From positions 1 through 64,000 of the forward strand of contig JALFLH010000024.1 in assembly GCA_022774865.1 (NCBI GenBank): a stretch of 64,000 nt of DNA. The letters run 5' to 3'. Shown in pieces: positions 1-64,000 of this stretch; positions within the stretch are counted from its first letter, which is position 1; each line of letters opens with the position of its first letter. Both the position numbers and the translations under genes were made by a program. This stretch comes from Clostridiales bacterium. GTDB taxonomy: Bacteria; Bacillota; Clostridia; Oscillospirales; Oscillospiraceae. The notes under the pieces are model-generated. The model saw only the letters and a program-made list of their open reading frames with translations, was not told the origin of the DNA and ran no database searches.

Positions 1-329
1 GAAAGGGTACGGCAATTCCCGGCACGGGGGCAGGAATCGGCATTTTGCTCCAGACAGGATACAGGTGCCAGTGACTCTTCTGTGAGCCGCAAAATGCTCC
101 CAACTGTGTATTCATCCGGAGCCTTTCTGAGACGGTAGCCACCGCCTTTGCCCCGCAGGCTTTCCAGTACTTTGGCTTTCACCAGCATTCGAATAATGCT
201 TTCCAGATATTTTTCCGAGATTTCCTGCCGCTGGGCAATCCCTCTCAAAGAAAGAAACGCGTCCGAGTGATGCTCTGCCAGATCGATCAGGACCCGAAGT
301 GCATAACGTCCCTTTGTTGAAATCAACAT
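1..329 (-). CDS. Rrf2-family transcriptional regulator, C-terminus cut by window edge
   Basis: The protein starts MLISTKGRYALRVLIDLAEH, the typical opening of an Rrf2 (IscR/CymR/NsrR-like) winged-helix DNA-binding protein, and continues with a wing-type stretch LRGKGGGYRLRK near residue 60. Near the visible end are three cysteines (C-x6-C-x5-C, about residues 93-106) in the place where Rrf2 proteins that bind an Fe-S cluster carry their ligands; this suggests, but does not prove, redox or iron-sulfur sensing. The ATG at 327-329 is preceded by GGAGG at 8-nt spacing. The reading frame is open to base 1, so the C-terminus lies outside the window. Its targets cannot be told from what is visible. 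Confidence 0.85.
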   Translation of the reverse strand, partial: MLISTKGRYALRVLIDLAEHHSDAFLSLRGIAQRQEISEKYLESIIRMLVKAKVLESLRGKGGGYRLRKAPDEYTVGSILRLTEESLAPVSCLEQNADSCPRAGNCRTL

Positions 330-356
330 ATGCTTTCCTCCTTGCTCTATAATCCA

Positions 357-385
357 ATTATATAGAAGGGTTAGTAGGAAATCAA
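357..385 (-). promoter_or_regulatory. sigma-A promoter of the Rrf2 gene
   Basis: On the minus strand TTGATT (380-385) is separated by 17 bases from a perfect TATAAT (357-362). It lies 28 bases upstream of the Rrf2 start codon. Autoregulation through a site overlapping this promoter would be usual for the family but is not shown here. The rest of 386-560 shows no gene. Confidence 0.65.
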
Positions 386-564
386 TAGTAATTTTTGCAA
401 ATCCGATCGCTCTTCTAATTCGCGATACCGCAAGCTACAGGGGCGCCAAACTTCTGACGGGGAATGGTAAACCCTGGATGCACGCAGATTTCCGGACTTT
501 CAGCCCCCCCATGGAAGCGAGTGCCTCTGAACGGTATCGGGCGATACACCGGGCGATCTTACGG

Positions 565-593
565 TTGCCAAATGGATGGGTTTATGATATTCT
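565..593 (+). promoter_or_regulatory. possible promoter of the M3 peptidase gene
   Basis: TTGCCA (565-570), 17-base spacer, TATTCT (588-593). The match is moderate and the predicted start site falls almost on the ribosome binding site, so this is only a candidate. The stretch 386-564 otherwise contains nothing I recognise. Confidence 0.3.
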
Positions 594-613
594 GAAAAAA
601 AGGGGAGATGAAC

Positions 614-2218
614 ATGAAAAAGCCCACGATTGCATGGCTTTCACTGCTGCTGGCGGTCATTTTTTTGACGGGATGCGTCAATTTGAATGGATTGGCGCGA
701 ATGGCGCAGCAGGCGCTGGGACGGCTGGATTCGGTGAAATATGAGGATATGGTCTATTCCCGCCCGGACCCGGCGGCTGTGGAACAGGCCCTTGCGGAAG
801 CGTGCCAGGCGGCCGCGGGGACGGACGTGGAGCAAATTCTGGAAAAGGTCTATGCCTTTTACGATGCCTATGACAGTTTCTACACCAATTATTCGCTGGC
901 TGATCTGCACTACAGCGGGGATTTGACGGACACCTACTGGGAAGCAGAATACGGAAACTGCGTGGCAAACAGCGCGGCGGTGGACGCGGCGCTGGAGAAA
1001 CTCTATTACGCGCTGGCGGCCTCGCCCTGCCGGGATGCGCTGGAAAGCGACGATTACTTTGGCCCGGGTTTTTTTGAGAGCTATGACGGAGAGAACCTCT
1101 GGAACGATGAATACACCGCCATGCTGGAGCAGGAGGCGTCACTGGAAAACCGGTATTACACACTGGCCGCGCAGGCACAGACAGGCGGCGGAGATTTCTA
1201 CGAAAATGGCGGAAATGAGATGATCGATCTGTTGGCCGAGCTGATAGCGCTGCGGCAGCAGATGGCAGCATATTGGGGCTATGACAGCTATGTGGAATTC
1301 GCATTCGACAGCTACTACAGCAGGGACTATACCATCGGGCAGATATCGGACTATCTTGGGGAAATCAGGCAGGAACTGGTGCCCCTTTACCGAAAGCTGA
1401 ACCGGTCCGATGTGTGGGATGAGGGATACCGTCCCAGCACGGAGGAGAACACCTTTGACTATGTGAGTCGGATGGCACGAAAGATGGGCGGAACCATGGC
1501 GCAGGCATTCGATCTGCTGCGCGATGCGGGGCTGTACGATATCCGGTATGGGAGAAACAAATTTGACGCTTCCTTTGAGGTGTATCTTGCCAGCTATGGA
1601 GAACCCTTTGTTTTTATGAATCCGTCGGGGACCGTCTATGACTGCCTGACCTTCGCCCATGAATTCGGTCATTTCTGCAATGATTTTGCCTCCGGCGGCA
1701 GCGGCGCGGGAATTGACGTGATGGAGGTTTTTTCACAGGGCATGGAATACTTGAGCCTGTGCTATGCAGGCCAAAACAGCGGGCTGACCCGGCTGAAAAT
1801 GGCGGACAGCCTGAGCTTGTACGTGGAGCAGGCGGCGTTTTCCGATTTCGAGATGGGGATGTACGGGCTGAGCGGAGCGGATCTATGCGCGGAGGGACTG
1901 CGCGCGCTTTATGATCAGGTGGCGCAGCGCTACGGCTTCAACAGCGCGGGCTATGATAACCGGGAATTTGTGACCATCAACCATTTCTATACCAGTCCCA
2001 TGTACATCATCAGCTATGTGGTCAGCAACGACGCCGCACTGCAGCTCTATCAGATGGAACAGGATGAAGCCGGGGCGGGACTGCGGTGCCTCGCGGAGAA
2101 TCTGGATACCCCATGCGTATACTTTCTGGAATTTCTGGATACGGCCGGGTTGGAAAGCCCCTTCACGCCGGGAAGAATCCAGACCGTCCGGGATACGTTT
2201 GTTGAAATTCTGCAATAA
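614..2218 (+). CDS. M3-family zinc oligopeptidase, lipoprotein
   Basis: A secreted, membrane-anchored metallopeptidase of the oligoendopeptidase F/thimet (M3) family. The N-terminus is a lipoprotein signal: MKKPTIAWLSLLLAVIFLTGC, with lipobox Cys at residue 21. The zinc site is AHEFGH (H349, E350, H353), followed about 25 residues later by a Glu in a VMEVFSQGMEYL segment that fits the third ligand. At 534 aa it is slightly shorter than typical PepF (about 600 aa). The second of two close ATGs (614) was chosen because GGGGAG at 602-607 is properly spaced from it and not from 608. It probably trims short peptides outside the membrane. It is transcribed alone and ends at a clear terminator. Confidence 0.85.
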   Translation: MKKPTIAWLSLLLAVIFLTGCVNLNGLARMAQQALGRLDSVKYEDMVYSRPDPAAVEQALAEACQAAAGTDVEQILEKVYAFYDAYDSFYTNYSLADLHYSGDLTDTYWEAEYGNCVANSAAVDAALEKLYYALAASPCRDALESDDYFGPGFFESYDGENLWNDEYTAMLEQEASLENRYYTLAAQAQTGGGDFYENGGNEMIDLLAELIALRQQMAAYWGYDSYVEFAFDSYYSRDYTIGQISDYLGEIRQELVPLYRKLNRSDVWDEGYRPSTEENTFDYVSRMARKMGGTMAQAFDLLRDAGLYDIRYGRNKFDASFEVYLASYGEPFVFMNPSGTVYDCLTFAHEFGHFCNDFASGGSGAGIDVMEVFSQGMEYLSLCYAGQNSGLTRLKMADSLSLYVEQAAFSDFEMGMYGLSGADLCAEGLRALYDQVAQRYGFNSAGYDNREFVTINHFYTSPMYIISYVVSNDAALQLYQMEQDEAGAGLRCLAENLDTPCVYFLEFLDTAGLESPFTPGRIQTVRDTFVEILQ

Positions 2219-2221
2219 GTG

Positions 2222-2250
2222 AAAATCCCATCCGAACGGATGGGATTTTT
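2222..2250 (+). terminator. rho-independent terminator after the M3 peptidase
   Basis: Perfect hairpin with arms AAAATCCCATCC and GGATGGGATTTT around a GAAC loop, then a T run. It begins three bases after the stop codon. Confidence 0.85.
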
Positions 2251-2298
2251 GCATGATTTCGGATTTCCTGCACAGACTCTTTTTGAGGAGGGAGTCAG

Positions 2299-2412
2299 AT
2301 GCAGGAGAAAAAAGAAGAAAAAAAGCCGGTTCCCTGGGAGATGAACGATCCCAAGCCCCCAGTGATCCAATCCGGACATTTTGAGAACCGGAAGCAGAAC
2401 CGGTCGGAATGA
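2299..2412 (+). CDS. small charged hypothetical protein (37 aa)
   Basis: A short frame starting MQEKKEEKKPVPWEMN and ending KQNRSE, with a good ribosome binding site (GAGGAGGGA at 2285-2293). It has a Lys/Glu-rich head and a proline-containing centre. No signal peptide, membrane segment or known motif. It sits between two terminators and is read on the opposite strand to the zinc-ribbon gene. I do not recognise a family; it may be a real small gene or chance. Confidence 0.4.
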   Translation: MQEKKEEKKPVPWEMNDPKPPVIQSGHFENRKQNRSE

Positions 2413-2467
2413 TCAATCGCAGGCGCAACGCAAGAATGAGTGCTGGAAACCTGACAAATAGACAAAC

Positions 2468-2489
2468 GGGGCTGACCAAGGTCAGCCCC
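2468..2489 (-). terminator. terminator after the zinc-ribbon gene
   Basis: Ten-base-pair perfect hairpin, GGGGCTGACC/GGTCAGCCCC with an AA loop, about 15 bases downstream of the stop codon of the minus-strand zinc-ribbon gene. The following T stretch is broken (GTTTGTCTATTTG). Confidence 0.65.
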
Positions 2490-2503
2490 GCTGCGATTTG
2501 CAA

Positions 2504-2782
2504 TTAACCGTTGGCACGCATCTGCGCGAAGCACTCGCTGCAGTAAACGGGACGGTCGGACTTGGGCTGGAAGGGCACCTTGGCCTCGCCGCCGCAACGT
2601 GCGCAGGTGGCGGTGAAGAACTCACGGGGGCCGCGGGTGGCGTTCTTGCGGGCGTCACGGCAGGCCTTGCAGCGCTGGGGCTCATTCTGGAAGCCGCGCT
2701 CTGCGTAGAACTCCTGCTCACCGGCGGTAAAAACGAACTCCTTGCCGCACTCTTTGCAAACTAAAGTCTTGTCTTCGTACAT
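2504..2782 (-). CDS. zinc-ribbon protein with four CxxC pairs
   Basis: A 92-aa cytosolic protein with four CxxC pairs: C9/C12 (VCKECGKEF), C38/C41 (RCKAC), C60/C63 (CARCGGEAKVPF) and C81/C84 (YCSECF). They should form two zinc ribbons. This layout is common in small Clostridia proteins annotated only as zinc-ribbon domain proteins; the partner (RNA, DNA or protein) is not known. The start at 2782 was preferred to one 42 bases upstream because GAGAGG sits 8 bases before it and the homologous core begins there. It has its own promoter and a leader of roughly 95 bases with a hairpin. Confidence 0.8.
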   Translation of the reverse strand: MYEDKTLVCKECGKEFVFTAGEQEFYAERGFQNEPQRCKACRDARKNATRGPREFFTATCARCGGEAKVPFQPKSDRPVYCSECFAQMRANG

Positions 2783-2856
2783 TGGAAATACCTCTCTTCG
2801 GTTTTTTGCCCCGTGAAAACCCACCCAAAAGCTGGAAATAACGCGGAGTCATGATC

Positions 2857-2876
2857 TATGGCGATACCCCGCCATA
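2857..2876 (-). promoter_or_regulatory. 5'-leader hairpin of the zinc-ribbon gene
   Basis: A perfect seven-base stem (TATGGCG/CGCCATA) near the 5' end of the predicted zinc-ribbon transcript. A role in stability or translation control is conjecture. Confidence 0.35.
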
Positions 2877-2882
2877 AATTGG

Positions 2883-2911
2883 ATTATACACAAGTGAAAA
2901 TGAAAAGTCAA
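2883..2911 (-). promoter_or_regulatory. sigma-A promoter of the zinc-ribbon gene
   Basis: TTGACT (2906-2911), 17 bases, TATAAT (2883-2888) on the minus strand. A near-consensus, probably strong promoter. Confidence 0.75.
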
Positions 2912-2955
2912 TGGCTTTTGGAATATTTTTCTTTGAATTTTTGCGGTATTTCCCA

Positions 2956-3993
2956 CTACAGGGAAAACTGCGTTTGTCCTTCATAGGGAATGTGGAGATG
3001 ATCATAAGCCAATGCGGTGGCACAGCGGCCCCGGGGCGTACGGGTCAGAAAGCCAAGCTGCATCAAATATGGCTCATAAACATCCTCAAGCGTCACCGCC
3101 TCTTCCCCAATGGTGGCGGCCAGAGTATCCAGACCCACAGGGCCGCCGCCATAATTTTGGATAATGGCGGTGAGCATCCGGCGGTCGATATTGTCCAGAC
3201 CCAGCTTGTCCACTTCCAGACGGTTAAGCGCCAGATCGGCAGCTTCCTTTGTGATGGTGCCGTCGCCCATCACCTGGGCAAAATCCCGCACCCGGCGCAG
3301 AAAGCGGTTGGCGATCCGGGGGGTGCCCCGGCTGCGGGAGGCGATTTCCATGGCGCCTCTGGGATCAATTTCCATCCCCAGAATCGTGGCGGAACGGGTG
3401 ACGATTTTGGCAAGCTCTGCGGGGGAGTACAGCTCCAGCCGCAGGTTTACACCGAACCGATCCCGCAGGGGGGCGGAAAGCTGACCCGCCCGGGTGGTGG
3501 CGCCCACCAGCGTAAATTTAGGCAGGTCCAGGCGGATGGAGTTGGCGCTGGGGCCTTTGCCTACAATGATGTCGATGGCGAAATCCTCCATGGCCGGGTA
3601 CAGAATTTCCTCCACCACCCGGTTCAGACGGTGAATCTCGTCGATGAACAGAATGTCGCCGGGGTTCAGATTGGTCAGAAGCGCCGCCAGATCGCCGGGT
3701 TTTTCAATGGCGGGGCCGGAGGTAATGCGGATGTTCACGCCCATTTCGTTGGCGATGACACCGGCCAGCGTGGTTTTGCCCAGACCCGGCGGGCCATAGA
3801 GCAGGGTGTGATCCAGCGGCTCTCCCCGGCGGCGGGCGGCCTCAATATAGACGGACAGGTTGCTCTTGGCCTTCTCCTGGCCGGTGTAGTCGGACAGCAG
3901 CTTTGGCCGCAGCCCAATTTCCCCCGCATCCTGGGGCGCAAAGGTGGGGGAAATAATGGGAGTGTCTATTTCCTGAGAAAATTCCAAACTCAT
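2956..3993 (-). CDS. ruvB: Holliday junction branch migration ATPase RuvB
   Basis: AAA+ motor that drives branch migration of Holliday junctions together with RuvA. Walker A GPPGLGKT is at residues 67-74, Walker [11 protein letters not shown] has D118/E119, and the arginine-finger region LRDRFG follows. The C-terminal winged helix contains the usual [16 protein letters not shown] end. At 345 aa it has the family length. It lies 3 bases after ruvA on the same strand, as the last gene of the operon orf50-ruvC-ruvA-ruvB. GGAT precedes the start. Confidence 0.97.
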
Positions 3994-3996
3994 AGC

Positions 3997-4596
3997 TTAT
4001 CCTTTCATGACCATGGCCCGCAGGGCATAACGAACCATTTCCTCGGTGGATGCGTTGGGGTCCACGCCCTTCAGAGCGGCGTTGATCTCCGCCTGAGAGT
4101 AGCCCAGTTCCTGCAGGGCAGCATTGGCCAGCGCGGCATTGCCCTGGGGCGCCGGGGCGGAGACGGTGGGTCCGGAGAAATCCAGCTCCATGGACCCTCC
4201 GCCGATCTTGTCCTTCAGCTCCAGAATGATCCGCTGGGCAATCTTTTTTCCGATGCCCTGGGCGGCGGTGAGCATTTTCTCGTCCCCGGTCATAACGGCA
4301 AGGGTGAAATTCTGGGGGCCGCCTGCGGAGAGAATCGCCATGGCGGCCTTGGGGCCGACACCGCTCACGGAGGTCAGCAGCTCATAGCACCGCTGTTCTT
4401 CTTTGGAAATAAAGCCGTAGAGGTCAAAGGCGTCCTCCCGGATGGATTCGGTGATGTAAAGCCTTGCGGGTTGATTCAGCCTGAGCTGACCCGCCGTGTA
4501 GGCGGTAACGCGGCAGCCGTAGCCCACGCCGCCGCAATCGATGACGGCCAGACCCGGTTCCAGAACGGTCACAGAGCCGGAAACATAATAGAGCAT
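3997..4596 (-). CDS. ruvA: Holliday junction binding protein RuvA
   Basis: The protein forms tetramers that clamp the Holliday junction and load RuvB. It begins MLYYVSGSV with an OB-fold. Helix-hairpin-helix motifs follow around residues 75-85 (LLTSVSGVGPKAAMAIL) and 110-120 (GIGKKIAQRIILELKDK), and a C-terminal UBA-like domain III (residues about 150-199) contacts RuvB. The length of 199 aa is normal. A 61-base gap separates it from ruvC, rather large for this operon; the gap is made of imperfect TTGAAA-type repeats. Confidence 0.96.
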   Translation of the reverse strand: MLYYVSGSVTVLEPGLAVIDCGGVGYGCRVTAYTAGQLRLNQPARLYITESIREDAFDLYGFISKEEQRCYELLTSVSGVGPKAAMAILSAGGPQNFTLAVMTGDEKMLTAAQGIGKKIAQRIILELKDKIGGGSMELDFSGPTVSAPAPQGNAALANAALQELGYSQAEINAALKGVDPNASTEEMVRYALRAMVMKG

Positions 4597-4657
4597 GGAA
4601 TACCTCCCGGATAAAAGTTCATAGTTAATGGTTGAAAGAGATGGAAAGAGAGCCCCT

Positions 4658-5170
4658 TCAACTTTCCATTTTCAACTTTTCACTGCACTTTGCCAGAAGT
4701 GAAGTACAGGAACGGGCGTGGCACAGCGCAATGGCGATGGCATCGGCGGCATCGTCGGGCTTGGGAATGCTGTTCAGATGGAGAAGCCGCCGGGTCATGT
4801 CCTGCACCTGATGCTTGGTGGCGTTGCCGTAGCCCACCACAGCCTGCTTGACCTGCATGGGCTTGTACTGAAAAATGGGAATGCCGGCCTGCTGGACGGC
4901 CAGCAGAATGACACCGCGGCTCTGTGCCACGCCGATGCCGGTGGTGACGTTCTGACCGAAAAACAGCTCCTCGATGGCCACGGCCTCGGGCGTTGACACC
5001 TGAAGCAGCCGGGTCATATCGTTGTAGATCATCTCAAGGCGCAGGGGAAAATCCGTGCCTGCCGGGGTGGTGATGGCACCGTATTGCAGCAGACGGTAGC
5101 TGCTGCGCTGGGCATCTACGATACCAAAGCCGGTGATGCCGTAGCCCGGGTCGATACCGAGAATCTGCAT
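4658..5170 (-). CDS. ruvC: Holliday junction resolvase RuvC
   Basis: Dimeric endonuclease that resolves Holliday junctions. The RNase H-like acidic residues are visible: D7 (MQILGIDPG), E67 in AIEELFFGQN, and D140/D143 in PKPDDAADAIAIA. At 170 aa it matches the family. The ATG at 5170 overlaps the stop of the upstream small membrane-protein gene by one base (TGATG), so translation is probably coupled. The last ten residues (KCSEKLKMES) are encoded by the start of the repetitive ruvC-ruvA spacer, so the natural end may have been altered by that repeat. Confidence 0.95.
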   Translation of the reverse strand: MQILGIDPGYGITGFGIVDAQRSSYRLLQYGAITTPAGTDFPLRLEMIYNDMTRLLQVSTPEAVAIEELFFGQNVTTGIGVAQSRGVILLAVQQAGIPIFQYKPMQVKQAVVGYGNATKHQVQDMTRRLLHLNSIPKPDDAADAIAIALCHARSCTSLLAKCSEKLKMES

Positions 5171-5322
5171 CAGCGGCCACCCCGGGCGATGTTGACATAG
5201 TACATGGCGATCAGCAGCAGAAAAATGACCAGACCGATTCGGGCGGCCCAGATCTGCCACCGGGGGCGGGGAACATAGGCCTCTTCCGGCTGGGATTCGT
5301 CCGGTTTGCGTTCTTCTTCCAT
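5170..5322 (-). CDS. 50-aa single-pass membrane protein, first gene of the ruv operon
   Basis: The protein has a charged N-terminal half (MEEERKPDESQPEEAYVPRP), then WQIW and one hydrophobic helix (about residues 26-43, IGLVIFLLLIAMYYVNIA) and a short RGGR tail, so it is likely N-in with one membrane span. AGAGGTG lies 8 bases before the ATG at 5322, and its TGA overlaps the ruvC start. No family name is known to me. Tight coupling to ruvC makes it a genuine gene, but its function is unknown. Confidence 0.7.
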   Translation of the reverse strand: MEEERKPDESQPEEAYVPRPRWQIWAARIGLVIFLLLIAMYYVNIARGGR

Positions 5323-5344
5323 GATAATTCACCTCTTGCATCAT

Positions 5345-5353
5345 ATCATAACA
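5345..5353 (-). promoter_or_regulatory. extended -10 promoter for the ruv operon
   Basis: TGTTATGAT on the minus strand is an extended -10 element (TGn plus TATGAT), 22 bases upstream of the 50-aa gene. No convincing -35 box is present, as is common with extended -10 promoters. I could not identify the promoter of the divergent eut operon in 5354-5440 with confidence. Confidence 0.4.
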
Positions 5354-5440
5354 CATTTGTTCTGTTTTTCCTACTCTTATTTTCGCATACATGATTTTAT
5401 TTTCTTGGGAAATACTACCCCTGAAAAGGCGGTGGATTGT

Positions 5441-6523
5441 GTGGAAGAATTTGATTGCAGAACGAAAATAATTTCCGGGGCTGGGGCGGTGAAAAAACTG
5501 GCCGGGTTTGGCGCCCGGCGGCTGTTTCTGGTAACGGACCCGTACTTCTATCAGAACGGAACCGCGGCGCGTGTGGCGGCGGAGGCGCAGGCGCAGGAGG
5601 TGGAGATTTTTCACGAGGTAAAGCCCGACCCGACCGTGGAACTGGCAGCGGAAGGAACGGCAAGACTGCGGGCATTTGAACCGGATCTGGTGGCGGCGCT
5701 GGGCGGCGGCAGCGCCATGGACTGCGCCAAGGCCATGGTTTTCTTTTCCAAAACGGAGGCAAAGCTGGTGGCGATACCCACCACCTCCGGCTCCGGGTCG
5801 GAGGTGACGGATTTTGCCATCCTGACCCACAACCATGTGAAACATCCATTGGTTGACAAGCGGCTGCGCCCCGACGCGGCGATTCTGGACAGCGATTTGC
5901 TGACGGCGCTTCCGCCGGGACTGGTGGCGGACGCCGGATTTGACGTGATAGCCCACGCGGTGGAGGCCTATGTGGCCACGGGAGCGGGCGTGTTCACCGA
6001 CGCTCTTGCCCGGGAGGCGTTCCGGGGGGCTTATGGGGCGCTGCCGGCCTCCTTTGCGGGGCATCAGGAGGTGCGGCTCCGGGTGCATCAGGCGGCAACC
6101 ATGGCCGGAATGGCCTTTACGCAGGCGGGGCTGGGGCTGTGCCACGCCATGGCACACAGCCTGGGCGGGATGTTTCATGTGGCCCACGGACGGCTGAACG
6201 CCATCCTGCTGCCCAGCGTCATTGCCACCAACGCCCATGTGGCGGGCGCGAAATATGCGGAACTGGCGCGGGAGGCCGGGCTGGGCGGCAGCGCGGACAC
6301 CATCGCGGTGCGGAATCTGCGCAACAGCCTGATCCGGCTGCGGCGGGAGCTGAAGCTGCCGGAAACGCTGGCGCAGGCGGGCGTGGAACCGCGGCAGGTA
6401 TGGAGTTCCACGGGGGAGATTGTACAGGCGGTACTGGAAGATCCCTGCTGCAAAACCAATCCCATGCAGGTGGAGGATTTCCTTGTGCGGCGGATTCTGG
6501 AGGAGGTCACGGGACGTGACTGA
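5441..6523 (+). CDS. eutG: iron-containing alcohol dehydrogenase, EutG/PduQ type
   Basis: NADH-dependent reduction of acetaldehyde to ethanol, which regenerates NAD+ for EutE inside the microcompartment. The Fe-ADH signature is present: GGGSAMDCAKAMVFF (about residue 78), PTTSGSGSEVTDFA (about 106), and the metal-binding His region GLCHAMAHSLGGMFHVAHG (about 230-250). The frame is open further upstream, but the GTG at 5441 follows AGGCGG at 8 bases and gives VEEFDCRTKIISGAG, the proper family start, for a 360-aa protein. It is the first gene of the eut operon and overlaps eutA by 8 bases. PduQ and EutG cannot be told apart by sequence alone; the locus favours EutG. Confidence 0.88.
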   Translation: MEEFDCRTKIISGAGAVKKLAGFGARRLFLVTDPYFYQNGTAARVAAEAQAQEVEIFHEVKPDPTVELAAEGTARLRAFEPDLVAALGGGSAMDCAKAMVFFSKTEAKLVAIPTTSGSGSEVTDFAILTHNHVKHPLVDKRLRPDAAILDSDLLTALPPGLVADAGFDVIAHAVEAYVATGAGVFTDALAREAFRGAYGALPASFAGHQEVRLRVHQAATMAGMAFTQAGLGLCHAMAHSLGGMFHVAHGRLNAILLPSVIATNAHVAGAKYAELAREAGLGGSADTIAVRNLRNSLIRLRRELKLPETLAQAGVEPRQVWSSTGEIVQAVLEDPCCKTNPMQVEDFLVRRILEEVTGRD

Positions 6524-7940
6524 AAAGCTGTGCAGCGTGGGGCTGGATGTGGGTACGACCTCCACCCAGATGGTGGTGTCCGAGCTGCGCATTGAAAACC
6601 GGGCGGGCAGCTTCGCGGTTCCGGAGATGGCAATCGCGGGCAGGACGATCCGGTATCAAAGCCCGGTGTATTTCACGCCCCTGCTGGGAAAGGATCGGGT
6701 GGATGCCCGGGCGTTGCGGCGGATTGTGGACGCGGAATATGAAAAAGCCGGAATCTCCAAGACGGCGGTGGACACCGGAGCCATCATCATCACCGGGGAG
6801 ACCTCCCGGAAGGAAAATGCCCGGGCGGTGCTGGATGCCCTGTCGGATTACGCAGGAGACTTCGTGGTGGCCACGGCGGGGCCGGATCTGGAGAGTGTGC
6901 TGGCGGCCAGAGGCTCCGGAGCGGTAGAGTTTTCCGAAAAGACAGGCAAAACCGTGCTGCACATGGACATCGGCGGCGGAACCAGCAATCTGGCGCTGAT
7001 TGAAAACGGAGAAATCCGATCAACCGGGTGCCTGAACGTGGGCGGCCGGCTGCTGAAAATCGGGCAGGACGGGCATCTTGCCTATGTCTCGCCAGTGCTG
7101 AAGGGTCTGCTGGACAAACGCGGAGGGGAGAAAATCAGCCAATCCGAGGTTCGGACACTGGCGGAAACGCTGGCGCAGGCACTGGAAATGGCAGCGGGTC
7201 TGCGGGAGCGGACGCAGCTTCTGGACAGGCTGACCACGGAAGGAGCAGGGAGAATCCCGCCGCCGGCGGGTGCGGTGATCTCCTTTTCCGGCGGTGTGGC
7301 AGACTGCATCGAACGGAAACAGCCCTGGCTGGCCTATGGAGATATGGGGCCGGAGCTGGGACAGGCGATCCGAAACAGCAGGCTTTGCGCGGGCGCGTAC
7401 CGGCTGGGCGAGCAGACCATCCGGGCGACCGTCATCGGGGCGGGATGTCACAGCGCCCAGCTTTCGGGCAGCACGGTGTTTTATCAGAATATGGCGTTCC
7501 CACTTAAGAATTTGCCGGTGGTGAAGCTGACGGCGGAGGAGCAAAAACTTCCGGCGGAGACGTTGTCCGCGCGGATTCGGGACAGGCTGTCCCGGCTGGA
7601 TACGGAGGCGGTACTGGCGATGCCGGGAATGGCCGCGCCGGACTACGGAACCATTGCCGAACTTGCCGGGAAGATTTCGGACGGGACGGATGGAAAACGG
7701 CTGATTCTGGCGCTGGAACAGGATATGGCAAAGGCACTGGGACAGCTTCTGGCGCTGAAGCTGGGAAAAAACGCACAGATTTTGTGCATCGACCGGGTTC
7801 GGCTGGAGGAGGGCAGCTATCTGGATGTGGGCGCGCCGGTGGGGCCGGCGTTGCCCGTGGTGGTCAAAACGCTGGTTCTGAATCGGAATGGTTCCCAGCG
7901 ACGGGAAGAAAACATGGAAGGAGCGAGGATATGGAGTTAG
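6516..7940 (+). CDS. eutA: ethanolamine ammonia-lyase reactivating factor EutA
   Basis: An actin-fold ATPase that exchanges damaged cobalamin out of EutBC. Two phosphate-binding motifs are clear: VGLDVGTTSTQ at the N-terminus and HMDIGGGTSNLAL at about residue 150. ISFSGGVADC (about residue 255) fits the adenosine motif. The start is a GTG at 6516 preceded by AGGAGG at 9 bases, which gives 474 aa, normal for EutA. It overlaps its neighbours on both sides (8 and 10 bases), indicating translational coupling. Confidence 0.93.
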   Translation: MTEKLCSVGLDVGTTSTQMVVSELRIENRAGSFAVPEMAIAGRTIRYQSPVYFTPLLGKDRVDARALRRIVDAEYEKAGISKTAVDTGAIIITGETSRKENARAVLDALSDYAGDFVVATAGPDLESVLAARGSGAVEFSEKTGKTVLHMDIGGGTSNLALIENGEIRSTGCLNVGGRLLKIGQDGHLAYVSPVLKGLLDKRGGEKISQSEVRTLAETLAQALEMAAGLRERTQLLDRLTTEGAGRIPPPAGAVISFSGGVADCIERKQPWLAYGDMGPELGQAIRNSRLCAGAYRLGEQTIRATVIGAGCHSAQLSGSTVFYQNMAFPLKNLPVVKLTAEEQKLPAETLSARIRDRLSRLDTEAVLAMPGMAAPDYGTIAELAGKISDGTDGKRLILALEQDMAKALGQLLALKLGKNAQILCIDRVRLEEGSYLDVGAPVGPALPVVVKTLVLNRNGSQRREENMEGARIWS

Positions 7941-9355
7941 ACAAGGATCTGGCGGCACGGCAGGAGGCAAGGCTGCTGTGCAGACAGGCAGAGCAGGCAC
8001 AGGGCATTCTGGCCGCCTTCGGACAGGAGCGGCTCGATCGGATTGTGGAGGCCGTGGCAAAGGCGTTTTCTGCCGCAGCGGCGGAATTGGCAGAACTGGC
8101 GGTCAGCGAGACCGGCTTCGGCAACAGCGCCGACAAGACGGAAAAGAACCGGTTCGCGTCGGAGAAGGTGGCCTGTGCCATCCGGGATATGAAATGCGTG
8201 GGCGTATTGAACGAAAATCCCCGGGAGAAACTATGGGAGGTGGGGGTTCCGGTGGGCGTGATCGCAGCCATTGTGCCCAGCACCAATCCCACCTCCACCG
8301 TGTGCTATAAGACGCTGATTGCCCTGAAGTCCGGCAATGCCATTGTGTTTTCTCCCCACCCCAAGGCCGTGGAATGCACATTGAAGGCAGCGCGGATTGT
8401 GGCGGCCGCAGCGGAGGGCGCGGGCGCGCCGGCGGGCGCGGTGAGCTGCCTGAGCCTTGCGTCGATGGCCGGCTGTCAGGAGCTGATGGCCGCACCGCAG
8501 GTGAGGCTGATTCTGGCCACCGGAGGCCCAGCCATGGTGAAGGCGGCCTATTCCTCCGGAAAGCCTGCCATCGGTGTGGGGGCGGGCAACGGCCCGGCGT
8601 ATATCCACCACTCGGCGGATGTCAGGCGGGCACTGACGTGCATTCTCCGCTCCAAAACCTTCGACAACGGGACGGTATGCGCCTCTGAGCAGAGCATCAT
8701 TGTGGAACAGGGCATGGCCGAGCCGGTGAGACAGGAAGCAAAGAAGCTGGGCTTCTACTTCATGAATAAGGAGGAGGCCGGGGTTCTGGCAAAGCTGCTG
8801 TTCCGGCCCAATGGCGCGCTGAACCCGGATATTGTGGGGAAACCGGCGGAAGAACTGGCGCGCATGGCCGGCTTCCCGGTTCCCGCCGGGACAAAGATCC
8901 TGGCGGCGCGGGAGGAGGAGGCCGGCCCCACAAGGCCGTACTCCATGGAGAAGCTCTGTCCCGTGCTTGCTTTCTATGTGATGGACAGCGAGGACGCGGT
9001 ACTGAAAAAGGTCATCGAGGTCTTAAGCCACGAGGGTGCCGGCCACACCTTCGCCATGCACGCCGAGGATCGGGAGGCAATTACCCGGTTTGCCCTGCAG
9101 GTGCCGGTCTCCCGGTTTCTGGTGAATACCCCGGCGGCGCTGGGCGGCATCGGCGCGACCACCAACCTGTTCCCGGCCCTGACGCTGGGGTGCGGCGCGG
9201 TGGGCGGAAGCGCGTCCTCCAACAACATTGGCCCGATGGACTTGATTAACATCCGCAGGGTTGCCTGGGACACGGGCGGGGAACCGGCGGACACGCCGGT
9301 TGACCGGGAGCTGGTGGAGCTGCTGGCGGCGAAAATACTGGAACGTCTGAAATAA
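7931..9355 (+). CDS. eutE: CoA-acylating acetaldehyde dehydrogenase EutE
   Basis: Oxidises acetaldehyde to acetyl-CoA with NAD+ and CoA. Aldehyde-dehydrogenase motifs: AIVPSTNPTSTV (about 115), GVGAGNGPAYI (about 218), and the catalytic cysteine in FDNGTVCASEQSI (about 250). At 474 aa it is close to E. coli EutE (467). The ATG at 7931 lies inside the last codons of eutA and follows an AAGGAGCGAG site. The N-terminal 20-35 residues form a predicted helix, which in this family can serve for encapsulation. Confidence 0.94.
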   Translation: MELDKDLAARQEARLLCRQAEQAQGILAAFGQERLDRIVEAVAKAFSAAAAELAELAVSETGFGNSADKTEKNRFASEKVACAIRDMKCVGVLNENPREKLWEVGVPVGVIAAIVPSTNPTSTVCYKTLIALKSGNAIVFSPHPKAVECTLKAARIVAAAAEGAGAPAGAVSCLSLASMAGCQELMAAPQVRLILATGGPAMVKAAYSSGKPAIGVGAGNGPAYIHHSADVRRALTCILRSKTFDNGTVCASEQSIIVEQGMAEPVRQEAKKLGFYFMNKEEAGVLAKLLFRPNGALNPDIVGKPAEELARMAGFPVPAGTKILAAREEEAGPTRPYSMEKLCPVLAFYVMDSEDAVLKKVIEVLSHEGAGHTFAMHAEDREAITRFALQVPVSRFLVNTPAALGGIGATTNLFPALTLGCGAVGGSASSNNIGPMDLINIRRVAWDTGGEPADTPVDRELVELLAAKILERLK

Positions 9356-9373
9356 CAAATGGGAGGAAACAAA

Positions 9374-9685
9374 ATGGATACCAATTCTCTTGGCATGATC
9401 GAAACGAAGGGTCTGATCGGCGCAATTGAGGCGGCGGACGCCATGGTGAAGTCCGCCAATGTGCAGCTGGTGGGCAAGGAGCAGGTGGGCGGCGGTCTGG
9501 TGACCGTGATGGTTCGCGGAGACGTGGGCGCGGTGAAGGCGGCCACCGACGCGGGAGCCGCGGCGGCGGAAAAGGTGGGCGAGCTGATTTCCGTCCATGT
9601 GATTGCCCGTCCCCACTCTGAGGTGGACGCCATTCTGCCCAAGGGCCGCTCCGGCGGCAGCACAGCCGCGGGCGGCAAGGGCTGA
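9374..9685 (+). CDS. eutM: microcompartment shell hexamer protein EutM
   Basis: Single BMC-domain protein (103 aa) starting [24 protein letters not shown], the hallmark of the EutM/PduA/CsoS1 class, with [11 protein letters not shown] at about residue 80. It forms flat hexameric tiles with a central pore for small metabolites. GGGAGGAAAC lies directly before the ATG at 9374; an in-frame ATG at 9359 is too close to that site. Its TGA overlaps the ATG of eutT. Confidence 0.97.
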
Positions 9686-10374
9686 TGCTCTATACGGAGG
9701 AATCGGCCCGCGCGAATGTCCGAAACCGGGACGGGAAGCGGGTGTTCTATCTGGGCAGAGGGGACACGCTGACCCCCGGCGCCCGGGACTTTCTGAGCCG
9801 GGAACGGATTGAAATCCGTCCCGGGGAAAGCGCGAAAATTGAGGAGTACCGCCTCTTGAACGGGGCGGTACTGCGGGAAAAGCCGGAGCACATGACCCAT
9901 CTGAATGGAGATGTTCTGGTGGAAAAGACACACCCGCGGATTCGGTTCCGGGGCGCCATGGATACGCTGGAAGCGGAACTGCTGCTGTGCCAGCTTGCCT
10001 GCGGCGGACAGGTTCGGCAGGCGCTGGAGGAGATTCTGGCATTGGCCCGGATGCTGATCCGCTGCGAGGTGATGGGCGAGCCGGTGCCGGACACGAAGCT
10101 GTGCGGCCTGACCGGGGAGGAACAGCGGCAGCGGAGCCACCGGCCGCAGGACTATTTTGGGCAGGCTCATTTCATGCCGGAGGTATCCGACGGAGAGACG
10201 GTACTGCGCCTGAACCGGTGCCGGTGCGCGGCGCGGGCCGCCGAACTGGCTGCCGCTGCCGCGTTTACGGATGAGGACGGCAACGCGTCCCGGGCGGACA
10301 TCCTGCGGGCGCTGAACCGAATGAGCAGCATGATCTATATTTTAATGATTATGGAAAAAGCAGGAAAATTATAG
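9685..10374 (+). CDS. eutT: cobalamin adenosyltransferase, EutT type
   Basis: Makes adenosylcobalamin, the EutBC cofactor, from cobalamin and ATP. An N-terminal YLGRGDTLTPGARDFLSRERIEI segment resembles the start of Firmicute EutT proteins. The core THPRIRFRGAMDTLEAELLL (about residues 90-110), LLCQLACGG, RPQDYFGQAHFMP (about 155) and the final four-helix segment LRLNRCRCAARAAELAAAA match the family. The HX11CC metal motif described for Salmonella EutT is not present in that form, so the metal requirement may differ. Start ATG 9685 is coupled to eutM (TGATG). It is followed by the 165-base structured repeat. Confidence 0.85.
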   Translation: MLYTEESARANVRNRDGKRVFYLGRGDTLTPGARDFLSRERIEIRPGESAKIEEYRLLNGAVLREKPEHMTHLNGDVLVEKTHPRIRFRGAMDTLEAELLLCQLACGGQVRQALEEILALARMLIRCEVMGEPVPDTKLCGLTGEEQRQRSHRPQDYFGQAHFMPEVSDGETVLRLNRCRCAARAAELAAAAAFTDEDGNASRADILRALNRMSSMIYILMIMEKAGKL

Positions 10375-10380
10375 TTTGGC

Positions 10381-10545
10381 GCACCGATGCGTCAAAGGCT
10401 TCCACCGGGGGAAGCTGTCACGGTGTGAGCCGTGCATGATATGGGAAAAACGCTGCATAATGCGGTCATTTTCAAAAAAGGTACGTTTTTCCGCATCTGC
10501 CCCAGTGTACGCACAGGGGCACCTTCCCCCAGGGGAAGGTATTGC
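10381..10545 (+). repeat. structured, palindrome-rich element between eutT and pduL
   Basis: The 220-base gap inside the otherwise gapless eut operon holds five hairpins. (1) GCTTCC-ACCGGG-GGAAGC (10398-10415). (2) CACGG-TGTGAG-CCGTG (10419-10434). (3) Long-range arms GGAAAAACG (10444-10452) and CGTTTTTCC (10484-10492). (4) TGCCCC/GGGGCA (10498-10521). (5) ACCTTCCCC-CA-GGGGAAGGT (10521-10540). The two ends resemble each other as opposed GGAAG-type palindromes. From memory this resembles an intergenic repeat widespread in gut Clostridia, so a MITE/REP-like insertion is the likeliest reading. No gene fits here. See findings for the antitermination alternative. Confidence 0.6.
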
Positions 10546-10594
10546 GGCTCTGCCGATCAATTGCAGTTAAATACATGAAGCATGGGGTGATTGG

Positions 10595-11197
10595 ATGGAC
10601 AAAATGGACGCGTTGGTGAACGCGGTGCTGGAACGGATTCTGGTGCCGCTGGAGGCGTCCGGGCGGCACGTGCATCTGACGAGGGAACAGGCGGAAATCC
10701 TGTTCGGCCACGGCCTGACACCGGAGCGTCCCCTGTCTCAGCCGGGACAGTACCTTTCGAAGGAACGGGTCACGGTGATTGGCCCAAAGGGAGAATTCCG
10801 AAATGTGGCGGTGCTGGGGCCGGAGCGGAAAGAGGCACAGGTGGAAATCTCTCTGACAGACGGAAAAGCGCTGGGTATCCAGCCGCCGGTTCGGCTGTCC
10901 GGGGAGACGGTGGGCAGCCCCGGCTGTATTCTGGCGGGGTCACAGGGACGGGTGGAGCTGGACAGAGGCGTCATCGCCGCCCAGCGGCACATCCATCTGA
11001 CTCCCGCCGATGCCGCGCGGTTTGGCGTCCGGGACAGGCAGGTGGTGCATTTGCAGACCTTTACCGCCCGCCCGGTCGTATTTGAGGATACGGTGGTGCG
11101 TGTCAGCGGGGATTTTGCGGCGGCTGTGCATCTGGACTATGATGAGGCCAACGCCTGCGGCTTTGCCAAGGGAGATTGGGGGAGAATTCTGCCATGA
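10595..11197 (+). CDS. pduL: phosphotransacylase PduL (EutD substitute)
   Basis: Converts acetyl-CoA to acetyl-phosphate and recycles CoA within the microcompartment. Two PTAC half-domains each carry the zinc-binding histidine motif: SGRHVHLT (about residue 23) and AQRHIHLT (about residue 130). The N-terminal MDKMDALVNAVLERIL is an amphipathic helix like the encapsulation peptides known from PduL. At 200 aa it is of normal size. GGGGTGA precedes the ATG. It restarts the operon after the structured element and overlaps the next gene (ATGA). Confidence 0.93.
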   Translation: MDKMDALVNAVLERILVPLEASGRHVHLTREQAEILFGHGLTPERPLSQPGQYLSKERVTVIGPKGEFRNVAVLGPERKEAQVEISLTDGKALGIQPPVRLSGETVGSPGCILAGSQGRVELDRGVIAAQRHIHLTPADAARFGVRDRQVVHLQTFTARPVVFEDTVVRVSGDFAAAVHLDYDEANACGFAKGDWGRILP

Positions 11198-11589
11198 AAG
11201 CACTGCTGATCGGGAAAGAGCCGGCTGCGGCACTGGGCTATGAGTATGTGGAGGATGAGCCGTATGACGCCGTGGTGATCGGGTCGCTGACGCTGGGACA
11301 GCTTCTGGCCTTTCGGGAGGAGCGGGTGCTGGCGGCGCTGGCACAGGGACGGAACGTATTCCTGTATACGCCCGGACTGCCGGAGACGGAGAAAAACCGG
11401 GCGCTGGCAGCGCGGCTGACAGCGGCGCAGCGGGAATTGAAAAGTTTGGGCGTTGTCTTCACGGACGGCGGGCGCAGAAGGCTGGTCACGGCGGAGGAAG
11501 CCCGGGAACTGCGGCGGAAAGGGCGCGCGCCGGGACCGGGAGCGGTGCTCACGCCGCTGGCGAAGGAGATACTGGAGGGGTCGGATTGA
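11194..11589 (+). CDS. eut-associated protein of unknown function (131 aa)
   Basis: The protein is soluble, without signal peptide or membrane segment. It begins MKALLIGKEPAAALGYEYV, has DAVVIGSLTLGQLLAF near residue 30 and FLYTPGLPETEKNRALAARL near residue 60, and ends in an Arg-rich helix. The N-terminal half looks like an alpha/beta (Rossmann-like or flavodoxin-like) segment. Proteins of this kind appear in Firmicute ethanolamine loci next to pduL and eutN, as far as I recall, and are named only as ethanolamine utilisation hypothetical proteins. It is coupled to both neighbours by 4-base overlaps. I do not assign a function. Confidence 0.75.
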   Translation: MKALLIGKEPAAALGYEYVEDEPYDAVVIGSLTLGQLLAFREERVLAALAQGRNVFLYTPGLPETEKNRALAARLTAAQRELKSLGVVFTDGGRRRLVTAEEARELRRKGRAPGPGAVLTPLAKEILEGSD

Positions 11590-11834
11590 AAATCGGAACG
11601 GTGATCGGCTCGGTTTGGGCTACGCGGAAGGCCGGATGCCTTCAGGGACAGACTTTTCTGGTGGTGGATACCGGGCGGGAGGATCTGGTGGCGGCGGATC
11701 AGGTGGGAGCCGGGATCGGCGACCGGGTACTGCTGGCCACCGGGACGGTGGCTTCCCGGTACTGCATGGACGCGCCCATCGATGCGGCGGTGGTGGCCAT
11801 TCTGGACGGGGAGGGTAAGCATGTCGGCACATGA
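11586..11834 (+). CDS. eutN: microcompartment vertex pentamer protein EutN
   Basis: An 82-aa EutN/CcmL-fold protein: MKIGTVIGSVWATRKAGCLQGQTFLVV, then GIGDRVLLATGTVASRY and PIDAAVVAILD. It caps the vertices of the polyhedral shell. The start is TTG at 11586, overlapping the previous stop, with GGAGGGG at 11575-11581. Its end overlaps eutH by 14 bases. Confidence 0.95.
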   Translation: MKIGTVIGSVWATRKAGCLQGQTFLVVDTGREDLVAADQVGAGIGDRVLLATGTVASRYCMDAPIDAAVVAILDGEGKHVGT

Positions 11835-12897
11835 AATCCTGATTGCGGTGATGGCCGTATTTGCGGCGCTGGGCGCCATTGACCGGATAACCGGCAACAG
11901 ATTCGGCCTGGGACAGGAATTTGAAAACGGCATTCTGGCCATGGGCTCGCTGGCTATGGCGATGATCGGCATCATTTGCCTGGCACCGGTACTGGCGGCG
12001 GTACTCAGGCCGGTGATCGTGCCGGTGTACGGCTTCCTCGGCGCGGACCCGGCCATGTTCGCCGGGTCGATTCTGGCCTGCGATATGGGCGGCGGGGCGC
12101 TGGCCATGGAGATGACCGGGGACTTGGACGCGGCCATGCTGGGCGGCGTGCTGACCGGCTCCATGCTGGGCGCGACTATTGTATTTACCATTCCCGTTGC
12201 CATGGGCATTCTGGAGGAAGAGGACCGGCCGGCCATGGCGAAGGGCATCCTCTGCGGCATTGTGACCATTCCCATCGGCGTATTCGCGGGGGGACTGGTG
12301 GCGGGATTTTCGCTCGGGATGCTGCTGCGGAATCTGATTCCCATTGTGCTGATCGCGGCGCTGATTGCGCTCGGCCTGTGGAAAGCGGAAAAGGTCATGG
12401 TCAAAGGCTTTGCCGCCTTCGGCAAGGGGGTGGTGGCGGTGATCACCGTGGGACTGGCAGCGGCGATCGTGAAGGAATTGACGGGCTTTGTGCTCATTCC
12501 CGGCATGGCGCCCATATCCGAGGGATTTGAGACAGTGGGCGCTATCGCCATTGTACTGGCGGGGGCATTCCCGTTGGTATATGTTCTGACCCGGCTTCTG
12601 CGCAAACCGTTGATTCGGCTGGGAAAGTGGCTTGGGATTAACGATGCGGCGGCTGCGGGATTGGTGGCCAGTCTGGCCAATTCCATCGCTACCTTCGGCA
12701 TGGTCAAAGAGATGGACCGCCGGGGCAAGGTGGTCAACATCGCGTTTGCGGTGTCGGCGGCATTTGTATTTGGAGATCATCTGGGTTTTACGGCCGGGTT
12801 TGCGCCCGATATGCTGCCCGCCATGATTGTGGGAAAGCTGGTGGGCGGCGTCAGCGCCATGGCAGTGGCGCTCTGGCTCACCCGAAAGGACGCCTGA
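11821..12897 (+). CDS. eutH: ethanolamine transporter EutH
   Basis: Polytopic inner-membrane protein (358 aa, about 10 hydrophobic spans) with the EutH-specific stretch GSILACDMGGGALAMEM (about residue 82) and the C-terminal VFGDHLGFTAGFAPDMLPAM. It imports ethanolamine, needed mainly when the protonated amine does not diffuse in. The start at 11821 lies inside the last codons of eutN after GAGGG. A 71-base gap with two hairpins separates it from eutB. Confidence 0.93.
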   Translation: MSAHEILIAVMAVFAALGAIDRITGNRFGLGQEFENGILAMGSLAMAMIGIICLAPVLAAVLRPVIVPVYGFLGADPAMFAGSILACDMGGGALAMEMTGDLDAAMLGGVLTGSMLGATIVFTIPVAMGILEEEDRPAMAKGILCGIVTIPIGVFAGGLVAGFSLGMLLRNLIPIVLIAALIALGLWKAEKVMVKGFAAFGKGVVAVITVGLAAAIVKELTGFVLIPGMAPISEGFETVGAIAIVLAGAFPLVYVLTRLLRKPLIRLGKWLGINDAAAAGLVASLANSIATFGMVKEMDRRGKVVNIAFAVSAAFVFGDHLGFTAGFAPDMLPAMIVGKLVGGVSAMAVALWLTRKDA

Positions 12898-12905
12898 ACC
12901 GCGCA

Positions 12906-12954
12906 CCGGGCGATATTGCCCGGAATGGGAAGGTATGAAGCGGCCATTTGCCGC
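12906..12954 (+). promoter_or_regulatory. twin hairpins between eutH and eutB
   Basis: CCGGGC-GATATT-GCCCGG (12906-12923) and GCGGC-CATTT-GCCGC (12940-12954), lying just before the eutB ribosome binding site. No T run follows, so they are not a terminator. They may stabilise mRNA ends or adjust eutB translation. Confidence 0.4.
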
Positions 12955-12968
12955 AAAAGGAGAAGTCA

Positions 12969-14333
12969 ATGAAACTGAGGACAACTTTATTGGGAAAAAC
13001 ATACGTTTTTCAGAGCCTGAAGGAAGTGCTGGCAAAGGCCAACGAGGAAAAGAGCGGGGACGCTCTGGCCGGGCTGGCGGCGGAAAACGCCCAGGAGCGG
13101 GTGGCCGCCAAGGTGGTGCTTTCCGCGGTGCAGCTATCCGATCTGCGGGAAAACCCGGCGGTGCCCTATGAAGAGGACGAAGTGACCCGAATCATTCAGG
13201 ACGATGTGAACGAGAAGGTTTACGCCAAAATCCGGGGCTGGACGGTTTCCGAGCTGCGGGAATGGATTCTGGACGAGAACACCACCGGGGCGGATATCCG
13301 CAGAATCAGCCGGGGACTGACCTCGGAGATGGTGGCGGCGGTGGCCAAGCTGATGAGCAATCTGGATCTCATCTACGCGGCAAACAAAATCACGGTCACC
13401 GCCCACTGCAATACCACCATCGGCTTGCCGGGAACCCTTTCCTGCCGGCTTCAGCCCAACCACACCACCGACGATCCGGAGGGCATTACGGCTTCCGTGC
13501 TGGAGGGACTGAGCTTTGGCGCGGGAGACGCGGTGATCGGTCTGAATCCGGTGACGGATTCCCCGGAGCAGGTGGGCAGGGTGCTGCGGCGGTTTCAGGA
13601 GATCCGGGAGCACTGGGCAATTCCAACCCAGATCTGCGTGCTGGCACACGTAACGGCGCAGATGAAGGCGGTGCGCGCGGGCGCGCCCTGCGATCTGATT
13701 TTCCAGTCCATCGCGGGCAGCCAGAAGGGCAACGAGGCCTTCGGCTTTTCCGCATCCACATTGGCGGAGGCCCGGGATCTGCTGCTGCACGAGGGGACGG
13801 CGGAGGGGCCGAATGTCATGTATTTTGAGACGGGTCAGGGATCGGAGCTGTCCAGCAACGCCCACCACGGCACCGATCAGGTGACCATGGAGGCCCGGTG
13901 CTATGGCTTTGCCAGACGGTTCTCCCCGTTCCTTGTCAACACCGTGGTGGGCTTCATCGGGCCGGAGTATCTCTACGATGCCCGGCAGGTGACCCGGGCG
14001 GGACTGGAGGATCACTTCATGGGCAAGCTGACGGGAATCTCCATGGGCTGCGACTGCTGCTACACCAACCACATGAAGGCCGACCAGAATGACATTGAGA
14101 ATCTGGCGGCGCTGCTGACCATGGCGGGGTGCAACTATTTCATGGGCATTCCCCATGGGGACGATATCATGCTCAACTACCAGACCACCGGCTTCCGGGA
14201 GACGGCGGCGCTGCGGGAGCTGACCGGAAAGACAGCCATCCCGGAATTCCAGCGCTGGCTGGAGAAGATGGGCTTTGTGGAAAACGGACACCTGACAGCC
14301 AAGGCGGGCGACGGTTCCAGCCTGCTGTTTTAA
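12969..14333 (+). CDS. eutB: ethanolamine ammonia-lyase large subunit EutB
   Basis: TIM-barrel catalytic subunit (454 aa; E. coli 453) of the adenosylcobalamin-dependent lyase that turns ethanolamine into acetaldehyde and ammonia. Family stretches are plain: YAANKITVTAHCNTTIG (about 137), GDAVIGLNPVTDSPEQVG (about 184), TGQGSELSSNAHHGTDQVT (about 287), and GCDCCYTNHMKADQND (about 360). The ATG at 12969 follows AAAAGGAG. An earlier in-frame ATG at 12948 lacks a ribosome binding site. Confidence 0.98.
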   Translation: MKLRTTLLGKTYVFQSLKEVLAKANEEKSGDALAGLAAENAQERVAAKVVLSAVQLSDLRENPAVPYEEDEVTRIIQDDVNEKVYAKIRGWTVSELREWILDENTTGADIRRISRGLTSEMVAAVAKLMSNLDLIYAANKITVTAHCNTTIGLPGTLSCRLQPNHTTDDPEGITASVLEGLSFGAGDAVIGLNPVTDSPEQVGRVLRRFQEIREHWAIPTQICVLAHVTAQMKAVRAGAPCDLIFQSIAGSQKGNEAFGFSASTLAEARDLLLHEGTAEGPNVMYFETGQGSELSSNAHHGTDQVTMEARCYGFARRFSPFLVNTVVGFIGPEYLYDARQVTRAGLEDHFMGKLTGISMGCDCCYTNHMKADQNDIENLAALLTMAGCNYFMGIPHGDDIMLNYQTTGFRETAALRELTGKTAIPEFQRWLEKMGFVENGHLTAKAGDGSSLLF

Positions 14334-14345
14334 GGAGGGAACCAG

Positions 14346-15254
14346 ATGAACAAGGAAGAACTGACCGCCATGGTGGCGGAAATTCTGCAGGGGCTGGGAA
14401 AGGAACCGGCGGTGAAGGCGTCGGATTACCGTGCCACAGCGCCGGAACCGGAAAAAAAGGACGAAGGATATGGGGACGGGGATTTCGTGCCGGATGTGAC
14501 GGCGCTGAATCTGCGCAAGCTGTATCTGACGGAAAACCCCGCCGATCCGGAAAAATTCCGGCGCATGAAGGAAAAAACGCCGGCCCGTCTGGGCTGCGGG
14601 AAAGCAGGCCCCCGGTATAAGACGCTGACCATGCTCCGCTTCCGGGCGGATCACGCGGCGGCGCAGGACGCGGTATTTTCCGAAATCGACCTGGAATTTG
14701 CCAAGGAAAACGACCTGCTTCCCACCAAAACCCGGTGCGACAGCAAGGACGAGTATCTGACCCGGCCGGATCTGGGCCGGTGCTTTGACGAGCACAACGC
14801 CAAGACCATCGCGGGGGTCATTGACCGGCCGCCCCGGGTGCAGCTTGTGGTGGGGGACGGCCTTTCCTCCGCCGCGATCAAGGCCAATGCCATGGACTGC
14901 CTGGCGGCGATTCGGGACGGATTGAAGCTCAGGGGGATCGAAACGGGAAAGGCCATCTTCGTCAAATACTGCCGGGTGGGAGCCGGCGACGCCATCGGGG
15001 ACATCACGGGCTGCGAACTGGTGTGTATGCTGGTGGGGGAGCGGCCGGGTCTGGTGACGGACAAGAGTATGTCGGCCTATATCACCTACAAACCCCACAC
15101 CGGGGTATCGGAGTCCAGCCGGACGGTGGTCTCCAACATCCACGCTCAGGGTACCCCCGCGGTGGAGGCCGGTGCCCACATCGCGGAGCTGATTGACACA
15201 ATCCTGAAAAAGAAAGTCTCCGGCGTGGGACTGCATCTGGAGGCGGACGTATGA
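14346..15254 (+). CDS. eutC: ethanolamine ammonia-lyase small subunit EutC
   Basis: Cobalamin-binding partner of EutB (302 aa). The N-terminal MNKEELTAMVAEILQGL is an amphipathic helix followed by a flexible acidic linker (about residues 20-55), the usual design of a microcompartment encapsulation tag. The core has VQLVVGDGLSSAAIKANA (about 162), YCRVGAGDAIGDITGC (about 205) and ERPGLVTDKSMSAYITYKP (about 230). AAGGAGGG sits ahead of the ATG, 12 bases after eutB. Its end overlaps eutL (ATGA). Confidence 0.97.
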   Translation: MNKEELTAMVAEILQGLGKEPAVKASDYRATAPEPEKKDEGYGDGDFVPDVTALNLRKLYLTENPADPEKFRRMKEKTPARLGCGKAGPRYKTLTMLRFRADHAAAQDAVFSEIDLEFAKENDLLPTKTRCDSKDEYLTRPDLGRCFDEHNAKTIAGVIDRPPRVQLVVGDGLSSAAIKANAMDCLAAIRDGLKLRGIETGKAIFVKYCRVGAGDAIGDITGCELVCMLVGERPGLVTDKSMSAYITYKPHTGVSESSRTVVSNIHAQGTPAVEAGAHIAELIDTILKKKVSGVGLHLEADV

Positions 15255-15874
15255 TTCCGGTGAAGGTGCTGGCGGTGCGGTATCTGGCCAACGCCGCGCC
15301 GGGGCTTGCCAGAAGCTTGGGCGCGCCGGCGGGATATCCGTCCCTTGGAATGCTGACCACGGACAGCGACGACGCCACCTATATCGCGCTGGACGAGGCC
15401 ACCAAGGCGGCGGATGTGAAGGTGTGCTACGCCCGCAGTTTTTACGCGGGCGCGGGGAACGCCTCCACGCCCTACGCCGGGGAGGTCATCGGGATTCTGG
15501 CCGGCCCCACGCCGGGGGCAGTGCGCAGCGGTATGGAGGCGGCCCTCTCGGCGTTGGAACGGGTGGGGTTTGAGGATGCGGGCGGCGTGCCCTATCTGGC
15601 CCATACCGTCAGCAGCGCCGGTTCCTATCTGGCCAAGGAGGCGGGCGTGCGGGAAGGTTCAGCGCTGGCCTATCTGATCGCGCCGCCGCTGGAGGCCATG
15701 TATGCCATGGACGCGGCGCTGAAGGCAGCGGATGTGAAGTTATGTAAACTCTATGCGCCGCCCAGCGAGACAAATTTTGGCGGCGGAATGCTCAGTGGCA
15801 CCCAGTCCGCCTGCGACGCGGCCTGCGCCGCCTTTGCCCAGGCCGTGGCGGAGGTGGCGGCGCAGCCCAAATAG
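15251..15874 (+). CDS. eutL: microcompartment shell trimer protein EutL
   Basis: Tandem-BMC protein (207 aa; E. coli 219) that forms trimers with gated pores. It contains SLGMLTTDSDDATYIALDEATKAADV (about 31-56), YAGEVIGILAGP and, in the second half, LEAMYAMDAALKAADVKLCKLYAPPSETNFGGG. It is the last eut gene. About 85 bases further on the metG promoter begins. I see no clear terminator, only weak pairing, between 15875 and 15960. Confidence 0.96.
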   Translation: MIPVKVLAVRYLANAAPGLARSLGAPAGYPSLGMLTTDSDDATYIALDEATKAADVKVCYARSFYAGAGNASTPYAGEVIGILAGPTPGAVRSGMEAALSALERVGFEDAGGVPYLAHTVSSAGSYLAKEAGVREGSALAYLIAPPLEAMYAMDAALKAADVKLCKLYAPPSETNFGGGMLSGTQSACDAACAAFAQAVAEVAAQPK

Positions 15875-15961
15875 CAAGGGCCCCTTTCAATCCAATGATC
15901 GGTCAGCCATCCGGCTTTTACGGAGAACATCGGGATGGCGCATGAAAACGCAATTTGTGGG

Positions 15962-15991
15962 TTGACAAAGCGGCTCGCTTCGGACTATAAT
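15962..15991 (+). promoter_or_regulatory. sigma-A promoter of metG
   Basis: Consensus TTGACA (15962-15967), 18-base spacer, consensus TATAAT (15986-15991), feeding the T-box leader. Confidence 0.85.
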
Positions 15992-15998
15992 AAGCACA

Positions 15999-16228
15999 CA
16001 TGAAAAGCTGTGAAGAGAAGAGTAAGCCGTCGGAACCGGTCAGAGAGCCCCGGAAGGTGTGAGGGGGTGCGGAGACTGCGGCTGAACATGGTCTTGGAGC
16101 TGGAACGGTGAATGATGAGCCGTCCCCGGGTACGCCCGTCAGCGCGTCTTTGAGGCAGCGCAAGCTGCGAAACAAGGTGGTACCGCGTCAATTTTGTCGC
16201 CCTTGGATGATTCCGGGGGCGATTTTTC
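15999..16228 (+). promoter_or_regulatory. T-box riboswitch (tRNA-Met) upstream of metG
   Basis: A tRNA-sensing leader. The AGTA internal-loop element is at about 16020. The specifier region GAAC-ATG (16084-16090) gives the codon ATG, matching methionine. The conserved T-box AAGGTGGTACCGCG is at 16174-16187. The competing terminator is TCGCCC (16197-16202)/GGGCGA (16217-16222) followed by TTTTT. Uncharged tRNA-Met should pair with the leader, favour the antiterminator and raise methionyl-tRNA synthetase expression. Specifier, T-box motif and downstream gene all agree. Confidence 0.93.
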
Positions 16229-16247
16229 ACTATGAGGAGGTAAGAAT

Positions 16248-18206
16248 ATGTGTGATAGCTGTCAGAAAAAATTCTACATTACCACGCCCATCTACTATCC
16301 GTCCGCCAAGCTGCATATCGGCCATACCTACTGCACCGTGGCAACCGACGCCATGGCGCGCTACAAGCGGCTTCAGGGCTATGACGTGATGTTCCTCACC
16401 GGAACGGATGAGCATGGTCAGAAAATCGAGGACAAGGCCAGAGAAGCAGGCGTTACGCCCAAGCAGTTCGTGGACAACATTGTGGAAGGCAAGGGCGGCG
16501 TCAAGGATCTGTGGAAGCTGATGAACATCTCCTACGACCGGTTCATCCGCACCACCGATGACTACCATGTGGAAGCCATTCAAAAGATTTTCAGGAAGAT
16601 GTACGATAACGGCGACATCTACAAGGGCACCTACAGAGGCAAATACTGCAAGCCCTGCGAATCCTTCTGGACGGAAAGCCAGCTTGTGGACGGCAAATGC
16701 CCCGACTGCGGCGGCGAGGTTCAGGACGCGGAGGAGGAGGCCTACTTCTTCCGGCTTTCCAAGTATGCCGACCGGGTGCGGGATCTGCTGGAGAATACCG
16801 ATTTTCTGGAGCCCCGCAGCCGGGTCAATGAGATGATCAACAACTTCATCAAGCCCGGCCTGGAGGATCTGTGCGTCTCCCGGACCAGCTTCACCTGGGG
16901 GATTCCGGTGGACTTTGACCCGGGTCATGTGGTTTACGTATGGATCGATGCCCTGTTCAACTACATGACCGCTATGGGCTTTGAGAACGAAAAGTATGAC
17001 GATCTGGACAAGTTCTGGCCCGCCGACGTGCATTTCGTGGGCAAGGAGATTGTCCGGTTCCACTCCATCATCTGGCCGGCCATGCTGATGAGCCTGAATC
17101 TGCCCCTGCCCAAGAAGGTCTACGGACACGGCTGGCTGCTGCTGGACGGCGGTAAGATGAGCAAGTCCAAGGGCAATGTGGTTGACCCCTATGTGCTGGC
17201 TGAGCGTTTCGGCGTGGACGCGCTGCGGTTCTTCCTGCTGCGTTCCTTCCCCTTCGGCTCCGACGGCAATTTCTCCAATGAGCTGCTGATCTCCACCATC
17301 AACACCGATCTGGCTAACGATCTGGGCAATCTGGTGTCCCGTACCGTCGCCATGGCGCAGAAATATTTCGGTGAGCATCTGCCCCAGGCGCAGCAGGCGG
17401 ATGAGGAAAAGGACGCGGAGCTGCTTGCCATGGCATCCGCCCTGCGGGATCAATATGAGGAGCAGATGGAGCATTACGCGTTCCAGAACGCCCTGGCGGA
17501 AATTTTCAAGGTCATCTCCCGGGCCAATAAATACATCGACGAGAATGCACCGTGGATTCTGGCCAAGAGCGAGGAAAGCAAGCCCCGTCTGGCCCGGGTG
17601 CTGTACAATCTTCTGGAGACTGTCCGTATCTGCGGCGGCCTGCTGGCTCCCTTTATGCCGGATACCGCTGCCGAGATTGCCAAACGGCTGGGCGGCGCGG
17701 AAATGGATTGGGACAGCCTGAACCGCTTCGGTGTTCTGAATCCGGAGGCGGCTGTCGTTGCAGGCCCGGCCCTGTTCCCCCGCATCGACATGGAGAAGGA
17801 GCTGGCGGCGCTGGAGGAGCTGAACAAGCCTGCCAAGCCCGCGCTGGAGATTGAGCCTTATGCGGAGGAAAAGGTGGATTTTGATACCTTCTGCCGCAGT
17901 GACCTGCGGGCGGTGAAGGTCAAGGACTGCCAGAGCGTAAAGAAGAGCGACAAGCTGCTGTGCTTTACGCTGGATGACGGCACTGGCACAGACCGCCAGA
18001 TTCTGTCCGGGATTGCAAAATACTACAAGCCTGAGGAGCTGGTGGGCAAGACGCTGGTTGCCATTGTCAACCTGCCGCCCAGAAAGATGATGGGCAAGGA
18101 GAGCAACGGTATGCTGCTGTCCGCCGTTCACAGTGAAAAGGGCGAGGAGAAGCTGAATCTGGTGATGGTCAGTGATGCCATCCCTGCCGGCGCGAAGTTG
18201 TGCTGA
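16248..18206 (+). CDS. metG: methionyl-tRNA synthetase
   Basis: Class I synthetase charging tRNA-Met (652 aa). The HIGH-type motif is KLHIGHTYC (about residue 20). A zinc-binding knuckle CKPC...CPDC lies at about residues 131-149, and the KMSKSKGN loop at about 302-309. A C-terminal tRNA-binding OB domain (EMAP/Trbp111 type, about 545-652, SDLRAVKVKDCQSVKKSDKLL) is fused, as in many Firmicutes. GAGGAGGTAAG precedes the ATG. Expression is under the T-box. Confidence 0.98.
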   Translation: MCDSCQKKFYITTPIYYPSAKLHIGHTYCTVATDAMARYKRLQGYDVMFLTGTDEHGQKIEDKAREAGVTPKQFVDNIVEGKGGVKDLWKLMNISYDRFIRTTDDYHVEAIQKIFRKMYDNGDIYKGTYRGKYCKPCESFWTESQLVDGKCPDCGGEVQDAEEEAYFFRLSKYADRVRDLLENTDFLEPRSRVNEMINNFIKPGLEDLCVSRTSFTWGIPVDFDPGHVVYVWIDALFNYMTAMGFENEKYDDLDKFWPADVHFVGKEIVRFHSIIWPAMLMSLNLPLPKKVYGHGWLLLDGGKMSKSKGNVVDPYVLAERFGVDALRFFLLRSFPFGSDGNFSNELLISTINTDLANDLGNLVSRTVAMAQKYFGEHLPQAQQADEEKDAELLAMASALRDQYEEQMEHYAFQNALAEIFKVISRANKYIDENAPWILAKSEESKPRLARVLYNLLETVRICGGLLAPFMPDTAAEIAKRLGGAEMDWDSLNRFGVLNPEAAVVAGPALFPRIDMEKELAALEELNKPAKPALEIEPYAEEKVDFDTFCRSDLRAVKVKDCQSVKKSDKLLCFTLDDGTGTDRQILSGIAKYYKPEELVGKTLVAIVNLPPRKMMGKESNGMLLSAVHSEKGEEKLNLVMVSDAIPAGAKLC

Positions 18207-18217
18207 CCTGAATAACA

Positions 18218-18247
18218 GACACCCTGCGGAGTAATTCGCAGGGTGTC
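18218..18247 (+). terminator. terminator between metG and nth
   Basis: GACACCCTGCG/CGCAGGGTGTC hairpin with 8-base loop, 11 bases after the metG stop. The following T-rich stretch (TTCGTATC) is weak. It may also serve nth from the other strand. Confidence 0.6.
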
Positions 18248-18322
18248 TTCGTATCACTGAAAACCACGCCAGAATCAACGCGCAATTCGCCAGCTACATA
18301 AAGAATCATTACAGGCAGATAC

Positions 18323-18958
18323 TCAGAATGCACTGGGCGTAAACGCCTGACAGTACATACGCAGGGGACATTCGGCGCAGTTGGGGTTCCGGGCGGTGCA
18401 GCAATCCCGTCCAAACAGGACAATGCGGTGGCAGAAATCGCTGCTTTCTTCCGGAGGAAGAATTTTGCGGAGCTGCTGCTCCACTTTTTCCGGCTCTTTT
18501 CCATGGGATAAACCAAGCCGGCCGCAGATACGGATGCAGTGGGTGTCGCACACCACACTGCCGGGCACGGCATACAGATCGCCCAACAGCAGATTCGCTG
18601 TTTTGCGCCCCACACCGGGAATGCGCAGCAGCTCCTCCATAGTGCCGGGAACCTTCCCGTTGTAGTCCGTTACCAGCATCTGGCAGGCCAGCACAATATC
18701 TCTTGCCTTGTGCTTATAAAAGCCGCAGGAGCGGACGTAGTTTTCCACATCCGCCACATCCGCCGACGCCATGGCCTCCAGCGTGGGGTAGGCCGCGAAC
18801 AGGGCGGGGGTAACCAAATTCACCCGGGCGTCGGTGCATTGAGCTGACAGCCGCACGGCAATCATCAGCTCATAGTCCTTCTGGTAGTGCAGCGCGCAGA
18901 GCGCATTGGGATATCGGGCTTTCAGGATTTCAATGATGGCGTGAACGTTCTCCTGCAT
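18323..18958 (-). CDS. nth: endonuclease III (DNA glycosylase/AP lyase)
   Basis: Base-excision repair of oxidised pyrimidines. The helix-hairpin-helix LLRIPGVGRKTANLLLGDLY (about 110-129) carries the catalytic lysine, and the catalytic Asp is in VCDTHCIRICGRLG (about 139). The 4Fe-4S ligands are C-x6-C-x2-C-x5-C at the end (CTARNPNCAECPLRMYC). The length, 211 aa, is normal. The start at 18958 follows GGGAGGAACC. It is monocistronic and divergent from feoA. Confidence 0.96.
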   Translation of the reverse strand: MQENVHAIIEILKARYPNALCALHYQKDYELMIAVRLSAQCTDARVNLVTPALFAAYPTLEAMASADVADVENYVRSCGFYKHKARDIVLACQMLVTDYNGKVPGTMEELLRIPGVGRKTANLLLGDLYAVPGSVVCDTHCIRICGRLGLSHGKEPEKVEQQLRKILPPEESSDFCHRIVLFGRDCCTARNPNCAECPLRMYCQAFTPSAF

Positions 18959-19090
18959 ATGGGTTCCTCCCTGGAAAAATTCTGTTTTTCACCATTCTAG
19001 CACACCTTTCTGAAAATGAAAAGCATGATTCTGTCACATTTACCCCGGTTGTGCCATAGAATGCCCCAGGATTTATCTGGAGGGATGGTT

Positions 19091-19321
19091 ATGGTGCTCA
19101 GCTTGGATCGTGTGTGCTTTGGCAGATGGGGATATGTGGTGCAAATCGGAACCTCCGAGGCGCTGGCAGCGAGGCTGCGGGACTTCGGACTGATACCCGG
19201 AACAAAGGTATGCCGCCGGTACTGCAGCCCGGGGAAGGACGTAACGGCCATTGAGCTGCGCGGTTCCGTGCTGGCACTGCGTACCCGGGATCTGCGCCGG
19301 ATTCTGGTGCGCGTGGCATGA
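19091..19321 (+). CDS. feoA: ferrous iron transport accessory protein FeoA
   Basis: A 76-aa SH3-like protein that assists FeoB, with the pattern LAARLRDFGLIPGTKVCRRYCSPGKDVTAIELRG typical of FeoA. The second ATG (19091) was preferred because GGAGGG at 19079-19084 is 6 bases from it; earlier in-frame starts give an atypical extension. The stop overlaps the feoB start (ATGA). I could not place a promoter or Fur box with confidence in 18959-19090. Confidence 0.85.
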   Translation: MVLSLDRVCFGRWGYVVQIGTSEALAARLRDFGLIPGTKVCRRYCSPGKDVTAIELRGSVLALRTRDLRRILVRVA

Positions 19322-21093
19322 GCGGCGGCGGAAAACCAAGGGTGATCGCCCTGGCGGGTAATCCCAATGTGGGCAAATCCACGCTGTTCAATGCACTGAC
19401 CGGGCTGCATCAGCACACCGGGAATTGGCCGGGGAAAACCGTGAGCCTGGCGGAGGGGATGTTCTCCTGCCAGGGGCAGAGCGTGCGGATTGTGGATCTG
19501 CCGGGTACTTACTCGCTGGAGGGAAAAAGCGAGGATGAAAAGATTGCCGCTGCCTACATCGGCAGCGGCAGCGCGGATGCAATTGTGGCGGTGTGCGACG
19601 GAAGCTGTCTGGAACGGACGCTGATTCTGGCGCTGCAGATTTTACAGCGCACCGGGCGGGTAATTGTGTGTGTCAATCTGATGGACGAAGCGGAGAGCCG
19701 GGGCATCCGGGTCGATGGAAAGCGGCTGTCCCACCTTTTGGGGGTGCCGGTGGTACTGGTATCGGCCGCCCGAAAACGGGGACTGGATACGCTGCGGAAG
19801 CTGTTGGCAAATCCGCCGGAACCGGGAACACCGGCCTTCTTTTACGAAGATCCGCTGAAAGCGGCGGAGGAACTGGCAAAGCAATGTGTTTCCAGCGTGC
19901 GGGTGAATGAGAACTGGCGTCGGGTGCTGGATCGGGTGCTGGTCAGCCGCCGGTATGGCATCCCAATTCTGCTGGCGCTGCTCCTGTTTATTGTCTGGCT
20001 GACGGTTTGGGGGGCAAATTACCCGTCCCAGCTATTGGAGACCCTGTTCAGCAGGGGATATGTGCGCCTGAAACGGTGGTCGGCTGCCTGGCCGGATTGG
20101 CTGTCCGGGGCACTGGTGGAGGGAATGTACGCCACCTCTGCCCGGGTGATTGCGGTGATGCTGCCGCCTATGGCGATTTTCTTTCCCCTGTTCACCATTT
20201 TAGAGGATGTGGGCTATCTGCCCCGAATGGCCTTTCTGCTGGATCGCCCCATGTGCTGCTGCGGCGGCTGCGGCAAGCAGGCATTGACCCTGTGTATGGG
20301 ATTGGGGTGCAACGCTGTGGGCGTGACGGGCTGCCGGATTATCGATTCGCCCCGGGAGCGGCTGTTAGCCATTCTGACCAACGCCATGGTGCCCTGCAAC
20401 GGACGGTTCCCCACGCTGATCCTATTGGGAAGCCTTTTCTTTCCGCGCGCGGGCGCGGCGTTGATTGTGGCGGGCTCGGTGGCGCTGGGGGTTCTGGGCG
20501 TGATGGCCACGTCGGGTATCCTGAGCAGAACCGTGCTGCGGCATGAAACCAGCGCTTTCTTTATGGAGATGCCGCCCTTCCGGCGGCCGCGGATCGGGCA
20601 GATTCTGGCACGCTCACTGCTGGATCGAACCATGTTTATCGCGGGACGGGCGCTGACCGTGGCGGCTCCGGCGGGTGTGGCACTCTGGATTCTGGCCAAT
20701 ACCCGGCTTGCGCAAAAGCTGGCGGCGCTGCTGGATCCGGTGGGGCTTTCGCTGGGGATGAACGGCGTGATTCTGTTCGCGTTTCTATGCTCCCTGCCTG
20801 CCAATGAACTGTTGATTCCGGTAATCCTGATGACAATCAGCGGGGGCGGAAGTCTGGCGGGCACCGCCGGACTGAGTGGGAAAGCGCTCCTTGACGCGGG
20901 ATGGACGCAGCAGATGGCGATATGTACCATGGTGTTCACCCTGTTCCACTGGCCCTGCACCACGACCCTGATGACAATCTACCGGGAAACGGGCAGCGCA
21001 AAGAAAACAGCGGCGGCATTTTTCCTGCCAACCGCTGTGGGATTTGGATTATGTGGGCTGCTGCATCTGATTTTCCGGGAATTCGGCGGTTAG
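19318..21093 (+). CDS. feoB: ferrous iron transporter FeoB, short variant
   Basis: GTP-gated Fe(II) uptake channel. The N-terminal G domain has G1 GNPNVGKST (residues 14-22), G3 DLPGTYSL (about 61) and G4 NLMDE (about 121). Two Gate-type nucleoside-recognition halves follow, with DVGYLPRMAFLLDRP and GLGCNAVGVTGCRII. At 591 aa it is well short of E. coli FeoB (773). The segment after LDRP reads MCCCGGCGKQAL (about 311-322), richer in Cys than classic FeoB. The 3' end overlaps the convergent SSB-like gene by 45 bases. Confidence 0.9.
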   Translation: MSGGGKPRVIALAGNPNVGKSTLFNALTGLHQHTGNWPGKTVSLAEGMFSCQGQSVRIVDLPGTYSLEGKSEDEKIAAAYIGSGSADAIVAVCDGSCLERTLILALQILQRTGRVIVCVNLMDEAESRGIRVDGKRLSHLLGVPVVLVSAARKRGLDTLRKLLANPPEPGTPAFFYEDPLKAAEELAKQCVSSVRVNENWRRVLDRVLVSRRYGIPILLALLLFIVWLTVWGANYPSQLLETLFSRGYVRLKRWSAAWPDWLSGALVEGMYATSARVIAVMLPPMAIFFPLFTILEDVGYLPRMAFLLDRPMCCCGGCGKQALTLCMGLGCNAVGVTGCRIIDSPRERLLAILTNAMVPCNGRFPTLILLGSLFFPRAGAALIVAGSVALGVLGVMATSGILSRTVLRHETSAFFMEMPPFRRPRIGQILARSLLDRTMFIAGRALTVAAPAGVALWILANTRLAQKLAALLDPVGLSLGMNGVILFAFLCSLPANELLIPVILMTISGGGSLAGTAGLSGKALLDAGWTQQMAICTMVFTLFHWPCTTTLMTIYRETGSAKKTAAAFFLPTAVGFGLCGLLHLIFREFGG

Positions 21094-21672
21094 GGCGGAT
21101 ATTTCATAGGCCGTCCGCTCCTGGGGGCCTTCCTCGGTCAGCTTGGTGTAGACGCGGCTCTGGAGACGCCCCACAATGCGGATACACTCCCGCGCGTGGC
21201 GGCGGGCGGCTTCCTGCGCCGTCCGCCCCCAGAGAATGCAGGGCAGATAGTCCGCCCGGCCAAATGCCCGGGGGACTGCCAGCATCACGTCGCAGATTTC
21301 CCGCCCCAGAGGGGTGCGGCGGTAGCTCGGATCTCTGCAGAGAGGGCCTTCCACCACCACGTCATTGAGCGGCTGGCCGTCCTCGCATACAAGGCTTGCC
21401 GCAAAAACGAAGATCAGCAGATGCCGTACCCCGTCGGTGCGAATGATGTGGGAGCGAACCTGTCCCGTGACCGTCAGCATTTCGCCGCCGGACAGATCGA
21501 TTGCGTTCAGGAGTCCCTCCTCGGCCACCACCGGGAGCAAATCCACCGCGCCCGACAGACGGGGAACCTCCAGCGTGAAGCGGAAGAACTTCCTGCCATG
21601 GTTTTCGTGGGAGAACCGGGGCAGCGCAAGCAGGCTTCCCCGCAGTGTAATCTGGTTTGCCGTATGTTCCAT
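21049..21672 (-). CDS. tandem OB-fold single-stranded-DNA-binding-like protein
   Basis: The 207-aa protein seems to contain two SSB-type OB folds in series: residues about 5-95 (NQITLRGSLLALPRFSHENH, then FRFTLEVPRLSG) and about 103-195 (NDVVVEGPLCRDPSYRRTPLGREICDVMLAVPR, then DYLPCILWGRTAQEAAR). The second half has the typical SSB order of strand, GREICDVMLAV, and W/G turn. There is no acidic SSB C-terminal tail, so it is not a standard replication SSB. The start at 21672 follows GAGGTGGTAC. Confidence 0.7.
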   Translation of the reverse strand: MEHTANQITLRGSLLALPRFSHENHGRKFFRFTLEVPRLSGAVDLLPVVAEEGLLNAIDLSGGEMLTVTGQVRSHIIRTDGVRHLLIFVFAASLVCEDGQPLNDVVVEGPLCRDPSYRRTPLGREICDVMLAVPRAFGRADYLPCILWGRTAQEAARRHARECIRIVGRLQSRVYTKLTEEGPQERTAYEISALTAEFPENQMQQPT

Positions 21673-21792
21673 TGTACCACCTCATGTTCAGATGTATGGA
21701 ACATCCTATGCGCCGCCAGCCGGTTCAGAACCGGCTTTCCCAATGGGCATACGGAGAAAATCTGAAAACAAGATGGGGGGCAGAACTGACGC

Positions 21793-23034
21793 TTACCGCT
21801 TTCTTACAATGATCCGTTTGATTTGCCAGATGGTAAACAGGCGGACGGCGGTTGAGACAATCAGAATGCTCACGGAAATGATACCCGCGATCCCGATGGT
21901 TTCAAGCCCTTTGCTAACGGATTCGGTCATCTGCCCCTGCAGCGCGTAGCGCATGGTGTAGTAGACGCCCGCGCCGGGAAGCAATGGGAAAATCGACACG
22001 ACCAGGTAGGAGATGGCCGGATATTTCCGAATCCGGGCCATGGCCTCCGCATAGGCGGCGGCAAACAGGGACGCCCAGAAATTTCCGCTGATCACGCCGC
22101 AGCCCAGTTTGCGGGAAATCAGGTACACGCCCCATGTGAAGAAGCCGCCGAGGGCGCAGAGCCAGATCCCCCTGCCGTGGACATTGAAGAGAATCGCAAA
22201 GCCCACACAGGCGATCATGCTCACCAGACACTGGGTTGGGATGGAGTACTGCATGGCTTGCTCACCGGAGGGCTGTCCCCAGATGGGAACGGTAACGCTC
22301 CATGCGGCGGCTGTGCCCAGCGCGATTGCCATGGCAATCAGCAGCACCTGAACAATCCGGTTGATTCCCGAGTTGGTGTCGCCATAAATGATGTCCCGCA
22401 TGGAATTCGTGAACAACAGACCAGGCACCAGCATCATCAGCGCGCCGATGATGACCGTATCCACGTTTTTGACCAGTCCGACGCCTGTCAGACAATAGGC
22501 CAATGCGGCCATCAGAAAGGATGAGGCGATGGTATTGAAAAAGGGATTCGCTTTCAGGCTGTCCATGAGTTTCCCCACAAGTCCGACCACAATGCCGCAA
22601 ATGCCTGACCAGAATCCTTCGATCAGTGTGGCGCCAAAGGACATGGCAAAGCCAAAACCGCCCAGAAAGTTTCCCAGCAGATACATGGGAAGGTGGAATA
22701 TCCTGCAAGCGGCTTTGGTTTCCTCCATCCACTGCCGGGCAACCTGCGGCTCCGGTTTTTCCGCGCAGATACGGCGGCTGAGTGCGTTGAACTGTTCCAC
22801 CGCTTCCAGATCGTTGCCGTGGTAACCGATCCGGCGCATCCGGGTGACCGGCTTTCCGTTGGCGGTTTCAAAGCTGACGTGCAGGCAGTTCGGAATGGCA
22901 AAGACTTCCGATTCAATTCCGTAGGCGCGGAGAACCCGGACAATGCTTTCCTCAACCCGGAAGGTTTCCGCGCCGCTCATGGCCAGCTCATAGCCCAGAT
23001 CTGTTGCCAGTTCCGTCAGCAAATAGTAATCCAT
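21793..23034 (-). CDS. threonine/serine exporter family protein (ThrE-like)
   Basis: A 413-aa membrane protein. The N-terminal soluble part (about 1-115: TDLGYELAMSGAETFRVEESIVRVL, then VFAIPNCLHVSF) is typical of the ThrE/DUF1212 domain. About ten hydrophobic segments follow, including PGLLFTNSMRDIIYGD (about 205). It unites the two halves often split as YjjP and YjjB. The predicted role is export of threonine, serine or related compounds. Its start at 23034 follows CGAGGTG. Nothing in 21673-21792 resembles a strong terminator. Confidence 0.85.
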   Translation of the reverse strand: MDYYLLTELATDLGYELAMSGAETFRVEESIVRVLRAYGIESEVFAIPNCLHVSFETANGKPVTRMRRIGYHGNDLEAVEQFNALSRRICAEKPEPQVARQWMEETKAACRIFHLPMYLLGNFLGGFGFAMSFGATLIEGFWSGICGIVVGLVGKLMDSLKANPFFNTIASSFLMAALAYCLTGVGLVKNVDTVIIGALMMLVPGLLFTNSMRDIIYGDTNSGINRIVQVLLIAMAIALGTAAAWSVTVPIWGQPSGEQAMQYSIPTQCLVSMIACVGFAILFNVHGRGIWLCALGGFFTWGVYLISRKLGCGVISGNFWASLFAAAYAEAMARIRKYPAISYLVVSIFPLLPGAGVYYTMRYALQGQMTESVSKGLETIGIAGIISVSILIVSTAVRLFTIWQIKRIIVRKR

Positions 23035-23065
23035 ATCGCACCTCGAAATTACAAACGTCGAAAAC

Positions 23066-23093
23066 AGTATACCACACCCGCCTGGAAATACAA
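23066..23093 (-). promoter_or_regulatory. promoter of the ThrE-like gene
   Basis: TTGTAT (23088-23093), 16-base spacer, TATACT (23066-23071) on the minus strand, 32 bases upstream of the start codon. Confidence 0.5.
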
Positions 23094-23096
23094 GGG

Positions 23097-23122
23097 AAAA
23101 CCGCCGGATTCCGGCGGTTTTT
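23097..23122 (-). terminator. bidirectional terminator after degV
   Basis: AAAACCGCCGG-ATT-CCGGCGGTTTT hairpin with T runs on both strands, five bases beyond the degV stop. Confidence 0.85.
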
Positions 23123-23127
23123 CATGA

Positions 23128-23970
23128 TTATTTCCGAACAAACAGTACGCCCAGTGTGCCGGGGCCGCAGTGACAGGAGACGGTGCAGCCTGCATCGGTT
23201 TCATAGGTGCGCTGGAAATGGCCGAATTCATCAACGGCTTCCATCACGGCAGTACGGCAGGCATCGGTGACGGGGGTATGGGTGACAAACAGAATGTCAC
23301 GCTCCAGATCTTCCCGGCCGTCCAGACGCTCCTTGACATAGTTCGCCAGACACTTGGCGTAATTGCCGCGATACTTCTTGACGACCACCATTTTGCCATT
23401 TTTCACTTCGATGCAGGGCTTCAGATTCAGCAGGTTCGCGCCCAGTGCCATCACGGAGGAGCAGCGTCCGCCCTTGACCATGTAGTCCAGCCGGTCCAGC
23501 AGGAAGCTGGCTTCCACGCGGGATGTAAAAGCGCGAAGTTCTTCGGCCAGCGCGTCCAGACTGGAGGCGGTTTTGGCCAGTTCACAGGCTTTCAGTACCA
23601 CCAGACCCTGACCGGTGGAGAGGTTCATGGAGTCGATAACCCGGACATTGGGATAATCAGCCGCCGCGGCGCAGGCGTTCTGATAGCAGGAGGAGAAGCC
23701 GGAGCCGATGTTGATCAGAATGATCCCGTCATAATCGGCCGCATACCGGTCGAAATAATCCGCGTACTCGCCGATGCTGTTGGCGGCGGTGGAGCACAGG
23801 GCACCGCCATTGGCCACATGCGCAAAGATTTCCGCGGGGCGGATGGTGACGCCGTCCTTGAACTGCGCGCCGGCTTTGATCACAGTCAGCGGTACCAGGT
23901 CAATTCCGTTTTCTGCCAGAAGGGCGGGGGAGAGGTCACAGGTGCTGTCGGATAGAATTTTGATATTCAT
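23128..23970 (-). CDS. DegV family fatty-acid-binding protein
   Basis: A 280-aa two-domain DegV protein. It begins MNIKILSDSTCDLSPALLAENGIDLVPL. The ligand-contact segments STAANSIGEYADYF (about 60), GSGFSSCYQNACAAA (about 89) and MNLSTGQGLVVLKA (about 114) are in place. DegV proteins (FakB class) present fatty acids to a kinase; no fakA is present here. The gene lies 19 bases after the HxlR regulator gene, so the two are likely cotranscribed. Confidence 0.9.
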   Translation of the reverse strand: MNIKILSDSTCDLSPALLAENGIDLVPLTVIKAGAQFKDGVTIRPAEIFAHVANGGALCSTAANSIGEYADYFDRYAADYDGIILINIGSGFSSCYQNACAAAADYPNVRVIDSMNLSTGQGLVVLKACELAKTASSLDALAEELRAFTSRVEASFLLDRLDYMVKGGRCSSVMALGANLLNLKPCIEVKNGKMVVVKKYRGNYAKCLANYVKERLDGREDLERDILFVTHTPVTDACRTAVMEAVDEFGHFQRTYETDAGCTVSCHCGPGTLGVLFVRK

Positions 23971-23989
23971 GGGGGAATCTCCTTTGCAG

Positions 23990-24355
23990 TCAGTTGGATT
24001 GGGGGATTGTTTGCGCCATCATGGCGCAGTTTGGCTCCAGATTGTTTTTACGCAGATATCCGCTGCCCCAGTCCCGCATGGCGGTGAGAATGGGCATCAG
24101 GCTGCGGCCGAGATCGGTCAGGGAATACTCCACCTTGGGCGGAATTACGGGAAAAACCTCCCGGTGAATCAGCTCGTTCGCTTCCAGTTCCCGAAGCTGC
24201 TGGGTCAGCATCTTTGGAGTTACCCCATGGATGAGTTTGCGAAGCTGAGAAAACCGAAGGGCGTGTTCCGACAGATGCCAGAGAATCAGCGCCTTGTATT
24301 TCCCGCCGATCAGCTCCAGCGTGGCCTCCACCGGGCAATGTTCGCCTTGGGTCAT
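23990..24355 (-). CDS. HxlR-family winged-helix regulator
   Basis: A 121-aa HxlR protein: [23 protein letters not shown], with the single early Cys (C7) that in some members senses redox or electrophiles, then [32 protein letters not shown] and [27 protein letters not shown] precedes the start. It is divergent from copA across an 88-base region containing two inverted repeats, so it could regulate itself with degV, copA, or both. Confidence 0.9.
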
Positions 24356-24370
24356 AACTTCCTCCTTCCG

Positions 24371-24406
24371 GTATCAAATAGGATACTAATGCACAAAATA
24401 GTGCAT
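24371..24406. promoter_or_regulatory. two inverted repeats in the hxlR-copA divergent region
   Basis: GTATC-AAATAG-GATAC (24371-24386) and ATGCAC-AAAATA-GTGCAT (24389-24406). The first has the GTATC/GATAC form frequent in HxlR-type operators. The second abuts the -35 box of copA. Both are candidates for binding by the adjacent HxlR protein or by a copper regulator elsewhere. Confidence 0.55.
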
Positions 24407-24408
24407 AC

Positions 24409-24437
24409 TTGTGATTTCAGTTACTTCGTGGTAAAAT
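24409..24437 (+). promoter_or_regulatory. promoter of copA
   Basis: TTGTGA (24409-24414), 17 bases, TAAAAT (24432-24437). The inverted repeat ATGCAC/GTGCAT ends three bases before it. The leader to the ATG at 24522 is about 75 bases. Confidence 0.6.
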
Positions 24438-24521
24438 CATATCATGAAAAGAAAAAACTGTCAATCGGAAGCTGCGGGAAAACGATTGAAACCGCCGCGG
24501 CTTGGCGGAGGGAGCAGCAAT

Positions 24522-26990
24522 ATGATACTCAGATTTCAGATATCCGGCATGACCTGTGCCGCCTGTTCTGCCCGGGTGGAGAAGGTGACGCGGGCGGTGC
24601 CCGGCGTCCGCCGGGCGGATGTGAACCTGCTGGCGGGAACGATGATGGTGGAAGCGGACAGCCCGGCAGCGGCAGAGCCGATCATCGCGGCGGTTCGCGC
24701 GAGCGGATATGGCGCGATGCCGGCCGGCCAGGCGCCACAGTCTGCCCGGATGTCTGCGGCGGAACAGCAAGGCTCGATGAAAAAACGGATTATTCTTTCG
24801 GCTGGTTTCCTGCTTATCCTGATGTATTTCACCATGGGGCATATGGCGGGGCTGCCGGTGCCCGGGTGGTACCATGGGACGGAAAACGCTATGGTGGCGG
24901 CGCTGGTGCAGTGCTTTCTGACACTTCCGGTGGTTTATCTGAACCGGGTGTATTATTCCAGAGGGCTGAAAGCGCTGTGGCACCGCTCGCCCAATATGGA
25001 TTCCCTGATTGCGGTGGGTTCCGGCGCGGCTCTGCTCTACGGCGTGGCTGCCCTGTTTGTCATGGCGGATGCCATGGGCGACGGGGACTGGGATACGGTG
25101 AACCGTTATGCGCATCAGCTCTATTTCGAGTCCGCCGCCATGATTCTGACGCTGATCACATTGGGAAAGTATCTGGAAACCAGAGCGAAGGGCAAGACCG
25201 GTGACGCCATCCGCAAGCTGATGGATTTACGCCCCAGAACAGCGTCCGTCCTCCGCGGCGGAGAGGAAAGGGAGATTCCCGTGGAGCAGGTTCGGGTCGG
25301 CGATACGGTAATCGTCCGTGCGGGCGGAAGTATTCCGGTGGACGGCACGGTGATTCGGGGCAGCGCGGCGGTGGATCAGAGCGCGCTGACCGGCGAGAGC
25401 GTTCCGGTTGAGAAAAAGGCGGGTGACACGGTGGCGGCGGCCACGGTCAACCGCTCCGGTTATCTGGAATTTCGGGCGGAGAAAGTGGGAGAGGATACCT
25501 CGCTTTCACAGATTATCCGCATGGTGGAGGAAGCGGGCGGTTCCAAAGCTCCCATTGCCAGACTGGCCGACCGGATTTCGGGCGTATTCGTGCCGGCAGT
25601 GATGGCCATCGCGGTTGTAACCTTCGCAATCTGGATGCTGCTGGGAAAGGGACTGGAATTTTCCCTGACAAAGGGAATTTCGGTGCTTGTTATCTCCTGC
25701 CCCTGCGCGCTGGGACTGGCTACGCCGGTTGCCATTATGGTGGGAACCGGCCGGGGCGCCAACATGGGCGTCCTGTTTAAGAACGCGGAGGCGCTGGAGA
25801 CTTTGCACCGGGTGGACACCGTTGTGCTGGACAAGACCGGCACGCTGACCGCCGGGAAGCCCGCAGTGACGGACATCATTCCGGCTGAGGCCGGCGCGGA
25901 CTGGCTCCTTCGCGTTGCCGCGTCGCTGGAAAAACCCTCGGAGCATCCGTTCGCCAAGGCCATTGTGACCTGCGCGGCGGGGATGGATATCCCGGAAGTG
26001 GAATCCTTTGAAACCATTCCGGGCATGGGGGTCAGCGGGATGGTGGAGAAGGTGCGCTGTTTCGGCGGAAACCGGCGGCTGATGGAGGAAAAGGGCATTC
26101 CCGTTCCTGCCTTTGAGAATCTGACATCCCAGGGAAAAACACCCCTGTATTTCGCGGCGGGCGGAACCTATCTGGGCGCCATTGCGGCGGCGGATGTGCT
26201 GAAGCCGGATTCCGGCGCCGCCGTTGCCGCCATGAAAAAAATGCATCTTGACGTGGTGATGCTGACAGGCGATAATGAAAAGGCAGCGGGTGCCATCGCC
26301 GCGCAGGCCGGAATTGGCCATGTGATCTCCGACGTGCTGCCTGCCGGAAAGGCGGATGCCGTGAAGAAGCTGCGGCAGGCGGGGAAACGGGTGCTGATGG
26401 TGGGCGACGGCATTAACGACGCCCCCGCACTGGTTACGGCGGACGTAGGCATGGCCATTGGCGCGGGAACCGACATCGCAATGGAATCCGCGGATGTGGT
26501 GCTGATGAACGGAAGCCTGACCGGCGTCAGCGATGCGGTGCGGCTCAGCAAAGCCACAATCCGCAACATCAAGCAGAACCTGTTCTGGGCCTTCTTCTAT
26601 AACTGCCTGGGAATTCCGGTGGCGGCGGGGGTGCTGTACCCGGCCTTTGGTGTTCAGCTCAGTCCCATGCTTGGCGCGGCGGCTATGAGTCTCAGCTCCG
26701 TGTTTGTGGTGACCAACGCCCTGCGGCTTCGCCGCTTCCGGGCGGAATCGATCAAAAGTGAAGTATCCGAAAAATGCAAGGAGGAACCTGAAATGAAAAC
26801 GGTTATCAAAGTGGAGGGCATGATGTGCAATCACTGCAAGATACACGTGGAGAACGCCTGCAGGGCGGTGCCCGGCGTTCAGGACGCCGTGGTGGATCTG
26901 CAGGCGAAAAACGTGACCATAACCGGGGATGCGGCGGTGGAGGCGCTGAGAAAAGCCATCGCCGATGCCGGCTACGAAGTGGTGGACTGA
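24522..26990 (+). CDS. copA: copper-exporting P1B-type ATPase with fused C-terminal CopZ domain
   Basis: Exports Cu(I) from the cytosol. The 822-aa protein has: an N-terminal metal-binding domain with GMTCAAC (C12, C15); membrane spans from about residue 88; TGES in the actuator domain; CPC (C393-P-C395) in the transport site; the DKTGT phosphorylation site (D437); GDGINDAP in the hinge; and, unusually, a second metal-binding domain at the C-terminus (about 758-822) with GMMCNHC. The start was set at 24522, where GGAGGGAG is 7 bases upstream; the open frame extends to 24444 without a good site. The C-terminal domain looks like a complete CopZ chaperone and has its own ribosome binding site. 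Confidence 0.92.
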   Translation: MILRFQISGMTCAACSARVEKVTRAVPGVRRADVNLLAGTMMVEADSPAAAEPIIAAVRASGYGAMPAGQAPQSARMSAAEQQGSMKKRIILSAGFLLILMYFTMGHMAGLPVPGWYHGTENAMVAALVQCFLTLPVVYLNRVYYSRGLKALWHRSPNMDSLIAVGSGAALLYGVAALFVMADAMGDGDWDTVNRYAHQLYFESAAMILTLITLGKYLETRAKGKTGDAIRKLMDLRPRTASVLRGGEEREIPVEQVRVGDTVIVRAGGSIPVDGTVIRGSAAVDQSALTGESVPVEKKAGDTVAAATVNRSGYLEFRAEKVGEDTSLSQIIRMVEEAGGSKAPIARLADRISGVFVPAVMAIAVVTFAIWMLLGKGLEFSLTKGISVLVISCPCALGLATPVAIMVGTGRGANMGVLFKNAEALETLHRVDTVVLDKTGTLTAGKPAVTDIIPAEAGADWLLRVAASLEKPSEHPFAKAIVTCAAGMDIPEVESFETIPGMGVSGMVEKVRCFGGNRRLMEEKGIPVPAFENLTSQGKTPLYFAAGGTYLGAIAAADVLKPDSGAAVAAMKKMHLDVVMLTGDNEKAAGAIAAQAGIGHVISDVLPAGKADAVKKLRQAGKRVLMVGDGINDAPALVTADVGMAIGAGTDIAMESADVVLMNGSLTGVSDAVRLSKATIRNIKQNLFWAFFYNCLGIPVAAGVLYPAFGVQLSPMLGAAAMSLSSVFVVTNALRLRRFRAESIKSEVSEKCKEEPEMKTVIKVEGMMCNHCKIHVENACRAVPGVQDAVVDLQAKNVTITGDAAVEALRKAIADAGYEVVD
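26778..26990 (+). CDS. copZ: possible free CopZ made from an internal start in copA
   Basis: Within the copA frame, AAGGAGG (26778-26784) is followed at 8 bases by an in-frame ATG (26793). From it a 65-aa protein, MKTVIKVEGMMCNHCKIHV, would be made that is a complete HMA-fold copper chaperone, with the metal-binding cysteines at C12 and C15 and the usual end. Feature coordinates include the ribosome binding site; coding begins at 26793. The likeliest history is a copA-copZ operon whose copA stop codon was lost, which left the copZ start intact. Whether both products are made is not known. Confidence 0.6.
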   Translation, partial: KEEPEMKTVIKVEGMMCNHCKIHVENACRAVPGVQDAVVDLQAKNVTITGDAAVEALRKAIADAGYEVVD

Positions 26991-26993
26991 GCC

Positions 26994-27935
26994 ATGCGGA
27001 CGGATTTCTTCTTCAAATCCGGGAGCGGCGCCCGCCTCCACGGCTGCCGCTGGACACCGGATTCACAGGTACGGGCGGTGCTCCAGATTGTGCACGGCAT
27101 CGCGGAGTATGTGGAGCGCTATGATGGCTTTGCCAATTTCCTGAACAGACAGGGTATTCTGGTGGTGGCCGAGGATCATATGGGGCACGGCAAATCCATC
27201 AGCCAAGAATGTCCGCAGGGGTATTTCGCGGGTGGCTGGCAGACGGCGGTGGACGACACCTACCGGTTGACCCGGGATACCATGGCCGAGTTCAGAGACG
27301 TCCCGTTTATTCTGTTCGGCCATTCCATGGGCTCGTTTATGGCGCGGACGATTCTGGCAAAATACCCGGACAGCGGCATTACCGCCGCGGTCATCTGTGG
27401 AACCGGCTGGCAGCCGGCTCCGGTTTTGGCGGCTGGCAAGGCGGCCTGTGCGCTGGTATGCAGGGCGAAGGGGGAACGTGCTCCCAGCCCCCTGCTGCAG
27501 GCCATGGCTTTCGGAACCTATAACCGGAAGGTGGAGCATCCCCGCACGCCGTACGACTGGCTCAGCCGGGACAACAGCGTGGTGAATGCCTACAAAGCGG
27601 ACCCGCTGTGCGGTTTCACGCCCACCGCAGGGCTGATGCGGGACATGATGGAGGGCATCGCCTACATACAGCGGGAAGAAAACCTGGCAAAGATGGGCAA
27701 AGCGCTTCCGGTACTGTTCATCGCGGGCGGTGACGATCCCGTGGGAAGCTACGGCGCAGGAGTCCGCACGGCAGCGGAGGCATTTCGTAAGGCTGGTATG
27801 GAGCGGGTGGATGTGCGGATTTATCCGCTTTGCCGCCATGAACTGCTCAATGAGATCAACCGGGAGGAGATCATGGACGATGTGAGCCGGTGGATTGACG
27901 GGGTTCTGGAAAAAATACCTGCCACGCAGGTATAA
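26994..27935 (+). CDS. alpha/beta hydrolase, monoacylglycerol lipase-like
   Basis: A 313-aa serine hydrolase of the lysophospholipase/monoacylglycerol lipase class. Oxyanion motif VLQIVHGIAEYVERY (about 29), nucleophile elbow ILFGHSMGSFMA (Ser at about 108), acid in FIAGGDDPVGSYG (about 244) and catalytic His in YPLCRHELLNEINRE (about 282). No signal peptide, so it is cytosolic. It begins 3 bases after copA and is probably cotranscribed, though a functional link to copper is not evident. Confidence 0.88.
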   Translation: MRTDFFFKSGSGARLHGCRWTPDSQVRAVLQIVHGIAEYVERYDGFANFLNRQGILVVAEDHMGHGKSISQECPQGYFAGGWQTAVDDTYRLTRDTMAEFRDVPFILFGHSMGSFMARTILAKYPDSGITAAVICGTGWQPAPVLAAGKAACALVCRAKGERAPSPLLQAMAFGTYNRKVEHPRTPYDWLSRDNSVVNAYKADPLCGFTPTAGLMRDMMEGIAYIQREENLAKMGKALPVLFIAGGDDPVGSYGAGVRTAAEAFRKAGMERVDVRIYPLCRHELLNEINREEIMDDVSRWIDGVLEKIPATQV

Positions 27936-28002
27936 AGTCCGTTTTATTGTACAATTATTATGCTAGAATACAGCCGAAAACCAAAGGAAAAGGGTGACGG
28001 TC

Positions 28003-28131
28003 ATGTATTCCATGCGGTATGTAAGAGGTCATGTTCAGGTCTATGACGGAAGCGGGAGATTCCTGTTTTCGGCGGACAATGAGCGGGAGGCCAGAGAGGA
28101 ACTGGAAAACGATGAGGAATCTGCGGCTTGA
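28003..28131 (+). CDS. small conserved-looking protein upstream of truA (42 aa)
   Basis: The frame reads MYSMRYVRGHVQVYDGSGRFLFSADNE and ends in an acidic helix EREAREELENDEESAA. The beta-hairpin-like first half resembles short proteins I have seen annotated as hypothetical in related Clostridia. AAAGGAAAAGGGTG precedes it. It overlaps truA by 20 bases in another frame, which suggests translational coupling. No function known. Confidence 0.6.
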   Translation: MYSMRYVRGHVQVYDGSGRFLFSADNEREAREELENDEESAA

Positions 28132-28846
28132 TATCTGCTATGACGGCACCCGCTACCGGGGCTGGCAGCGTCTGCCCGGGGTGGAAAACACCATTCAGGG
28201 CAAGATTGAAACCACACTGACCCGGATTTTGGGGGAACCGGTGGAAATCACCGGCAGCGGCAGAACCGACGCGGGTGTCCATGCCCGGGGACAGGTGGCA
28301 AATTTCCACTGCGAAAGCGCCATGCCCGCCGGGCAGATTCTGTCCGAGCTTCGCAGGTATCTGCCGGGGGACATCGGCATATATTCCTGTAAGGACGTGC
28401 CGGAGCGGTTTCACGCCCGGCTGAGTGCCAAAAGAAAGACCTATATGTACCGTATCTGGAATTCGGAGACTCCCTGTGTCTTTGAGCGGCGGTTCGTGGC
28501 GGTGGTGCCGGAGAAGCTGGATGTGGAAGCCATGCGCCGGGCGGCGGATTTCTTCCTTGGGGAGCATGACTTCGCGGCGTTCTGCGGCAATAAAAAGATG
28601 AAGAAAACTACGGTTCGGCGGATTTACTCCCTTGAAATTGAAGAGCGTGGGGAGGAGATTCGGATTCTTGTCAATGGCAATGGATTCCTCTACAATATGG
28701 TTCGCATCATTGTTGGTACGCTGGTGGAGGCAGGACAGGGCAAGCGCGAACCAGAGAGCATCCGGGTACTGTTTCCGGGTAAACGGGAGGAAGCGGGCGT
28801 GCTGATGCCGCCCCAGGGACTTTGCCTGATGGAGGTAGAATATTGA
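28112..28846 (+). CDS. truA: tRNA pseudouridine(38-40) synthase TruA
   Basis: Isomerises uridines 38-40 in the anticodon arm. It starts MRNLRLDICYDGTRYRGWQ. The catalytic aspartate is in GSGRTDAGVHARGQVANF (about 47-64), and FHARLSAKRKTYMYRI, HDFAAFCGNK and NGNGFLYNMVRIIVGTL complete the family pattern. At 244 aa it has the normal length. The ATG at 28112 was chosen because the family N-terminus begins there; AGAGGA lies about 12 bases before it. Confidence 0.95.
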   Translation: MRNLRLDICYDGTRYRGWQRLPGVENTIQGKIETTLTRILGEPVEITGSGRTDAGVHARGQVANFHCESAMPAGQILSELRRYLPGDIGIYSCKDVPERFHARLSAKRKTYMYRIWNSETPCVFERRFVAVVPEKLDVEAMRRAADFFLGEHDFAAFCGNKKMKKTTVRRIYSLEIEERGEEIRILVNGNGFLYNMVRIIVGTLVEAGQGKREPESIRVLFPGKREEAGVLMPPQGLCLMEVEY

Positions 28847-29184
28847 ACATACAGATTTTCGGAAAGTCCAAGTGCTTTGATACAAAAAAAGCGGAGCGCT
28901 GGTTCAAGGAGCGGCGTATTCCCTTCCAGTCCATCGATCTGATCCGGTTCGGGATGTCCGGCCGGGAATTCGACAGCGTGCTCCGCGCGGTGGGCGGCAT
29001 TGACCACCTGATCGACTGGAACGGAAAATCACAGGAAATCACCAACATGAAGTACATGGATGACCCGCGGGCAAAAGAGGACAGGGTATTCAACGATCCG
29101 TCTCTGATGAAAACGCCCATTGTACGCAACGGGAAGCAGGCAACCGTGGGATACTGCCCCGAAATCTGGGCTGAATGGAAATGA
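28843..29184 (+). CDS. ArsC/Spx-family thioredoxin-fold protein
   Basis: A 113-aa protein: NIQIFGKSKCFDTKKAERWFKERRIPFQSIDL, the ArsC/Spx fold with a single Cys where Spx has CxxC and ArsC has one nucleophilic Cys, then LMKTPIVRNGKQATVGYCPEIW. Start codon TTG at 28843, with GGAGG at 28831-28835, overlapping the truA stop. It could be an arsenate-reductase-like enzyme or an Spx-type RNA-polymerase-binding regulator. No ars genes are near; sequence alone does not decide. Confidence 0.8.
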   Translation: MNIQIFGKSKCFDTKKAERWFKERRIPFQSIDLIRFGMSGREFDSVLRAVGGIDHLIDWNGKSQEITNMKYMDDPRAKEDRVFNDPSLMKTPIVRNGKQATVGYCPEIWAEWK

Positions 29185-29194
29185 AAAACACAGA

Positions 29195-29226
29195 AGCAGT
29201 TCCTCCTCGCGAGGGGCTGCTTTTTT
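29195..29226 (+). terminator. terminator after the truA-arsC group
   Basis: AGCAGTTCCTC/GAGGGGCTGCT hairpin followed by T6, 10 bases after the stop codon. Confidence 0.85.
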
Positions 29227-29256
29227 ACATTTCGACCAAATTCTCCAAACAATATC

Positions 29257-29285
29257 TTGCAATATGACGAATTCAGTGGTATGCT
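29257..29285 (+). promoter_or_regulatory. promoter of the alanine symporter gene
   Basis: TTGCAA (29257-29262), 17 bases, TATGCT (29280-29285), immediately before the ribosome binding site GGGAGGAATT. The leader would be very short. Confidence 0.5.
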
Positions 29286-29296
29286 AGGGAGGAATT

Positions 29297-30658
29297 ATGG
29301 CTTGGGTTATTGAGATGGTCAACCGTATTGTCTGGGGTGCGCCTGCGCTGGCAGGGATTCTCGGAACGGGATTGTATCTGAGCGTCCGGACGGGCTTTGC
29401 CCAGCTCAGGCTGTTTCCACGGGCGCTGAAGCTGTTCCTGAGCCGACTCTCCCGAAAGCAGGAAACCGGCGGCGTGCCGCCGTTTCAGGCACTGTGTACG
29501 GCACTGGCCGCGACCGTTGGCACCGGTAATCTGGTGGGCGTGGCGGGCGCAATCGCGCTGGGCGGCCCGGGCAGCATCTTCTGGATGTGGGTCTGCGCCG
29601 TTCTGGGCATGATGACAAAATTTGCCGAGGCTGCGCTGGCGGTGCGCTACCGGGTGAAGGAAAAGGGTGAATATCTGGGCGGCCCCATGTACATCATCAG
29701 CCGGGGGCTGGGCAGACGCTGGAACTGGCTGGCTGTGCTGTATTGCTTTTTTGGTGTGGTTGCCGCGTTCGGCGTGGGAAACGCCACCCAGGTCAACGCC
29801 GTCATTACCGGACTGAATCAGGTGATCGTGTATTTCGGCGGCGCACAGACCCGAAAGCAGGATCTGCTGATGGGTTGTGTCATGGCATTGCTTGTGGCGG
29901 CCATGCTGCTGGGCGGCGCCAAACGGATTGGGAAAACAGCGGAATTTCTGGTGCCCTTTGTTTCCTGCGGCTACCTGCTGCTGGGCGCCGGGGTGCTGAT
30001 CGCCCGGGCAGAGGCTGTCCCGGCGGCCTTTGGAGCGATTGTGCGGGGCGCCTTTTCTCCCCGGGCTGTCACCGGGGGTGCGCTGGGTTCCATGTTTCAG
30101 GCGCTGCGGGTAGGCGTCTCCCGGGGCGTTTTTACCAATGAGGCCGGCATGGGTACAGCCTCTATTGCCCACGCGGCGGCGGATGTGGCGCATCCGGCGG
30201 AGCAGGGGCTGATGGGAATTATGGAGGTGTTTCTGGACACCATCGTCATCTGCACCATGACCGCGCTTGTGATTCTGTGCAGCGGCGTGCCCATTGCCTA
30301 TGGCGTGGATGCGGGCGCCGCGCTGACCACGCAGGCATTTACAGCGGTTTGCGGAGGTTGGGTGTCGGTTTTCCTGGCGTTGGCGCTGTGCTGCTTCGCC
30401 TTCGCTACCATCCTCGGCTGGGGGCTTTACGGCGCACGCTGTGCCCAGTATCTGTTTGGCGCAGGGGCGTGGAAGCTCTTTGCGGCGGCGCAGGCGGGCA
30501 TGGTCGTTCTGGGCGCGGTACTTCGGACGGGTACGATCTGGGCCATGGCGGAGACGGTCAACGGCCTGATGGCCATTCCCAATCTGATCGCGCTGGCTGC
30601 GCTCAGCCCGGAGCTGACACGCCTGACGAAAGAATATGAATTGAAATGCGGCCGGTAA
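29297..30658 (+). CDS. sodium:alanine/glycine symporter (AGCS family)
   Basis: Imports alanine or glycine with Na+ or H+. A 453-aa polytopic protein with the AGCS signatures GTGLYLSVRTGFAQL (about 15), FQALCTALAATVGTGNLVGVAGAI (about 62-85), GPGSIFWMWVCAVLGMMTKFAEA (about 90) and, later, GVFTNEAGMGTASIAHAAA (about 275-295). The family length is 440-490. The next gene is an aminotransferase 20 bases downstream, which suggests joint amino-acid metabolism, for example alanine use. Confidence 0.92.
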   Translation: MAWVIEMVNRIVWGAPALAGILGTGLYLSVRTGFAQLRLFPRALKLFLSRLSRKQETGGVPPFQALCTALAATVGTGNLVGVAGAIALGGPGSIFWMWVCAVLGMMTKFAEAALAVRYRVKEKGEYLGGPMYIISRGLGRRWNWLAVLYCFFGVVAAFGVGNATQVNAVITGLNQVIVYFGGAQTRKQDLLMGCVMALLVAAMLLGGAKRIGKTAEFLVPFVSCGYLLLGAGVLIARAEAVPAAFGAIVRGAFSPRAVTGGALGSMFQALRVGVSRGVFTNEAGMGTASIAHAAADVAHPAEQGLMGIMEVFLDTIVICTMTALVILCSGVPIAYGVDAGAALTTQAFTAVCGGWVSVFLALALCCFAFATILGWGLYGARCAQYLFGAGAWKLFAAAQAGMVVLGAVLRTGTIWAMAETVNGLMAIPNLIALAALSPELTRLTKEYELKCGR

Positions 30659-30678
30659 CAGGCCGGCTGGAGGTACCT

Positions 30679-31899
30679 ATGAGAATCTCAATCAATGCAA
30701 ACCGTTGTGAACCCTCCCCCATGCGCAAGTTCCATCCCCTGGCGGTGGCGGCGCAGAAGCAGGGTAAAAAAATCTATCATCTGAACATCGGACAGCCGGA
30801 TCTGCCCACGCCGCAGGCGTATTTTGACGCGGTGCGGGGATTTCACGAGCGGACGTTGGAATACGAGGCGTCACCCGGTATGCCCGTGCTGATCGACGCA
30901 ATCCGGGATTACTACCGGGAGCTGGATGTGGAGCTGGATCCACAGGATATTCTGATTACCACCGGCGGCAGTGAGGCGCTTCTGCTGACCTGCCTGAGCA
31001 TTCTGGACCCCTATACGGAGGTCATCATTCCGGAGCCATATTATCCAAACTATACCACCTTCGTCCACGCTGCCGGCGGCGTGATCCGTGCCCTGCCAAC
31101 CAATCCGTGGGAGGGCTACCGTTACGCCAAGCGGGAACGGATAGAAAGCCTGATTACCGCGAATACCCGGGCAATTCTGATTACCAATCCCGGAAACCCC
31201 ACCGGCGTGGTGCTGAATGAGCAGGAGATGCGTATGATTGCGGATATCGCCAAGAAGCACAACCTGTTTCTGATCTGCGACGAGGTGTACCGGGAATTCT
31301 GCTACGACGATCAATTCGGCGTTCCCACCATGGCGCGCTTCCGGGATATCGACGACAATCTGGTAATCATCGACTCCGTTTCCAAGCGGTTCTCCGCCTG
31401 CGGGGCCCGGGTTGGCTGCGTGGTTACCCGAAATCAGGAGCTTCAGCAGGCACTGCTGAAGTTCTGCCAGTCCCGGCTTTCCGTGGCGACCATCGACCAG
31501 CTTGGCGCGGCGGCGCTCTACCGGGTGGATCACGCCTTTTTCCGCCAGTCCAAGGCCGAATACAAGCGCCGCCGGGATACGGTGGTATCCTACCTGCACC
31601 GGATTCCCGGTGTGGTGGTGGAGGAACCCATGGGCGCGTTCTACCTGATGGCCAGCCTGCCGGTGGATGACGCGGACAAGTTCCAGCGCTGGCTGCTGGA
31701 GGAATTTGATGACCATGGCGACACCGTCATGTTCGCCCCCGGCGCGCCTTTCTACGAGACGCCCGGCAAGGGTATCAACGAGGTTCGGATTGCCTATGTT
31801 CTGAAGAGCGTGGATCTGACCCGCGCCATGGAACTGCTGGAGAAGGGCATTGCCCGCTATCAGAGAGAGGTCATGAAGGTCGAGCCGATTGACAGTTGA
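30679..31899 (+). CDS. class I pyridoxal-phosphate aminotransferase
   Basis: A 406-aa fold-type I aminotransferase. It has LNIGQPDLPTPQAYFDAVRGF near the N-terminus (about 32), ITTGGSEALLLTCLSI (about 92), NPGNPTGVVL (about 172), LICDEVYREF (about 200) and the PLP lysine in VIIDSVSKRFSACGARVG (about 238). It is closest to aspartate/aromatic-type aminotransferases; the substrate is not fixed by the motifs. GGAGG lies 5 bases before ATG 30679. Likely cotranscribed with the alanine symporter. Confidence 0.9.
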   Translation: MRISINANRCEPSPMRKFHPLAVAAQKQGKKIYHLNIGQPDLPTPQAYFDAVRGFHERTLEYEASPGMPVLIDAIRDYYRELDVELDPQDILITTGGSEALLLTCLSILDPYTEVIIPEPYYPNYTTFVHAAGGVIRALPTNPWEGYRYAKRERIESLITANTRAILITNPGNPTGVVLNEQEMRMIADIAKKHNLFLICDEVYREFCYDDQFGVPTMARFRDIDDNLVIIDSVSKRFSACGARVGCVVTRNQELQQALLKFCQSRLSVATIDQLGAAALYRVDHAFFRQSKAEYKRRRDTVVSYLHRIPGVVVEEPMGAFYLMASLPVDDADKFQRWLLEEFDDHGDTVMFAPGAPFYETPGKGINEVRIAYVLKSVDLTRAMELLEKGIARYQREVMKVEPIDS

Positions 31900-31904
31900 C
31901 TCCA

Positions 31905-31942
31905 AAAAGCGCCGCGGATTTTCCAAAATCCGCGGCGCTTTT
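31905..31942 (+). terminator. strong terminator after the aminotransferase
   Basis: A perfect 14-base-pair stem (GCGCCGCGGATTTT/AAAATCCGCGGCGC) flanked by A and T runs. It can also stop minus-strand transcription from the DUF378 gene. Confidence 0.9.
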
Positions 31943-31970
31943 CGTGCAGGCGGCCGGCCGGCCGCCTGGG

Positions 31971-32174
31971 TTATGATTCCGAATCTGTGCGGTTGCGGCG
32001 GAACAGCAAGGAAATGCACCAGAGTCCCGCAAGGCCGACAATCGTATAGACAATCCGGCTGAACAGGGAGCCCTGCCCGCCGAACAGCCAGGCAACAAGG
32101 TCGAATTGGAATATCCCCACGAGGCCCCAGTTCAGACTGCCGATGATGGACAGAATCAATGCCAATGTGTCCAT
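31971..32174 (-). CDS. DUF378 membrane protein
   Basis: A 67-aa protein with two hydrophobic helices: MDTLALILSIIGSLNWGLVGIF (the conserved LNWGLVG motif of DUF378) and SRIVYTIVGLAGLWCISLLF, with a charged tail. Integral membrane protein of unknown role. ACGGAGGTATC precedes the start at 32174. Confidence 0.88.
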   Translation of the reverse strand: MDTLALILSIIGSLNWGLVGIFQFDLVAWLFGGQGSLFSRIVYTIVGLAGLWCISLLFRRNRTDSES

Positions 32175-32256
32175 ATGATACCTCCGTTCTGCTGTTGGAT
32201 AGGGATATCTTTCCCCCGCGGCGTATAATTATTCCCGGTTACGGCGGAAAAATAAA

Positions 32257-32285
32257 TTGCAAAACGGGGCGGATTCCGATATAAT
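32257..32285 (+). promoter_or_regulatory. promoter of ispE
   Basis: TTGCAA (32257-32262), 17 bases, TATAAT (32280-32285), 32 bases before the ispE start. Confidence 0.7.
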
Positions 32286-32317
32286 GAATCCGAAATACAG
32301 GAAAGGAAGAAAACGCC

Positions 32318-33175
32318 ATGAACACACTCTATGAGGGCGCGTTTGCCAAGCTGAATTTGACGCTGGATGTGCTGGGAAAACGGCCGGACGGCTATCATGA
32401 CATCAAAAGCGTGATGCAGACCGTTTCCATTCGGGACGATATTGAACTGGACATCGGCACGGGAAAGCCCTGGCGGCTGCATTGCGACAAAGAGGGCATT
32501 CCCACGGGGGAGGAGAATCTGGCCTGGAAAGCGGCAAAAACCTACTGCGACATCATGGGCAAAGACCCCGGCGGACTTGAAATTCGCATCACCAAACGCA
32601 TTCCCATGCAGGCCGGCATGGGCGGCGGCAGCGCCGACGCGGCGGCGGTACTCCGGGCGCTGAACCGGTACTACGGCGATCCACTTTCCGTTCTGGCGTT
32701 GGCGGAGCTGGGTGCGCAGGTGGGCAGCGATGTGCCCTTCTGTGTGGTGGGTGGAACCTGTATGTGTGAGGGCCGGGGAGAACGGCTGCGGAAGCTGCCC
32801 GATATGCCCGACTGCGTCATTGTGGTCTGCAAGCCGGATTTTTCCGTGTCCACGCCGGAACTTTACCGGAAGATTGATCAGGCTGCCATTGCCAAGCGGC
32901 CGGATCATCGGGCGATGGAAAGCGCGCTGCTGGCAGGCGATCTGGAACAGGTAGCGGCGAATATCTGCAATGTGTTTGATCCAGTGGTCACGTCCGAGCA
33001 CCTGGAGCTGAACTACATCAAGTCGGTGCTCCACCAGTACGGCGCGGTGGGATACCAGATGACCGGTTCCGGCTCCGCCTGCTTTGGTATCGTTTCGGAG
33101 TTTGAAATTGCCGCTGTGCTTTGCGCCATGCTGAAAGACAACTATCCGGAAGTATTTATCTGTAAACCTGTATAA
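32318..33175 (+). CDS. ispE: 4-diphosphocytidyl-2-C-methyl-D-erythritol kinase
   Basis: GHMP kinase of the non-mevalonate (MEP) isoprenoid pathway. It begins with FAKLNLTLDVLGKRPDGYHDIKSVMQ and has the ATP-binding motif PMQAGMGGGSADAAAVLRAL (about 92-111) and a C-terminal MTGSGSACFGI (about 248). Length 285 aa, normal. AAAGGAAG precedes the ATG. Its terminator-like hairpin overlaps the spoIIR start. Confidence 0.96.
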   Translation: MNTLYEGAFAKLNLTLDVLGKRPDGYHDIKSVMQTVSIRDDIELDIGTGKPWRLHCDKEGIPTGEENLAWKAAKTYCDIMGKDPGGLEIRITKRIPMQAGMGGGSADAAAVLRALNRYYGDPLSVLALAELGAQVGSDVPFCVVGGTCMCEGRGERLRKLPDMPDCVIVVCKPDFSVSTPELYRKIDQAAIAKRPDHRAMESALLAGDLEQVAANICNVFDPVVTSEHLELNYIKSVLHQYGAVGYQMTGSGSACFGIVSEFEIAAVLCAMLKDNYPEVFICKPV

Positions 33176-33186
33176 AAATGCCAGAA

Positions 33187-33228
33187 ACCGTCCATACTGG
33201 AGGTATTTCCAGGATGGACGGTGTTTTT
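33187..33228 (+). terminator. terminator-like hairpin spanning the spoIIR start
   Basis: ACCGTCCAT (33187-33195) pairs with ATGGACGGT (33214-33222), with inner pairing CTGGA/TCCAG and T5 after it. The loop side carries GGAGG (33199-33203), and the 3' arm carries the proposed spoIIR ATG. Confidence 0.7.
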
Positions 33229-33840
33229 ATGAAAAAGTGTATCAGACGCATCGGAATCTGTTTTCTTCTGGCGGCACTGGTCTGGTCGGGCACGGTCATT
33301 GCGGACAGACAGCGGCTGCGGCAGGAGCTGGTGCGGCTCCATGTGGTGGCCAATTCCGATTCTGAGGCGGATCAGGCAGTGAAGCTGCGGGTGAAGGACG
33401 CGGTGGTGGAAAGCCTGAAAGACAGCATGACAAACATGACGGACGCCGAGCAGGCAAAGGCCTATTTGCAGGAAAACCTGCCCAGGATTGAGGCGCTGGC
33501 CAACCGGGTGCTTCGGGAGGCGGGATGCGACGGAAGTGCCGCAGTCAGTCTGGCAACGGAGGAATTTGCCGCGCGGGTATATGATACCTTTTCGCTGCCA
33601 GCCGGGGTGTATGACGCATTGCGGATCACCATTGGGAAAGGACAGGGACATAACTGGTGGTGCGTGGTGTTTCCGGGGCTTTGCGTTCCCGCGTCCGGCG
33701 AGGGCTTTGAGAAAACGGCGGACTGCGCGGGCTTCCCGGATTCCCTGACAGCCGCGCTGGAGGGGAAGAAGGGGTACGAGGTGCGCTTTTTCCTGCTGGA
33801 CGCACTGGGCAGACTGGAGAATTTGCTTCACCGGAGCTGA
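33214..33840 (+). CDS. spoIIR: stage II sporulation protein R
   Basis: Forespore-made secreted signal that activates SpoIIGA and so pro-sigma-E in the mother cell. The first part, MKKCIRRIGICFLLAALVWSG, is a signal anchor. The core LVRLHVVANSDSEADQAVKLRVKDAVVESL (about 41-70) and NWWCVVFPGLC (about 147) are SpoIIR hallmarks. At 208 aa it fits. ATG 33214 is chosen since GGAGG is 10 bases before it; ATG 33229 (MKKCIRR) is possible but lacks a site. The start is folded into the terminator hairpin. Confidence 0.92.
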   Translation: MDGVFMKKCIRRIGICFLLAALVWSGTVIADRQRLRQELVRLHVVANSDSEADQAVKLRVKDAVVESLKDSMTNMTDAEQAKAYLQENLPRIEALANRVLREAGCDGSAAVSLATEEFAARVYDTFSLPAGVYDALRITIGKGQGHNWWCVVFPGLCVPASGEGFEKTADCAGFPDSLTAALEGKKGYEVRFFLLDALGRLENLLHRS

Positions 33841-33848
33841 TTACCCCC

Positions 33849-33877
33849 TGTTTTTTGGACTGATTGTGTGCTATCAT
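33849..33877 (+). promoter_or_regulatory. possible promoter of addBA
   Basis: TGTTTT (33849-33854), 17 bases, TATCAT (33872-33877) with an upstream TG (extended -10). Confidence 0.35.
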
Positions 33878-33907
33878 GTAGAAAAAAAGAGGAAAGGCGG
33901 TGCGCTG

Positions 33908-36900
33908 ATGCTGCATCTGCTGCTGGGTACCGACTGGACGGCCAACCGGGATGAGGTTCTGCGCCGGATCAGCCGGGATGTGCGGGAAGAAAAAGCGGGA
34001 AGAATACTGATGGTGCCGGAGCTGATCAGCCACGAGACAGAGCGGCGGCTCTGCGCGGCGGCGGGAGATACTGCCAGCCGGTTCGCGGAGGTGCTGACCT
34101 TTACCCGGATGGCAAGACGGGTTGCGGAGGAGATGGGCAGCGGTATGGTACCCTGTCTGGATAACGGCGGCCGGGTGGTGGCCATGGCCTCCACGGCCCG
34201 GCAACTGCACAGCCGGCTGAAAGCCTATGCCCCGGTGGAAACCCGGCCGGAGTTCTTGACCAGCCTGATTGACGCGGTGGACGAATTCAAGCGGTGCTGT
34301 ATCTCCGCTGCCGATCTGATGGCCGCTTCCGCAGAGACGGAGGGCAGCCTGGCGCAGAAGCTGGAGGAGCTGTCCCTGCTGCTGGAGGGCTACGACGCCC
34401 TGTGCGCCTTGGGCAGGCGGGACCCGAGAGATCAGGAAACCCAGTTGCTGGAGCAGATGGAGCAGGGCGACTATGCCCAACGGCACGTGTTTTACATAGA
34501 CGGCTTCCCGGATTTTACCCGGCAGCACCTGGCGATTCTGGAGCATCTGATCCGGTTTTCCCCCGAGGTGACGGTCAGCCTGAACTGTGACCGGGTGGAT
34601 TCTCCCCTGCTGGCCTTTGAAAAGGCGGGGGATACGGCAGCCCGGATTCTCCGCTGTGCCCGGCAGGCCGGAGCGGAGGTGCGGATTGAAATGGTTCCGC
34701 CCCGCCCGTCGCCGCTGGAACCGATGCGGGAAGGCTTGTTTCAGGGGCAGATTGTGCCGGGCGGCATGAGAGAACACCTGACTGTCTGCCGGACGGAAAG
34801 CCCCTATCAGGAGTGCCTGGCGGCTGCCGAGCGGATTCTGGAGCTGGTTCGCCGGGGCTGCCGTTACCGGGACATCACGGTGGTATGCGCCGACCTGCCC
34901 GGCTACCAGAGTCTGGTGGATCTGGTATTTCACCGCTGCCATATTCCCGCCTACCGCTCCGGAACCGAGGACATTTTGCAGAAAAGCGTCATTGCCACGG
35001 TGCTCTCCGCCATGGATGCGGCGTTGGGCGGCTTTGAGCAGCGGGATGTGCTGCGCTATCTGCGCAGCGTTCTGTCGCCGCTGGATCCGGATACCTGCGA
35101 CCTGGTGGAGAATTACGCGGTCATCTGGGGCATCCGGGGCAGCAAATGGCTGGTTCCCTGGGAAAACCATCCGGACGGGCTGAGCGGCCAGTGGGATGAC
35201 GATGCCCAGAGCCGCCTTGCGGCGCTGAACGAGGCGCGCGGACTTGCCATGAAGCCGCTGGAACGTCTGGCGCAGGGGTTCCGGGATGCGAAAAAGCTGG
35301 AAGAGCAGGTACAGGCGCTGTGTGTCCTCCTGGAGGATCTGGATCTGAACCGGCGGCTGGATGTACTGGCAAAGGAAATGGATGAGGCGGGGGACAACCG
35401 CAGCGCCCAGATTCTGAATCAGCTCTGGGAGATCCTGATCGGCGCGCTGGAGCAGCTCTATGATGTGCTGGGCGGCACGGTCTGGGATTCGGAAACCTTT
35501 ACCCGCCTGCTACAGCTTCTGCTGAGCCAGTATGACGTAGGCACCATTCCACCGGTGCTGGATGCCGTTCAGGTGGGCGCAGTCAGCGCCCAGCGGCTTC
35601 ACCAGCAGAAACATCTGTTTATTCTGGGGGCGCAGGAGGGCAATCTGCCCGGCTACACCGGTTCCGCCGGTGTGCTGACCGACCAGGAGCGGGTGACGCT
35701 GCGGGAACTGGGTATTCCGCTGACCGGCGGCGCGATGGAGGGCGTTCAGGCGGAATTCGCCGAGATTTACGGCGTATTCTGCGGCGCGGAGGAATCGGTC
35801 ACGGTTTTCTATTCGGGCGATCAGCCGTCCTTTGTCTGCCGCCGTCTGGCACAGATGGCGGGGGGCACGCTGGAGGCCGCACCCACGCTGGGCGCGGCGC
35901 TGGCCGACCCGGCTGAAGCGGGGGCGTATCTGGCGCGGTGGAACGCGGCGGAAACCGCAGATCGCTTAGGCGTGGGCACTGAATATGCGCAGGTGTGCCG
36001 CCGCCGTGCCTTTGCGCTGGGCAAGGTGGAGCGGGCGCATATTGATGGCCTTTACGGGAAGAGCCTGACCCTCTCCGCCTCTCAGATTGACCGGCAGGCG
36101 GAATGCAGACTCTCCTATTTCCTGAAATACGGCCTGCGCGCCAGAGAACGAAAGGAAGCAACCGTCGACCCGGCGGAATTCGGCACGTATGTCCATGCGG
36201 TGCTGGAAAACACCGCCCGAAGCGTCAGGGAACGGGGCGGATTCCCCAACGTGACGCTGGAGGAGACGCTGGCCATTGCCGACCAATTTTCCGATGCGTA
36301 CGCCAAAGAGCATTTTTCCCAACTGGATTCCCAGCGGATGGCCTATCTGTTCCGGCGCAACACCCGGGAACTGCAGATGGTGGTGCGGGAGCTGTGGGAG
36401 GAATTGCAGCAGTCCCAATTCCAGCCGGCGGGCTTCGAGGTCAACTTCGGCAGCGAGGGGGGACTTCCTGCCATAGCCCTGCCCGGCAACCGGATCAACG
36501 CCGTTCTGCGGGGATTTGTGGATCGGGTGGATACCTGGATGCACAATGGGGTTTCCTATTACCGGGTTGTGGATTACAAGACGGGGAAAAAGGACTTTGA
36601 TTACTGCGATGTGTTCAATGGCGTGGGATTGCAGATGCTGCTGTATCTGTTTGCCCTGCAGGAAAGCGGGGGAGAAGTGGTGGGCAATGTTCCAATTCCG
36701 GCGGGCGTGCAGTATTTTCCCGCCCGTGTGCCCTATGTCAGCGCGGACGGCCGTCTGGAGGATTCCGATCTGGAAAAGCAGCGGGACAAGGATCGCAAGC
36801 GCCGGGGGCTTCTTCTGAAAGACGGAGCGGTTCTGCAGGCCATGGAGCCGGGAGAACATCCCAAACGCCTGTGTTACAGTGTGAAAAAGGATGGAACGCT

Positions 36901-37165
36901 GGACGGAGATCTGGCGGATCGGGAGCAGCTTCGGCTTCTGAAAGACCATGTTTTCCGAATTCTGGGGCGGATGGTGGATGAAATTGCCTCCGGCGATGTG
37001 GAGCCGAATCCCTATACCCGGGGCACGAGTCATTCGGCGTGCAGCTTCTGTCCCTTCGGCGCGGTGTGCCATGCGCAGAGCGTGGAGGGACGGCGTAATT
37101 ATAAAACCATGACGGCCCAGCGGTTCTGGGAGGAAATCGAAAAGGAGATGAAATCCCATGGCTGA
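33908..37165 (+). CDS. addB: AddB subunit of the AddAB helicase-nuclease
   Basis: Processes double-strand breaks together with AddA. The 1085-aa protein has the AddB-type nuclease domain near the end: DYKTGKKDFDYCDVFNG (about 892), and Fe-S cysteines: one at RQAECRLSYFLKYGL (about 731), then C-x2-C-x5-C in SACSFCPFGAVCHAQ (about 1044). The N-terminus MLHLLLGTDWTANRDEVL lacks a Walker A (GxxGxGK) present in B. subtilis AddB, so this subunit probably does not bind ATP. Start ATG 33908 follows AAAGGCGG. It overlaps addA by 8 bases. Confidence 0.9.
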   Translation: MLHLLLGTDWTANRDEVLRRISRDVREEKAGRILMVPELISHETERRLCAAAGDTASRFAEVLTFTRMARRVAEEMGSGMVPCLDNGGRVVAMASTARQLHSRLKAYAPVETRPEFLTSLIDAVDEFKRCCISAADLMAASAETEGSLAQKLEELSLLLEGYDALCALGRRDPRDQETQLLEQMEQGDYAQRHVFYIDGFPDFTRQHLAILEHLIRFSPEVTVSLNCDRVDSPLLAFEKAGDTAARILRCARQAGAEVRIEMVPPRPSPLEPMREGLFQGQIVPGGMREHLTVCRTESPYQECLAAAERILELVRRGCRYRDITVVCADLPGYQSLVDLVFHRCHIPAYRSGTEDILQKSVIATVLSAMDAALGGFEQRDVLRYLRSVLSPLDPDTCDLVENYAVIWGIRGSKWLVPWENHPDGLSGQWDDDAQSRLAALNEARGLAMKPLERLAQGFRDAKKLEEQVQALCVLLEDLDLNRRLDVLAKEMDEAGDNRSAQILNQLWEILIGALEQLYDVLGGTVWDSETFTRLLQLLLSQYDVGTIPPVLDAVQVGAVSAQRLHQQKHLFILGAQEGNLPGYTGSAGVLTDQERVTLRELGIPLTGGAMEGVQAEFAEIYGVFCGAEESVTVFYSGDQPSFVCRRLAQMAGGTLEAAPTLGAALADPAEAGAYLARWNAAETADRLGVGTEYAQVCRRRAFALGKVERAHIDGLYGKSLTLSASQIDRQAECRLSYFLKYGLRARERKEATVDPAEFGTYVHAVLENTARSVRERGGFPNVTLEETLAIADQFSDAYAKEHFSQLDSQRMAYLFRRNTRELQMVVRELWEELQQSQFQPAGFEVNFGSEGGLPAIALPGNRINAVLRGFVDRVDTWMHNGVSYYRVVDYKTGKKDFDYCDVFNGVGLQMLLYLFALQESGGEVVGNVPIPAGVQYFPARVPYVSADGRLEDSDLEKQRDKDRKRRGLLLKDGAVLQAMEPGEHPKRLCYSVKKDGTLDGDLADREQLRLLKDHVFRILGRMVDEIASGDVEPNPYTRGTSHSACSFCPFGAVCHAQSVEGRRNYKTMTAQRFWEEIEKEMKSHG

Positions 37166-40100
37166 AAGGCTGACACCCCAACAGAAAGAGGCGGTGCAGA
37201 ACCGGGGCGGCAGGCTGCTGGTTTCGGCGGCCGCCGGTTCCGGAAAGACAAAGGTGCTGGTTGACCGGCTGCTGGGCTATCTGACGGACGATGCCGATCC
37301 GGCCAATCTGGACGATTTCCTGATGATTACATATACCAAGGCGGCAGCCGCCGAGCTGCGGGGGAAAATCGCTGCCAAACTGACGGAGGCCATTGCTGCT
37401 CAGCCCGAAAACCGCCATTTGCAGCATCAGATGCAGCGCCTGTTCCTGACGAAGATTTCCACCGTTCATGGGTTCTGCGGGGACCTGCTGCGGGAATTTG
37501 CCTACCGGCTGGATCTGCCCGCCGATTTCCGGGTGGCGGATGAAAATGAATGCCGGGAAATCCGGGAGGAGGTTCTGGCCGACCTGCTGGACAGGGCGTA
37601 TGCGGCAGCGGAGGACGGGGGAGACTTCCGTGCGTTTGTGGACAGTCAGGGGCTGGGCCGGGACGACCGGCTGGTGTGCGACATCGTACTGAAGGTCTAT
37701 GACGCGGCGCGCTGCCATCTGAACCCGGAGGACTGGCTTCAGGGCTGCCTGACCGATGCGGCGGCGGACGAATCCTGCGATGCGGCCCAAACCCGCTGGG
37801 GAAGCTATTTGATAAACAGCCTGCATAATTGTCTGGACGGCCAGATTGCCGTACTGCGCCGCTGCGCGGAAGCGGCGGAGCATTCCGCGGGCATGGAAAA
37901 GGCCGCTGTCAATTTGCGGGACACATTGCACCAGTTGGAGTTCCTCCGGGCAAGCCGGTGTTGGGACGAGGTGGTGACCCGGAAGAACATCGACTACGGA
38001 CGGCTGACATTCCCCCGCAGGGGAGCGGATGAGACGCTGGCCGGGCAGATCAAGGCCTGCCGCAATGCCTGCAAAAAGAATGTGGAAAAAGCAACCCGGA
38101 GCTTTGCGGACGACGCAGCACAGGTTCTGCACGACCTGCGCCAGTCCTCCGCCGGTGTGCGGGGTCTGATCGATCTGGTGCGTCGGTTCGGGCAGGAATA
38201 TGACCGCGTCAAGCGCAGCCGCCGCTGCCTGGATTTCGGCGATCTGGAGCACAAAACGCTGGATCTGCTGCTGGGCGTCCGGCGGAGCGGCCCTACCGCC
38301 GCCGCGGCAGAGATCGGCGCGCGGTTCCGGGAAATCATGGTGGACGAGTACCAGGACTCCAACGGTGTGCAGGACGCGATTTTCTCCGCCCTGACGGCGA
38401 GAAAACAGAACTGCTTTCTCGTGGGCGATGTGAAGCAGTCCATATACCAGTTCCGTTTGGCGGACCCGGGAATCTTTCTTCAAAAATACCATGCCTTTGC
38501 GCCTGCGGCAGAAGCCCGTCCGGGCGAGGGACGAAAGGTATTGCTCAGCGCCAATTTCCGTTCCGGCGCAGAGGTGATCTCCGCCGTGAACGATGTGTTT
38601 GCCAGTTGTATGAGTCAGGCTGTGGGCGGACTGGACTATGGGGAAGGGGAAATGCTGCGGGAGGGAGTTGCGCACACGCCCCTGCCGGAGCCTGCGGTGG
38701 AGCTGTACGGCATTGCGGTCCGGGAGGATACCTATGCCGAGGAAGCCGCCTTTACCGCCCGGCGCATCCGGGAAATGCTCCGCACCGGCACGCTGATCCG
38801 GGACGGCGGGCAGCTTCGCCCCGTGCAGGCGGAGGATATCGTCATATTGCTCCGTTCCCCCGGCTCCATGGGCGCCCGGTTTCAGCAGGCGCTGGAGGCC
38901 GAGGGAATCCGCTGCACTTCCGGCGGCGGTACGGATCTGCTTCAGACGGAGGAGATCGGAACCCTGCGCTGCATTTTGCAGACCATTGCCAATCCGCGGC
39001 AGGACATTCCGTTGATTGGTGCGCTTGCAAGCCCGGTATTCGGCTTTACCGCCGATGATCTGGCTGCTTTCCGCGCCAGACAGAAGCGTGGCAGCGTCTA
39101 CGATGCGCTGTGCGCCGACGGCAGTCCCAAGGCAAAAGCCTTTCTGGAAACCCTCCACGTGCTGCGCAAGGAAGCCCGGATGAATACCATAGCCCAGTTG
39201 ATCGAGTCGATTTTCACACTGACCCGGATGGACAGCATCTACGCGGCCATGGACGGAGGTCAGGCAAAGGCGGCAAATTTGCAGACCTTTTACCAGGTGG
39301 CGGCGGATTATGAGTCCACCGCCCGCCGGGAGCTGGGACAGTTTCTGGAATATCTGGACATGATGGAGCAGAAGGGGCTGGTGACGGCGGGGGAAAACAC
39401 TTCTGCCGGGTGCGTCAGCATCATGAGTATCCACAAGTCCAAGGGACTGGAATTCCCGGTGGTGTTTCTGTGCGGACTGAGCCGGGAATTCAACCGGGAA
39501 AGCCTGCGTGCCCAGGTGCTCTGCGATCAGGAGCTGGGACTGGGACTTTCCGTGGCGGACACGGAAAAACGGGTGCGCTATCCCGCCATTTCCAGACGGG
39601 CCATCGCGGCCAAAGCCGGCGCGGAGAGCCTGTCCGAGGAAATGCGGGTGCTGTACGTGGCCATGACCCGGGCCAGAGACCGGCTGGTGATGACCTACGC
39701 GTCCCGGAACCTGCAGGGGGATCTGGAGGATCTGGCGCTGCGGATGGATTTCAGCGGTACGAAACTGCTGGCGGCGGACGCGGTCTGCCCCGGTGAATGG
39801 GTTCTGCTCAGCGCCCTGCGCCGCACCGAGGCGGGGGAGCTTCACAATCTGGGCGGCAGACCGGCGCAGACGGAAAGCGGCGGATACCCGTGGCTGATCC
39901 GGGTGGCAGAGGCGCCGGAAACACAGGAAAAGACTTCCCTACTGGCCGAGGGACCCACCCCCCTGCCCGCCGGCACGGAGGAACGGCTCCATGCCGCACT
40001 GGGGTTCCACTATGCCCATTCCGCGGCGACCATGGCGCCCTCCAAGCAGACGGCCACCCAGCGCAAAGGACGCGAAAAGGATCTGGAAGCGGCTGAGGAT

Positions 40101-40670
40101 ACGAAGGAGCCGCCGGAGATTCAAAGAAGCTGGCGACGCCCGGCCTTCCGCGGGGAGCAGAAGCAGGGAACGAAGTACGGCAGCGCCATGCACGTCGCGC
40201 TGCAATTCATCCGCTATGAAGCCTGTACCGACCCGGCGGCGGTACGGCGTGAGATCGACCGGCTGGTATCCCGGGGAGCGCTGACCCAGGAGCAGGGGAG
40301 CCTTGTCGACTGCAAAGCCATTGCCCGTTTTTTTGATACGGATTTGGGGAAAAAGCTGCGAACGGGAGCATCCTGCCTGCGGGAGTTCAAGTTTTCCATT
40401 CTGGATGACGGCAGCCACTACGGCGACGGACTGGAAGAAGAATCGGTGCTGCTGCAGGGCGTAGTGGACTGTGCGCTGCTGGAGCCAGACGGAATCACCG
40501 TTGTGGATTTCAAGACCGATTATGTAACGGAGGAAACCCTTTCCGGTGTGGTAGAGCGCTATCGCCCTCAGTTGGAAACCTATGCCCATGCGCTGAGCCG
40601 TATCTATCAGACAAAGGTCAAAGCGGCCTGCCTTTATTTCTTTCATCTGAATCGGTTTGAAGTGATCTGA
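37158..40670 (+). CDS. addA: AddA subunit: UvrD-type helicase and nuclease
   Basis: ATP-driven 3'-5' helicase and nuclease of AddAB. It starts MAERLTPQQKEAVQNRGGRLLVSAAAGSGKTKVLVDRLL with the Walker A SAAAGSGKTK (about 23). Other UvrD-type motifs: ITYTKAAAAELRGKI, MVDEYQDSNGVQDAIF (about 394), VGDVKQSIYQFRLADP, SIMSIHKSKGLEFPVVF (about 755) and LYVAMTRARDRLVMTY (about 832). The C-terminal nuclease has VVDFKTDYV (about 1115). 1170 aa, normal. ATG 37158 lies inside the end of addB. Confidence 0.96.
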   Translation: MAERLTPQQKEAVQNRGGRLLVSAAAGSGKTKVLVDRLLGYLTDDADPANLDDFLMITYTKAAAAELRGKIAAKLTEAIAAQPENRHLQHQMQRLFLTKISTVHGFCGDLLREFAYRLDLPADFRVADENECREIREEVLADLLDRAYAAAEDGGDFRAFVDSQGLGRDDRLVCDIVLKVYDAARCHLNPEDWLQGCLTDAAADESCDAAQTRWGSYLINSLHNCLDGQIAVLRRCAEAAEHSAGMEKAAVNLRDTLHQLEFLRASRCWDEVVTRKNIDYGRLTFPRRGADETLAGQIKACRNACKKNVEKATRSFADDAAQVLHDLRQSSAGVRGLIDLVRRFGQEYDRVKRSRRCLDFGDLEHKTLDLLLGVRRSGPTAAAAEIGARFREIMVDEYQDSNGVQDAIFSALTARKQNCFLVGDVKQSIYQFRLADPGIFLQKYHAFAPAAEARPGEGRKVLLSANFRSGAEVISAVNDVFASCMSQAVGGLDYGEGEMLREGVAHTPLPEPAVELYGIAVREDTYAEEAAFTARRIREMLRTGTLIRDGGQLRPVQAEDIVILLRSPGSMGARFQQALEAEGIRCTSGGGTDLLQTEEIGTLRCILQTIANPRQDIPLIGALASPVFGFTADDLAAFRARQKRGSVYDALCADGSPKAKAFLETLHVLRKEARMNTIAQLIESIFTLTRMDSIYAAMDGGQAKAANLQTFYQVAADYESTARRELGQFLEYLDMMEQKGLVTAGENTSAGCVSIMSIHKSKGLEFPVVFLCGLSREFNRESLRAQVLCDQELGLGLSVADTEKRVRYPAISRRAIAAKAGAESLSEEMRVLYVAMTRARDRLVMTYASRNLQGDLEDLALRMDFSGTKLLAADAVCPGEWVLLSALRRTEAGELHNLGGRPAQTESGGYPWLIRVAEAPETQEKTSLLAEGPTPLPAGTEERLHAALGFHYAHSAATMAPSKQTATQRKGREKDLEAAEDTKEPPEIQRSWRRPAFRGEQKQGTKYGSAMHVALQFIRYEACTDPAAVRREIDRLVSRGALTQEQGSLVDCKAIARFFDTDLGKKLRTGASCLREFKFSILDDGSHYGDGLEEESVLLQGVVDCALLEPDGITVVDFKTDYVTEETLSGVVERYRPQLETYAHALSRIYQTKVKAACLYFFHLNRFEVI

Positions 40671-40731
40671 GCCGCGCAAAGGCTCTTTGCGTGACAATTT
40701 GCCGTTCTTGTGATGGGCTGAGGTGAGCGCC

Positions 40732-40809
40732 ATGCGGAATATCGGGAAGAATATCAGACAGCTTCGGATTCAAAAGAAGATGACCCAGGAGGAACTGGCG
40801 GATACGTAA
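40732..40809 (+). pseudogene. fragment of an XRE-type helix-turn-helix gene
   Basis: The frame MRNIGKNIRQLRIQKKMTQEELADT is the exact beginning of a Cro/C1-type DNA-binding domain, complete with a start codon and a GAGGTGAG ribosome binding site. It stops at TAA immediately before a strong terminator, so only the first helices of the domain remain. The rest of the regulator seems to have been deleted. A functional 25-aa product is unlikely. Confidence 0.6.
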
Positions 40810-40812
40810 TCC

Positions 40813-40842
40813 GGGACGCCCGCTGCTGCGGGCGTCCCTTTT
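40813..40842 (+). terminator. terminator after addA/XRE remnant
   Basis: Eleven-base-pair perfect GC-rich stem GGGACGCCCGC/GCGGGCGTCCC with TGCT loop and T4. It lies between convergent genes and may also act for the minus-strand Asn/Gln-rich gene. Confidence 0.85.
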
Positions 40843-40845
40843 AGG

Positions 40846-40992
40846 TCAGCGGCAGTTTTTGTTCTGGCTGTTGCTCTGATTGCTGTTCTGATTGTTGTTC
40901 TGGGTATTCTGGGTGTTCTGCTGGCCGTTGTTCTGATTGCTGTTCTGCTTCTGCTGGGTATTCTGGGTGTTGTTCTGTTTGTTGTTATTCAT
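40846..40992 (-). CDS. Asn/Gln-rich low-complexity small protein (48 aa)
   Basis: The protein is almost wholly Asn, Gln, Thr, Ser and Lys (starts MNNNKQNNTQNTQQKQ, ends NSQNKNCR), encoded by imperfect repeats of CAGAAC/CAGAAT. There is a textbook GGAGG 8 bases before the ATG at 40992. It follows spoVAE on the same strand with a 62-base gap, so it may be made in the forespore or late in sporulation. Such composition is seen in some spore-coat or small acid-soluble-like proteins, but I cannot name a family. A longer in-frame start at 41058 has no supporting site. Confidence 0.65.
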   Translation of the reverse strand: MNNNKQNNTQNTQQKQNSNQNNGQQNTQNTQNNNQNSNQSNSQNKNCR

Positions 40993-41054
40993 TGTAAGTT
41001 CCTCCGATTTATAGGTTCTCGCGGTTTTTCCGCGTCCATAGTTTAACCTGCTTT

Positions 41055-41411
41055 TCAAGATTTATCCTTGGGTTTGAAAATCAGACTGGCCAGCAGCCCC
41101 GCAGTCACCGCCACGGTGATGCCTCCGGCGGTGGCCTTCAGTCCCCCGGTGAAGATGCCGAGAAACCCGTTCTCGGTGACGGCCTCCTTGACGCCTTTGG
41201 CCAGATTATAGCCGAAGCCGGTCAGTGGCACCGAGGCGCCGGCACCGGCGAATTCCACCAACGGTTTGTAAACGCCCACTGCGCCCAGCACCACCCCGGC
41301 TACCACATAGCCCACCAGAATGCGTGCGGGCGTCAGTTTTGTCTTGTCAATGAGAATCTGGCCGATCAGACACAGCAGCCCGCCCACCAGAAATGCTTTC
41401 AGATAGTCCAT
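41055..41411 (-). CDS. spoVAE: stage V sporulation protein AE (SpoVAEb type)
   Basis: A 118-aa membrane protein with three to four spans. MDYLKAFLVGGLLCLIGQILIDKTKLTPARILVGYVVAG and PLTGFGYNLAKGVKEAV are characteristic of SpoVAE. It is part of the channel that loads dipicolinic acid into the forespore. It lies one base after spoVAD. Confidence 0.95.
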   Translation of the reverse strand: MDYLKAFLVGGLLCLIGQILIDKTKLTPARILVGYVVAGVVLGAVGVYKPLVEFAGAGASVPLTGFGYNLAKGVKEAVTENGFLGIFTGGLKATAGGITVAVTAGLLASLIFKPKDKS

Positions 41412-41412
41412 G

Positions 41413-42432
41413 TCAGTCCCTCCCGGTGATGATGGAAACCGCGTGGCAGATGCCGGGAACCGGCAGCCCCTGCTGGGTGGAGGTGGGGGAAAGCAGCGCC
41501 CCGGTACCGCAGAACAGAATCCGCTTCAGTTTTCCTTCGTTGAGCTGATTGAGAAGATAACCGCAGAGCGTCACGGCACTGCAGCCGCAGCCGGAGCCGC
41601 CGGCATGAACGTCCTGTGTCTGCTGGTCGAAAATCATGGTGCCACAGTCGGCCAGCTTCCCACCCAGAGCCAGTTCCTCCCGTTTGCTCAGCTCCAGCAG
41701 AAGCTCCTTGCCGATCTGTCCCAGATCGCCGGTGACGATCAGATCAAAGTCCTCCGGCGTGCGGTTCAGGTCGTTCATATGAGCCCGTATGGTCTGAAAT
41801 GCAGCAGGCGCCATACCTGCTCCCATATTGTTGGCATCCTTGACACCAAGATCGGTCACGGTTCCAATGGTGCAGGCTTCTATCCGGGGCCCGGTGCCGG
41901 ACACGCTGACCAATGCAGCCCCGGAACCGGTCACCGTCCACTGGGCAGTGGGCGTCCGCTGCCCGCCATAGCCCAGCGGAAAGCGGTACTGCCGTTCCGA
42001 GGAGGCAAAATGGGAGGAGGTCATGGCGACCACCCGATCCGCAAAGCCGCCGCTCACGGCCATTGCGGCCACGAGGAGACTCTCCGCCATCGTGGAGCAG
42101 GCGCCATAAAGACCCAGGTGGGGAATGTTCAGATTGCGCAGGCTGAATGACGAACCGATGCACTGATTCAGCAGATCTCCGGACAAAACAAGATCAAAAT
42201 CCGTCATTTTCATATTCGCCTTTTTGGCCAGCGTGTCCAGTGCAAGCTGCTGCATCTGCTTTTCCGCCTGTTCCCAGGTCTTCTGCCCGAAGCAGGTATC
42301 CTGTGAAGTCAAATCGAAGCTGTGCGCCAACGGGCCTTCCGCCTCTTTCTTTCCGGCGATGCTTGCCCATGCGCTGATCACCGGGAGCTGGGGAAGGACA
42401 AAACTCTGCTTCCCGCGCTTGTTGATAGCCAA
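41413..42432 (-). CDS. spoVAD: stage V sporulation protein AD
   Basis: Thiolase-fold protein that binds dipicolinic acid (339 aa; B. subtilis 338). From the TTG at 42432 the start is (M)AINKRGKQSFVL, matching the usual AINRxGKQTF-type opening; GAGGG lies 8 bases upstream, so the longer upstream frame is rejected. LYGACSTMAESLLVAAM (about 115) holds the Cys of the pseudo-active site, and GGSGCGCSAVTLCGYLL is near the end. No spoVAC lies upstream. A sigma-G/F-like promoter precedes it. Confidence 0.95.
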   Translation of the reverse strand: MAINKRGKQSFVLPQLPVISAWASIAGKKEAEGPLAHSFDLTSQDTCFGQKTWEQAEKQMQQLALDTLAKKANMKMTDFDLVLSGDLLNQCIGSSFSLRNLNIPHLGLYGACSTMAESLLVAAMAVSGGFADRVVAMTSSHFASSERQYRFPLGYGGQRTPTAQWTVTGSGAALVSVSGTGPRIEACTIGTVTDLGVKDANNMGAGMAPAAFQTIRAHMNDLNRTPEDFDLIVTGDLGQIGKELLLELSKREELALGGKLADCGTMIFDQQTQDVHAGGSGCGCSAVTLCGYLLNQLNEGKLKRILFCGTGALLSPTSTQQGLPVPGICHAVSIITGRD

Positions 42433-42462
42433 AGAAACACCCTCTTCATGTGGATTTGCACT

Positions 42463-42492
42463 TAGTATGCGCAGAATCCGCCCGGCTATGAA
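42463..42492 (-). promoter_or_regulatory. sigma-G (or sigma-F) type promoter of spoVAD-spoVAE
   Basis: TTCATA (42487-42492), 17 bases, CATACTA (42463-42469) on the minus strand. CATACTA is an exact match to the -10 of forespore sigma-G promoters; the -35 fits the looser nATR form. The timing agrees with spoVA genes. Confidence 0.65.
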
Positions 42493-42499
42493 GCGACAC

Positions 42500-42527
42500 T
42501 TGAAAAACTGACAAAAAAGGGTATAAT
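42500..42527 (+). promoter_or_regulatory. promoter of the GNAT gene
   Basis: TTGAAA (42500-42505), 16 bases, TATAAT (42522-42527), divergent from the spoVAD promoter. Confidence 0.65.
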
Positions 42528-42553
42528 GTGTGAAAAACATGGGGGTAATTACA

Positions 42554-43084
42554 ATGGAGCAACGAATGGTCCGGCCGGCGGTGCAGGCCGATCTGAACCG
42601 TATTCTGAAGATATATGCCGGCGCCCGGCGTTTTATGCGGCAGACCGGAAATCCGACCCAGTGGCCGGAAACCTATCCGGCCCGTTCGCTTCTGGAAGAG
42701 GATCTGGCGGACGGCAGGCTGTTCGTCATTGCGGAGGAGGAGCGGATACATGGGGTTTTTGCGTTTGCCATTGGCCCGGACCGAACCTATGCGGTAATCG
42801 AGGATGGGACATGGCACAGCGAACGCCCATACGGTGTGATTCACCGCATTGCAGGCGACGGAAGCGGCGGCATCTTTGAAACGTGCCTGAATTTCTGCCG
42901 GGGGAAATGCGATTATCTGCGCATCGACACCCATGAGAATAACAAGGTGATGCGGCACGTAGTTGGCAAGGCCGGGTTCCGGCGCTGCGGGATAATCTAC
43001 ACAGACAACGGGACACCCCGCATTGCGTTCGACTGGCTGGAACCGGACGGAAAGGAAACAAAAAAACAGGGCGACCTCTTTTGA
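42554..43084 (+). CDS. GNAT-family N-acetyltransferase
   Basis: A 176-aa acetyltransferase: MVRPAVQADLNRILKIYAGARRFMRQTGNPTQWP is a frequent opening of GNAT proteins in Clostridia. DYLRIDTHENNKVMRHVVGKAGFRRCG (about 123-150) is the acetyl-CoA-binding/C-terminal part. Substrate unknown. Start ATG 42554 after GGGGGT. The final codons (QGDLF-stop) form the 5' arm of its own terminator. Confidence 0.88.
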   Translation: MEQRMVRPAVQADLNRILKIYAGARRFMRQTGNPTQWPETYPARSLLEEDLADGRLFVIAEEERIHGVFAFAIGPDRTYAVIEDGTWHSERPYGVIHRIAGDGSGGIFETCLNFCRGKCDYLRIDTHENNKVMRHVVGKAGFRRCGIIYTDNGTPRIAFDWLEPDGKETKKQGDLF

Positions 43085-43100
43085 AGAGGTCGCCCTGTTC
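43067..43100 (+). terminator. bidirectional terminator overlapping the GNAT stop
   Basis: CAGGGCGACCTCTT (43067-43080) pairs with AAGAGGTCGCCCTG (43084-43097); A-rich before and TTC after. The stop codon is in the loop. The NlpC/P60 gene ends 13 bases away on the other strand. Confidence 0.8.
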
Positions 43101-43109
43101 AAATGTCAG

Positions 43110-44681
43110 TTATGCAAACCGGACAGCACCGTAATAGTGGTTGACATAATAATCGGAGTAGAGGTTTGCGTAGGACACGACTTCACCGGAGTGAGGCGCG
43201 TGAATGAACTTTCCATCGCCGACATAGATGCCAACGTGGGAGATGCCGGATTTATATGTATTCTGGAAGAACACAACGTCGCCGGGCTGAAGCTGGGATT
43301 TCGCGACCGGGGTGCCCTGCTGATACATGGTGGCCAGCGTCCGGGAAACGGAGATGCCACAGGAGCGAAGGACATAGTATACAAAGCCGGAGCAGTCAAA
43401 ACCGCTGGGAGAGGTGCCGCCCCACACATAGGGTACACCCAGATATTTTTTCGCGGTTTCTACGATCTGGCTGCCGCTGGCGGAGGAGCCGGTGTGGGAG
43501 GAGTTCCCGGTATTTCCGTTCAGAGCTGCCGCGCTAACCGGAGTGCCGGTGGAGACACCACCCCGGAAGAACAGGGGGGACTTGGAAGATGCCTTGTTTT
43601 CGTAGGGAATCTCGGTCAGATCCAGAAAGTCGCTGCGGATATAGCAGACGTTTTCGCCGTAAATGACCTTGTACCAGCCGTTGTTGATGCCAACGATGTA
43701 GGCTTTGGCACCCTTGGATGCGGTGGCAACCACATTGTTGGAGGTGCCCGCGCCGCTGCGCAGATTCACCGCATTGGCATTGACCTTACCGTAACCAAGT
43801 TCAACGTTTTCACTGGTTTTTACGTTCAGATAATTGCCGTGCATATAACCCTCTTTCAGGTTATAGATGACTTTGTACCACTCGCCGACCTTTTCCAGTA
43901 CCACAACAACCTCCCCCTTGGCGGCGGTGGCCAGAATCTTGGAACTGGTGTTGGCTTCAGCGCGCATCCGCAGATTGGAGCCGGTTACAAACGCAACGCC
44001 GTATTTGATGCCGTTGGAAGTGGCGGTGGAAGTGCCGGAAGAGGCATTGTTTTCCGTACTGCTGCCGGAATTGGAGGAGCCGGCAGAGGCGGAAGATCCA
44101 TTCAGTGCGCTGGCGCTGGGGGCGACGCCGGTGGATTTGCCGCCCTTGAAGAACAGGGGAGACTTGGAAGAGGCCTGATTCTCATAGGGAACTTCGGTCA
44201 GATCCAGATAATCGCTGCGAATGTAGCAGATGTTCTCGCCGTAGATAACCTTGTACCAGCCGTTGTTTACACCGATAATGTAGGCCTGATCTCCCTTATT
44301 GCCCTGAGCGACGGTTTTGCTGGACGTGCCCGCACCGCTGCGCAGATTTACGGAACTTCCGTTGATCACACCGTAGCCCAGCTCCACATTTTCCGTGGTT
44401 TTCACATCCAGATAATCGCTGTGCATATAGCCTTCCTGCAGGTTGTAGCTGACTTGATACCAGTCGCCCTGCTTGCCCAAAACCACCACAACCTCGCCCC
44501 GGGAGGCGGTGTCCACAATTTTGGAGCTGGTGTTGGGCTCGCTGCGCAGCCGCAGGCTGGAAGCATCCACACAGGCAACGCCTGTGATCACACTGCCCTT
44601 GGCAAAGGCGGTCATGGGAATGGCGGCGAAAATCAGAACCACCGCCAGAATGAAACTGAATAATCGAGTAGAGACTTTCAT
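43110..44681 (-). CDS. secreted NlpC/P60 peptidoglycan hydrolase with four SH3 domains
   Basis: The enzyme likely cuts D-Glu-diaminopimelate bonds in cell-wall peptides. An N-terminal signal peptide (MKVSTRLFSFILAVVLIFAAIPMTAFA) is followed by SH3_3 domains in two pairs (about 32-155 and 225-350), each pair ending in a SSKSPLFF(K/R)GG(K/V)STG segment, then Ser/Gly/Asn-rich linkers. The NlpC/P60 domain (about 400-523) has Cys in GFDCSGFVYYVL, His in SHVGIYVGDGKF and a third polar site in IHAPHSG. The paired units are clearly an internal duplication. It is probably involved in cell separation, growth or spore germination. GGAGGG lies 8 bases before the ATG. Confidence 0.93.
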   Translation of the reverse strand: MKVSTRLFSFILAVVLIFAAIPMTAFAKGSVITGVACVDASSLRLRSEPNTSSKIVDTASRGEVVVVLGKQGDWYQVSYNLQEGYMHSDYLDVKTTENVELGYGVINGSSVNLRSGAGTSSKTVAQGNKGDQAYIIGVNNGWYKVIYGENICYIRSDYLDLTEVPYENQASSKSPLFFKGGKSTGVAPSASALNGSSASAGSSNSGSSTENNASSGTSTATSNGIKYGVAFVTGSNLRMRAEANTSSKILATAAKGEVVVVLEKVGEWYKVIYNLKEGYMHGNYLNVKTSENVELGYGKVNANAVNLRSGAGTSNNVVATASKGAKAYIVGINNGWYKVIYGENVCYIRSDFLDLTEIPYENKASSKSPLFFRGGVSTGTPVSAAALNGNTGNSSHTGSSASGSQIVETAKKYLGVPYVWGGTSPSGFDCSGFVYYVLRSCGISVSRTLATMYQQGTPVAKSQLQPGDVVFFQNTYKSGISHVGIYVGDGKFIHAPHSGEVVSYANLYSDYYVNHYYGAVRFA

Positions 44682-44714
44682 ACGATACCCTCCGTCTTAC
44701 TGTCTATGGGATAA

Positions 44715-45005
44715 TTACTTGCCTGCCAGAGCCCGTTCCAGCCATACACTGCCGAAATCCAGGGCGGTGTAGAGGCCGTCTTTTTCACTCTTTTTCACAA
44801 TCCGGTCGCGGCTCTTTGCGGCGGGATCGGTGAGCTGAAGCTGAACAGAAACCCGGGATGCCACGTCGATGCCGTTGACCTGCCTGGTCTCCAGAATCTG
44901 GAGCATCACGATGTGAGAGTCAGCCATGGAACCATAATAAATCAGGTTGTCCTTCCGCATAAGAGGACGGCCTTTATATTTCAAAACTTCATTTTCTTCA
45001 GCCAT
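44715..45005 (-). CDS. conserved-looking hypothetical protein (96 aa)
   Basis: The protein starts MAEENEVLKYKGRPLMRKDNLIYYGSMADSHIVMLQIL and is a soluble, beta-rich small protein with charged C-terminal half (DPAAKSRDRIVKKSEKDGLY). No Cys, no signal peptide. I do not recognise the family by name. AAGGAGG lies 8 bases before the ATG at 45005, and a strong promoter precedes it. It is upstream of the NlpC/P60 gene, 33 bases away on the same strand. Confidence 0.75.
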   Translation of the reverse strand: MAEENEVLKYKGRPLMRKDNLIYYGSMADSHIVMLQILETRQVNGIDVASRVSVQLQLTDPAAKSRDRIVKKSEKDGLYTALDFGSVWLERALAGK

Positions 45006-45034
45006 GGGGAAACCTCCAAGGAAATTGTAATGGA

Positions 45035-45063
45035 ATTGTAACACATTGTAACGAATAAGTCAA
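45035..45063 (-). promoter_or_regulatory. promoter of the 96-aa protein gene
   Basis: TTGACT (45058-45063), 17 bases, TACAAT (45035-45040). The spacer contains a second TACAAT-like sequence (GTTACAATGTGTTACAAT). Confidence 0.75.
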
Positions 45064-45206
45064 CCGCCTTTTTCAAAAAAAGACAAAATGGAAACAAATC
45101 CCTGCGCGTTATTTCATCCGAAAAGGGAAAAACGAAAATTGTAAGACGGAGGGAGTATGAAATTGACAAGGTGCATGGGCAGGCCTTTGGCTGCCGCTGA
45201 AATAGA

Positions 45207-45236
45207 AAGAGGCTTTTGCCGTGGCAAAAGCCTCTT
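45207..45236 (-). terminator. terminator after ireB
   Basis: A perfect 14-base-pair palindrome AAGAGGCTTTTGCC/GGCAAAAGCCTCTT with a two-base centre, 8 bases beyond the ireB stop; U-rich sequence follows on the minus strand. Confidence 0.8.
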
Positions 45237-45243
45237 GGCGGTT

Positions 45244-45495
45244 TTACTCGCTGACAGACAGGTAAGCCCGAACCAATTCCTGCATCAGTTCATCCCTGTC
45301 CAACTTGCAGATCATGCTGCGGGCATTGTTGTAGTTGGTGATATATGTGGGGTCTTCCGTAAGCAGATAGCCGACAATCTGATTGATGGGATTATATCCT
45401 TTTTCATTCAGAGCGTCGAACACACTCCGGAGAATCCGCCGCATATTGTCCTTATCATCACCGGGTACGGTGAATTTAATGGTATTTTCCGTCAT
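45244..45495 (-). CDS. ireB: IreB family regulatory phosphoprotein (UPF0297)
   Basis: An 83-aa protein with [64 protein letters not shown], of which [18 protein letters not shown] is diagnostic. In Enterococcus, IreB is phosphorylated by the Ser/Thr kinase IreK and influences cell-wall antibiotic tolerance. Usually it sits with ruvX (yqgF) and alaS, but here it stands alone between pheT and a small gene. GGAGGTCG precedes ATG 45495. Confidence 0.93.
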
Positions 45496-45591
45496 GGGAT
45501 CGACCTCCTTCAACCATGGAATATAGATATTATATCCCAAACGTTGGTGGGTGTAAAGCCCTGCAATGGAAAATTTTCTGTGAATTTGGGG

Positions 45592-47979
45592 TCAGCGCAG
45601 ACTGGCACCCAGCTTTTCGGACAGCGCCGCAAGCACCTTGGAAACCACCGCTTCGGAATCGCCGTCGGTCAGGGTGCGGTCGTCGGCGCGCAGCTCCAGA
45701 GAGAACGCGACGCTCTTTTTTCCGGCGGGAACACCGATGCCCCGGTAGATGTCAAACAGCTTGATGTTGCGCAGCAGTTTTCCGGCGGCGGCGGTCATGA
45801 CGGCCTCCACCTCAGCCACGGTCAGCGCCTCGTCACAGACGATGGCCAGATCCCGGGAAACGGTGGGGTACTTGGGCAGCGGGGCATAGGTGGGGGCGCT
45901 CAGCTGCAGATCAAACAGCTTGGTAAAGTCGATCTCCGCGCAGTAAACCTCCCCATCCATGCCATAGTTCTTGGCAACCAGCGGATGCACCTGTCCCAGA
46001 AAGCCCACATCGCGGCCCTCGATGGTGACCCTGGCGCAGCGGCCGGGATGGTAGGAAGGATTGTCCTTCACCGCGGTGTAGGATGCTTTTCTGATCCGCA
46101 GGCCGGTCAGAATGGCCTCCAGCTCTCCTTTGAGCGTAAAGAAGGTTTCACCGGAACCATAGGTGCCGAGAACCAGCATCTTCGGCTCGTCGGGCAGCGG
46201 CTGACCCTCTTTGGGCAGATAGATTTTGGCCATCTCATAGAGCTTGGCGGACTTGTTGTGGTAGGCGTTATTCCGTCCCAGGATTTCCAGCATGGAGGGC
46301 AGGGCGATGGTACGCATGATGGAGGTATCCTCGCCCAACGGATTTTGAATCTTCAGCGCGCCGCGCAGGGGGGAATCGGCGGGCAGCCTGATCTGGTCGA
46401 ACACCGTGGGGGAGACGAAGGAATAGGTGATGATTTCACTGTAGCCAAGGCTGCGGCAGAGCTGCCCGGCCTTGTTTTCCAGAATCATGAAGGGAGAATA
46501 GCCGCCCTGCGTGGAGGTCTTGAAAGCGGTAACCGGAATCCGGTTGTAGCCATAGGAGCGGCCCACTTCTTCCGCAATGTCGGCCATCAGGTTCAGGTCG
46601 GGCCGGAAGGAGGGTACCAGAATGGTGTCGCCATCCACGGGGATTTCCAGAAGATCCAGATATTTGACCATGTCGGCTTTGGAGATATCGGTGCCCAGCA
46701 GCTTATTGATTTTTTCAGGCTCCAGCGGCAGCGTTTTGGGTTCGGGAACGTAGTTGATGATATCGATGATGCCGTCCATCACGTCGCCTGCGCCCAGCAG
46801 CTCCACCAGCTCGCAGGCACGCTGTACGGCGGGTACGGTCAGCATGGGGTCCAGACCCTTCTCAAATTTACCGGAGGCCTCAGTCCGCATTCCCAACGCC
46901 AGCGCGGTCTGACGGATGGAGGTTCCGTTGAAATTGGCGGACTCAAAGACCACGGTGGTGGTGTCCTCCACGATCTCGGAGTTCTCGCCGCCCATGATGC
47001 CCGCCAGACCGATGGGTCTGCAATCGTCGGCAATGACCAGCATCCCGGGCTTCAGGTTCCGAACAGCGCCGTCCAGCGTGGTCAGGGTCTCGCCGGCCTG
47101 GGCTTCCCGTACCACAATTTTGCCGGACGCCACATAGCGGTAGTCGAATGCGTGCATGGGCTGGCCGTATTCCAGCATGACGTAGTTGGTGATGTCCACG
47201 ATGTTGTTGATGGGGCGCACGCCGTTGGCCCGCAGGCGCTGACGCAGCCACTTGGGGGAGGGGCCGATTTTCACGTTCGCCACCATCCGGGCGGTATACC
47301 GGTTGCACAGGTCTGTGGCGGGAACCTCCACGTCCAGCTTGTCGTACATGGAACCGGCGTCGGAGCCATGCACCACAGGCTCATGGTGCTTCATCCGCAG
47401 CCCAAATGCAGCGGCGGATTCCCGGGCAAGGCCGATGATGGAGTAGCAGTCCGGCCGGTTGTTGGTGATTTCAAAGTCCACCACGGTGTCGTCGTTGCCG
47501 ATGACCAGATTGATGTCCTCACCCACCCGGCAGTCCTGGCCGTTGAGAATCCAGATACCGTCGGCAAAGACCCCCGGCAGATCGTTTTGGGTCAGCCCCA
47601 GTTCGGCAAAGGAGCAGAGCATACCATTGGACACTTCCCCGCGGAGCTTGCCCTTGGTGATGTGGACGCCGCCGGGCAGCCAGGAATTGTGCAGGGCGGC
47701 GGGCACCAGATCGCCCTCGTGGACGTTCTGGGCGCCGGTGACAATCTGGACAGGCTCAGCCCTGCCCACATCCACCTGACAGATGAACATATGGTCTGAA
47801 TTGGGATGGCGTACCATGGAAATGACCTTGCCCACAACCACATTTTTGATCTCGGCATCCATCCGCTCGTAGGTTTCCACTTTCTGGCCGAATACGGTCA
47901 GGGTTTCCACGTATTCTTTATCGGAAACGGAGGAAAGGTCTACGAAATCCTCGTTGATCCATTTTCTGTTGAGCTTCAT
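45592..47979 (-). CDS. pheT: phenylalanyl-tRNA synthetase beta subunit
   Basis: A 795-aa subunit of the (alpha-beta)2 enzyme. N-terminal EMAP-type tRNA-binding domain (about 40-150, VVVGKVISMVRHPNSDHMF). B3/B4 editing domain in the middle (HEPVVHGSDAG, then QPMHAFDYRYV). Catalytic-like core with AEEVGRSYGYNRIPVT (about 470) and a C-terminal anticodon-binding FDX-ACB domain (YPTVSRDLAIVCDEALTVAEVE, about 705). GAAGGAGGATAAG precedes the ATG. It lies 16 bases after pheS. Confidence 0.97.
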   Translation of the reverse strand: MKLNRKWINEDFVDLSSVSDKEYVETLTVFGQKVETYERMDAEIKNVVVGKVISMVRHPNSDHMFICQVDVGRAEPVQIVTGAQNVHEGDLVPAALHNSWLPGGVHITKGKLRGEVSNGMLCSFAELGLTQNDLPGVFADGIWILNGQDCRVGEDINLVIGNDDTVVDFEITNNRPDCYSIIGLARESAAAFGLRMKHHEPVVHGSDAGSMYDKLDVEVPATDLCNRYTARMVANVKIGPSPKWLRQRLRANGVRPINNIVDITNYVMLEYGQPMHAFDYRYVASGKIVVREAQAGETLTTLDGAVRNLKPGMLVIADDCRPIGLAGIMGGENSEIVEDTTTVVFESANFNGTSIRQTALALGMRTEASGKFEKGLDPMLTVPAVQRACELVELLGAGDVMDGIIDIINYVPEPKTLPLEPEKINKLLGTDISKADMVKYLDLLEIPVDGDTILVPSFRPDLNLMADIAEEVGRSYGYNRIPVTAFKTSTQGGYSPFMILENKAGQLCRSLGYSEIITYSFVSPTVFDQIRLPADSPLRGALKIQNPLGEDTSIMRTIALPSMLEILGRNNAYHNKSAKLYEMAKIYLPKEGQPLPDEPKMLVLGTYGSGETFFTLKGELEAILTGLRIRKASYTAVKDNPSYHPGRCARVTIEGRDVGFLGQVHPLVAKNYGMDGEVYCAEIDFTKLFDLQLSAPTYAPLPKYPTVSRDLAIVCDEALTVAEVEAVMTAAAGKLLRNIKLFDIYRGIGVPAGKKSVAFSLELRADDRTLTDGDSEAVVSKVLAALSEKLGASLR

Positions 47980-47995
47980 GTTCTTATCCTCCTTC

Positions 47996-49039
47996 TCAGA
48001 ACTGGTTCAGGAACCGCACGTCGTTGTCGAAGATCAGCCGCAGGTCATTGATGCGCAGGCGGCCCATGGCCATCCGTTCCAGCCCCATGCCGAAGGCAAA
48101 GCCGGAGTATTTCTCCGGGTCGATGCCGCAGTTTTCCAGAACCTTGGGGTGCACCATACCGGCGCCCAGCAGCTCTATCCAGCCCTCGCCGTGGCAGGTG
48201 GAGCAGACCTGCCCGTCCACCTCGCCGGTGCCGTGGCACTTGTGGCACTGCATATCCATTTCACAGCTTGGCTCGGTGAATGGGAAGTGGTGGGGACGGA
48301 AGCGCATGACGGCTTCCTGACCATAAATGGCTTTCATGATTTTCACCAGCGCACCCTTCAGGTCGCCCATGGTGATGCCCTCCGCCACCACCAGACCTTC
48401 GATCTGGTGGAACATGGGGGAGTGGGTGGCATCCGCCTCATCCTTGCGGAACACGCGGCCGGGCGCCAGCATACACAGGGGCGGCTTGTGGGTTTCCATG
48501 AAGCGGATCTGCATGGGGCTTGTCTGCGTCCGCAGCAGCACCTGATCGTTGTCGTCAAAATAGAAGGTGTCGCTGCGGTCACGGGAGGGATGCCCCTCCT
48601 CGATATTCAGGCGGGTAAAGTTGTAGCTTGCCAGCTCCACCTCCGGGCCGTCCACCACGGTGTAGCCCATGCCCACAAAGATGTCCTTGATCTGCTGCAG
48701 CACCATATTCATGGGATGCTGGTGCCCCAGCGCGATGGCCTGACCGGGAATGGTCACGTCCACGGCTTCCGCCTCCAGCTTTGCTTCCAGTACGGCGGCG
48801 CTGACGGCGGCTTTCCGGATTTCCAGTTCCTCTTCGATGGCTGCCCGGACGGAATTGGCAAGCTGCCCCATGACAGGGCGCTCCTCGGCGGACAGCTTAC
48901 CCATCTGCTTCAGCACGGCGGTCAGTTCGCCCTTTTTGCCCAGCAGCCTGACGCGCAGCTCTTCCAGCGCGGCAGGTGTGGAAGCGGCCTCCAGCGCGGC
49001 AAAGGCGTTTCGCTTGATCTGCTCCAATTGTTCTTTCAT
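47996..49039 (-). CDS. pheS: phenylalanyl-tRNA synthetase alpha subunit
   Basis: Catalytic class II subunit (347 aa). Coiled-coil arm (about 1-85), GHQHPMNMVLQQIKDIFVGMGY (about 107), motif 2 RVFRKDEADATHSPMFHQIEGL (about 205) and motif 3 SGFAFGMGLERMAMGRLRIND (about 315). An insertion MQCHKCHGTGEVDGQVCSTCHGEGW (about 265-288), with two CxxCHG pairs, should bind zinc. The start at 49039 follows AGGAGG. Expression is controlled by the upstream T-box. Confidence 0.97.
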   Translation of the reverse strand: MKEQLEQIKRNAFAALEAASTPAALEELRVRLLGKKGELTAVLKQMGKLSAEERPVMGQLANSVRAAIEEELEIRKAAVSAAVLEAKLEAEAVDVTIPGQAIALGHQHPMNMVLQQIKDIFVGMGYTVVDGPEVELASYNFTRLNIEEGHPSRDRSDTFYFDDNDQVLLRTQTSPMQIRFMETHKPPLCMLAPGRVFRKDEADATHSPMFHQIEGLVVAEGITMGDLKGALVKIMKAIYGQEAVMRFRPHHFPFTEPSCEMDMQCHKCHGTGEVDGQVCSTCHGEGWIELLGAGMVHPKVLENCGIDPEKYSGFAFGMGLERMAMGRLRINDLRLIFDNDVRFLNQF

Positions 49040-49072
49040 TGATTGATTCCTCCTAAAAGGTAGCTTACAACT

Positions 49073-49330
49073 AAAAAAGCCTTCCATCCCACCATTCGGG
49101 ACGAAAGGCAATCCTTCCGCGGGACCACCCGCAATTCGCCGCAGTCACGGCGCAGCTTAGAAGCGCAGATACGCTCGCGGTTGTTAACGGAACCACCCGG
49201 CACGCTCTACTGGTGTTTCAAGCGGCGGCTCGTGGGAGAAAGCCCGGCATTGCACGCAAGCGGATCGCACCATCCCGCTCTCTCTGAAACCGCAAACCAA
49301 TGCAAGGCAGCCCAGTCACAGCTATTTCCA
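49073..49330 (-). promoter_or_regulatory. T-box riboswitch (expected tRNA-Phe) upstream of pheST
   Basis: On the minus strand the conserved T-box GGGTGGTCCCGCG is at 49118-49130, and the terminator GCCTTTCGTCCC/GGGATGGAAGGC is at 49079-49109 with T6 at 49073-49078. The long structured leader upstream fits Stem I. The specifier should be TTC; a GCTTTCTC stretch in the leader is a candidate, but I could not assign it with certainty. This region explains the 400-base gap between pheS and nnrD. Confidence 0.88.
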
Positions 49331-49341
49331 TATCGTAGGCT

Positions 49342-49370
49342 ATATTATCATATTCACCTGAAATATGCAA
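49342..49370 (-). promoter_or_regulatory. promoter of the pheS leader
   Basis: TTGCAT (49365-49370), 17 bases, TAATAT (49342-49347) on the minus strand, just upstream of the T-box leader. Confidence 0.7.
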
Positions 49371-49395
49371 GTATTTTTTGCCCGCAGGACTGCTC

Positions 49396-49424
49396 TTGAC
49401 GAAAAAACCCGGGTGTGATAAGGT
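49396..49424 (+). promoter_or_regulatory. promoter of nnrD
   Basis: TTGACG (49396-49401), 17 bases, TAAGGT (49419-49424). The ribosome binding site follows 10 bases on. Confidence 0.55.
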
Positions 49425-49447
49425 TAATCCAGCAAGGAGGCGGCGTG

Positions 49448-50290
49448 ATGAAGGAATTGAATCATGAAAAGGTGCTGGCCATTCTCCCCGACCGGGACGA
49501 TTTCGCCCACAAGGGGGATTTTGGGAAAATTCTGCTGCTGTGCGGCAGCCGGGGCTACACCGGCGCGGCTGCGCTTGCGGCGATGGGCGCGCTGCGCAGC
49601 GGGGCCGGACTGGTGTTTCTGGGGGTTCCGGAGAGCATCTATGCCATTGAGGCGGTGAAGCTGACGGAGTCCATTGTGTTTCCGCTCCCGGACGAAAACG
49701 GAATGCTCAGCGGCGCGGCCGTTCCGCAGATTCTGGAACGGCTGCCGCGGATGGACGCGGTGCTGATCGGCCCGGGGCTGGGACAGTCCGCGGGGACGCT
49801 GGCAGCGGTAAAAGCGGTGCTGGAAGGGTTTGACGGCCCGGTGGTTGTGGATGCCGACGGCATAAACATTCTGGCGGCGCATAAGGATATACTGCGCGGA
49901 CGGGCGGTATCCACCATTCTCACGCCCCACGACGGAGAGTTTGCCCGGCTGGGCGGCGTCGTCGGAAATGACCGGGCTGCCGCAGCGGAGAACATGGCGC
50001 GGCAGCTTGGCTGCATCATGCTGCTCAAGGGTCACGAAACTGTGATCACCGACGGGGTGGAAACCTACATAAACCATACGGGCAACCCCGGCATGGCGGT
50101 GGGCGGCAGCGGCGATGTGCTCGCGGGCATCCTTGTCAGCCTGCTGGGGCAGGGCATTGCGCCGCTGGAGGCGGCCGCCTGCGGCGCGTGGCTCCATGGG
50201 GCGGCGGGAGATCTCTGCGCCGCCCGGATGGGACAGTATGGGATGCTGCCGGGGGACATGGTATCCGCTCTGCCGCGACTACTGAAATAA
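49448..50290 (+). CDS. nnrD: ADP-dependent NAD(P)H-hydrate dehydratase
   Basis: Repairs hydrated NAD(P)H. A 280-aa ribokinase-fold protein equal to the C-terminal half of YjeF: HKGDFGKILLLCGSRGYTGAAALAAMGALRSGAGLV (about 24-60), IGPGLGQS (about 108), LTPHDGEFARL (about 158) and the key NPGMAVGGSGDVLAGILVSLLGQG (about 215-238). The N-terminal epimerase domain is absent. The ATG at 49448 follows AAGGAGG. It is followed 13 bases later by a lipoprotein gene. Confidence 0.93.
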   Translation: MKELNHEKVLAILPDRDDFAHKGDFGKILLLCGSRGYTGAAALAAMGALRSGAGLVFLGVPESIYAIEAVKLTESIVFPLPDENGMLSGAAVPQILERLPRMDAVLIGPGLGQSAGTLAAVKAVLEGFDGPVVVDADGINILAAHKDILRGRAVSTILTPHDGEFARLGGVVGNDRAAAAENMARQLGCIMLLKGHETVITDGVETYINHTGNPGMAVGGSGDVLAGILVSLLGQGIAPLEAAACGAWLHGAAGDLCAARMGQYGMLPGDMVSALPRLLK

Positions 50291-50303
50291 GGCGGGATTC
50301 CAA

Positions 50304-50864
50304 TTGAAAAAACTGGCATCGCTGGTGCTGGCGCTGATTGTACTCAGCGGCTGCACGGGAAAGCGGGACGAGCTGGATCGGGCAATGGCGCTGCGCGCGG
50401 AGCTGCTGGGATGCGAAAGCTGCGGCTTCGATGTGACCGTGACGGCGGACTATGGGGATTCGGTTCTGACCTTCGGCATGAACTGTCAGGGAGATAACCG
50501 GGGAAAGCTGACATTTCAGGTGACGCAGCCGGAGAGCATCGCGGGAATCACGGGCGTGATCTCGGCGGGAGAGGGGGCGCTGACCTTTGACGGAATGCTT
50601 CTCGAATTTCCCCTGCTGGCCGACGGGCAGGTGACGCCGGTGAGCGCCCCCTGGATTCTGCTGAAAACCCTGCTGGGCGGATATCTGACGGCCTGCACCC
50701 GGGAGGAAGATCTGCTGCATCTGACCGTGAACGACAGCTATGCCGACGACGCGCTGGAAATGGAAATCTGGCTGGATGCCGAAAACCGCCCTGTTCAGGG
50801 GGAAATTCTCTTTGACGGCCGCCGGATTGTGACGATGACCGTCGAAAACTTTCAGATTCAGTAG
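50304..50864 (+). CDS. lipoprotein of unknown function (LolA-like fold possible)
   Basis: A 186-aa protein with the lipoprotein signal MKKLASLVLALIVLSGC (lipobox LSGC). The mature part is beta-rich: FDVTVTADYGDSVLTFGMNC, KLTFQVTQPESIAGITGVI and FDGMLLEFPLLADGQVTPVS. The overall pattern of strands is like LolA/LppX or outer-leaflet carrier domains found in Firmicute lipoproteins. The start is TTG at 50304 after AAGGCGGG. Probably cotranscribed with nnrD. Function unknown. Confidence 0.75.
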   Translation: MKKLASLVLALIVLSGCTGKRDELDRAMALRAELLGCESCGFDVTVTADYGDSVLTFGMNCQGDNRGKLTFQVTQPESIAGITGVISAGEGALTFDGMLLEFPLLADGQVTPVSAPWILLKTLLGGYLTACTREEDLLHLTVNDSYADDALEMEIWLDAENRPVQGEILFDGRRIVTMTVENFQIQ

Positions 50865-51003
50865 CATTTCGGAGAAAACCGGCATAGGATTTATTGCCCG
50901 CGCCACCGTATAATTTTCCGGTGCGCGTGGGACAATAGGACTAAGCTGCGTTACATATGGATGAATCCGGTAGCGCAGGAGATTACTTCGGAGTGTGAAG
51001 CAC

Positions 51004-51369
51004 ATGGATACCACGGTAAAACGGGGCGATATTTTCTATGCGGATCTGTCTCCGGTGGTGGGGAGCGAACAGGGCGGCACCCGGCCTGTTCTGATCGTGC
51101 AGAACGATACTGGCAACCGGCATTCACCCACGGTGATTGCCGCCGCCATCACCAGCCAGACGGGCAAGGCCCGGCTTCCGACACATATCAACATTGCCGG
51201 CGGAAGCGTGGGACTGAGCAAGGACTCGGTGATCCTTCTGGAACAGATCCGCACTATCGACAAAAAACGGCTGCGCGAGCATATGGGGCGGCTGGATGAC
51301 AAGCAGATGTCCATGGTGGACGACGCCATCGCGGTGAGCTTCGGCCTGCCCGGCGGAAGAACCACATAG
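51004..51369 (+). CDS. mazF: MazF/PemK-family mRNA interferase
   Basis: A 121-aa MazF (EndoA-like): [31 protein letters not shown] (about 6-36), [19 protein letters not shown] (about 44) and [17 protein letters not shown] (about 73) cover the RNA-binding and catalytic region (Arg and Thr of family site present). It cleaves RNA at short sites when not bound by antitoxin. Only a 13-codon frame, and no MazE, lies just upstream (50957-50998). The ATG at 51004 follows GGAG at 10 bases. The region 50865-51003 holds an imperfect GC hairpin at 50900-50928. Confidence 0.92.
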
Positions 51370-51383
51370 ACGGAAAAAACAAG

Positions 51384-51420
51384 CCCCTTGCCGCATAGAA
51401 TTGCGGCGAGGGGTGATTTT
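51384..51420 (+). terminator. terminator-like hairpin after mazF overlapping the next ribosome binding site
   Basis: CCCCTTGCCGC (51384-51394) pairs with GCGGCGAGGGG (51403-51413), followed by TGATTTTTG. The GAGGGG of the 3' arm is also the ribosome binding site for the gene starting at 51422. Confidence 0.7.
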
Positions 51421-51421
51421 T

Positions 51422-51805
51422 GTGGTTGGGGATTATGAACTGACGCGGATGGGCAAGCCCTGTGGACACGTGACGGTGGAGAAGCAGGGGCTTTATTACC
51501 ATATTTCCTGCCGCTGCCGGCTGCCAGCGGGACAGATGTACTGCCTGACGGTGATCTGCGGTGACAGGCGGGAAAATCTGGGGGTCTGCGTTCCGATGGA
51601 CGGGCAGTTTGGCGCAGAGAAGCGGATTCCCTGCAAGCGGCTGGGGGAGGGCACGCCGGAGTTTTCTCTGCTGCCCAAGCATGAAAAGCCGGAAGGGAAG
51701 TTCCTGCCCGTCTTCCCGGAGGAGCCGTTTCCGCATCTGTCCCGGCTCAGGGACGCGCACCTCGAAAACCGCGCCGGGCAGTTGGGGATCGTGATCAGGG
51801 AATGA
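51422..51805 (+). CDS. hypothetical protein (127 aa)
   Basis: From GTG 51422 the protein reads VGDYELTRMGKPCGHVTVEKQGLYYHISCRCRLP; later CKRLGEGTPEFSLLPKHEKPEGKFLPVFPEEPFPHLSRL. It is soluble, beta-rich in the first half, with five or six Cys but no clear metal motif. I recall similar proteins in Oscillospirales annotated as hypothetical; no function is known. GTG was chosen over the TTG at 51401 and GTG 51413 because GAGGGG is 8 bases before it. Confidence 0.65.
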   Translation: MVGDYELTRMGKPCGHVTVEKQGLYYHISCRCRLPAGQMYCLTVICGDRRENLGVCVPMDGQFGAEKRIPCKRLGEGTPEFSLLPKHEKPEGKFLPVFPEEPFPHLSRLRDAHLENRAGQLGIVIRE

Positions 51806-51837
51806 AAATCGCCGCCGTGTCATGCGGCGGCACAGCT

Positions 51838-52290
51838 TTATGTATAGGAGAGATTTCCGTTTTTGTCGCAGGACAGCGTCATGGTGAAGGGGATGCTCAG
51901 CACCAGCAGCTTGGTCAGCTTGGCGTCCAGAGTGATGGTGCCGCCGGAGGAGGTGAAGGCGTTCTGCTTGTAGCTCCAGCCCTCGTAGGTGTCGGTCTGG
52001 GTGACGCTCTTGGAAACCACGGAGACAGTGGTGCCGTCATATTTGAATTCACCATAAAGCGAAATAACGGCAATGACAGTACCATCTTTAGAAAATGTAT
52101 GCCTGTTTGTGTAATCCTTAGTAGAGGAACGAGTCTGGATATGTTCGATGACTTCCGTAAGAACTGTAATTCCATCTTCAAGTTCAAAGCTCGCTTGATA
52201 GATAATATGATCTTGCTCCACTGCAGAGGCGGGAATGATGAAAGATAGTAATACGATCATTATCGATATAACTGCAATTATTCGTTTCAT
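51838..52290 (-). CDS. secreted protein of unknown function (150 aa)
   Basis: A clear signal peptide (MKRIIAVISIMIVLLSFIIPASA) is followed by a beta-rich mature part with many Thr and Ser: DGITVLTEVIEHIQTRSSTKDYTN, DGTVIAVISLYGEFKYDGTTVSVVS, then GTITLDAKLTKLL. It ends CDKNGNLSYT. No family recognised. It is the third gene after padR and the 127-aa HAAS protein, one base from the latter, and so in the same operon. Confidence 0.7.
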   Translation of the reverse strand: MKRIIAVISIMIVLLSFIIPASAVEQDHIIYQASFELEDGITVLTEVIEHIQTRSSTKDYTNRHTFSKDGTVIAVISLYGEFKYDGTTVSVVSKSVTQTDTYEGWSYKQNAFTSSGGTITLDAKLTKLLVLSIPFTMTLSCDKNGNLSYT

Positions 52291-52291
52291 T

Positions 52292-52675
52292 TTAGTAACC
52301 TTCTTGCGTTGCAACAATGTTCCCGGGAATTAATTCATCATGAACCTCAATAATTGAAAACTCTTTCACAAAGAATACATACAGCACGAAATCAAGGAAC
52401 AGTACTGCCACGAGGACCGCCAGAATTTGAATCAGTTTTCTGCCGGTTTGGTAACGGGCCTGCTCTTTGGCGGAAACAGACTCCATCAGAACGGCGGCCA
52501 TTTCTTCCGGGGGGCCGAAAGCGGACACAAGCTGCTCATAGCCGGGTGCGGGATTCTCTTCCAGAAATGGGGCCAGGGAACCGCCAAACCGGTCAAGCAG
52601 CTTTTTTCGGGCCAGAGGGCCGCAGCGGAGCTGCTTTTTCAGGCTCCGCCGGTAACGGAGAATATCATTGTACAT
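52292..52675 (-). CDS. HAAS/DUF1700-like membrane protein linked to PadR
   Basis: A 127-aa protein. The N-terminal half is a helical domain (YNDILRYRRSLKKQLRCGPLARKKLLDRF, then LVSAFGPPEEMAAVLMESV) like the HAAS/DUF1700 domain typically found next to PadR regulators. One membrane span follows (LIQILAVLVAVLFLDFVLYVFFV, about 82-104) and a short outer tail. It likely senses an envelope or membrane state, or tunes the PadR protein. GAAGGAGGGG precedes it. It overlaps padR by 11 bases. Confidence 0.75.
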   Translation of the reverse strand: MYNDILRYRRSLKKQLRCGPLARKKLLDRFGGSLAPFLEENPAPGYEQLVSAFGPPEEMAAVLMESVSAKEQARYQTGRKLIQILAVLVAVLFLDFVLYVFFVKEFSIIEVHDELIPGNIVATQEGY

Positions 52676-53036
52676 GGAAATCCCCTCCTTCTGACAGAAT
52701 CTCCGCCACGCCTGCGGAAAACCGGGCGTAGACATCCTTTAATTGGCCGAGATACACCCGCCCGGCATCGGTGATCCGGTAATACTGCCGCCGCCGGCCG
52801 TCGGGGGCGGTGCGCTTGCCGCACTCGGCCAAATAGCCGGCCTGTTCCAGCCGGTAGATGGCGCCGTAGGGGAACACGATGGTCAGGGCGCCGCCGCTTT
52901 TTTCGCGGATTGTGTCGGTCAGTTCGCCGATATAGCAGTCCTTGACGGACAGCAGATGCAGTACCAGCACCTCGGTCAGCGCTTTTTTCAGATTTTCTTC
53001 CAGAGACAGGGATTTGTCCGAATCGGAGCTGCCCAT
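52665..53036 (-). CDS. PadR-family transcriptional regulator
   Basis: A 123-aa winged-helix protein: LKKALTEVLVLHLLSVKDCYIGELTDTIREKSGG, VFPYGAIYRLEQAGYLAECGKR and RRRQYYRITDAGRVYLGQL are the PadR core. It probably represses its own operon (padR-HAAS-secreted protein) through the AT-rich region upstream, and perhaps the divergent lipoprotein gene. Start ATG 53036 after AGAGGTGAG. Confidence 0.9.
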   Translation of the reverse strand: MGSSDSDKSLSLEENLKKALTEVLVLHLLSVKDCYIGELTDTIREKSGGALTIVFPYGAIYRLEQAGYLAECGKRTAPDGRRRQYYRITDAGRVYLGQLKDVYARFSAGVAEILSEGGDFHVQ

Positions 53037-53070
53037 GGGACTCACCTCTGCGGTTAGACTTCTTATAAAT

Positions 53071-53099
53071 ATTGTACAATGAAAGCAATGAATTGTCAA
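53071..53099 (-). promoter_or_regulatory. promoter of the padR operon
   Basis: Consensus TTGACA (53094-53099), 17 bases, TACAAT (53071-53076). The adjoining TTAATAAATATTAATTAA (about 53099-53116) is rich in inverted AT repeats and could be the PadR operator. Confidence 0.75.
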
Positions 53100-53129
53100 T
53101 TAATAAATATTAATTAAAAATATTTGTCA

Positions 53130-53158
53130 TTGACAAAATAAAGACAAGCATATATAAT
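53130..53158 (+). promoter_or_regulatory. promoter of the 372-aa lipoprotein gene
   Basis: Consensus TTGACA (53130-53135), 17 bases, consensus TATAAT (53153-53158). A leader of about 110 bases follows, containing a very short frame (GTG at about 53190, eight codons) of doubtful meaning. Confidence 0.8.
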
Positions 53159-53273
53159 AGTTGCAGGAAACAAAAAAGGGGTGAGTCCGGTGGAAATGAT
53201 TCCATACAGAGTTTAATGGACGTGCTTCTTACGATATTCGAGGTACTTGACTGCTTTTGACGGAGGGGAGAAA

Positions 53274-54392
53274 ATGAAAAGGTTCACAATATCTCTGATC
53301 GTTTTTTCGATGATTTGCATCTTTTTTTCGTCTTGTGTTTCAAAACCAGGTGATAGTTTGGACACCTCTGGATTCGATACCGATTTCATAGAATTACAGC
53401 AGCTCATGTTGCCGGAGACCGCGGATGATGAGGTTTTACAAATATTGGACGCCTGCGGAACAGACATTCTTTGCGCCGTTCAGAAAAAGCATACAAAAGA
53501 AATGACCGATTATGTTGTTACACAGCGGATTCTGATTTTTGATGCCGCTGCAAATGACACGATAATCGAGTGGATTCCTGAGAATGCGGGGTATTATTTT
53601 TCGGGCGCGCTCTGCGCAAGAGATGAAGCGATAATAGCCAGTGCGATAGATTACCAGAATTCGTTTTATTCTCAATATGGCATCACTTATTTCGGTGCAG
53701 ATCAGACTATGGTGTACACAATGTCGGGCGAAATCCAATACTTAAGAGGGCTGGAAGATGGTTCGGCTGTATTCAGTTATGTTGATGAGGATGGAACGTG
53801 CGGCACTGGTAGAGTTGATAAAACTGAATGCCAAAAACTGCTGACATGGGAGATGACTGATCAAGGGACTGACTCTGCGGGCTTACTTACCACTTGGAAA
53901 AACAATTACAGTTATGTGATTTCTCAGGATGAAACACTTTGTCTATTGGCCGCAGATGCAGACGGAATACAAAAGAAGATCAAGTTGGAGTATTCCCATG
54001 AACGATTGGATTCCTGCTGTATCACATCACGGGGAATTCTGGCATGTATCTCTGAAGACGAAGGAACAGAAGACGCACACAGAAGTCTGAGACTCTATTC
54101 TGATCAGGATCAGGATACTTTGCAGTTGCCGCTGTCTCCTGAAAAAGCGCTATACAGAATTTGCTTCAGTGAAACTACAGGTTTGGCAGTAGATCGCAAT
54201 TGGAATATTCATCTCATCACTTTGGATGGGGATCAATTGGGTTGCCGGAAAATAGGCGGTCTTTCTGATACGATTGATGCGTATGATGGAACAAGGGTAG
54301 CTCCATTCGTATCTGGTAATGATACTTTTGTCCTTTACTTCGAAGCAGAACATGTTCTGCTGATGATTAAAACGGCAAATATGACGCAATAA
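53274..54392 (+). CDS. lipoprotein of unknown function (372 aa), AT-rich
   Basis: Lipoprotein signal MKRFTISLIVFSMICIFFSSC (Cys 21). The mature part shows repeated beta-sheet-like blocks with Asp/Gly turns (FDAAANDTIIEWIPENAGYY, GEIQYLRGLEDGSAVFSYVDEDG, GILACISEDEG, RNWNIHLITLDGDQLGC), which might form a beta-propeller; that is a guess. Base composition is clearly more AT-rich than the genes around it, and the codon use differs, suggesting transfer or relaxed selection. GGAGGGG precedes the ATG. The downstream stretch 54393-54607 has no gene I can support. Confidence 0.75.
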   Translation: MKRFTISLIVFSMICIFFSSCVSKPGDSLDTSGFDTDFIELQQLMLPETADDEVLQILDACGTDILCAVQKKHTKEMTDYVVTQRILIFDAAANDTIIEWIPENAGYYFSGALCARDEAIIASAIDYQNSFYSQYGITYFGADQTMVYTMSGEIQYLRGLEDGSAVFSYVDEDGTCGTGRVDKTECQKLLTWEMTDQGTDSAGLLTTWKNNYSYVISQDETLCLLAADADGIQKKIKLEYSHERLDSCCITSRGILACISEDEGTEDAHRSLRLYSDQDQDTLQLPLSPEKALYRICFSETTGLAVDRNWNIHLITLDGDQLGCRKIGGLSDTIDAYDGTRVAPFVSGNDTFVLYFEAEHVLLMIKTANMTQ

Positions 54393-54607
54393 AAGATCAC
54401 GGAGACAGAAGCCGGAAGGGGCGAGCCCAATGGGCTAAAATGACAAATGCGTTTGAGAAGCATACTGATTCTCAACATGGAACAGATTAATGCAGGAAAT
54501 TGTATTATGCGTTTGTCCTCTGCGGCCGCACTGCTTTTTGCAGATCTGAGGATTACCCTGATTCTTTTACCCTGGCTGATAGATGCGTGGAAGAATGCGC
54601 AGGTTAC

Positions 54608-54639
54608 AAAAACCGGGCTGCTGCGGCAGCCCGGTTTTT
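54608..54639 (-). terminator. bidirectional terminator at the end of xth
   Basis: AAAAACCGGGCTGC/GCAGCCCGGTTTTT stem with TGCG loop, five bases from the xth stop. The T runs on both strands allow it to serve both directions. Confidence 0.85.
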
Positions 54640-54643
54640 GCGG

Positions 54644-55399
54644 TTAAATATCCAATTCCAGCCCCACGGGGCAGTGGTCGGAGCCCATGACCTCGCTGTA
54701 AATGGGCGTGGACATAATTTTGTCCTTCAACCGGTCGGACACCAGAAAGTAGTCGATGCGCCAGCCCGCGTTTTTCTCCCGGGCCTTGAACATGTAGCTC
54801 CACCAGGTATAGGCCCCGGTTTCCTCCGGGTGCAGGTGGCGGAAGGTGTCCGTAAAGCCGCAGGCAAGGGTTTTGGTGAAGCTCTCCCGCTCCTGGTCGG
54901 AAAAGCCCGCGTTGCCCCGGTTGGAGGCGGGGTTTTTCAGGTCAATCTCCTGATGGGCAACGTTCAGGTCGCCGCAGACGATCACGGGTTTCTCCTGATC
55001 CAACCCGGCGAGATACCCCCGGAAAGCCTCGTCCCACTCCATCCGGTGGCCGATCCGGGCCAGCTCCCGCTGGGCGTTGGGGGTGTAGCAGGTGGCAAGG
55101 AAAAACGCCGGGTATTCCAGGGTAATCATGCGTCCCTCCGTGTCCAGCTCCGGCACCCCTATGCCGTAGCGGACGGAAAGGGGCGTGTGCTTTGTAAAGA
55201 TGGCAGTGCCGGAGTAGCCCTTTTTCTCGGCGTAGTTCCAGTATTGTTCGTAGCCGGGAAGCTCCAGCGCAATCTGTCCTGCCTGGAGCTTCGTCTCCTG
55301 CAGACAGAAAAAGTCGGCGTTCAGGGTATTAAAGGTTTCCTGCCAGCCCTTGCCCATGCAGGCGCGCAGGCCGTTTACATTCCATGAAACAAATTTCAT
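54644..55399 (-). CDS. xth: exodeoxyribonuclease III
   Basis: AP endonuclease/3'-exonuclease for base-excision repair (251 aa). It starts MKFVSWNVNGLRACMGKGW; FFCLQETKL (Glu of the metal site, about 35), VIVCGDLNVAHQEIDLKNP (Asp/Asn, about 140-158) and GWRIDYFLVSDRL plus SEVMGSDHCPVGLEL (His, about 241-246) complete the active site. ACAGGAGGAAA precedes the ATG. It is the last gene of the comEA-RR-HK-gerM-xth group, 15 bases after gerM. Confidence 0.96.
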   Translation of the reverse strand: MKFVSWNVNGLRACMGKGWQETFNTLNADFFCLQETKLQAGQIALELPGYEQYWNYAEKKGYSGTAIFTKHTPLSVRYGIGVPELDTEGRMITLEYPAFFLATCYTPNAQRELARIGHRMEWDEAFRGYLAGLDQEKPVIVCGDLNVAHQEIDLKNPASNRGNAGFSDQERESFTKTLACGFTDTFRHLHPEETGAYTWWSYMFKAREKNAGWRIDYFLVSDRLKDKIMSTPIYSEVMGSDHCPVGLELDI

Positions 55400-55414
55400 T
55401 TTTTCCTCCTGTCG

Positions 55415-55942
55415 TCATTCCGCCGGAACGGTTTCCGACGGCGCCGTAACGGTGTCCTCCAAAAGCAGGGAGCGCTCGTCCAGAATCAGATTGACGGCGG
55501 CTTTTCCATCGGAGGCGGCGGCTTCCATATGAACCTGTTCCACGCCGGCCAGCGCCATACAGGTTCTGGCCAGACAGGCGCAGGCGGTGGTCAGCTCCAT
55601 GTCCTTCAGCGCGGCGAAATGCTCATCCAGAATGACGTGCAGCGTGGTTCCGTTCCGGTTGATGCCGACGAGCCTGCACCCGGCCGGGAAGGGAGAGACA
55701 AGCCCGTCATCCAGCGGCCCCCGCAGATACAGGGAAAGCAGATAAAACAGATCGTTGTTCCGCCCGGAGATTTCCCGCTCCTCCGGGACGATGACGCCGC
55801 CCTCGGGATGAGCCTGCAGCTCGCTGCTCTGCCGCCGGTAGAAAAACGTAACCGGCGCTTTCCAGCCGCTGCGTTCCAGCGAGCAGCCGGCGATGGAAAG
55901 CAGCAGGCACAGCGCCGCCAGCAACGGGATGGCTTTTTTCAT
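55415..55942 (-). CDS. GerMN-domain lipoprotein (GerM-like)
   Basis: A 175-aa lipoprotein (MKKAIPLLAALCLLLSIAGC, Cys 20) with one GerMN domain: VTFFYRRQSSELQAHPEGGVIVPEEREI, LLSLYLRGPLDDGLVSPFPAGCRLVGI and LHVILDEHFAAL. GerM in Bacillus is needed for engulfment and germination. Single-domain forms next to two-component systems are common in Firmicutes. Its start overlaps the kinase stop (ATGA), so it is coupled to the signalling genes. Confidence 0.88.
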   Translation of the reverse strand: MKKAIPLLAALCLLLSIAGCSLERSGWKAPVTFFYRRQSSELQAHPEGGVIVPEEREISGRNNDLFYLLSLYLRGPLDDGLVSPFPAGCRLVGINRNGTTLHVILDEHFAALKDMELTTACACLARTCMALAGVEQVHMEAAASDGKAAVNLILDERSLLLEDTVTAPSETVPAE

Positions 55943-57381
55943 GGCGTATCCTCCTCGGTGTCAAAAACGGGAAAACGGACGGTGAAGGTGGTTCCCTTTC
56001 CCACCTGGGATTCCACTGCAATCTGCCCTCTGCTGCGCTGGACAATGGAGCGGACGATTGCCAGCCCCAACCCGCTTCCACCGGTGGCGCGGGAACGGGC
56101 TTTGTCCACCCGGTAAAACCGCTCAAAGATGTGATCCAGCGCCTCCTGCGGAATTCCCATGCCCGTATCGGCCACCCGCAGTACGGCGTTGTCCGCCTCC
56201 CGCAGCAGCGAAACCGAGAGCTTGCCCCCGGGGACGCTGTACTTGATGCCGTTTTCCACCAGATTGAAGATGATCTGGTAAAGGTCATCCTCCAGAATGA
56301 GAATGGGACAGTCCTGTTCCAGATGGGTCTCAATGGTGATGCTGTTCTGCTTGGCAATTGCGGAGAGCATCCGAACGACCCGGTTTACGGTGGGCGCCAT
56401 GGTGATGATTTCACATTCGGCGTCCTGCTCCCGCCCGTCCACCCGGGTCAGCGCCAGCAGTTTGGCGGTCGTCCGGTTCAGGCGGTCCGCCTCGTTGCCG
56501 ATGTCGCCCACGAATTCCCGCACGGTATCCATGTCCATGTCGTTCTGCAGAATGGAATCTGCCAGCAGCTTGATGGAGGCCAGCGGCGTTTTCAGCTCGT
56601 GGGATGCATCGGAGACAAAACGGCTGCGTTTCTGCTCGGAGGTGCGGAGCCGTTCCATCAGATCGTTGAATTCATCGCCCAGAAATGTCAGCTCATCGTG
56701 GCCGCCCAGACTGACCTTTTTGGTGTAGTCGCCCTGCTGGATGGTTCGCATGGAGGCCATAATCTGCCGGATGCGCCGGGAAAATGTGTTGGAAAAGGCA
56801 AGGGAGAACACGATGACCAGAAATTCCAGAATCAGCGTAATGCGCAGAATGGTATTCTGCAGGGAACGGATCAGATTGCCCTGATCGGTGTCGTATTCCA
56901 TCATGTACACGCACCCGACGGTGATGCCGTAGGAGACGATGGGGGTGGCGGCGTGGGACTGGATGGTGCCGTCCCGGTACTGGTACCGGCAGGTGAACAC
57001 GTCGTTTCCCTCCAGCGCCAGAACGATTTCGGGCAGCAGCGCATAATGCCCCTGCCCGGCGGCGGTGTCAAAGATCATCTGCCCGCTCTGATCGGTGACG
57101 ATCAGCCGGGTGACCTTCAGACTGCCGAGCTGCTCCACGGTATTGGAAACCGTGGTGGGATTGAGTATTTCCAGCTTGGAAATCTCGTCCGATGCAAGCT
57201 GGCATTTTTCAATCATGGATCGCTTGCTCTGGTAGAAAATGTTCTGACTGGATTTGGAGCAGTACAGATTCAAAACCAGCAGGGCGACCAGTGTGATGAG
57301 CACATACCCCAGCGCGTAGCGAAGCTGGGAATTGGTATACCGGCGGGAAACCGGCGATTCATTTTCTGAAATAATAGCCAA
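55939..57381 (-). CDS. membrane sensor histidine kinase
   Basis: A 480-aa kinase. First span at about 22-42 (YALGYVLITLVALLVLNLY), extracellular sensor about 43-175 (PAS/Cache-like, VTRLIVTDQSGQMIFDT), second span about 178-200, HAMP, then HisKA with the phospho-accepting His in SDASHELKTPLASIK (about 270), and HATPase motifs NLVENGIKYS, VADTGMGIP and GGSGLGLAIVRSI. The start is a TTG overlapping the response regulator by 23 bases. It resembles the WalK/PhoR/VanS class. Ligand unknown; the partner gerM gene hints at envelope control. Confidence 0.92.
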   Translation of the reverse strand: MAIISENESPVSRRYTNSQLRYALGYVLITLVALLVLNLYCSKSSQNIFYQSKRSMIEKCQLASDEISKLEILNPTTVSNTVEQLGSLKVTRLIVTDQSGQMIFDTAAGQGHYALLPEIVLALEGNDVFTCRYQYRDGTIQSHAATPIVSYGITVGCVYMMEYDTDQGNLIRSLQNTILRITLILEFLVIVFSLAFSNTFSRRIRQIMASMRTIQQGDYTKKVSLGGHDELTFLGDEFNDLMERLRTSEQKRSRFVSDASHELKTPLASIKLLADSILQNDMDMDTVREFVGDIGNEADRLNRTTAKLLALTRVDGREQDAECEIITMAPTVNRVVRMLSAIAKQNSITIETHLEQDCPILILEDDLYQIIFNLVENGIKYSVPGGKLSVSLLREADNAVLRVADTGMGIPQEALDHIFERFYRVDKARSRATGGSGLGLAIVRSIVQRSRGQIAVESQVGKGTTFTVRFPVFDTEEDTP

Positions 57382-58048
57382 CGCCCCACTTCGTTAAAAT
57401 ATATTTGGGTTCCGCCGGGTTCTCCTCCAGCTTCTCCCGGAGCCTGCGGATGTGGACATCCACGGTGCGGATGTCGCTGCGGTATTCGTAGGTCCAAATG
57501 GTGTCCAGCAGCGTTTCCCGGGAATAGACCCGGTTGGGGTTGCGCATCAAAAATTCGATCACATCGAATTCTTTGGCGGTCAGGTCGGTCAGAACGCCGG
57601 AACGGTACGCGTTTCGGGCATCCAGATCCAGCGTAATGGAGCCGACGGTGAGGGTGTTGCTCTGAACCGGTTCTTCCTTTCCGCCGCGGCTGCCCGCCCG
57701 GCGGAGCAGCGCCCGAATCCGGGCTTTCAGCTCCAAAATGTTGAAGGGCTTGGTCAGGTAATCGTCCACGCCGTGGTCAAAGCCCAGAAGCTTATCCATA
57801 TCGTCGGTTTTGGCGGTGAGCATAATGATCGGCACATCGGAAAATTCCCGAATCACGCTGCAGGCGGTCAGGCCATCCATTTCCGGCATCATCACATCCA
57901 GCACCACCAGATCGGGGTTCTGCTCCTTTACCAGCGCGACAGCCTGTGTGCCGGTGGAGCCGGTGATAACCTCGTAGCCTTCATTCTGCAAATTAAAGCG
58001 GATGCCTTTTACCAGCAGCGCTTCATCGTCCACAACCAGTATTTTCAT
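57359..58048 (-). CDS. OmpR-family response regulator
   Basis: A 229-aa regulator with receiver residues DD (about 7-8), phospho-acceptor Asp in DLVVLDVMMPEMDG (about 51), T in IIMLTAKTDD (about 77) and K in DYLTKPFNILELKARI (about 101). The C-terminal winged helix has LTAKEFDVIEFLMRNPNRVYSRETLLDTIWTYEY and RTVDVHIRRLREKLE. GGGAGGTAC precedes ATG 58048, which overlaps the comEA stop. Cognate to the kinase downstream. Confidence 0.95.
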   Translation of the reverse strand: MKILVVDDEALLVKGIRFNLQNEGYEVITGSTGTQAVALVKEQNPDLVVLDVMMPEMDGLTACSVIREFSDVPIIMLTAKTDDMDKLLGFDHGVDDYLTKPFNILELKARIRALLRRAGSRGGKEEPVQSNTLTVGSITLDLDARNAYRSGVLTDLTAKEFDVIEFLMRNPNRVYSRETLLDTIWTYEYRSDIRTVDVHIRRLREKLEENPAEPKYILTKWGVGYYFRK

Positions 58049-58419
58049 GATGTACCTCCCGTTGTCACATAATCCCAGATATCTTCCAGCTTCTTTTCTC
58101 CGATTCCGCTCACCATCCCCAGCTCGCCCACGGAGCGGAAGGGGCCATTGGCCTCCCGGTAGTCAATGATCCGCTGCGCCAGCACGGGCCCGATGCCGGG
58201 CAGCGACTGAAGCTGAGCGGCGGTTGCCGTGTTGATGTTGACGATTTCCGGCTGCGCAGCTTCGGTTCCGGCGGAGGCAGTAACCTCTGTGCCGGCCGTC
58301 GCGGCGGGCAGCGCCCGAATCTGCACCGGAACCCGGCCCAAATTTCTGCCGATGAAAAAGCCGGACAGAAAACCGGCGAAGATGCAGGTGATCAGAAGCA
58401 GAAGATGTGGTTTTTTCAT
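58045..58419 (-). CDS. comEA: ComEA-like helix-hairpin-helix DNA-binding protein
   Basis: A 124-aa membrane-anchored protein: N-terminal span (HLLLLITCIFAGFLSGFFIG), a variable Ala/Thr-rich linker, then a double helix-hairpin-helix domain VNINTATAAQLQSLPGIGPVLAQRIIDYREANGPF and ELGMVSGIGEKKLEDIW. In competent bacteria ComEA binds incoming DNA at the membrane; no comEC or comEB is in this window, and the SLBB domain of longer ComEA proteins is missing. The start at 58419 follows GGGAGG. It leads the operon. Confidence 0.9.
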   Translation of the reverse strand: MKKPHLLLLITCIFAGFLSGFFIGRNLGRVPVQIRALPAATAGTEVTASAGTEAAQPEIVNINTATAAQLQSLPGIGPVLAQRIIDYREANGPFRSVGELGMVSGIGEKKLEDIWDYVTTGGTS

Positions 58420-58545
58420 GGGAATTTGCCTCCCGCATTGACTATAGGGGGAAAAGCTGGTATAATACAAACCAAATATCATTTGTTATTATACACGACT
58501 TTTTCCCGTCGGACAAGTCCGATGATTCCGCTTTGAGGTAGAAAT

Positions 58546-60012
58546 ATGAAAAAATTCTTCGGAATACACCTGCTGCTCTGTCTGGCACTGCTGCTGGAAA
58601 TGCTGGGTATGCCGGTATCCGCCACCCAGACTGGCACTTCGCCGCAGGAAACGCTGCCCGCGGCCGGTGACACCGCGTTCGGAACCGCCACGGTAACCAG
58701 CGGCTGCCGTACCCTGGACGGAATGGTTCCGCTGGGCGGCAGCACCGCGTTCCTGAAATCCGCACAGGCCGCTTTCATCTACGAGCAGAACACCGGCACG
58801 GTCATGTATGCCTACAACCCGGACATCACCCTTTCTCCCGGCGCACTGACCAAGCTGATGACGGCAATTGTGGCCATTGAAAACGGCAATCTGTCCGATC
58901 AGGTGACCATCAGCACCGCCAATTACAATACGCTGCCTGCCGGAGCCATCAACGCCAAGCTGAAAAACGGCGAGGTGCTCACGCTGGAGGATCTGCTGTA
59001 CTGCATGATTCTGAAGATGGCCAATGACGCGGCCATTTCCATTGCCGAGCATATCGCCGGTTCAGAAGCCGCGTTTGTGGACATGATGAACAGTCTGGCC
59101 AGATCCATCGGCTGCACCGGAACGGTGTTCACCAACTGCCATGGCATCAGCGCCACCGGGCAGTACACCACAGCCCGGGATCTGGTGCGCATTTACCAGT
59201 ATGCCATGAAAAACAGCGAGTTCAGCACCCTGCTCGGCGCGAAAAGCTACACCGTGCCGGCAAACGACAAATCTGAGAAACGGGATCTGGTCACGAATAA
59301 CTTCCTGCTGGAACAGCTCAACGTCACAAAGTATATTGATGACCGGGTCACCGGAGGCTTCGCCACCTATACCAGCAGCTCCGGCGCGTCTCTGGCCTGC
59401 ACCGCACAGGATGACGGCCTGTCTCTGATTCTGATTGTGCTTGGCTGCTCCCGCACCTATAATTCAAAGGGTTCTGTCAGCTACTATGGCAACTATGATG
59501 AGATGTGGGATATGCTGGAGTTTGCCTTTGATAATTATCGGGTGTGCCGTCTGCTCCACGAGGGGCAGGCGTGGAGCCAGTTTACGGTGGCGAACGGCGA
59601 GAATCAGGTGGTAGGGCAGACCAACACCGCAATGGACGTGGTGCTGCCAAAAGACGCTACAACCAAAAATCTGATTCTGAAGTATAGTGTAGAGGGCGGC
59701 GGTCTGACAGCACCGATTCAAAAGGGACAGAAGATCGCCACGATGCAGATATCCTACCAGAATTCCTATGTGGCGGAGACCGAGCTGTTTGCCATGTCCG
59801 CTGTCCGGTCGGTGACGGATGAAAAGCTGCAGATTCAGAGCGCGACGCGGGATGATTCCAATGTTACAGGGGTGCTGTCCTTCGTGGGTATTCTGTGCCT
59901 GGTCATACTGATTCCGCTTGTGCTGTATCTGGTGGTCAACAATGTCCGGCGCGCCGTTGCCAGAAACCGCCGCCGCCGCAGAAGAAGAAGCCGGAGGAGG
60001 AGCCGCGGATGA
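58546..60012 (+). CDS. DacA-like (peptidase S11) protein with lost catalytic motifs
   Basis: A 488-aa membrane protein with the plan of a D-alanyl-D-alanine carboxypeptidase: signal peptide (about 1-26), S11 transpeptidase-fold domain (about 70-320), a beta-rich C-terminal domain (about 340-430), one membrane helix (about 446-468) and an Arg-rich tail (RRRRRRRSRRRSRG). The active-site Ser of SxxK is Ala: SPGALTK, A100-L-T-K103. The SxN motif is MAN (M158-A-N160). Where KTG is expected the sequence is GGFATYT (F272-A-T274), preceded by VTG. All three motifs are thus replaced, so it is probably not a DD-peptidase. Start by AGGTAG-like site at about 58535. Confidence 0.85.
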   Translation: MKKFFGIHLLLCLALLLEMLGMPVSATQTGTSPQETLPAAGDTAFGTATVTSGCRTLDGMVPLGGSTAFLKSAQAAFIYEQNTGTVMYAYNPDITLSPGALTKLMTAIVAIENGNLSDQVTISTANYNTLPAGAINAKLKNGEVLTLEDLLYCMILKMANDAAISIAEHIAGSEAAFVDMMNSLARSIGCTGTVFTNCHGISATGQYTTARDLVRIYQYAMKNSEFSTLLGAKSYTVPANDKSEKRDLVTNNFLLEQLNVTKYIDDRVTGGFATYTSSSGASLACTAQDDGLSLILIVLGCSRTYNSKGSVSYYGNYDEMWDMLEFAFDNYRVCRLLHEGQAWSQFTVANGENQVVGQTNTAMDVVLPKDATTKNLILKYSVEGGGLTAPIQKGQKIATMQISYQNSYVAETELFAMSAVRSVTDEKLQIQSATRDDSNVTGVLSFVGILCLVILIPLVLYLVVNNVRRAVARNRRRRRRRSRRRSRG

Positions 60013-60572
60013 TGGATTGGGATGCGCTGGAAAAGATGTGCATGACCTGCACCGCCTGCGGCCTGTGCGCGACACGGCATCATGTGGTATTCGGCGTCGG
60101 CCCCCGGGATGCGGATGTGATGTTTGTGGGAGAAGGCCCCGGCGAACAGGAGGATCTGCAGGGCGAGCCGTTCGTGGGACCTGCGGGTCATCTGCTGGAT
60201 GATATGCTGTCTATCATTGACCTGAGCCGGGAAAACTGCTATATCGCCAACATTGTCAAATGCCGCCCGCCCCACAACCGGGATCCGCTGGAGACGGAAC
60301 AGGACGCCTGCATCGGATATCTGCGCAACCAGGTAGCGCTGATCCGGCCGAAAATCATCGTCTGCCTGGGTCGGATCGCGGCCAAACGGCTGATCAATCC
60401 GGATTTTCGCATCACCCGGGAGCATGGAAGCTGGGTACAGAAGAACGGTGTCTGGATGAGCGCCATTTACCATCCCTCGGCGCTGCTGCGGGATGTGGAC
60501 AAACGGCCGGAGACATTTGACGATCTGCTTTCCCTGCGGGAAAAGATCCGTGAAATCCAAGCCAGAATATGA
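60009..60572 (+). CDS. udg: family 4 uracil-DNA glycosylase
   Basis: Removes uracil from DNA. A 187-aa family 4 enzyme: Fe-S cysteines in CMTCTACGLC (C11, C14, C17, C20; some of these plus C in VKCRPPHNRDP are the ligands), motif A MFVGEGPGEQEDLQGEPFVGPAG (about 39-62) and motif B IYHPSALLRD (about 157). ATG 60009 overlaps the stop of the preceding gene, and GGAGGAGGAG at 59992-60001 provides the site; ATG 60012 also possible. Confidence 0.93.
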   Translation: MMDWDALEKMCMTCTACGLCATRHHVVFGVGPRDADVMFVGEGPGEQEDLQGEPFVGPAGHLLDDMLSIIDLSRENCYIANIVKCRPPHNRDPLETEQDACIGYLRNQVALIRPKIIVCLGRIAAKRLINPDFRITREHGSWVQKNGVWMSAIYHPSALLRDVDKRPETFDDLLSLREKIREIQARI

Positions 60573-60574
60573 CA

Positions 60575-60606
60575 ATACCGGGCAGCATCGCTGCCCGGTA
60601 TGTATT
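60575..60606 (+). terminator. terminator after udg
   Basis: ATACCGGGCAGC/GCTGCCCGGTAT stem with ATC loop and GTATTT tail. It abuts the stop of the convergent tetR gene. Confidence 0.75.
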
Positions 60607-61208
60607 TACGCTTTCTTCGTTCTTTCCTGGGGCTGTGTGACGCACCGCTGCATCACCGCAATTACGTGGTCAATGGAATCGGCGCAATCATCGTGGAGCC
60701 ATTCCGAGGTGATTGCCATCAGTCCATGAACATAGAAAGCCATGGTATAGGGCCTGTCGGGTTCCGGAATCTGATAGCGTTCCAGAATCGGTAGGAATAC
60801 ATAGCGGAACATTTTGTCGTAGGTTTCGTCAAGCCGGAGAAAGCTCGCATTTTCCACCGCAGTCTGAAACAGCCGTTTGTGGTCTCGAATATAATTCAAA
60901 TACGGAGTCAGATATTCCGGCGTTATCAGATTCAGTTCGTCAAGAGGGCAATCCCGCAGCCGGGAAATCATACTTCGGGTGCTGGCCTTGAAATAGGTCA
61001 GAAACTGGCTGCTCATATATTGCATACTTTCATTCAACAGGTCGCCGATTGTTTCATAATGCAGATAGAAGGTGGAGCGGTTCACGCCCGCTTTTTCGCA
61101 GATTTCTTTGACTGAGATATACGCGAAGCTCTTCCGGCTCAGCAATTCCAGAAAGGCCTCGTCCATGCGGGCTGCGGTGTTAAAATATTTGCTCTCAGAC
61201 TTATTCAT
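60606..61208 (-). CDS. TetR/AcrR-family transcriptional regulator
   Basis: A 200-aa regulator with N-terminal helix-turn-helix: AFLELLSRKSFAYISVKEICEKAGVNRSTFYLHYETIGDLL (about 18-58). The C-terminal ligand domain (about 70-195) is helical and of the type common in Clostridia TetR proteins. The linked gene upstream encodes a 116-aa membrane protein. The start at 61208 has only a modest ribosome binding site. Ligand and targets unknown. Confidence 0.9.
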   Translation of the reverse strand: MNKSESKYFNTAARMDEAFLELLSRKSFAYISVKEICEKAGVNRSTFYLHYETIGDLLNESMQYMSSQFLTYFKASTRSMISRLRDCPLDELNLITPEYLTPYLNYIRDHKRLFQTAVENASFLRLDETYDKMFRYVFLPILERYQIPEPDRPYTMAFYVHGLMAITSEWLHDDCADSIDHVIAVMQRCVTQPQERTKKA

Positions 61209-61229
61209 GAGCGTCCCCCTTTTCCCTCC

Positions 61230-61239
61230 TTACCGGTAA
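61230..61239. promoter_or_regulatory. palindrome TTACCGGTAA upstream of the tetR start
   Basis: A perfect ten-base palindrome 22 bases before the tetR ATG. It could be half of a TetR operator. Short, so weak evidence. Confidence 0.3.
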
Positions 61240-61301
61240 CCATGCAAAGCGTCTTTTCAGCGGTGACAGCCCTGGCACCATATTATCTGCCGCTTGGCTT
61301 A

Positions 61302-61652
61302 TTATTCGCTGATTTCCTTCGCAAGCTGCATGATCTCAAAGGCGTATTTCTGCTTGCCTTTTTCCAGCAGCTTTTTGTAGATGGGGTAGTTGATATCCAT
61401 GCCGAGGAGCCCCACAATACCGATGATGATGCCAAGAACGAACATGGCGGTAGCGCCGCTTCCAATAACCTTCATGGAAAGGCACATTCCAATACCGGTA
61501 ACCAGTGAGGCGATGATGCCAAAGCTGTATGTGAAAATCGTAGCCGGCAGCTTTGCTTTGGCATCCAGCTTGCGAAGAGCGACCACCTTGGAAGTGTCCT
61601 TCGGCGCGTATTCGTTGGCAAGCTGTTCTGCGTAAATCTTATCTGTGTTCAT
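61302..61652 (-). CDS. small membrane protein (116 aa), upstream of tetR
   Basis: Two central hydrophobic helices (about 41-62 FSYGIIASLVTGIGMCLSM-like and about 67-88 GATAMFVLGIIIGIVGLLGM) are flanked by charged ends (MNTDKIYAEQLANEYAPKDTSKVVALRKLDAKAK and YKKLLEKGKQKYAFEIMQLAKEISE). The family occurs beside TetR regulators in gut Clostridia as far as I recall; function unknown. AAAGGAGGTAATC precedes ATG 61652. It is probably cotranscribed with tetR, which lies 93 bases downstream. Confidence 0.8.
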   Translation of the reverse strand: MNTDKIYAEQLANEYAPKDTSKVVALRKLDAKAKLPATIFTYSFGIIASLVTGIGMCLSMKVIGSGATAMFVLGIIIGIVGLLGMDINYPIYKKLLEKGKQKYAFEIMQLAKEISE

Positions 61653-61782
61653 GCTTGATTACCTCCTTTGTGTGATGGATCAATCTTACCGGAGGCGGCG
61701 CACAAACGGAACAACACAGACGGCATTTTGTGTTGCATTCAAAGATGGCTTCATATCGTCCACCGTATTTGACTCAAAATAG

Positions 61783-61819
61783 AAAACGTCATCGCGGACA
61801 AAAGCAGTCCGCGATGACG
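61783..61819 (-). terminator. terminator of tRNA-Thr
   Basis: Thirteen-base-pair perfect stem CGTCATCGCGGAC/GTCCGCGATGACG with TTTT after it on the minus strand. Its 5' base directly follows the CCA end of the tRNA gene. Confidence 0.9.
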
Positions 61820-61895
61820 TGGAGCTAGTGACCTGACTCGAACAGGCGACCTTCTCATTACGAGTGAGATGCACTACCGACTGTGCTACACTAGC
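61820..61895 (-). tRNA. tRNA-Thr (anticodon CGT)
   Basis: A 76-base tRNA folds fully: acceptor GCTAGTG/CACTAGC, D arm GCAC/GTGC, anticodon stem TCTCA/TGAGA with loop CTCGTAA (anticodon CGT, reading ACG), variable AGGTC, T arm GCCTG-TTCGAGT-CAGGT (one G-T pair), discriminator T and an encoded CCA. Confidence 0.95.
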
Positions 61896-62003
61896 ATCAG
61901 CCTGATCATTATACCGGCTTCAGGGCAAAAAGTCAACAGCTTTTTCAGAATATTATGCCGCAGGCGGGGGCGGTTTTTCTGCCGGACTTCTTTCGATAAA
62001 GGA

Positions 62004-62032
62004 TTGCATTCTCCGGCAAAATATGCTATGCT
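62004..62032 (+). promoter_or_regulatory. promoter of the 145-aa membrane protein gene
   Basis: TTGCAT (62004-62009), 17 bases, TATGCT (62027-62032). Confidence 0.6.
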
Positions 62033-62063
62033 TATGTTAGAATTTATTCCGGGAGGGATTATT

Positions 62064-62501
62064 TTGGCTAACCGTAGACGCTACAAGGAACTTGAACAAC
62101 TGATGACCCGCATTCTTCTCGCCGACGCGGCGGTTTTTGTGCTGTATCTGCTGTCCGCCGGATTCGGCTGGACGGCACTGAAGGTAATTTCCACGATTAT
62201 TGCGATTTTACTGTCCGGGCTGAGTTTGGCATTTCTGTATCTGAACGGGGAAATCCGTAAGCGCCGCAGCCTGTGGCTGGTGGTGGGCTTCGGCGCGGTT
62301 GTCGTCTGCCTGCTGGTATCCCTGCTGCTGAATTATCCCGCTCCCGCCAAAAAAGTCCCTGCCAGCCAGGGAACCACCACTTCCGGCGTCACGGAGGGAA
62401 CCAGCCCTGTGGACGGAACCGGCATTGCCGATACCACCGGAATTGGGGACGCCACCGGCGGTACAACCGCCTCCACTGGCAGCGCCACACCGGCAGCCTG
62501 A
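62064..62501 (+). CDS. membrane protein with Thr/Gly-rich outer tail (145 aa)
   Basis: From TTG 62064 (GGGAGGG 6 bases before), the protein reads LANRRRYKELEQLMTRILLADAAVF and has three hydrophobic spans (about 18-34, 38-58, 70-92), then a low-complexity tail of Thr, Gly, Ser and Pro (about 95-145: GTTTSGVTEGTSPVDGTGIA and similar). The tail probably lies outside the membrane. No family recognised. A frame open to 61869 crosses the tRNA and is not a real extension. Confidence 0.75.
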   Translation: MANRRRYKELEQLMTRILLADAAVFVLYLLSAGFGWTALKVISTIIAILLSGLSLAFLYLNGEIRKRRSLWLVVGFGAVVVCLLVSLLLNYPAPAKKVPASQGTTTSGVTEGTSPVDGTGIADTTGIGDATGGTTASTGSATPAA

Positions 62502-62516
62502 CAGAAAAACAATAGC

Positions 62517-62549
62517 AGCGGGAGAAAACGCCAGTTTTCTCCCGCTTTG
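62517..62549 (+). terminator. bidirectional terminator between the membrane protein gene and telA
   Basis: AGCGGGAGAAAAC/GTTTTCTCCCGCT stem with GCCA loop and a short T tail. Confidence 0.8.
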
Positions 62550-62571
62550 TATCTGTGCCGACTGAATGGCA

Positions 62572-63717
62572 TCAGGTTCCGCCTCGAATCTGCAGGAGTT
62601 TGCTCTTCAGGTCGTTCTCCATTTTTGCCATTTCCGCTTCGGCTGCCTGACGCTTCGCACGACCGTCTGCCTGAATCTTCATCACGTCGTCCAGCGTCTG
62701 AATCAGCTCGGCATTGGTCTTTTTCAGCGTCTCAATATCCGCGATTCCCCGTTCCGCTTCTTTGGCCGTCTCGACGGAGGCCATGTGGAGCTTCTCGGCA
62801 TTCTGCCTGAGCAGGGCGTTGGTAACGTCCGTCACCTGCCGCTGTGCCTGGGCGGCCTCCGTGGAGTGGGCAATGCCAAAGGCCAGTACCATCTGGTTCT
62901 TCCACAGCGGAATGGTGTTCATCAGCGTGGTCTGGATTTTTTCCACCATCACATTATCGTTGTTTTGAATCATGCGGATCTGGGGCGCGGTCTGGATGGA
63001 AATGGCTCTGGTCAGCTCCAGATCATGGATTTTCTTTTCAAAACGGCTGCATTTGTCTGCCAGATCCCGGGCAGCCTGCGCGTCCTCCGCAAGCCCGGTG
63101 CGCTGCGCCGTGGCTTCCAGTTCCCGCAGACGGCCCCGCTGAACCTGCTCCAGTTTCTGCTTGCCGGCCAGAATGTACATGGTCAGCTCCTTGAAGTAAG
63201 CCAGATTCTGCTCATACATTTTGTCCAGCATGGCGGAGTCCTTGAGCAGCCGAACCTGATGCTGCTGCAGGGCTTCGCTGATTTTTTCCACGTTTACCTC
63301 GGCCTTGGCATACCGGTTTTTCATGTTTTCCAGCTTGTTTGACTGCTTGCGGAAGAAGCCGAACAGGCCCTTTTCCTCCTCGGCGTCGCAGCCCTTCAAC
63401 TCACCCACCACGTTTACAATCAGCTCGCCCACTTCACCGAGATCCTGGGTGCGGACATTGGCCAGCGCGGCATCGGAGAAATCCGCCATTTTTTTCTGGG
63501 TTGCGGCGCCGTACTGCAGAATCTGGGCGGTGTTTTCCACATCGATTTTTGCCGCGAAGTCATCAATCATCTGCTTTTCCGCGGCGGTCAGCACCGGCTC
63601 GTCCGCCTGCGTCTGCGGAGCGGCGGGCTGGACTGCGGGTACCGGAGCCTCATCCAGTTCCGGCGTCAGCGTCAGACTTGGCGCTGTCTGCGCAAAATCA
63701 TACGTTTCATTTTCCAT
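62572..63717 (-). CDS. telA: TelA-family toxic anion resistance protein
   Basis: A 381-aa helical cytosolic protein with an acidic, Pro-rich N-terminus and long amphipathic helices. LGEVGELIVNVVGELK (about 92), FGFFRKQSNKLENMKNRYAKAEVNVEKI (about 117), TRAISIQTAPQIRMIQNNDNVMVEKIQTTLMNTIPLWKNQMVLAFG (about 238-283) are diagnostic for TelA. Linked to tellurite resistance and envelope stress; the biochemical role is unclear. It starts one base after xpaC, with GGGAG before the ATG. Confidence 0.95.
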   Translation of the reverse strand: MENETYDFAQTAPSLTLTPELDEAPVPAVQPAAPQTQADEPVLTAAEKQMIDDFAAKIDVENTAQILQYGAATQKKMADFSDAALANVRTQDLGEVGELIVNVVGELKGCDAEEEKGLFGFFRKQSNKLENMKNRYAKAEVNVEKISEALQQHQVRLLKDSAMLDKMYEQNLAYFKELTMYILAGKQKLEQVQRGRLRELEATAQRTGLAEDAQAARDLADKCSRFEKKIHDLELTRAISIQTAPQIRMIQNNDNVMVEKIQTTLMNTIPLWKNQMVLAFGIAHSTEAAQAQRQVTDVTNALLRQNAEKLHMASVETAKEAERGIADIETLKKTNAELIQTLDDVMKIQADGRAKRQAAEAEMAKMENDLKSKLLQIRGGT

Positions 63718-63718
63718 G

Positions 63719-64000
63719 TTAAATCTCCCTCTTTTCTGATACCTTCTGTTTTTTTATTTTGGTAAGCTCGTCATCGGTCAGACCCTCCTGCGCCAGCAGG
63801 GTATTCAGAACCGAAATATCGCTGGAAACATCCAGCGCCGTATCAGCGAACAGGTCGTCCAGCAGCCTTTCAAAGGCCACATTCAGTGTGTCCAGCGTGG
63901 TTTCAATCTCCCGCTTAGAATTTTCAATGGTATCTCCCTGAATCGGCTGGGCATCCATATCGGCGTAGGCGTTGAGCAGCTTGATTGTCATGGGGAGGTA
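63719..64000 (-). CDS. XpaC-like protein, N-terminus cut by window edge
   Basis: C-terminal part of a TelA partner of the XpaC family: PMTIKLLNAYADMDAQPIQGDTIENSKREIETTLDTLNVAFERLLDDLF, then DVSSDISVLNTLLAQEGLT, a typical XpaC ending. The frame continues in-frame to base 64000 before the first ATG seen, so the gene begins outside the window. The pair xpaC-telA is a common operon in Firmicutes. Confidence 0.85.
   Translation of the reverse strand, partial: YLPMTIKLLNAYADMDAQPIQGDTIENSKREIETTLDTLNVAFERLLDDLFADTALDVSSDISVLNTLLAQEGLTDDELTKIKKQKVSEKREI

Follow-up and report, generated by a model that had tools for sequence, protein, structure and literature searches.

Does a D,D-carboxypeptidase-like gene in which all three catalytic motifs are replaced encode a decaying enzyme, or a protein that selection has kept for something other than catalysis? 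The gene lies in the window, by which we mean the whole stretch of 64,000 nucleotides analyzed here. The original prediction took its product for a selected pseudoenzyme, perhaps a peptidoglycan-binding scaffold or a regulator of true DacA.

An S11 protein in which the catalytic motifs are replaced

The gene and its parts are as follows.

58546..60012, plus strand: gene for a membrane-anchored pseudo-S11 protein (pseudo-D,D-carboxypeptidase) of 488 amino acids
58546..58623, plus strand: signal peptide, residues 1 to 26, from hydropathy and sequence (boundary estimated)
58759..59448, plus strand: Peptidase_S11 domain, residues 72 to 301 (Pfam)
58843..58854, plus strand: ALTK at the SxxK site, A100 to K103
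59017..59025, plus strand: MAN at the SxN site, residues 158 to 160
59359..59367, plus strand: FAT at the KTG site, residues 272 to 274
59551..59805, plus strand: PBP5_C domain, residues 336 to 420 (Pfam)
59863..60009, plus strand: transmembrane helix (residues ∼440 to 464) and Arg-rich tail

By fold and homology, the window protein is a member of peptidase family S11. It matched the Peptidase_S11 Pfam model with 152.3 bits (cut-off 27.6), and its AF2 model could be aligned to PBP5 and K15 (VIA-align). Together with a match to the PBP5_C model (34 bits; cut-off 21.2), this gives the architecture of type-5 LMM PBPs (Escherichia coli PBP5/DacA and PBP6, Bacillus subtilis DacA/DacB; family S11), with which the protein has in common the S11 and PBP5_C fold, a signal peptide, and a membrane-anchored C terminus. 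The carboxypeptidase plan is complete as predicted, from signal peptide through S11, PBP5_C, and C-terminal membrane helix to the Arg-rich tail, and the replacement of the motifs by ALTK, MAN, and FAT is confirmed. Unlike the type-5 LMM PBPs, the window protein has lost all three, and judged by SxxK, SxN, and KTG, it would not be expected to act as a D,D-carboxypeptidase or penicillin-binding protein. The anchor of DacA is amphipathic; in its place, the window protein has a transmembrane helix and a tail in which 14 of the last 24 residues are Arg. This tail, singled out earlier as unusual, is indeed present but is a trait of the subfamily. A Pfam scan of the window protein found no M56 metallopeptidase domain, and the protein is not classed with the BlaR1/MecR1 receptors. 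Five PF00768 matches were found in the window genome: the pseudo-S11 gene, three paralogues with all motifs (one of them ∼8.4 kb from the pseudo-S11 gene, at C1:68409), and a weak beta-lactamase-like match.

Motif loss among relatives

A protein search returned 927 relatives among 8,000 scored candidates, and the best 120 of the 927, with the query, made up a set of 121 rows (53 to 100% identical; the window's own database copy, the top match, is present besides the query). None of these 121 rows had all three motifs together, and KTG was missing from every one. The nucleophile position, 100, was Ala in 54 rows, Thr in 39, Gly in 14, Ser in 6, Val in 6, and Ile in 2, so that Ala, Gly, Val, or Ile stood there in 76 of 121. 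K103 was retained in 107 rows (∼70th percentile of S11 positions) and N160 in 114 (∼78th percentile), which may be taken as weak evidence of a preserved pocket. A shifted nucleophile was considered and rejected, as the alignment offers no alternative conserved Ser near the active site; nor did the sequences contain a conserved Ser-Lys pair elsewhere in the pocket, which the original prediction had named as a finding that would count against it. Orthologues, which might have exposed a local sequencing or assembly error, instead carry the same kind of substitutions. Of the best 120 of 927 relatives, 2 carried Oscillospiraceae as source label, and a scan of genome contigs returned a single distant relative, from Neobacillus.

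Within the genus, 35 of 41 genomes had an orthologue; the six without one (G008, G014, G020, G028, G029, and G033) are 58 to 82% complete. At least one motif was lost in 19 of the 35 (different species, the window genome included), and all three were kept in 16, RTG being scored as a kept KTG in G016, G017, and G031. As a control, we read 60 members of two paralogous S11 groups in the genus (loci for 30 of 37 matches in one group and for 30 of 38 in the other), and all 60 were intact. Of 27 rows from other genera of the family, 26 were intact; these rows had been chosen by score rank and by the length of the frame, a choice that favors intact ones. The sample also took in 23 further families of the order, with one genome per family, and in 21 of them a match extended to the C-terminal part of the profile. 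Eleven of these were intact; in the other 10, a copy showed a change in one or more motifs, with Ser missing in 6 of the 10. The change in G039 and G051 is limited to the Asn of SxN and need not abolish activity, and G045, also among the 21, stands separately in the tree and is possibly a paralogue. The motif counts leave out 18 of 124 S11 rows in which the profile match ends before position 430 (paralogues, M56 fusions, and a short G002 copy). Motif loss has recurred in other families of the order.

Some copies deserve mention in their own right. G002 carries a second, shorter dead S11 copy of 368 amino acids (L064:8122-9225, minus strand; the same gene as in L009:3086-4189), in tandem with the full-length copy, and its profile match stops before the PBP5_C part. 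G239, from another genus of the family, has two membrane-anchored S11 genes (L119:6470-8593, minus strand, and L116:6760-8292, plus strand); the copy adjoining the kinase, regulator, and ComEA genes reads DTAK/SAD/KTG, and the other is intact. A C54/C334 disulfide was discarded as a hallmark of dead members: C54 also occurs in many intact members of the genus, and C334 is restricted to part of the dead clade.

Course of the loss

In a tree of 55 rows from which the motif columns had been removed, the base of the genus was formed by intact members (G010, G035, G025, and G024). Since the outgroups are intact, the intact state is probably ancestral. One clade of 27 rows (support 100/100) never has an intact KTG; the site reads KTS in G018, then VAS, MFS, FAS, LAS, and others. 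Three of its members (G007, G018, and P0037) keep SxxK and SxN with KTG gone, which fits a loss of KTG first within this clade. As a general rule, KTG-first is contradicted by another lineage (G021, G027, and G370), in which Ser is gone and KTG kept. The minimum numbers of changes on the 55-row tree were 7 for Ser, 4 for SxN, 3 for KTG, and 2 for Lys; an order-wide tree of 112 rows, a quick tree with long branches, gave at least 10 Ser, 9 SxN, and 8 KTG changes, and the counts are unrooted. A single clade of all Ser-lost rows was rejected (p-AU = 2e-41), and a single clade of all KTG-lost rows was neither shown nor rejected (p-AU = 0.084). The three losses had been called independent, a description that calls for some qualification: KTG is absent from the whole 27-row clade, and Ser changed several times.

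Purifying selection and a shift of constraint

The dN/dS ratio was estimated for five pairs (NG86 values for four, YN00 for two), in most of which dS is near 1, and the ratios are therefore rough. Two close dead pairs gave NG86 ratios of 0.097 and 0.072 overall, and ∼0.09 and ∼0.045 for the S11 part. A third close pair (G007/G015) gave 0.26 and the intact control pair 0.23. At matched overall identity (three bins, motif windows excluded from S11), the ratio of S11 (non-motif) to PBP5_C identity was 0.92 to 1.00 in the dead clade versus 1.26 to 1.47 in the intact sets; relative to S11, PBP5_C is thus better conserved in the dead clade than it is among intact relatives. Likewise, the mean share of the majority residue across the 121 rows was 0.82 in the tail, 0.78 in PBP5_C, and 0.69 in S11, and in the intact set it was higher in S11 (0.57) than in PBP5_C (0.44). 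By these comparisons, constraint in the dead clade has moved off S11 and onto PBP5_C. Because the loss is common to orthologues, the frame is under purifying selection, and the outgroups are intact, we conclude with high confidence that the window protein is a pseudoenzyme retained by selection, and the prediction on this point, which had set selection against simple decay, is strongly supported.

Gene neighborhood and intergenic region

The genes around the pseudo-S11 gene and the predicted elements upstream of it are as follows.

55415..55942, minus strand: Germane-domain protein (PF10646), next after the histidine kinase
55939..57381, minus strand: membrane histidine kinase (HAMP-HisKA-HATPase), WalK/PnpS-like, below cut-off
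57359..58048, minus strand: OmpR-family response regulator
58045..58419, minus strand: ComEA-like helix-hairpin-helix protein, divergent neighbor, presumed start at MKK
58438..58466, plus strand: predicted pseudo-S11 promoter, TTGACT-17-TATAAT; pattern in 29 of 30 genus loci
58488..58516, minus strand: predicted facing promoter of the ComEA/response regulator/histidine kinase operon, TTGTCC-17-TATAAT; pattern in 25 of 30 genus loci
58509..58522, no strand: palindrome TCGGACAAGTCCGA, overlapping the minus-strand promoter at its -35; pattern in 24 of 30 genus loci
60009..60572, plus strand: family-4 uracil-DNA glycosylase, likely start overlapping the pseudo-S11 stop codon (ATGA)
62572-63717, minus strand: TelA-family toxic-anion-resistance protein (PF05816, E 1e-122)

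The ComEA, response regulator, and histidine kinase genes lie on the opposite strand and are transcribed away from the pseudo-S11 gene. The response regulator scored 258.6 to 258.8 bits against the YycF model (cut-off 340), the top among seven matches to this model in the window genome, and the kinase scored 256.6 bits against an NCBIfam equivalog cut-off of 725; both fall below the NCBIfam equivalog cut-offs for WalRK (YycFG). A kinase and regulator lie beside the gene in nearly every genus locus (28 of 29) and, for other genera of the family, in 24 of 27 loci (divergent order in 23). Outside the family, they were found in 3 of 30 order-level loci, a sample in which contig ends cut some loci short. 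The uracil-DNA glycosylase gene lies directly 3' of the gene in all 29 genus loci. Because intact orthologues share the same kinase neighborhood, the link to the kinase is older than the losses in the genus.

Among the 27 loci from the family, the plus-strand promoter, minus-strand promoter, and palindrome patterns were found in 2, 0, and 0, respectively, and in simple shuffles at <0.1%, 0, and 1.3%. The predicted starts of the two facing sigma-70-type promoter matches nearly overlap (58438-58522), and transcription of the pseudo-S11 gene and of the ComEA/regulator/kinase operon may possibly interfere with each other. For the WalR box, 4 of 30 intergenic regions scored 11 to 12 of 12 (∼1.0 expected from shuffles) and the remaining regions scored as expected; a WalR-type repeat is not clearly above chance.

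Dead S11 domains fused to M56 peptidases

In G007 and G030, a degenerate S11 domain is fused to an M56 (BlaR1) peptidase. Longer dead S11 proteins were found in G023, G026, and G369.

L070:5139-7322, minus strand: M56 (BlaR1-type) peptidase-dead S11 fusion, BlaI-type (Penicillinase_R) gene directly upstream
L201:7589-9817, minus strand: M56 (BlaR1-type) peptidase-dead S11 fusion, BlaI-type (Penicillinase_R) gene directly upstream
L193:4401-7268, plus strand: dead S11 protein (956 to 969 residues), N-terminal S11
L194:4002-6884, plus strand: dead S11 protein (956 to 969 residues), N-terminal S11
L195:505-3411, minus strand: dead S11 protein (956 to 969 residues), N-terminal S11

The repressor gene beside the G030 fusion is a close relative of that beside the G007 fusion. 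A search with the fused S11 domain returned 132 proteins, and among the best 93 of the 132 (P0122 to P0214, the query's own copy included), 90 had both M56 and S11. As aligned, SxxK or KTG occurred in 0 of the 93; the commonest motif set was DLGK, GGD, and FAY. S11 is the C-terminal domain of the fusions, where Pfam shows no PBP5_C. In a tree of S11 domains, all 13 fusions tested fell inside the dead clade (39 rows; 100/100) with G019 as nearest neighbor (98/89), on a long branch of 1.22 changes per column. The fusion occurs in 2 of 41 genus genomes, and none was found in the window genome at E 1e-15. In the 956- to 969-residue proteins, the catalytic motifs are missing from a separate dead S11 domain, which is followed in the L193 and L194 proteins (both Pfam scanned) by a PQQ/BamB-like propeller.

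The fusions resemble BlaR1/MecR1 with BlaI/MecI in that, at the two loci, the dead domain is the C-terminal part of an M56 protein beside a Penicillinase_R-type gene. The sensor domains of classical BlaR1/MecR1 are class-D/transpeptidase-like and are acylated on serine. In contrast, the domain of the fused relatives is derived from S11 and lacks the SxxK serine (0/93 as aligned), and the window gene has no M56 part.

A proposed function and its rivals

With somewhat better than even confidence, we propose that the pseudo-carboxypeptidase was recruited as a non-acylating cell wall sensor or regulatory module. The comparisons support an ancestor that had SxxK, SxN, and KTG and stood beside the ComEA/response regulator/histidine kinase operon. 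The motifs were lost within the genus, and purifying selection held on to the fold, the anchor and tail, the layout of the promoters, and the open frame. The dead domain also occurs joined to BlaR1-type M56 proteins, next to a BlaI-type repressor gene in the two loci read. Working without covalent catalysis, the protein may convey the state of the cell wall as a receptor or adaptor, for example through reversible contacts with stem peptides or with a second wall protein. Its main working surfaces would be PBP5_C, the anchor, and the Arg tail, and its likeliest signaling partner the adjacent kinase/regulator pair. We infer a sensor role and favor a non-covalent sensor or adaptor because the kinase/regulator neighborhood is older than the losses and the dead domain was reused in a BlaR1-type transducer. 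The two-component neighbors and BlaR1-type fusions point more to sensing than to a scaffold or a regulator of true DacA. Gene neighborhood is nevertheless no proof of partnership, and the kinase neighborhood holds for intact orthologues too. Further points against the sensor reading are the few order-level loci outside the family with a kinase and regulator, the rarity of the M56 fusion in the genus and its absence at E 1e-15 from the window genome, and the long branch on which the fusions sit.

The main rival to the sensor reading, to which we give perhaps one chance in four, is a regulator of other wall enzymes: at the membrane, the dead protein would attach to true carboxypeptidases, to synthases, or to hydrolases and either switch them or hold them in position. 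The three S11 paralogues of this genome whose motifs are complete, one of them close by, and the move of constraint to PBP5_C and the tail would suit such a regulator. There is also a precedent in the degenerate LytM factors EnvC and NlpD, which PMC8416486 describes as relatives of wall enzymes that are no longer catalytic but have been retained as regulators (in that case of amidases). The window protein differs from these in fold and family. Among the genes compared, however, the conserved neighbors include regulators but no other wall enzyme, and the BlaR1-type fusion is more easily explained by sensing. We regard it as improbable that PBP5_C, the membrane helix, and the polybasic tail do the work (e.g., by binding lipid, nucleic acid, or a cytoplasmic partner) with S11 as a folded spacer. 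Conservation in the dead set is highest in the tail and in PBP5_C, but the S11 part is still under purifying selection in two pairs, and S11 is the very part present in the M56 fusions, where no Pfam PBP5_C is seen.

Residual or altered catalysis, with Thr or another residue substituting for the serine nucleophile, is very unlikely. Although position 100 is Thr or Ser in a minority of rows (39 and 6 of 121), Ala, Gly, Val, or Ile stands there in most rows, KTG is missing throughout, and no conserved Ser stands elsewhere near the site. Least credible of all is that the motif changes are artifacts of sequencing or assembly, or that the gene is a pseudogene in decay. The genome assembly is a draft (35 contigs), but like losses occur in database relatives and in 19 genomes, the window's among them, that come from different species, and the open frames, the low dN/dS in two pairs, and the conserved promoter patterns speak against decay; orthologues and dN/dS rule this explanation out.

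Implications

We put forward more tentatively, at somewhat less than even confidence, that the dead S11 domains of the clade form a new class of non-acylating cell wall receptor in two wirings, one anchored and linked to a kinase/regulator operon, the other fused to an M56 protease and linked to a BlaI-type repressor. In the open-access literature, judged by titles and the beginnings of abstracts and with subscription papers outside its scope, our search found no description of dead S11 proteins or of S11-type M56 receptors. For annotation, membership in S11 may mislead as to activity, as two of the relatives are named "D-alanyl-D-alanine carboxypeptidase". If the receptor class is real, wall precursors or fragments would be sensed by a penicillin-binding fold that penicillin cannot label, and the BlaR1-like receptor type should answer to something other than a covalent beta-lactam. 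A classical family of penicillin targets would then have been converted repeatedly to non-catalytic proteins, with one such lineage displaying intermediate stages inside a single genus, and this lineage would offer a direct route to testing how an enzyme turns into a receptor.
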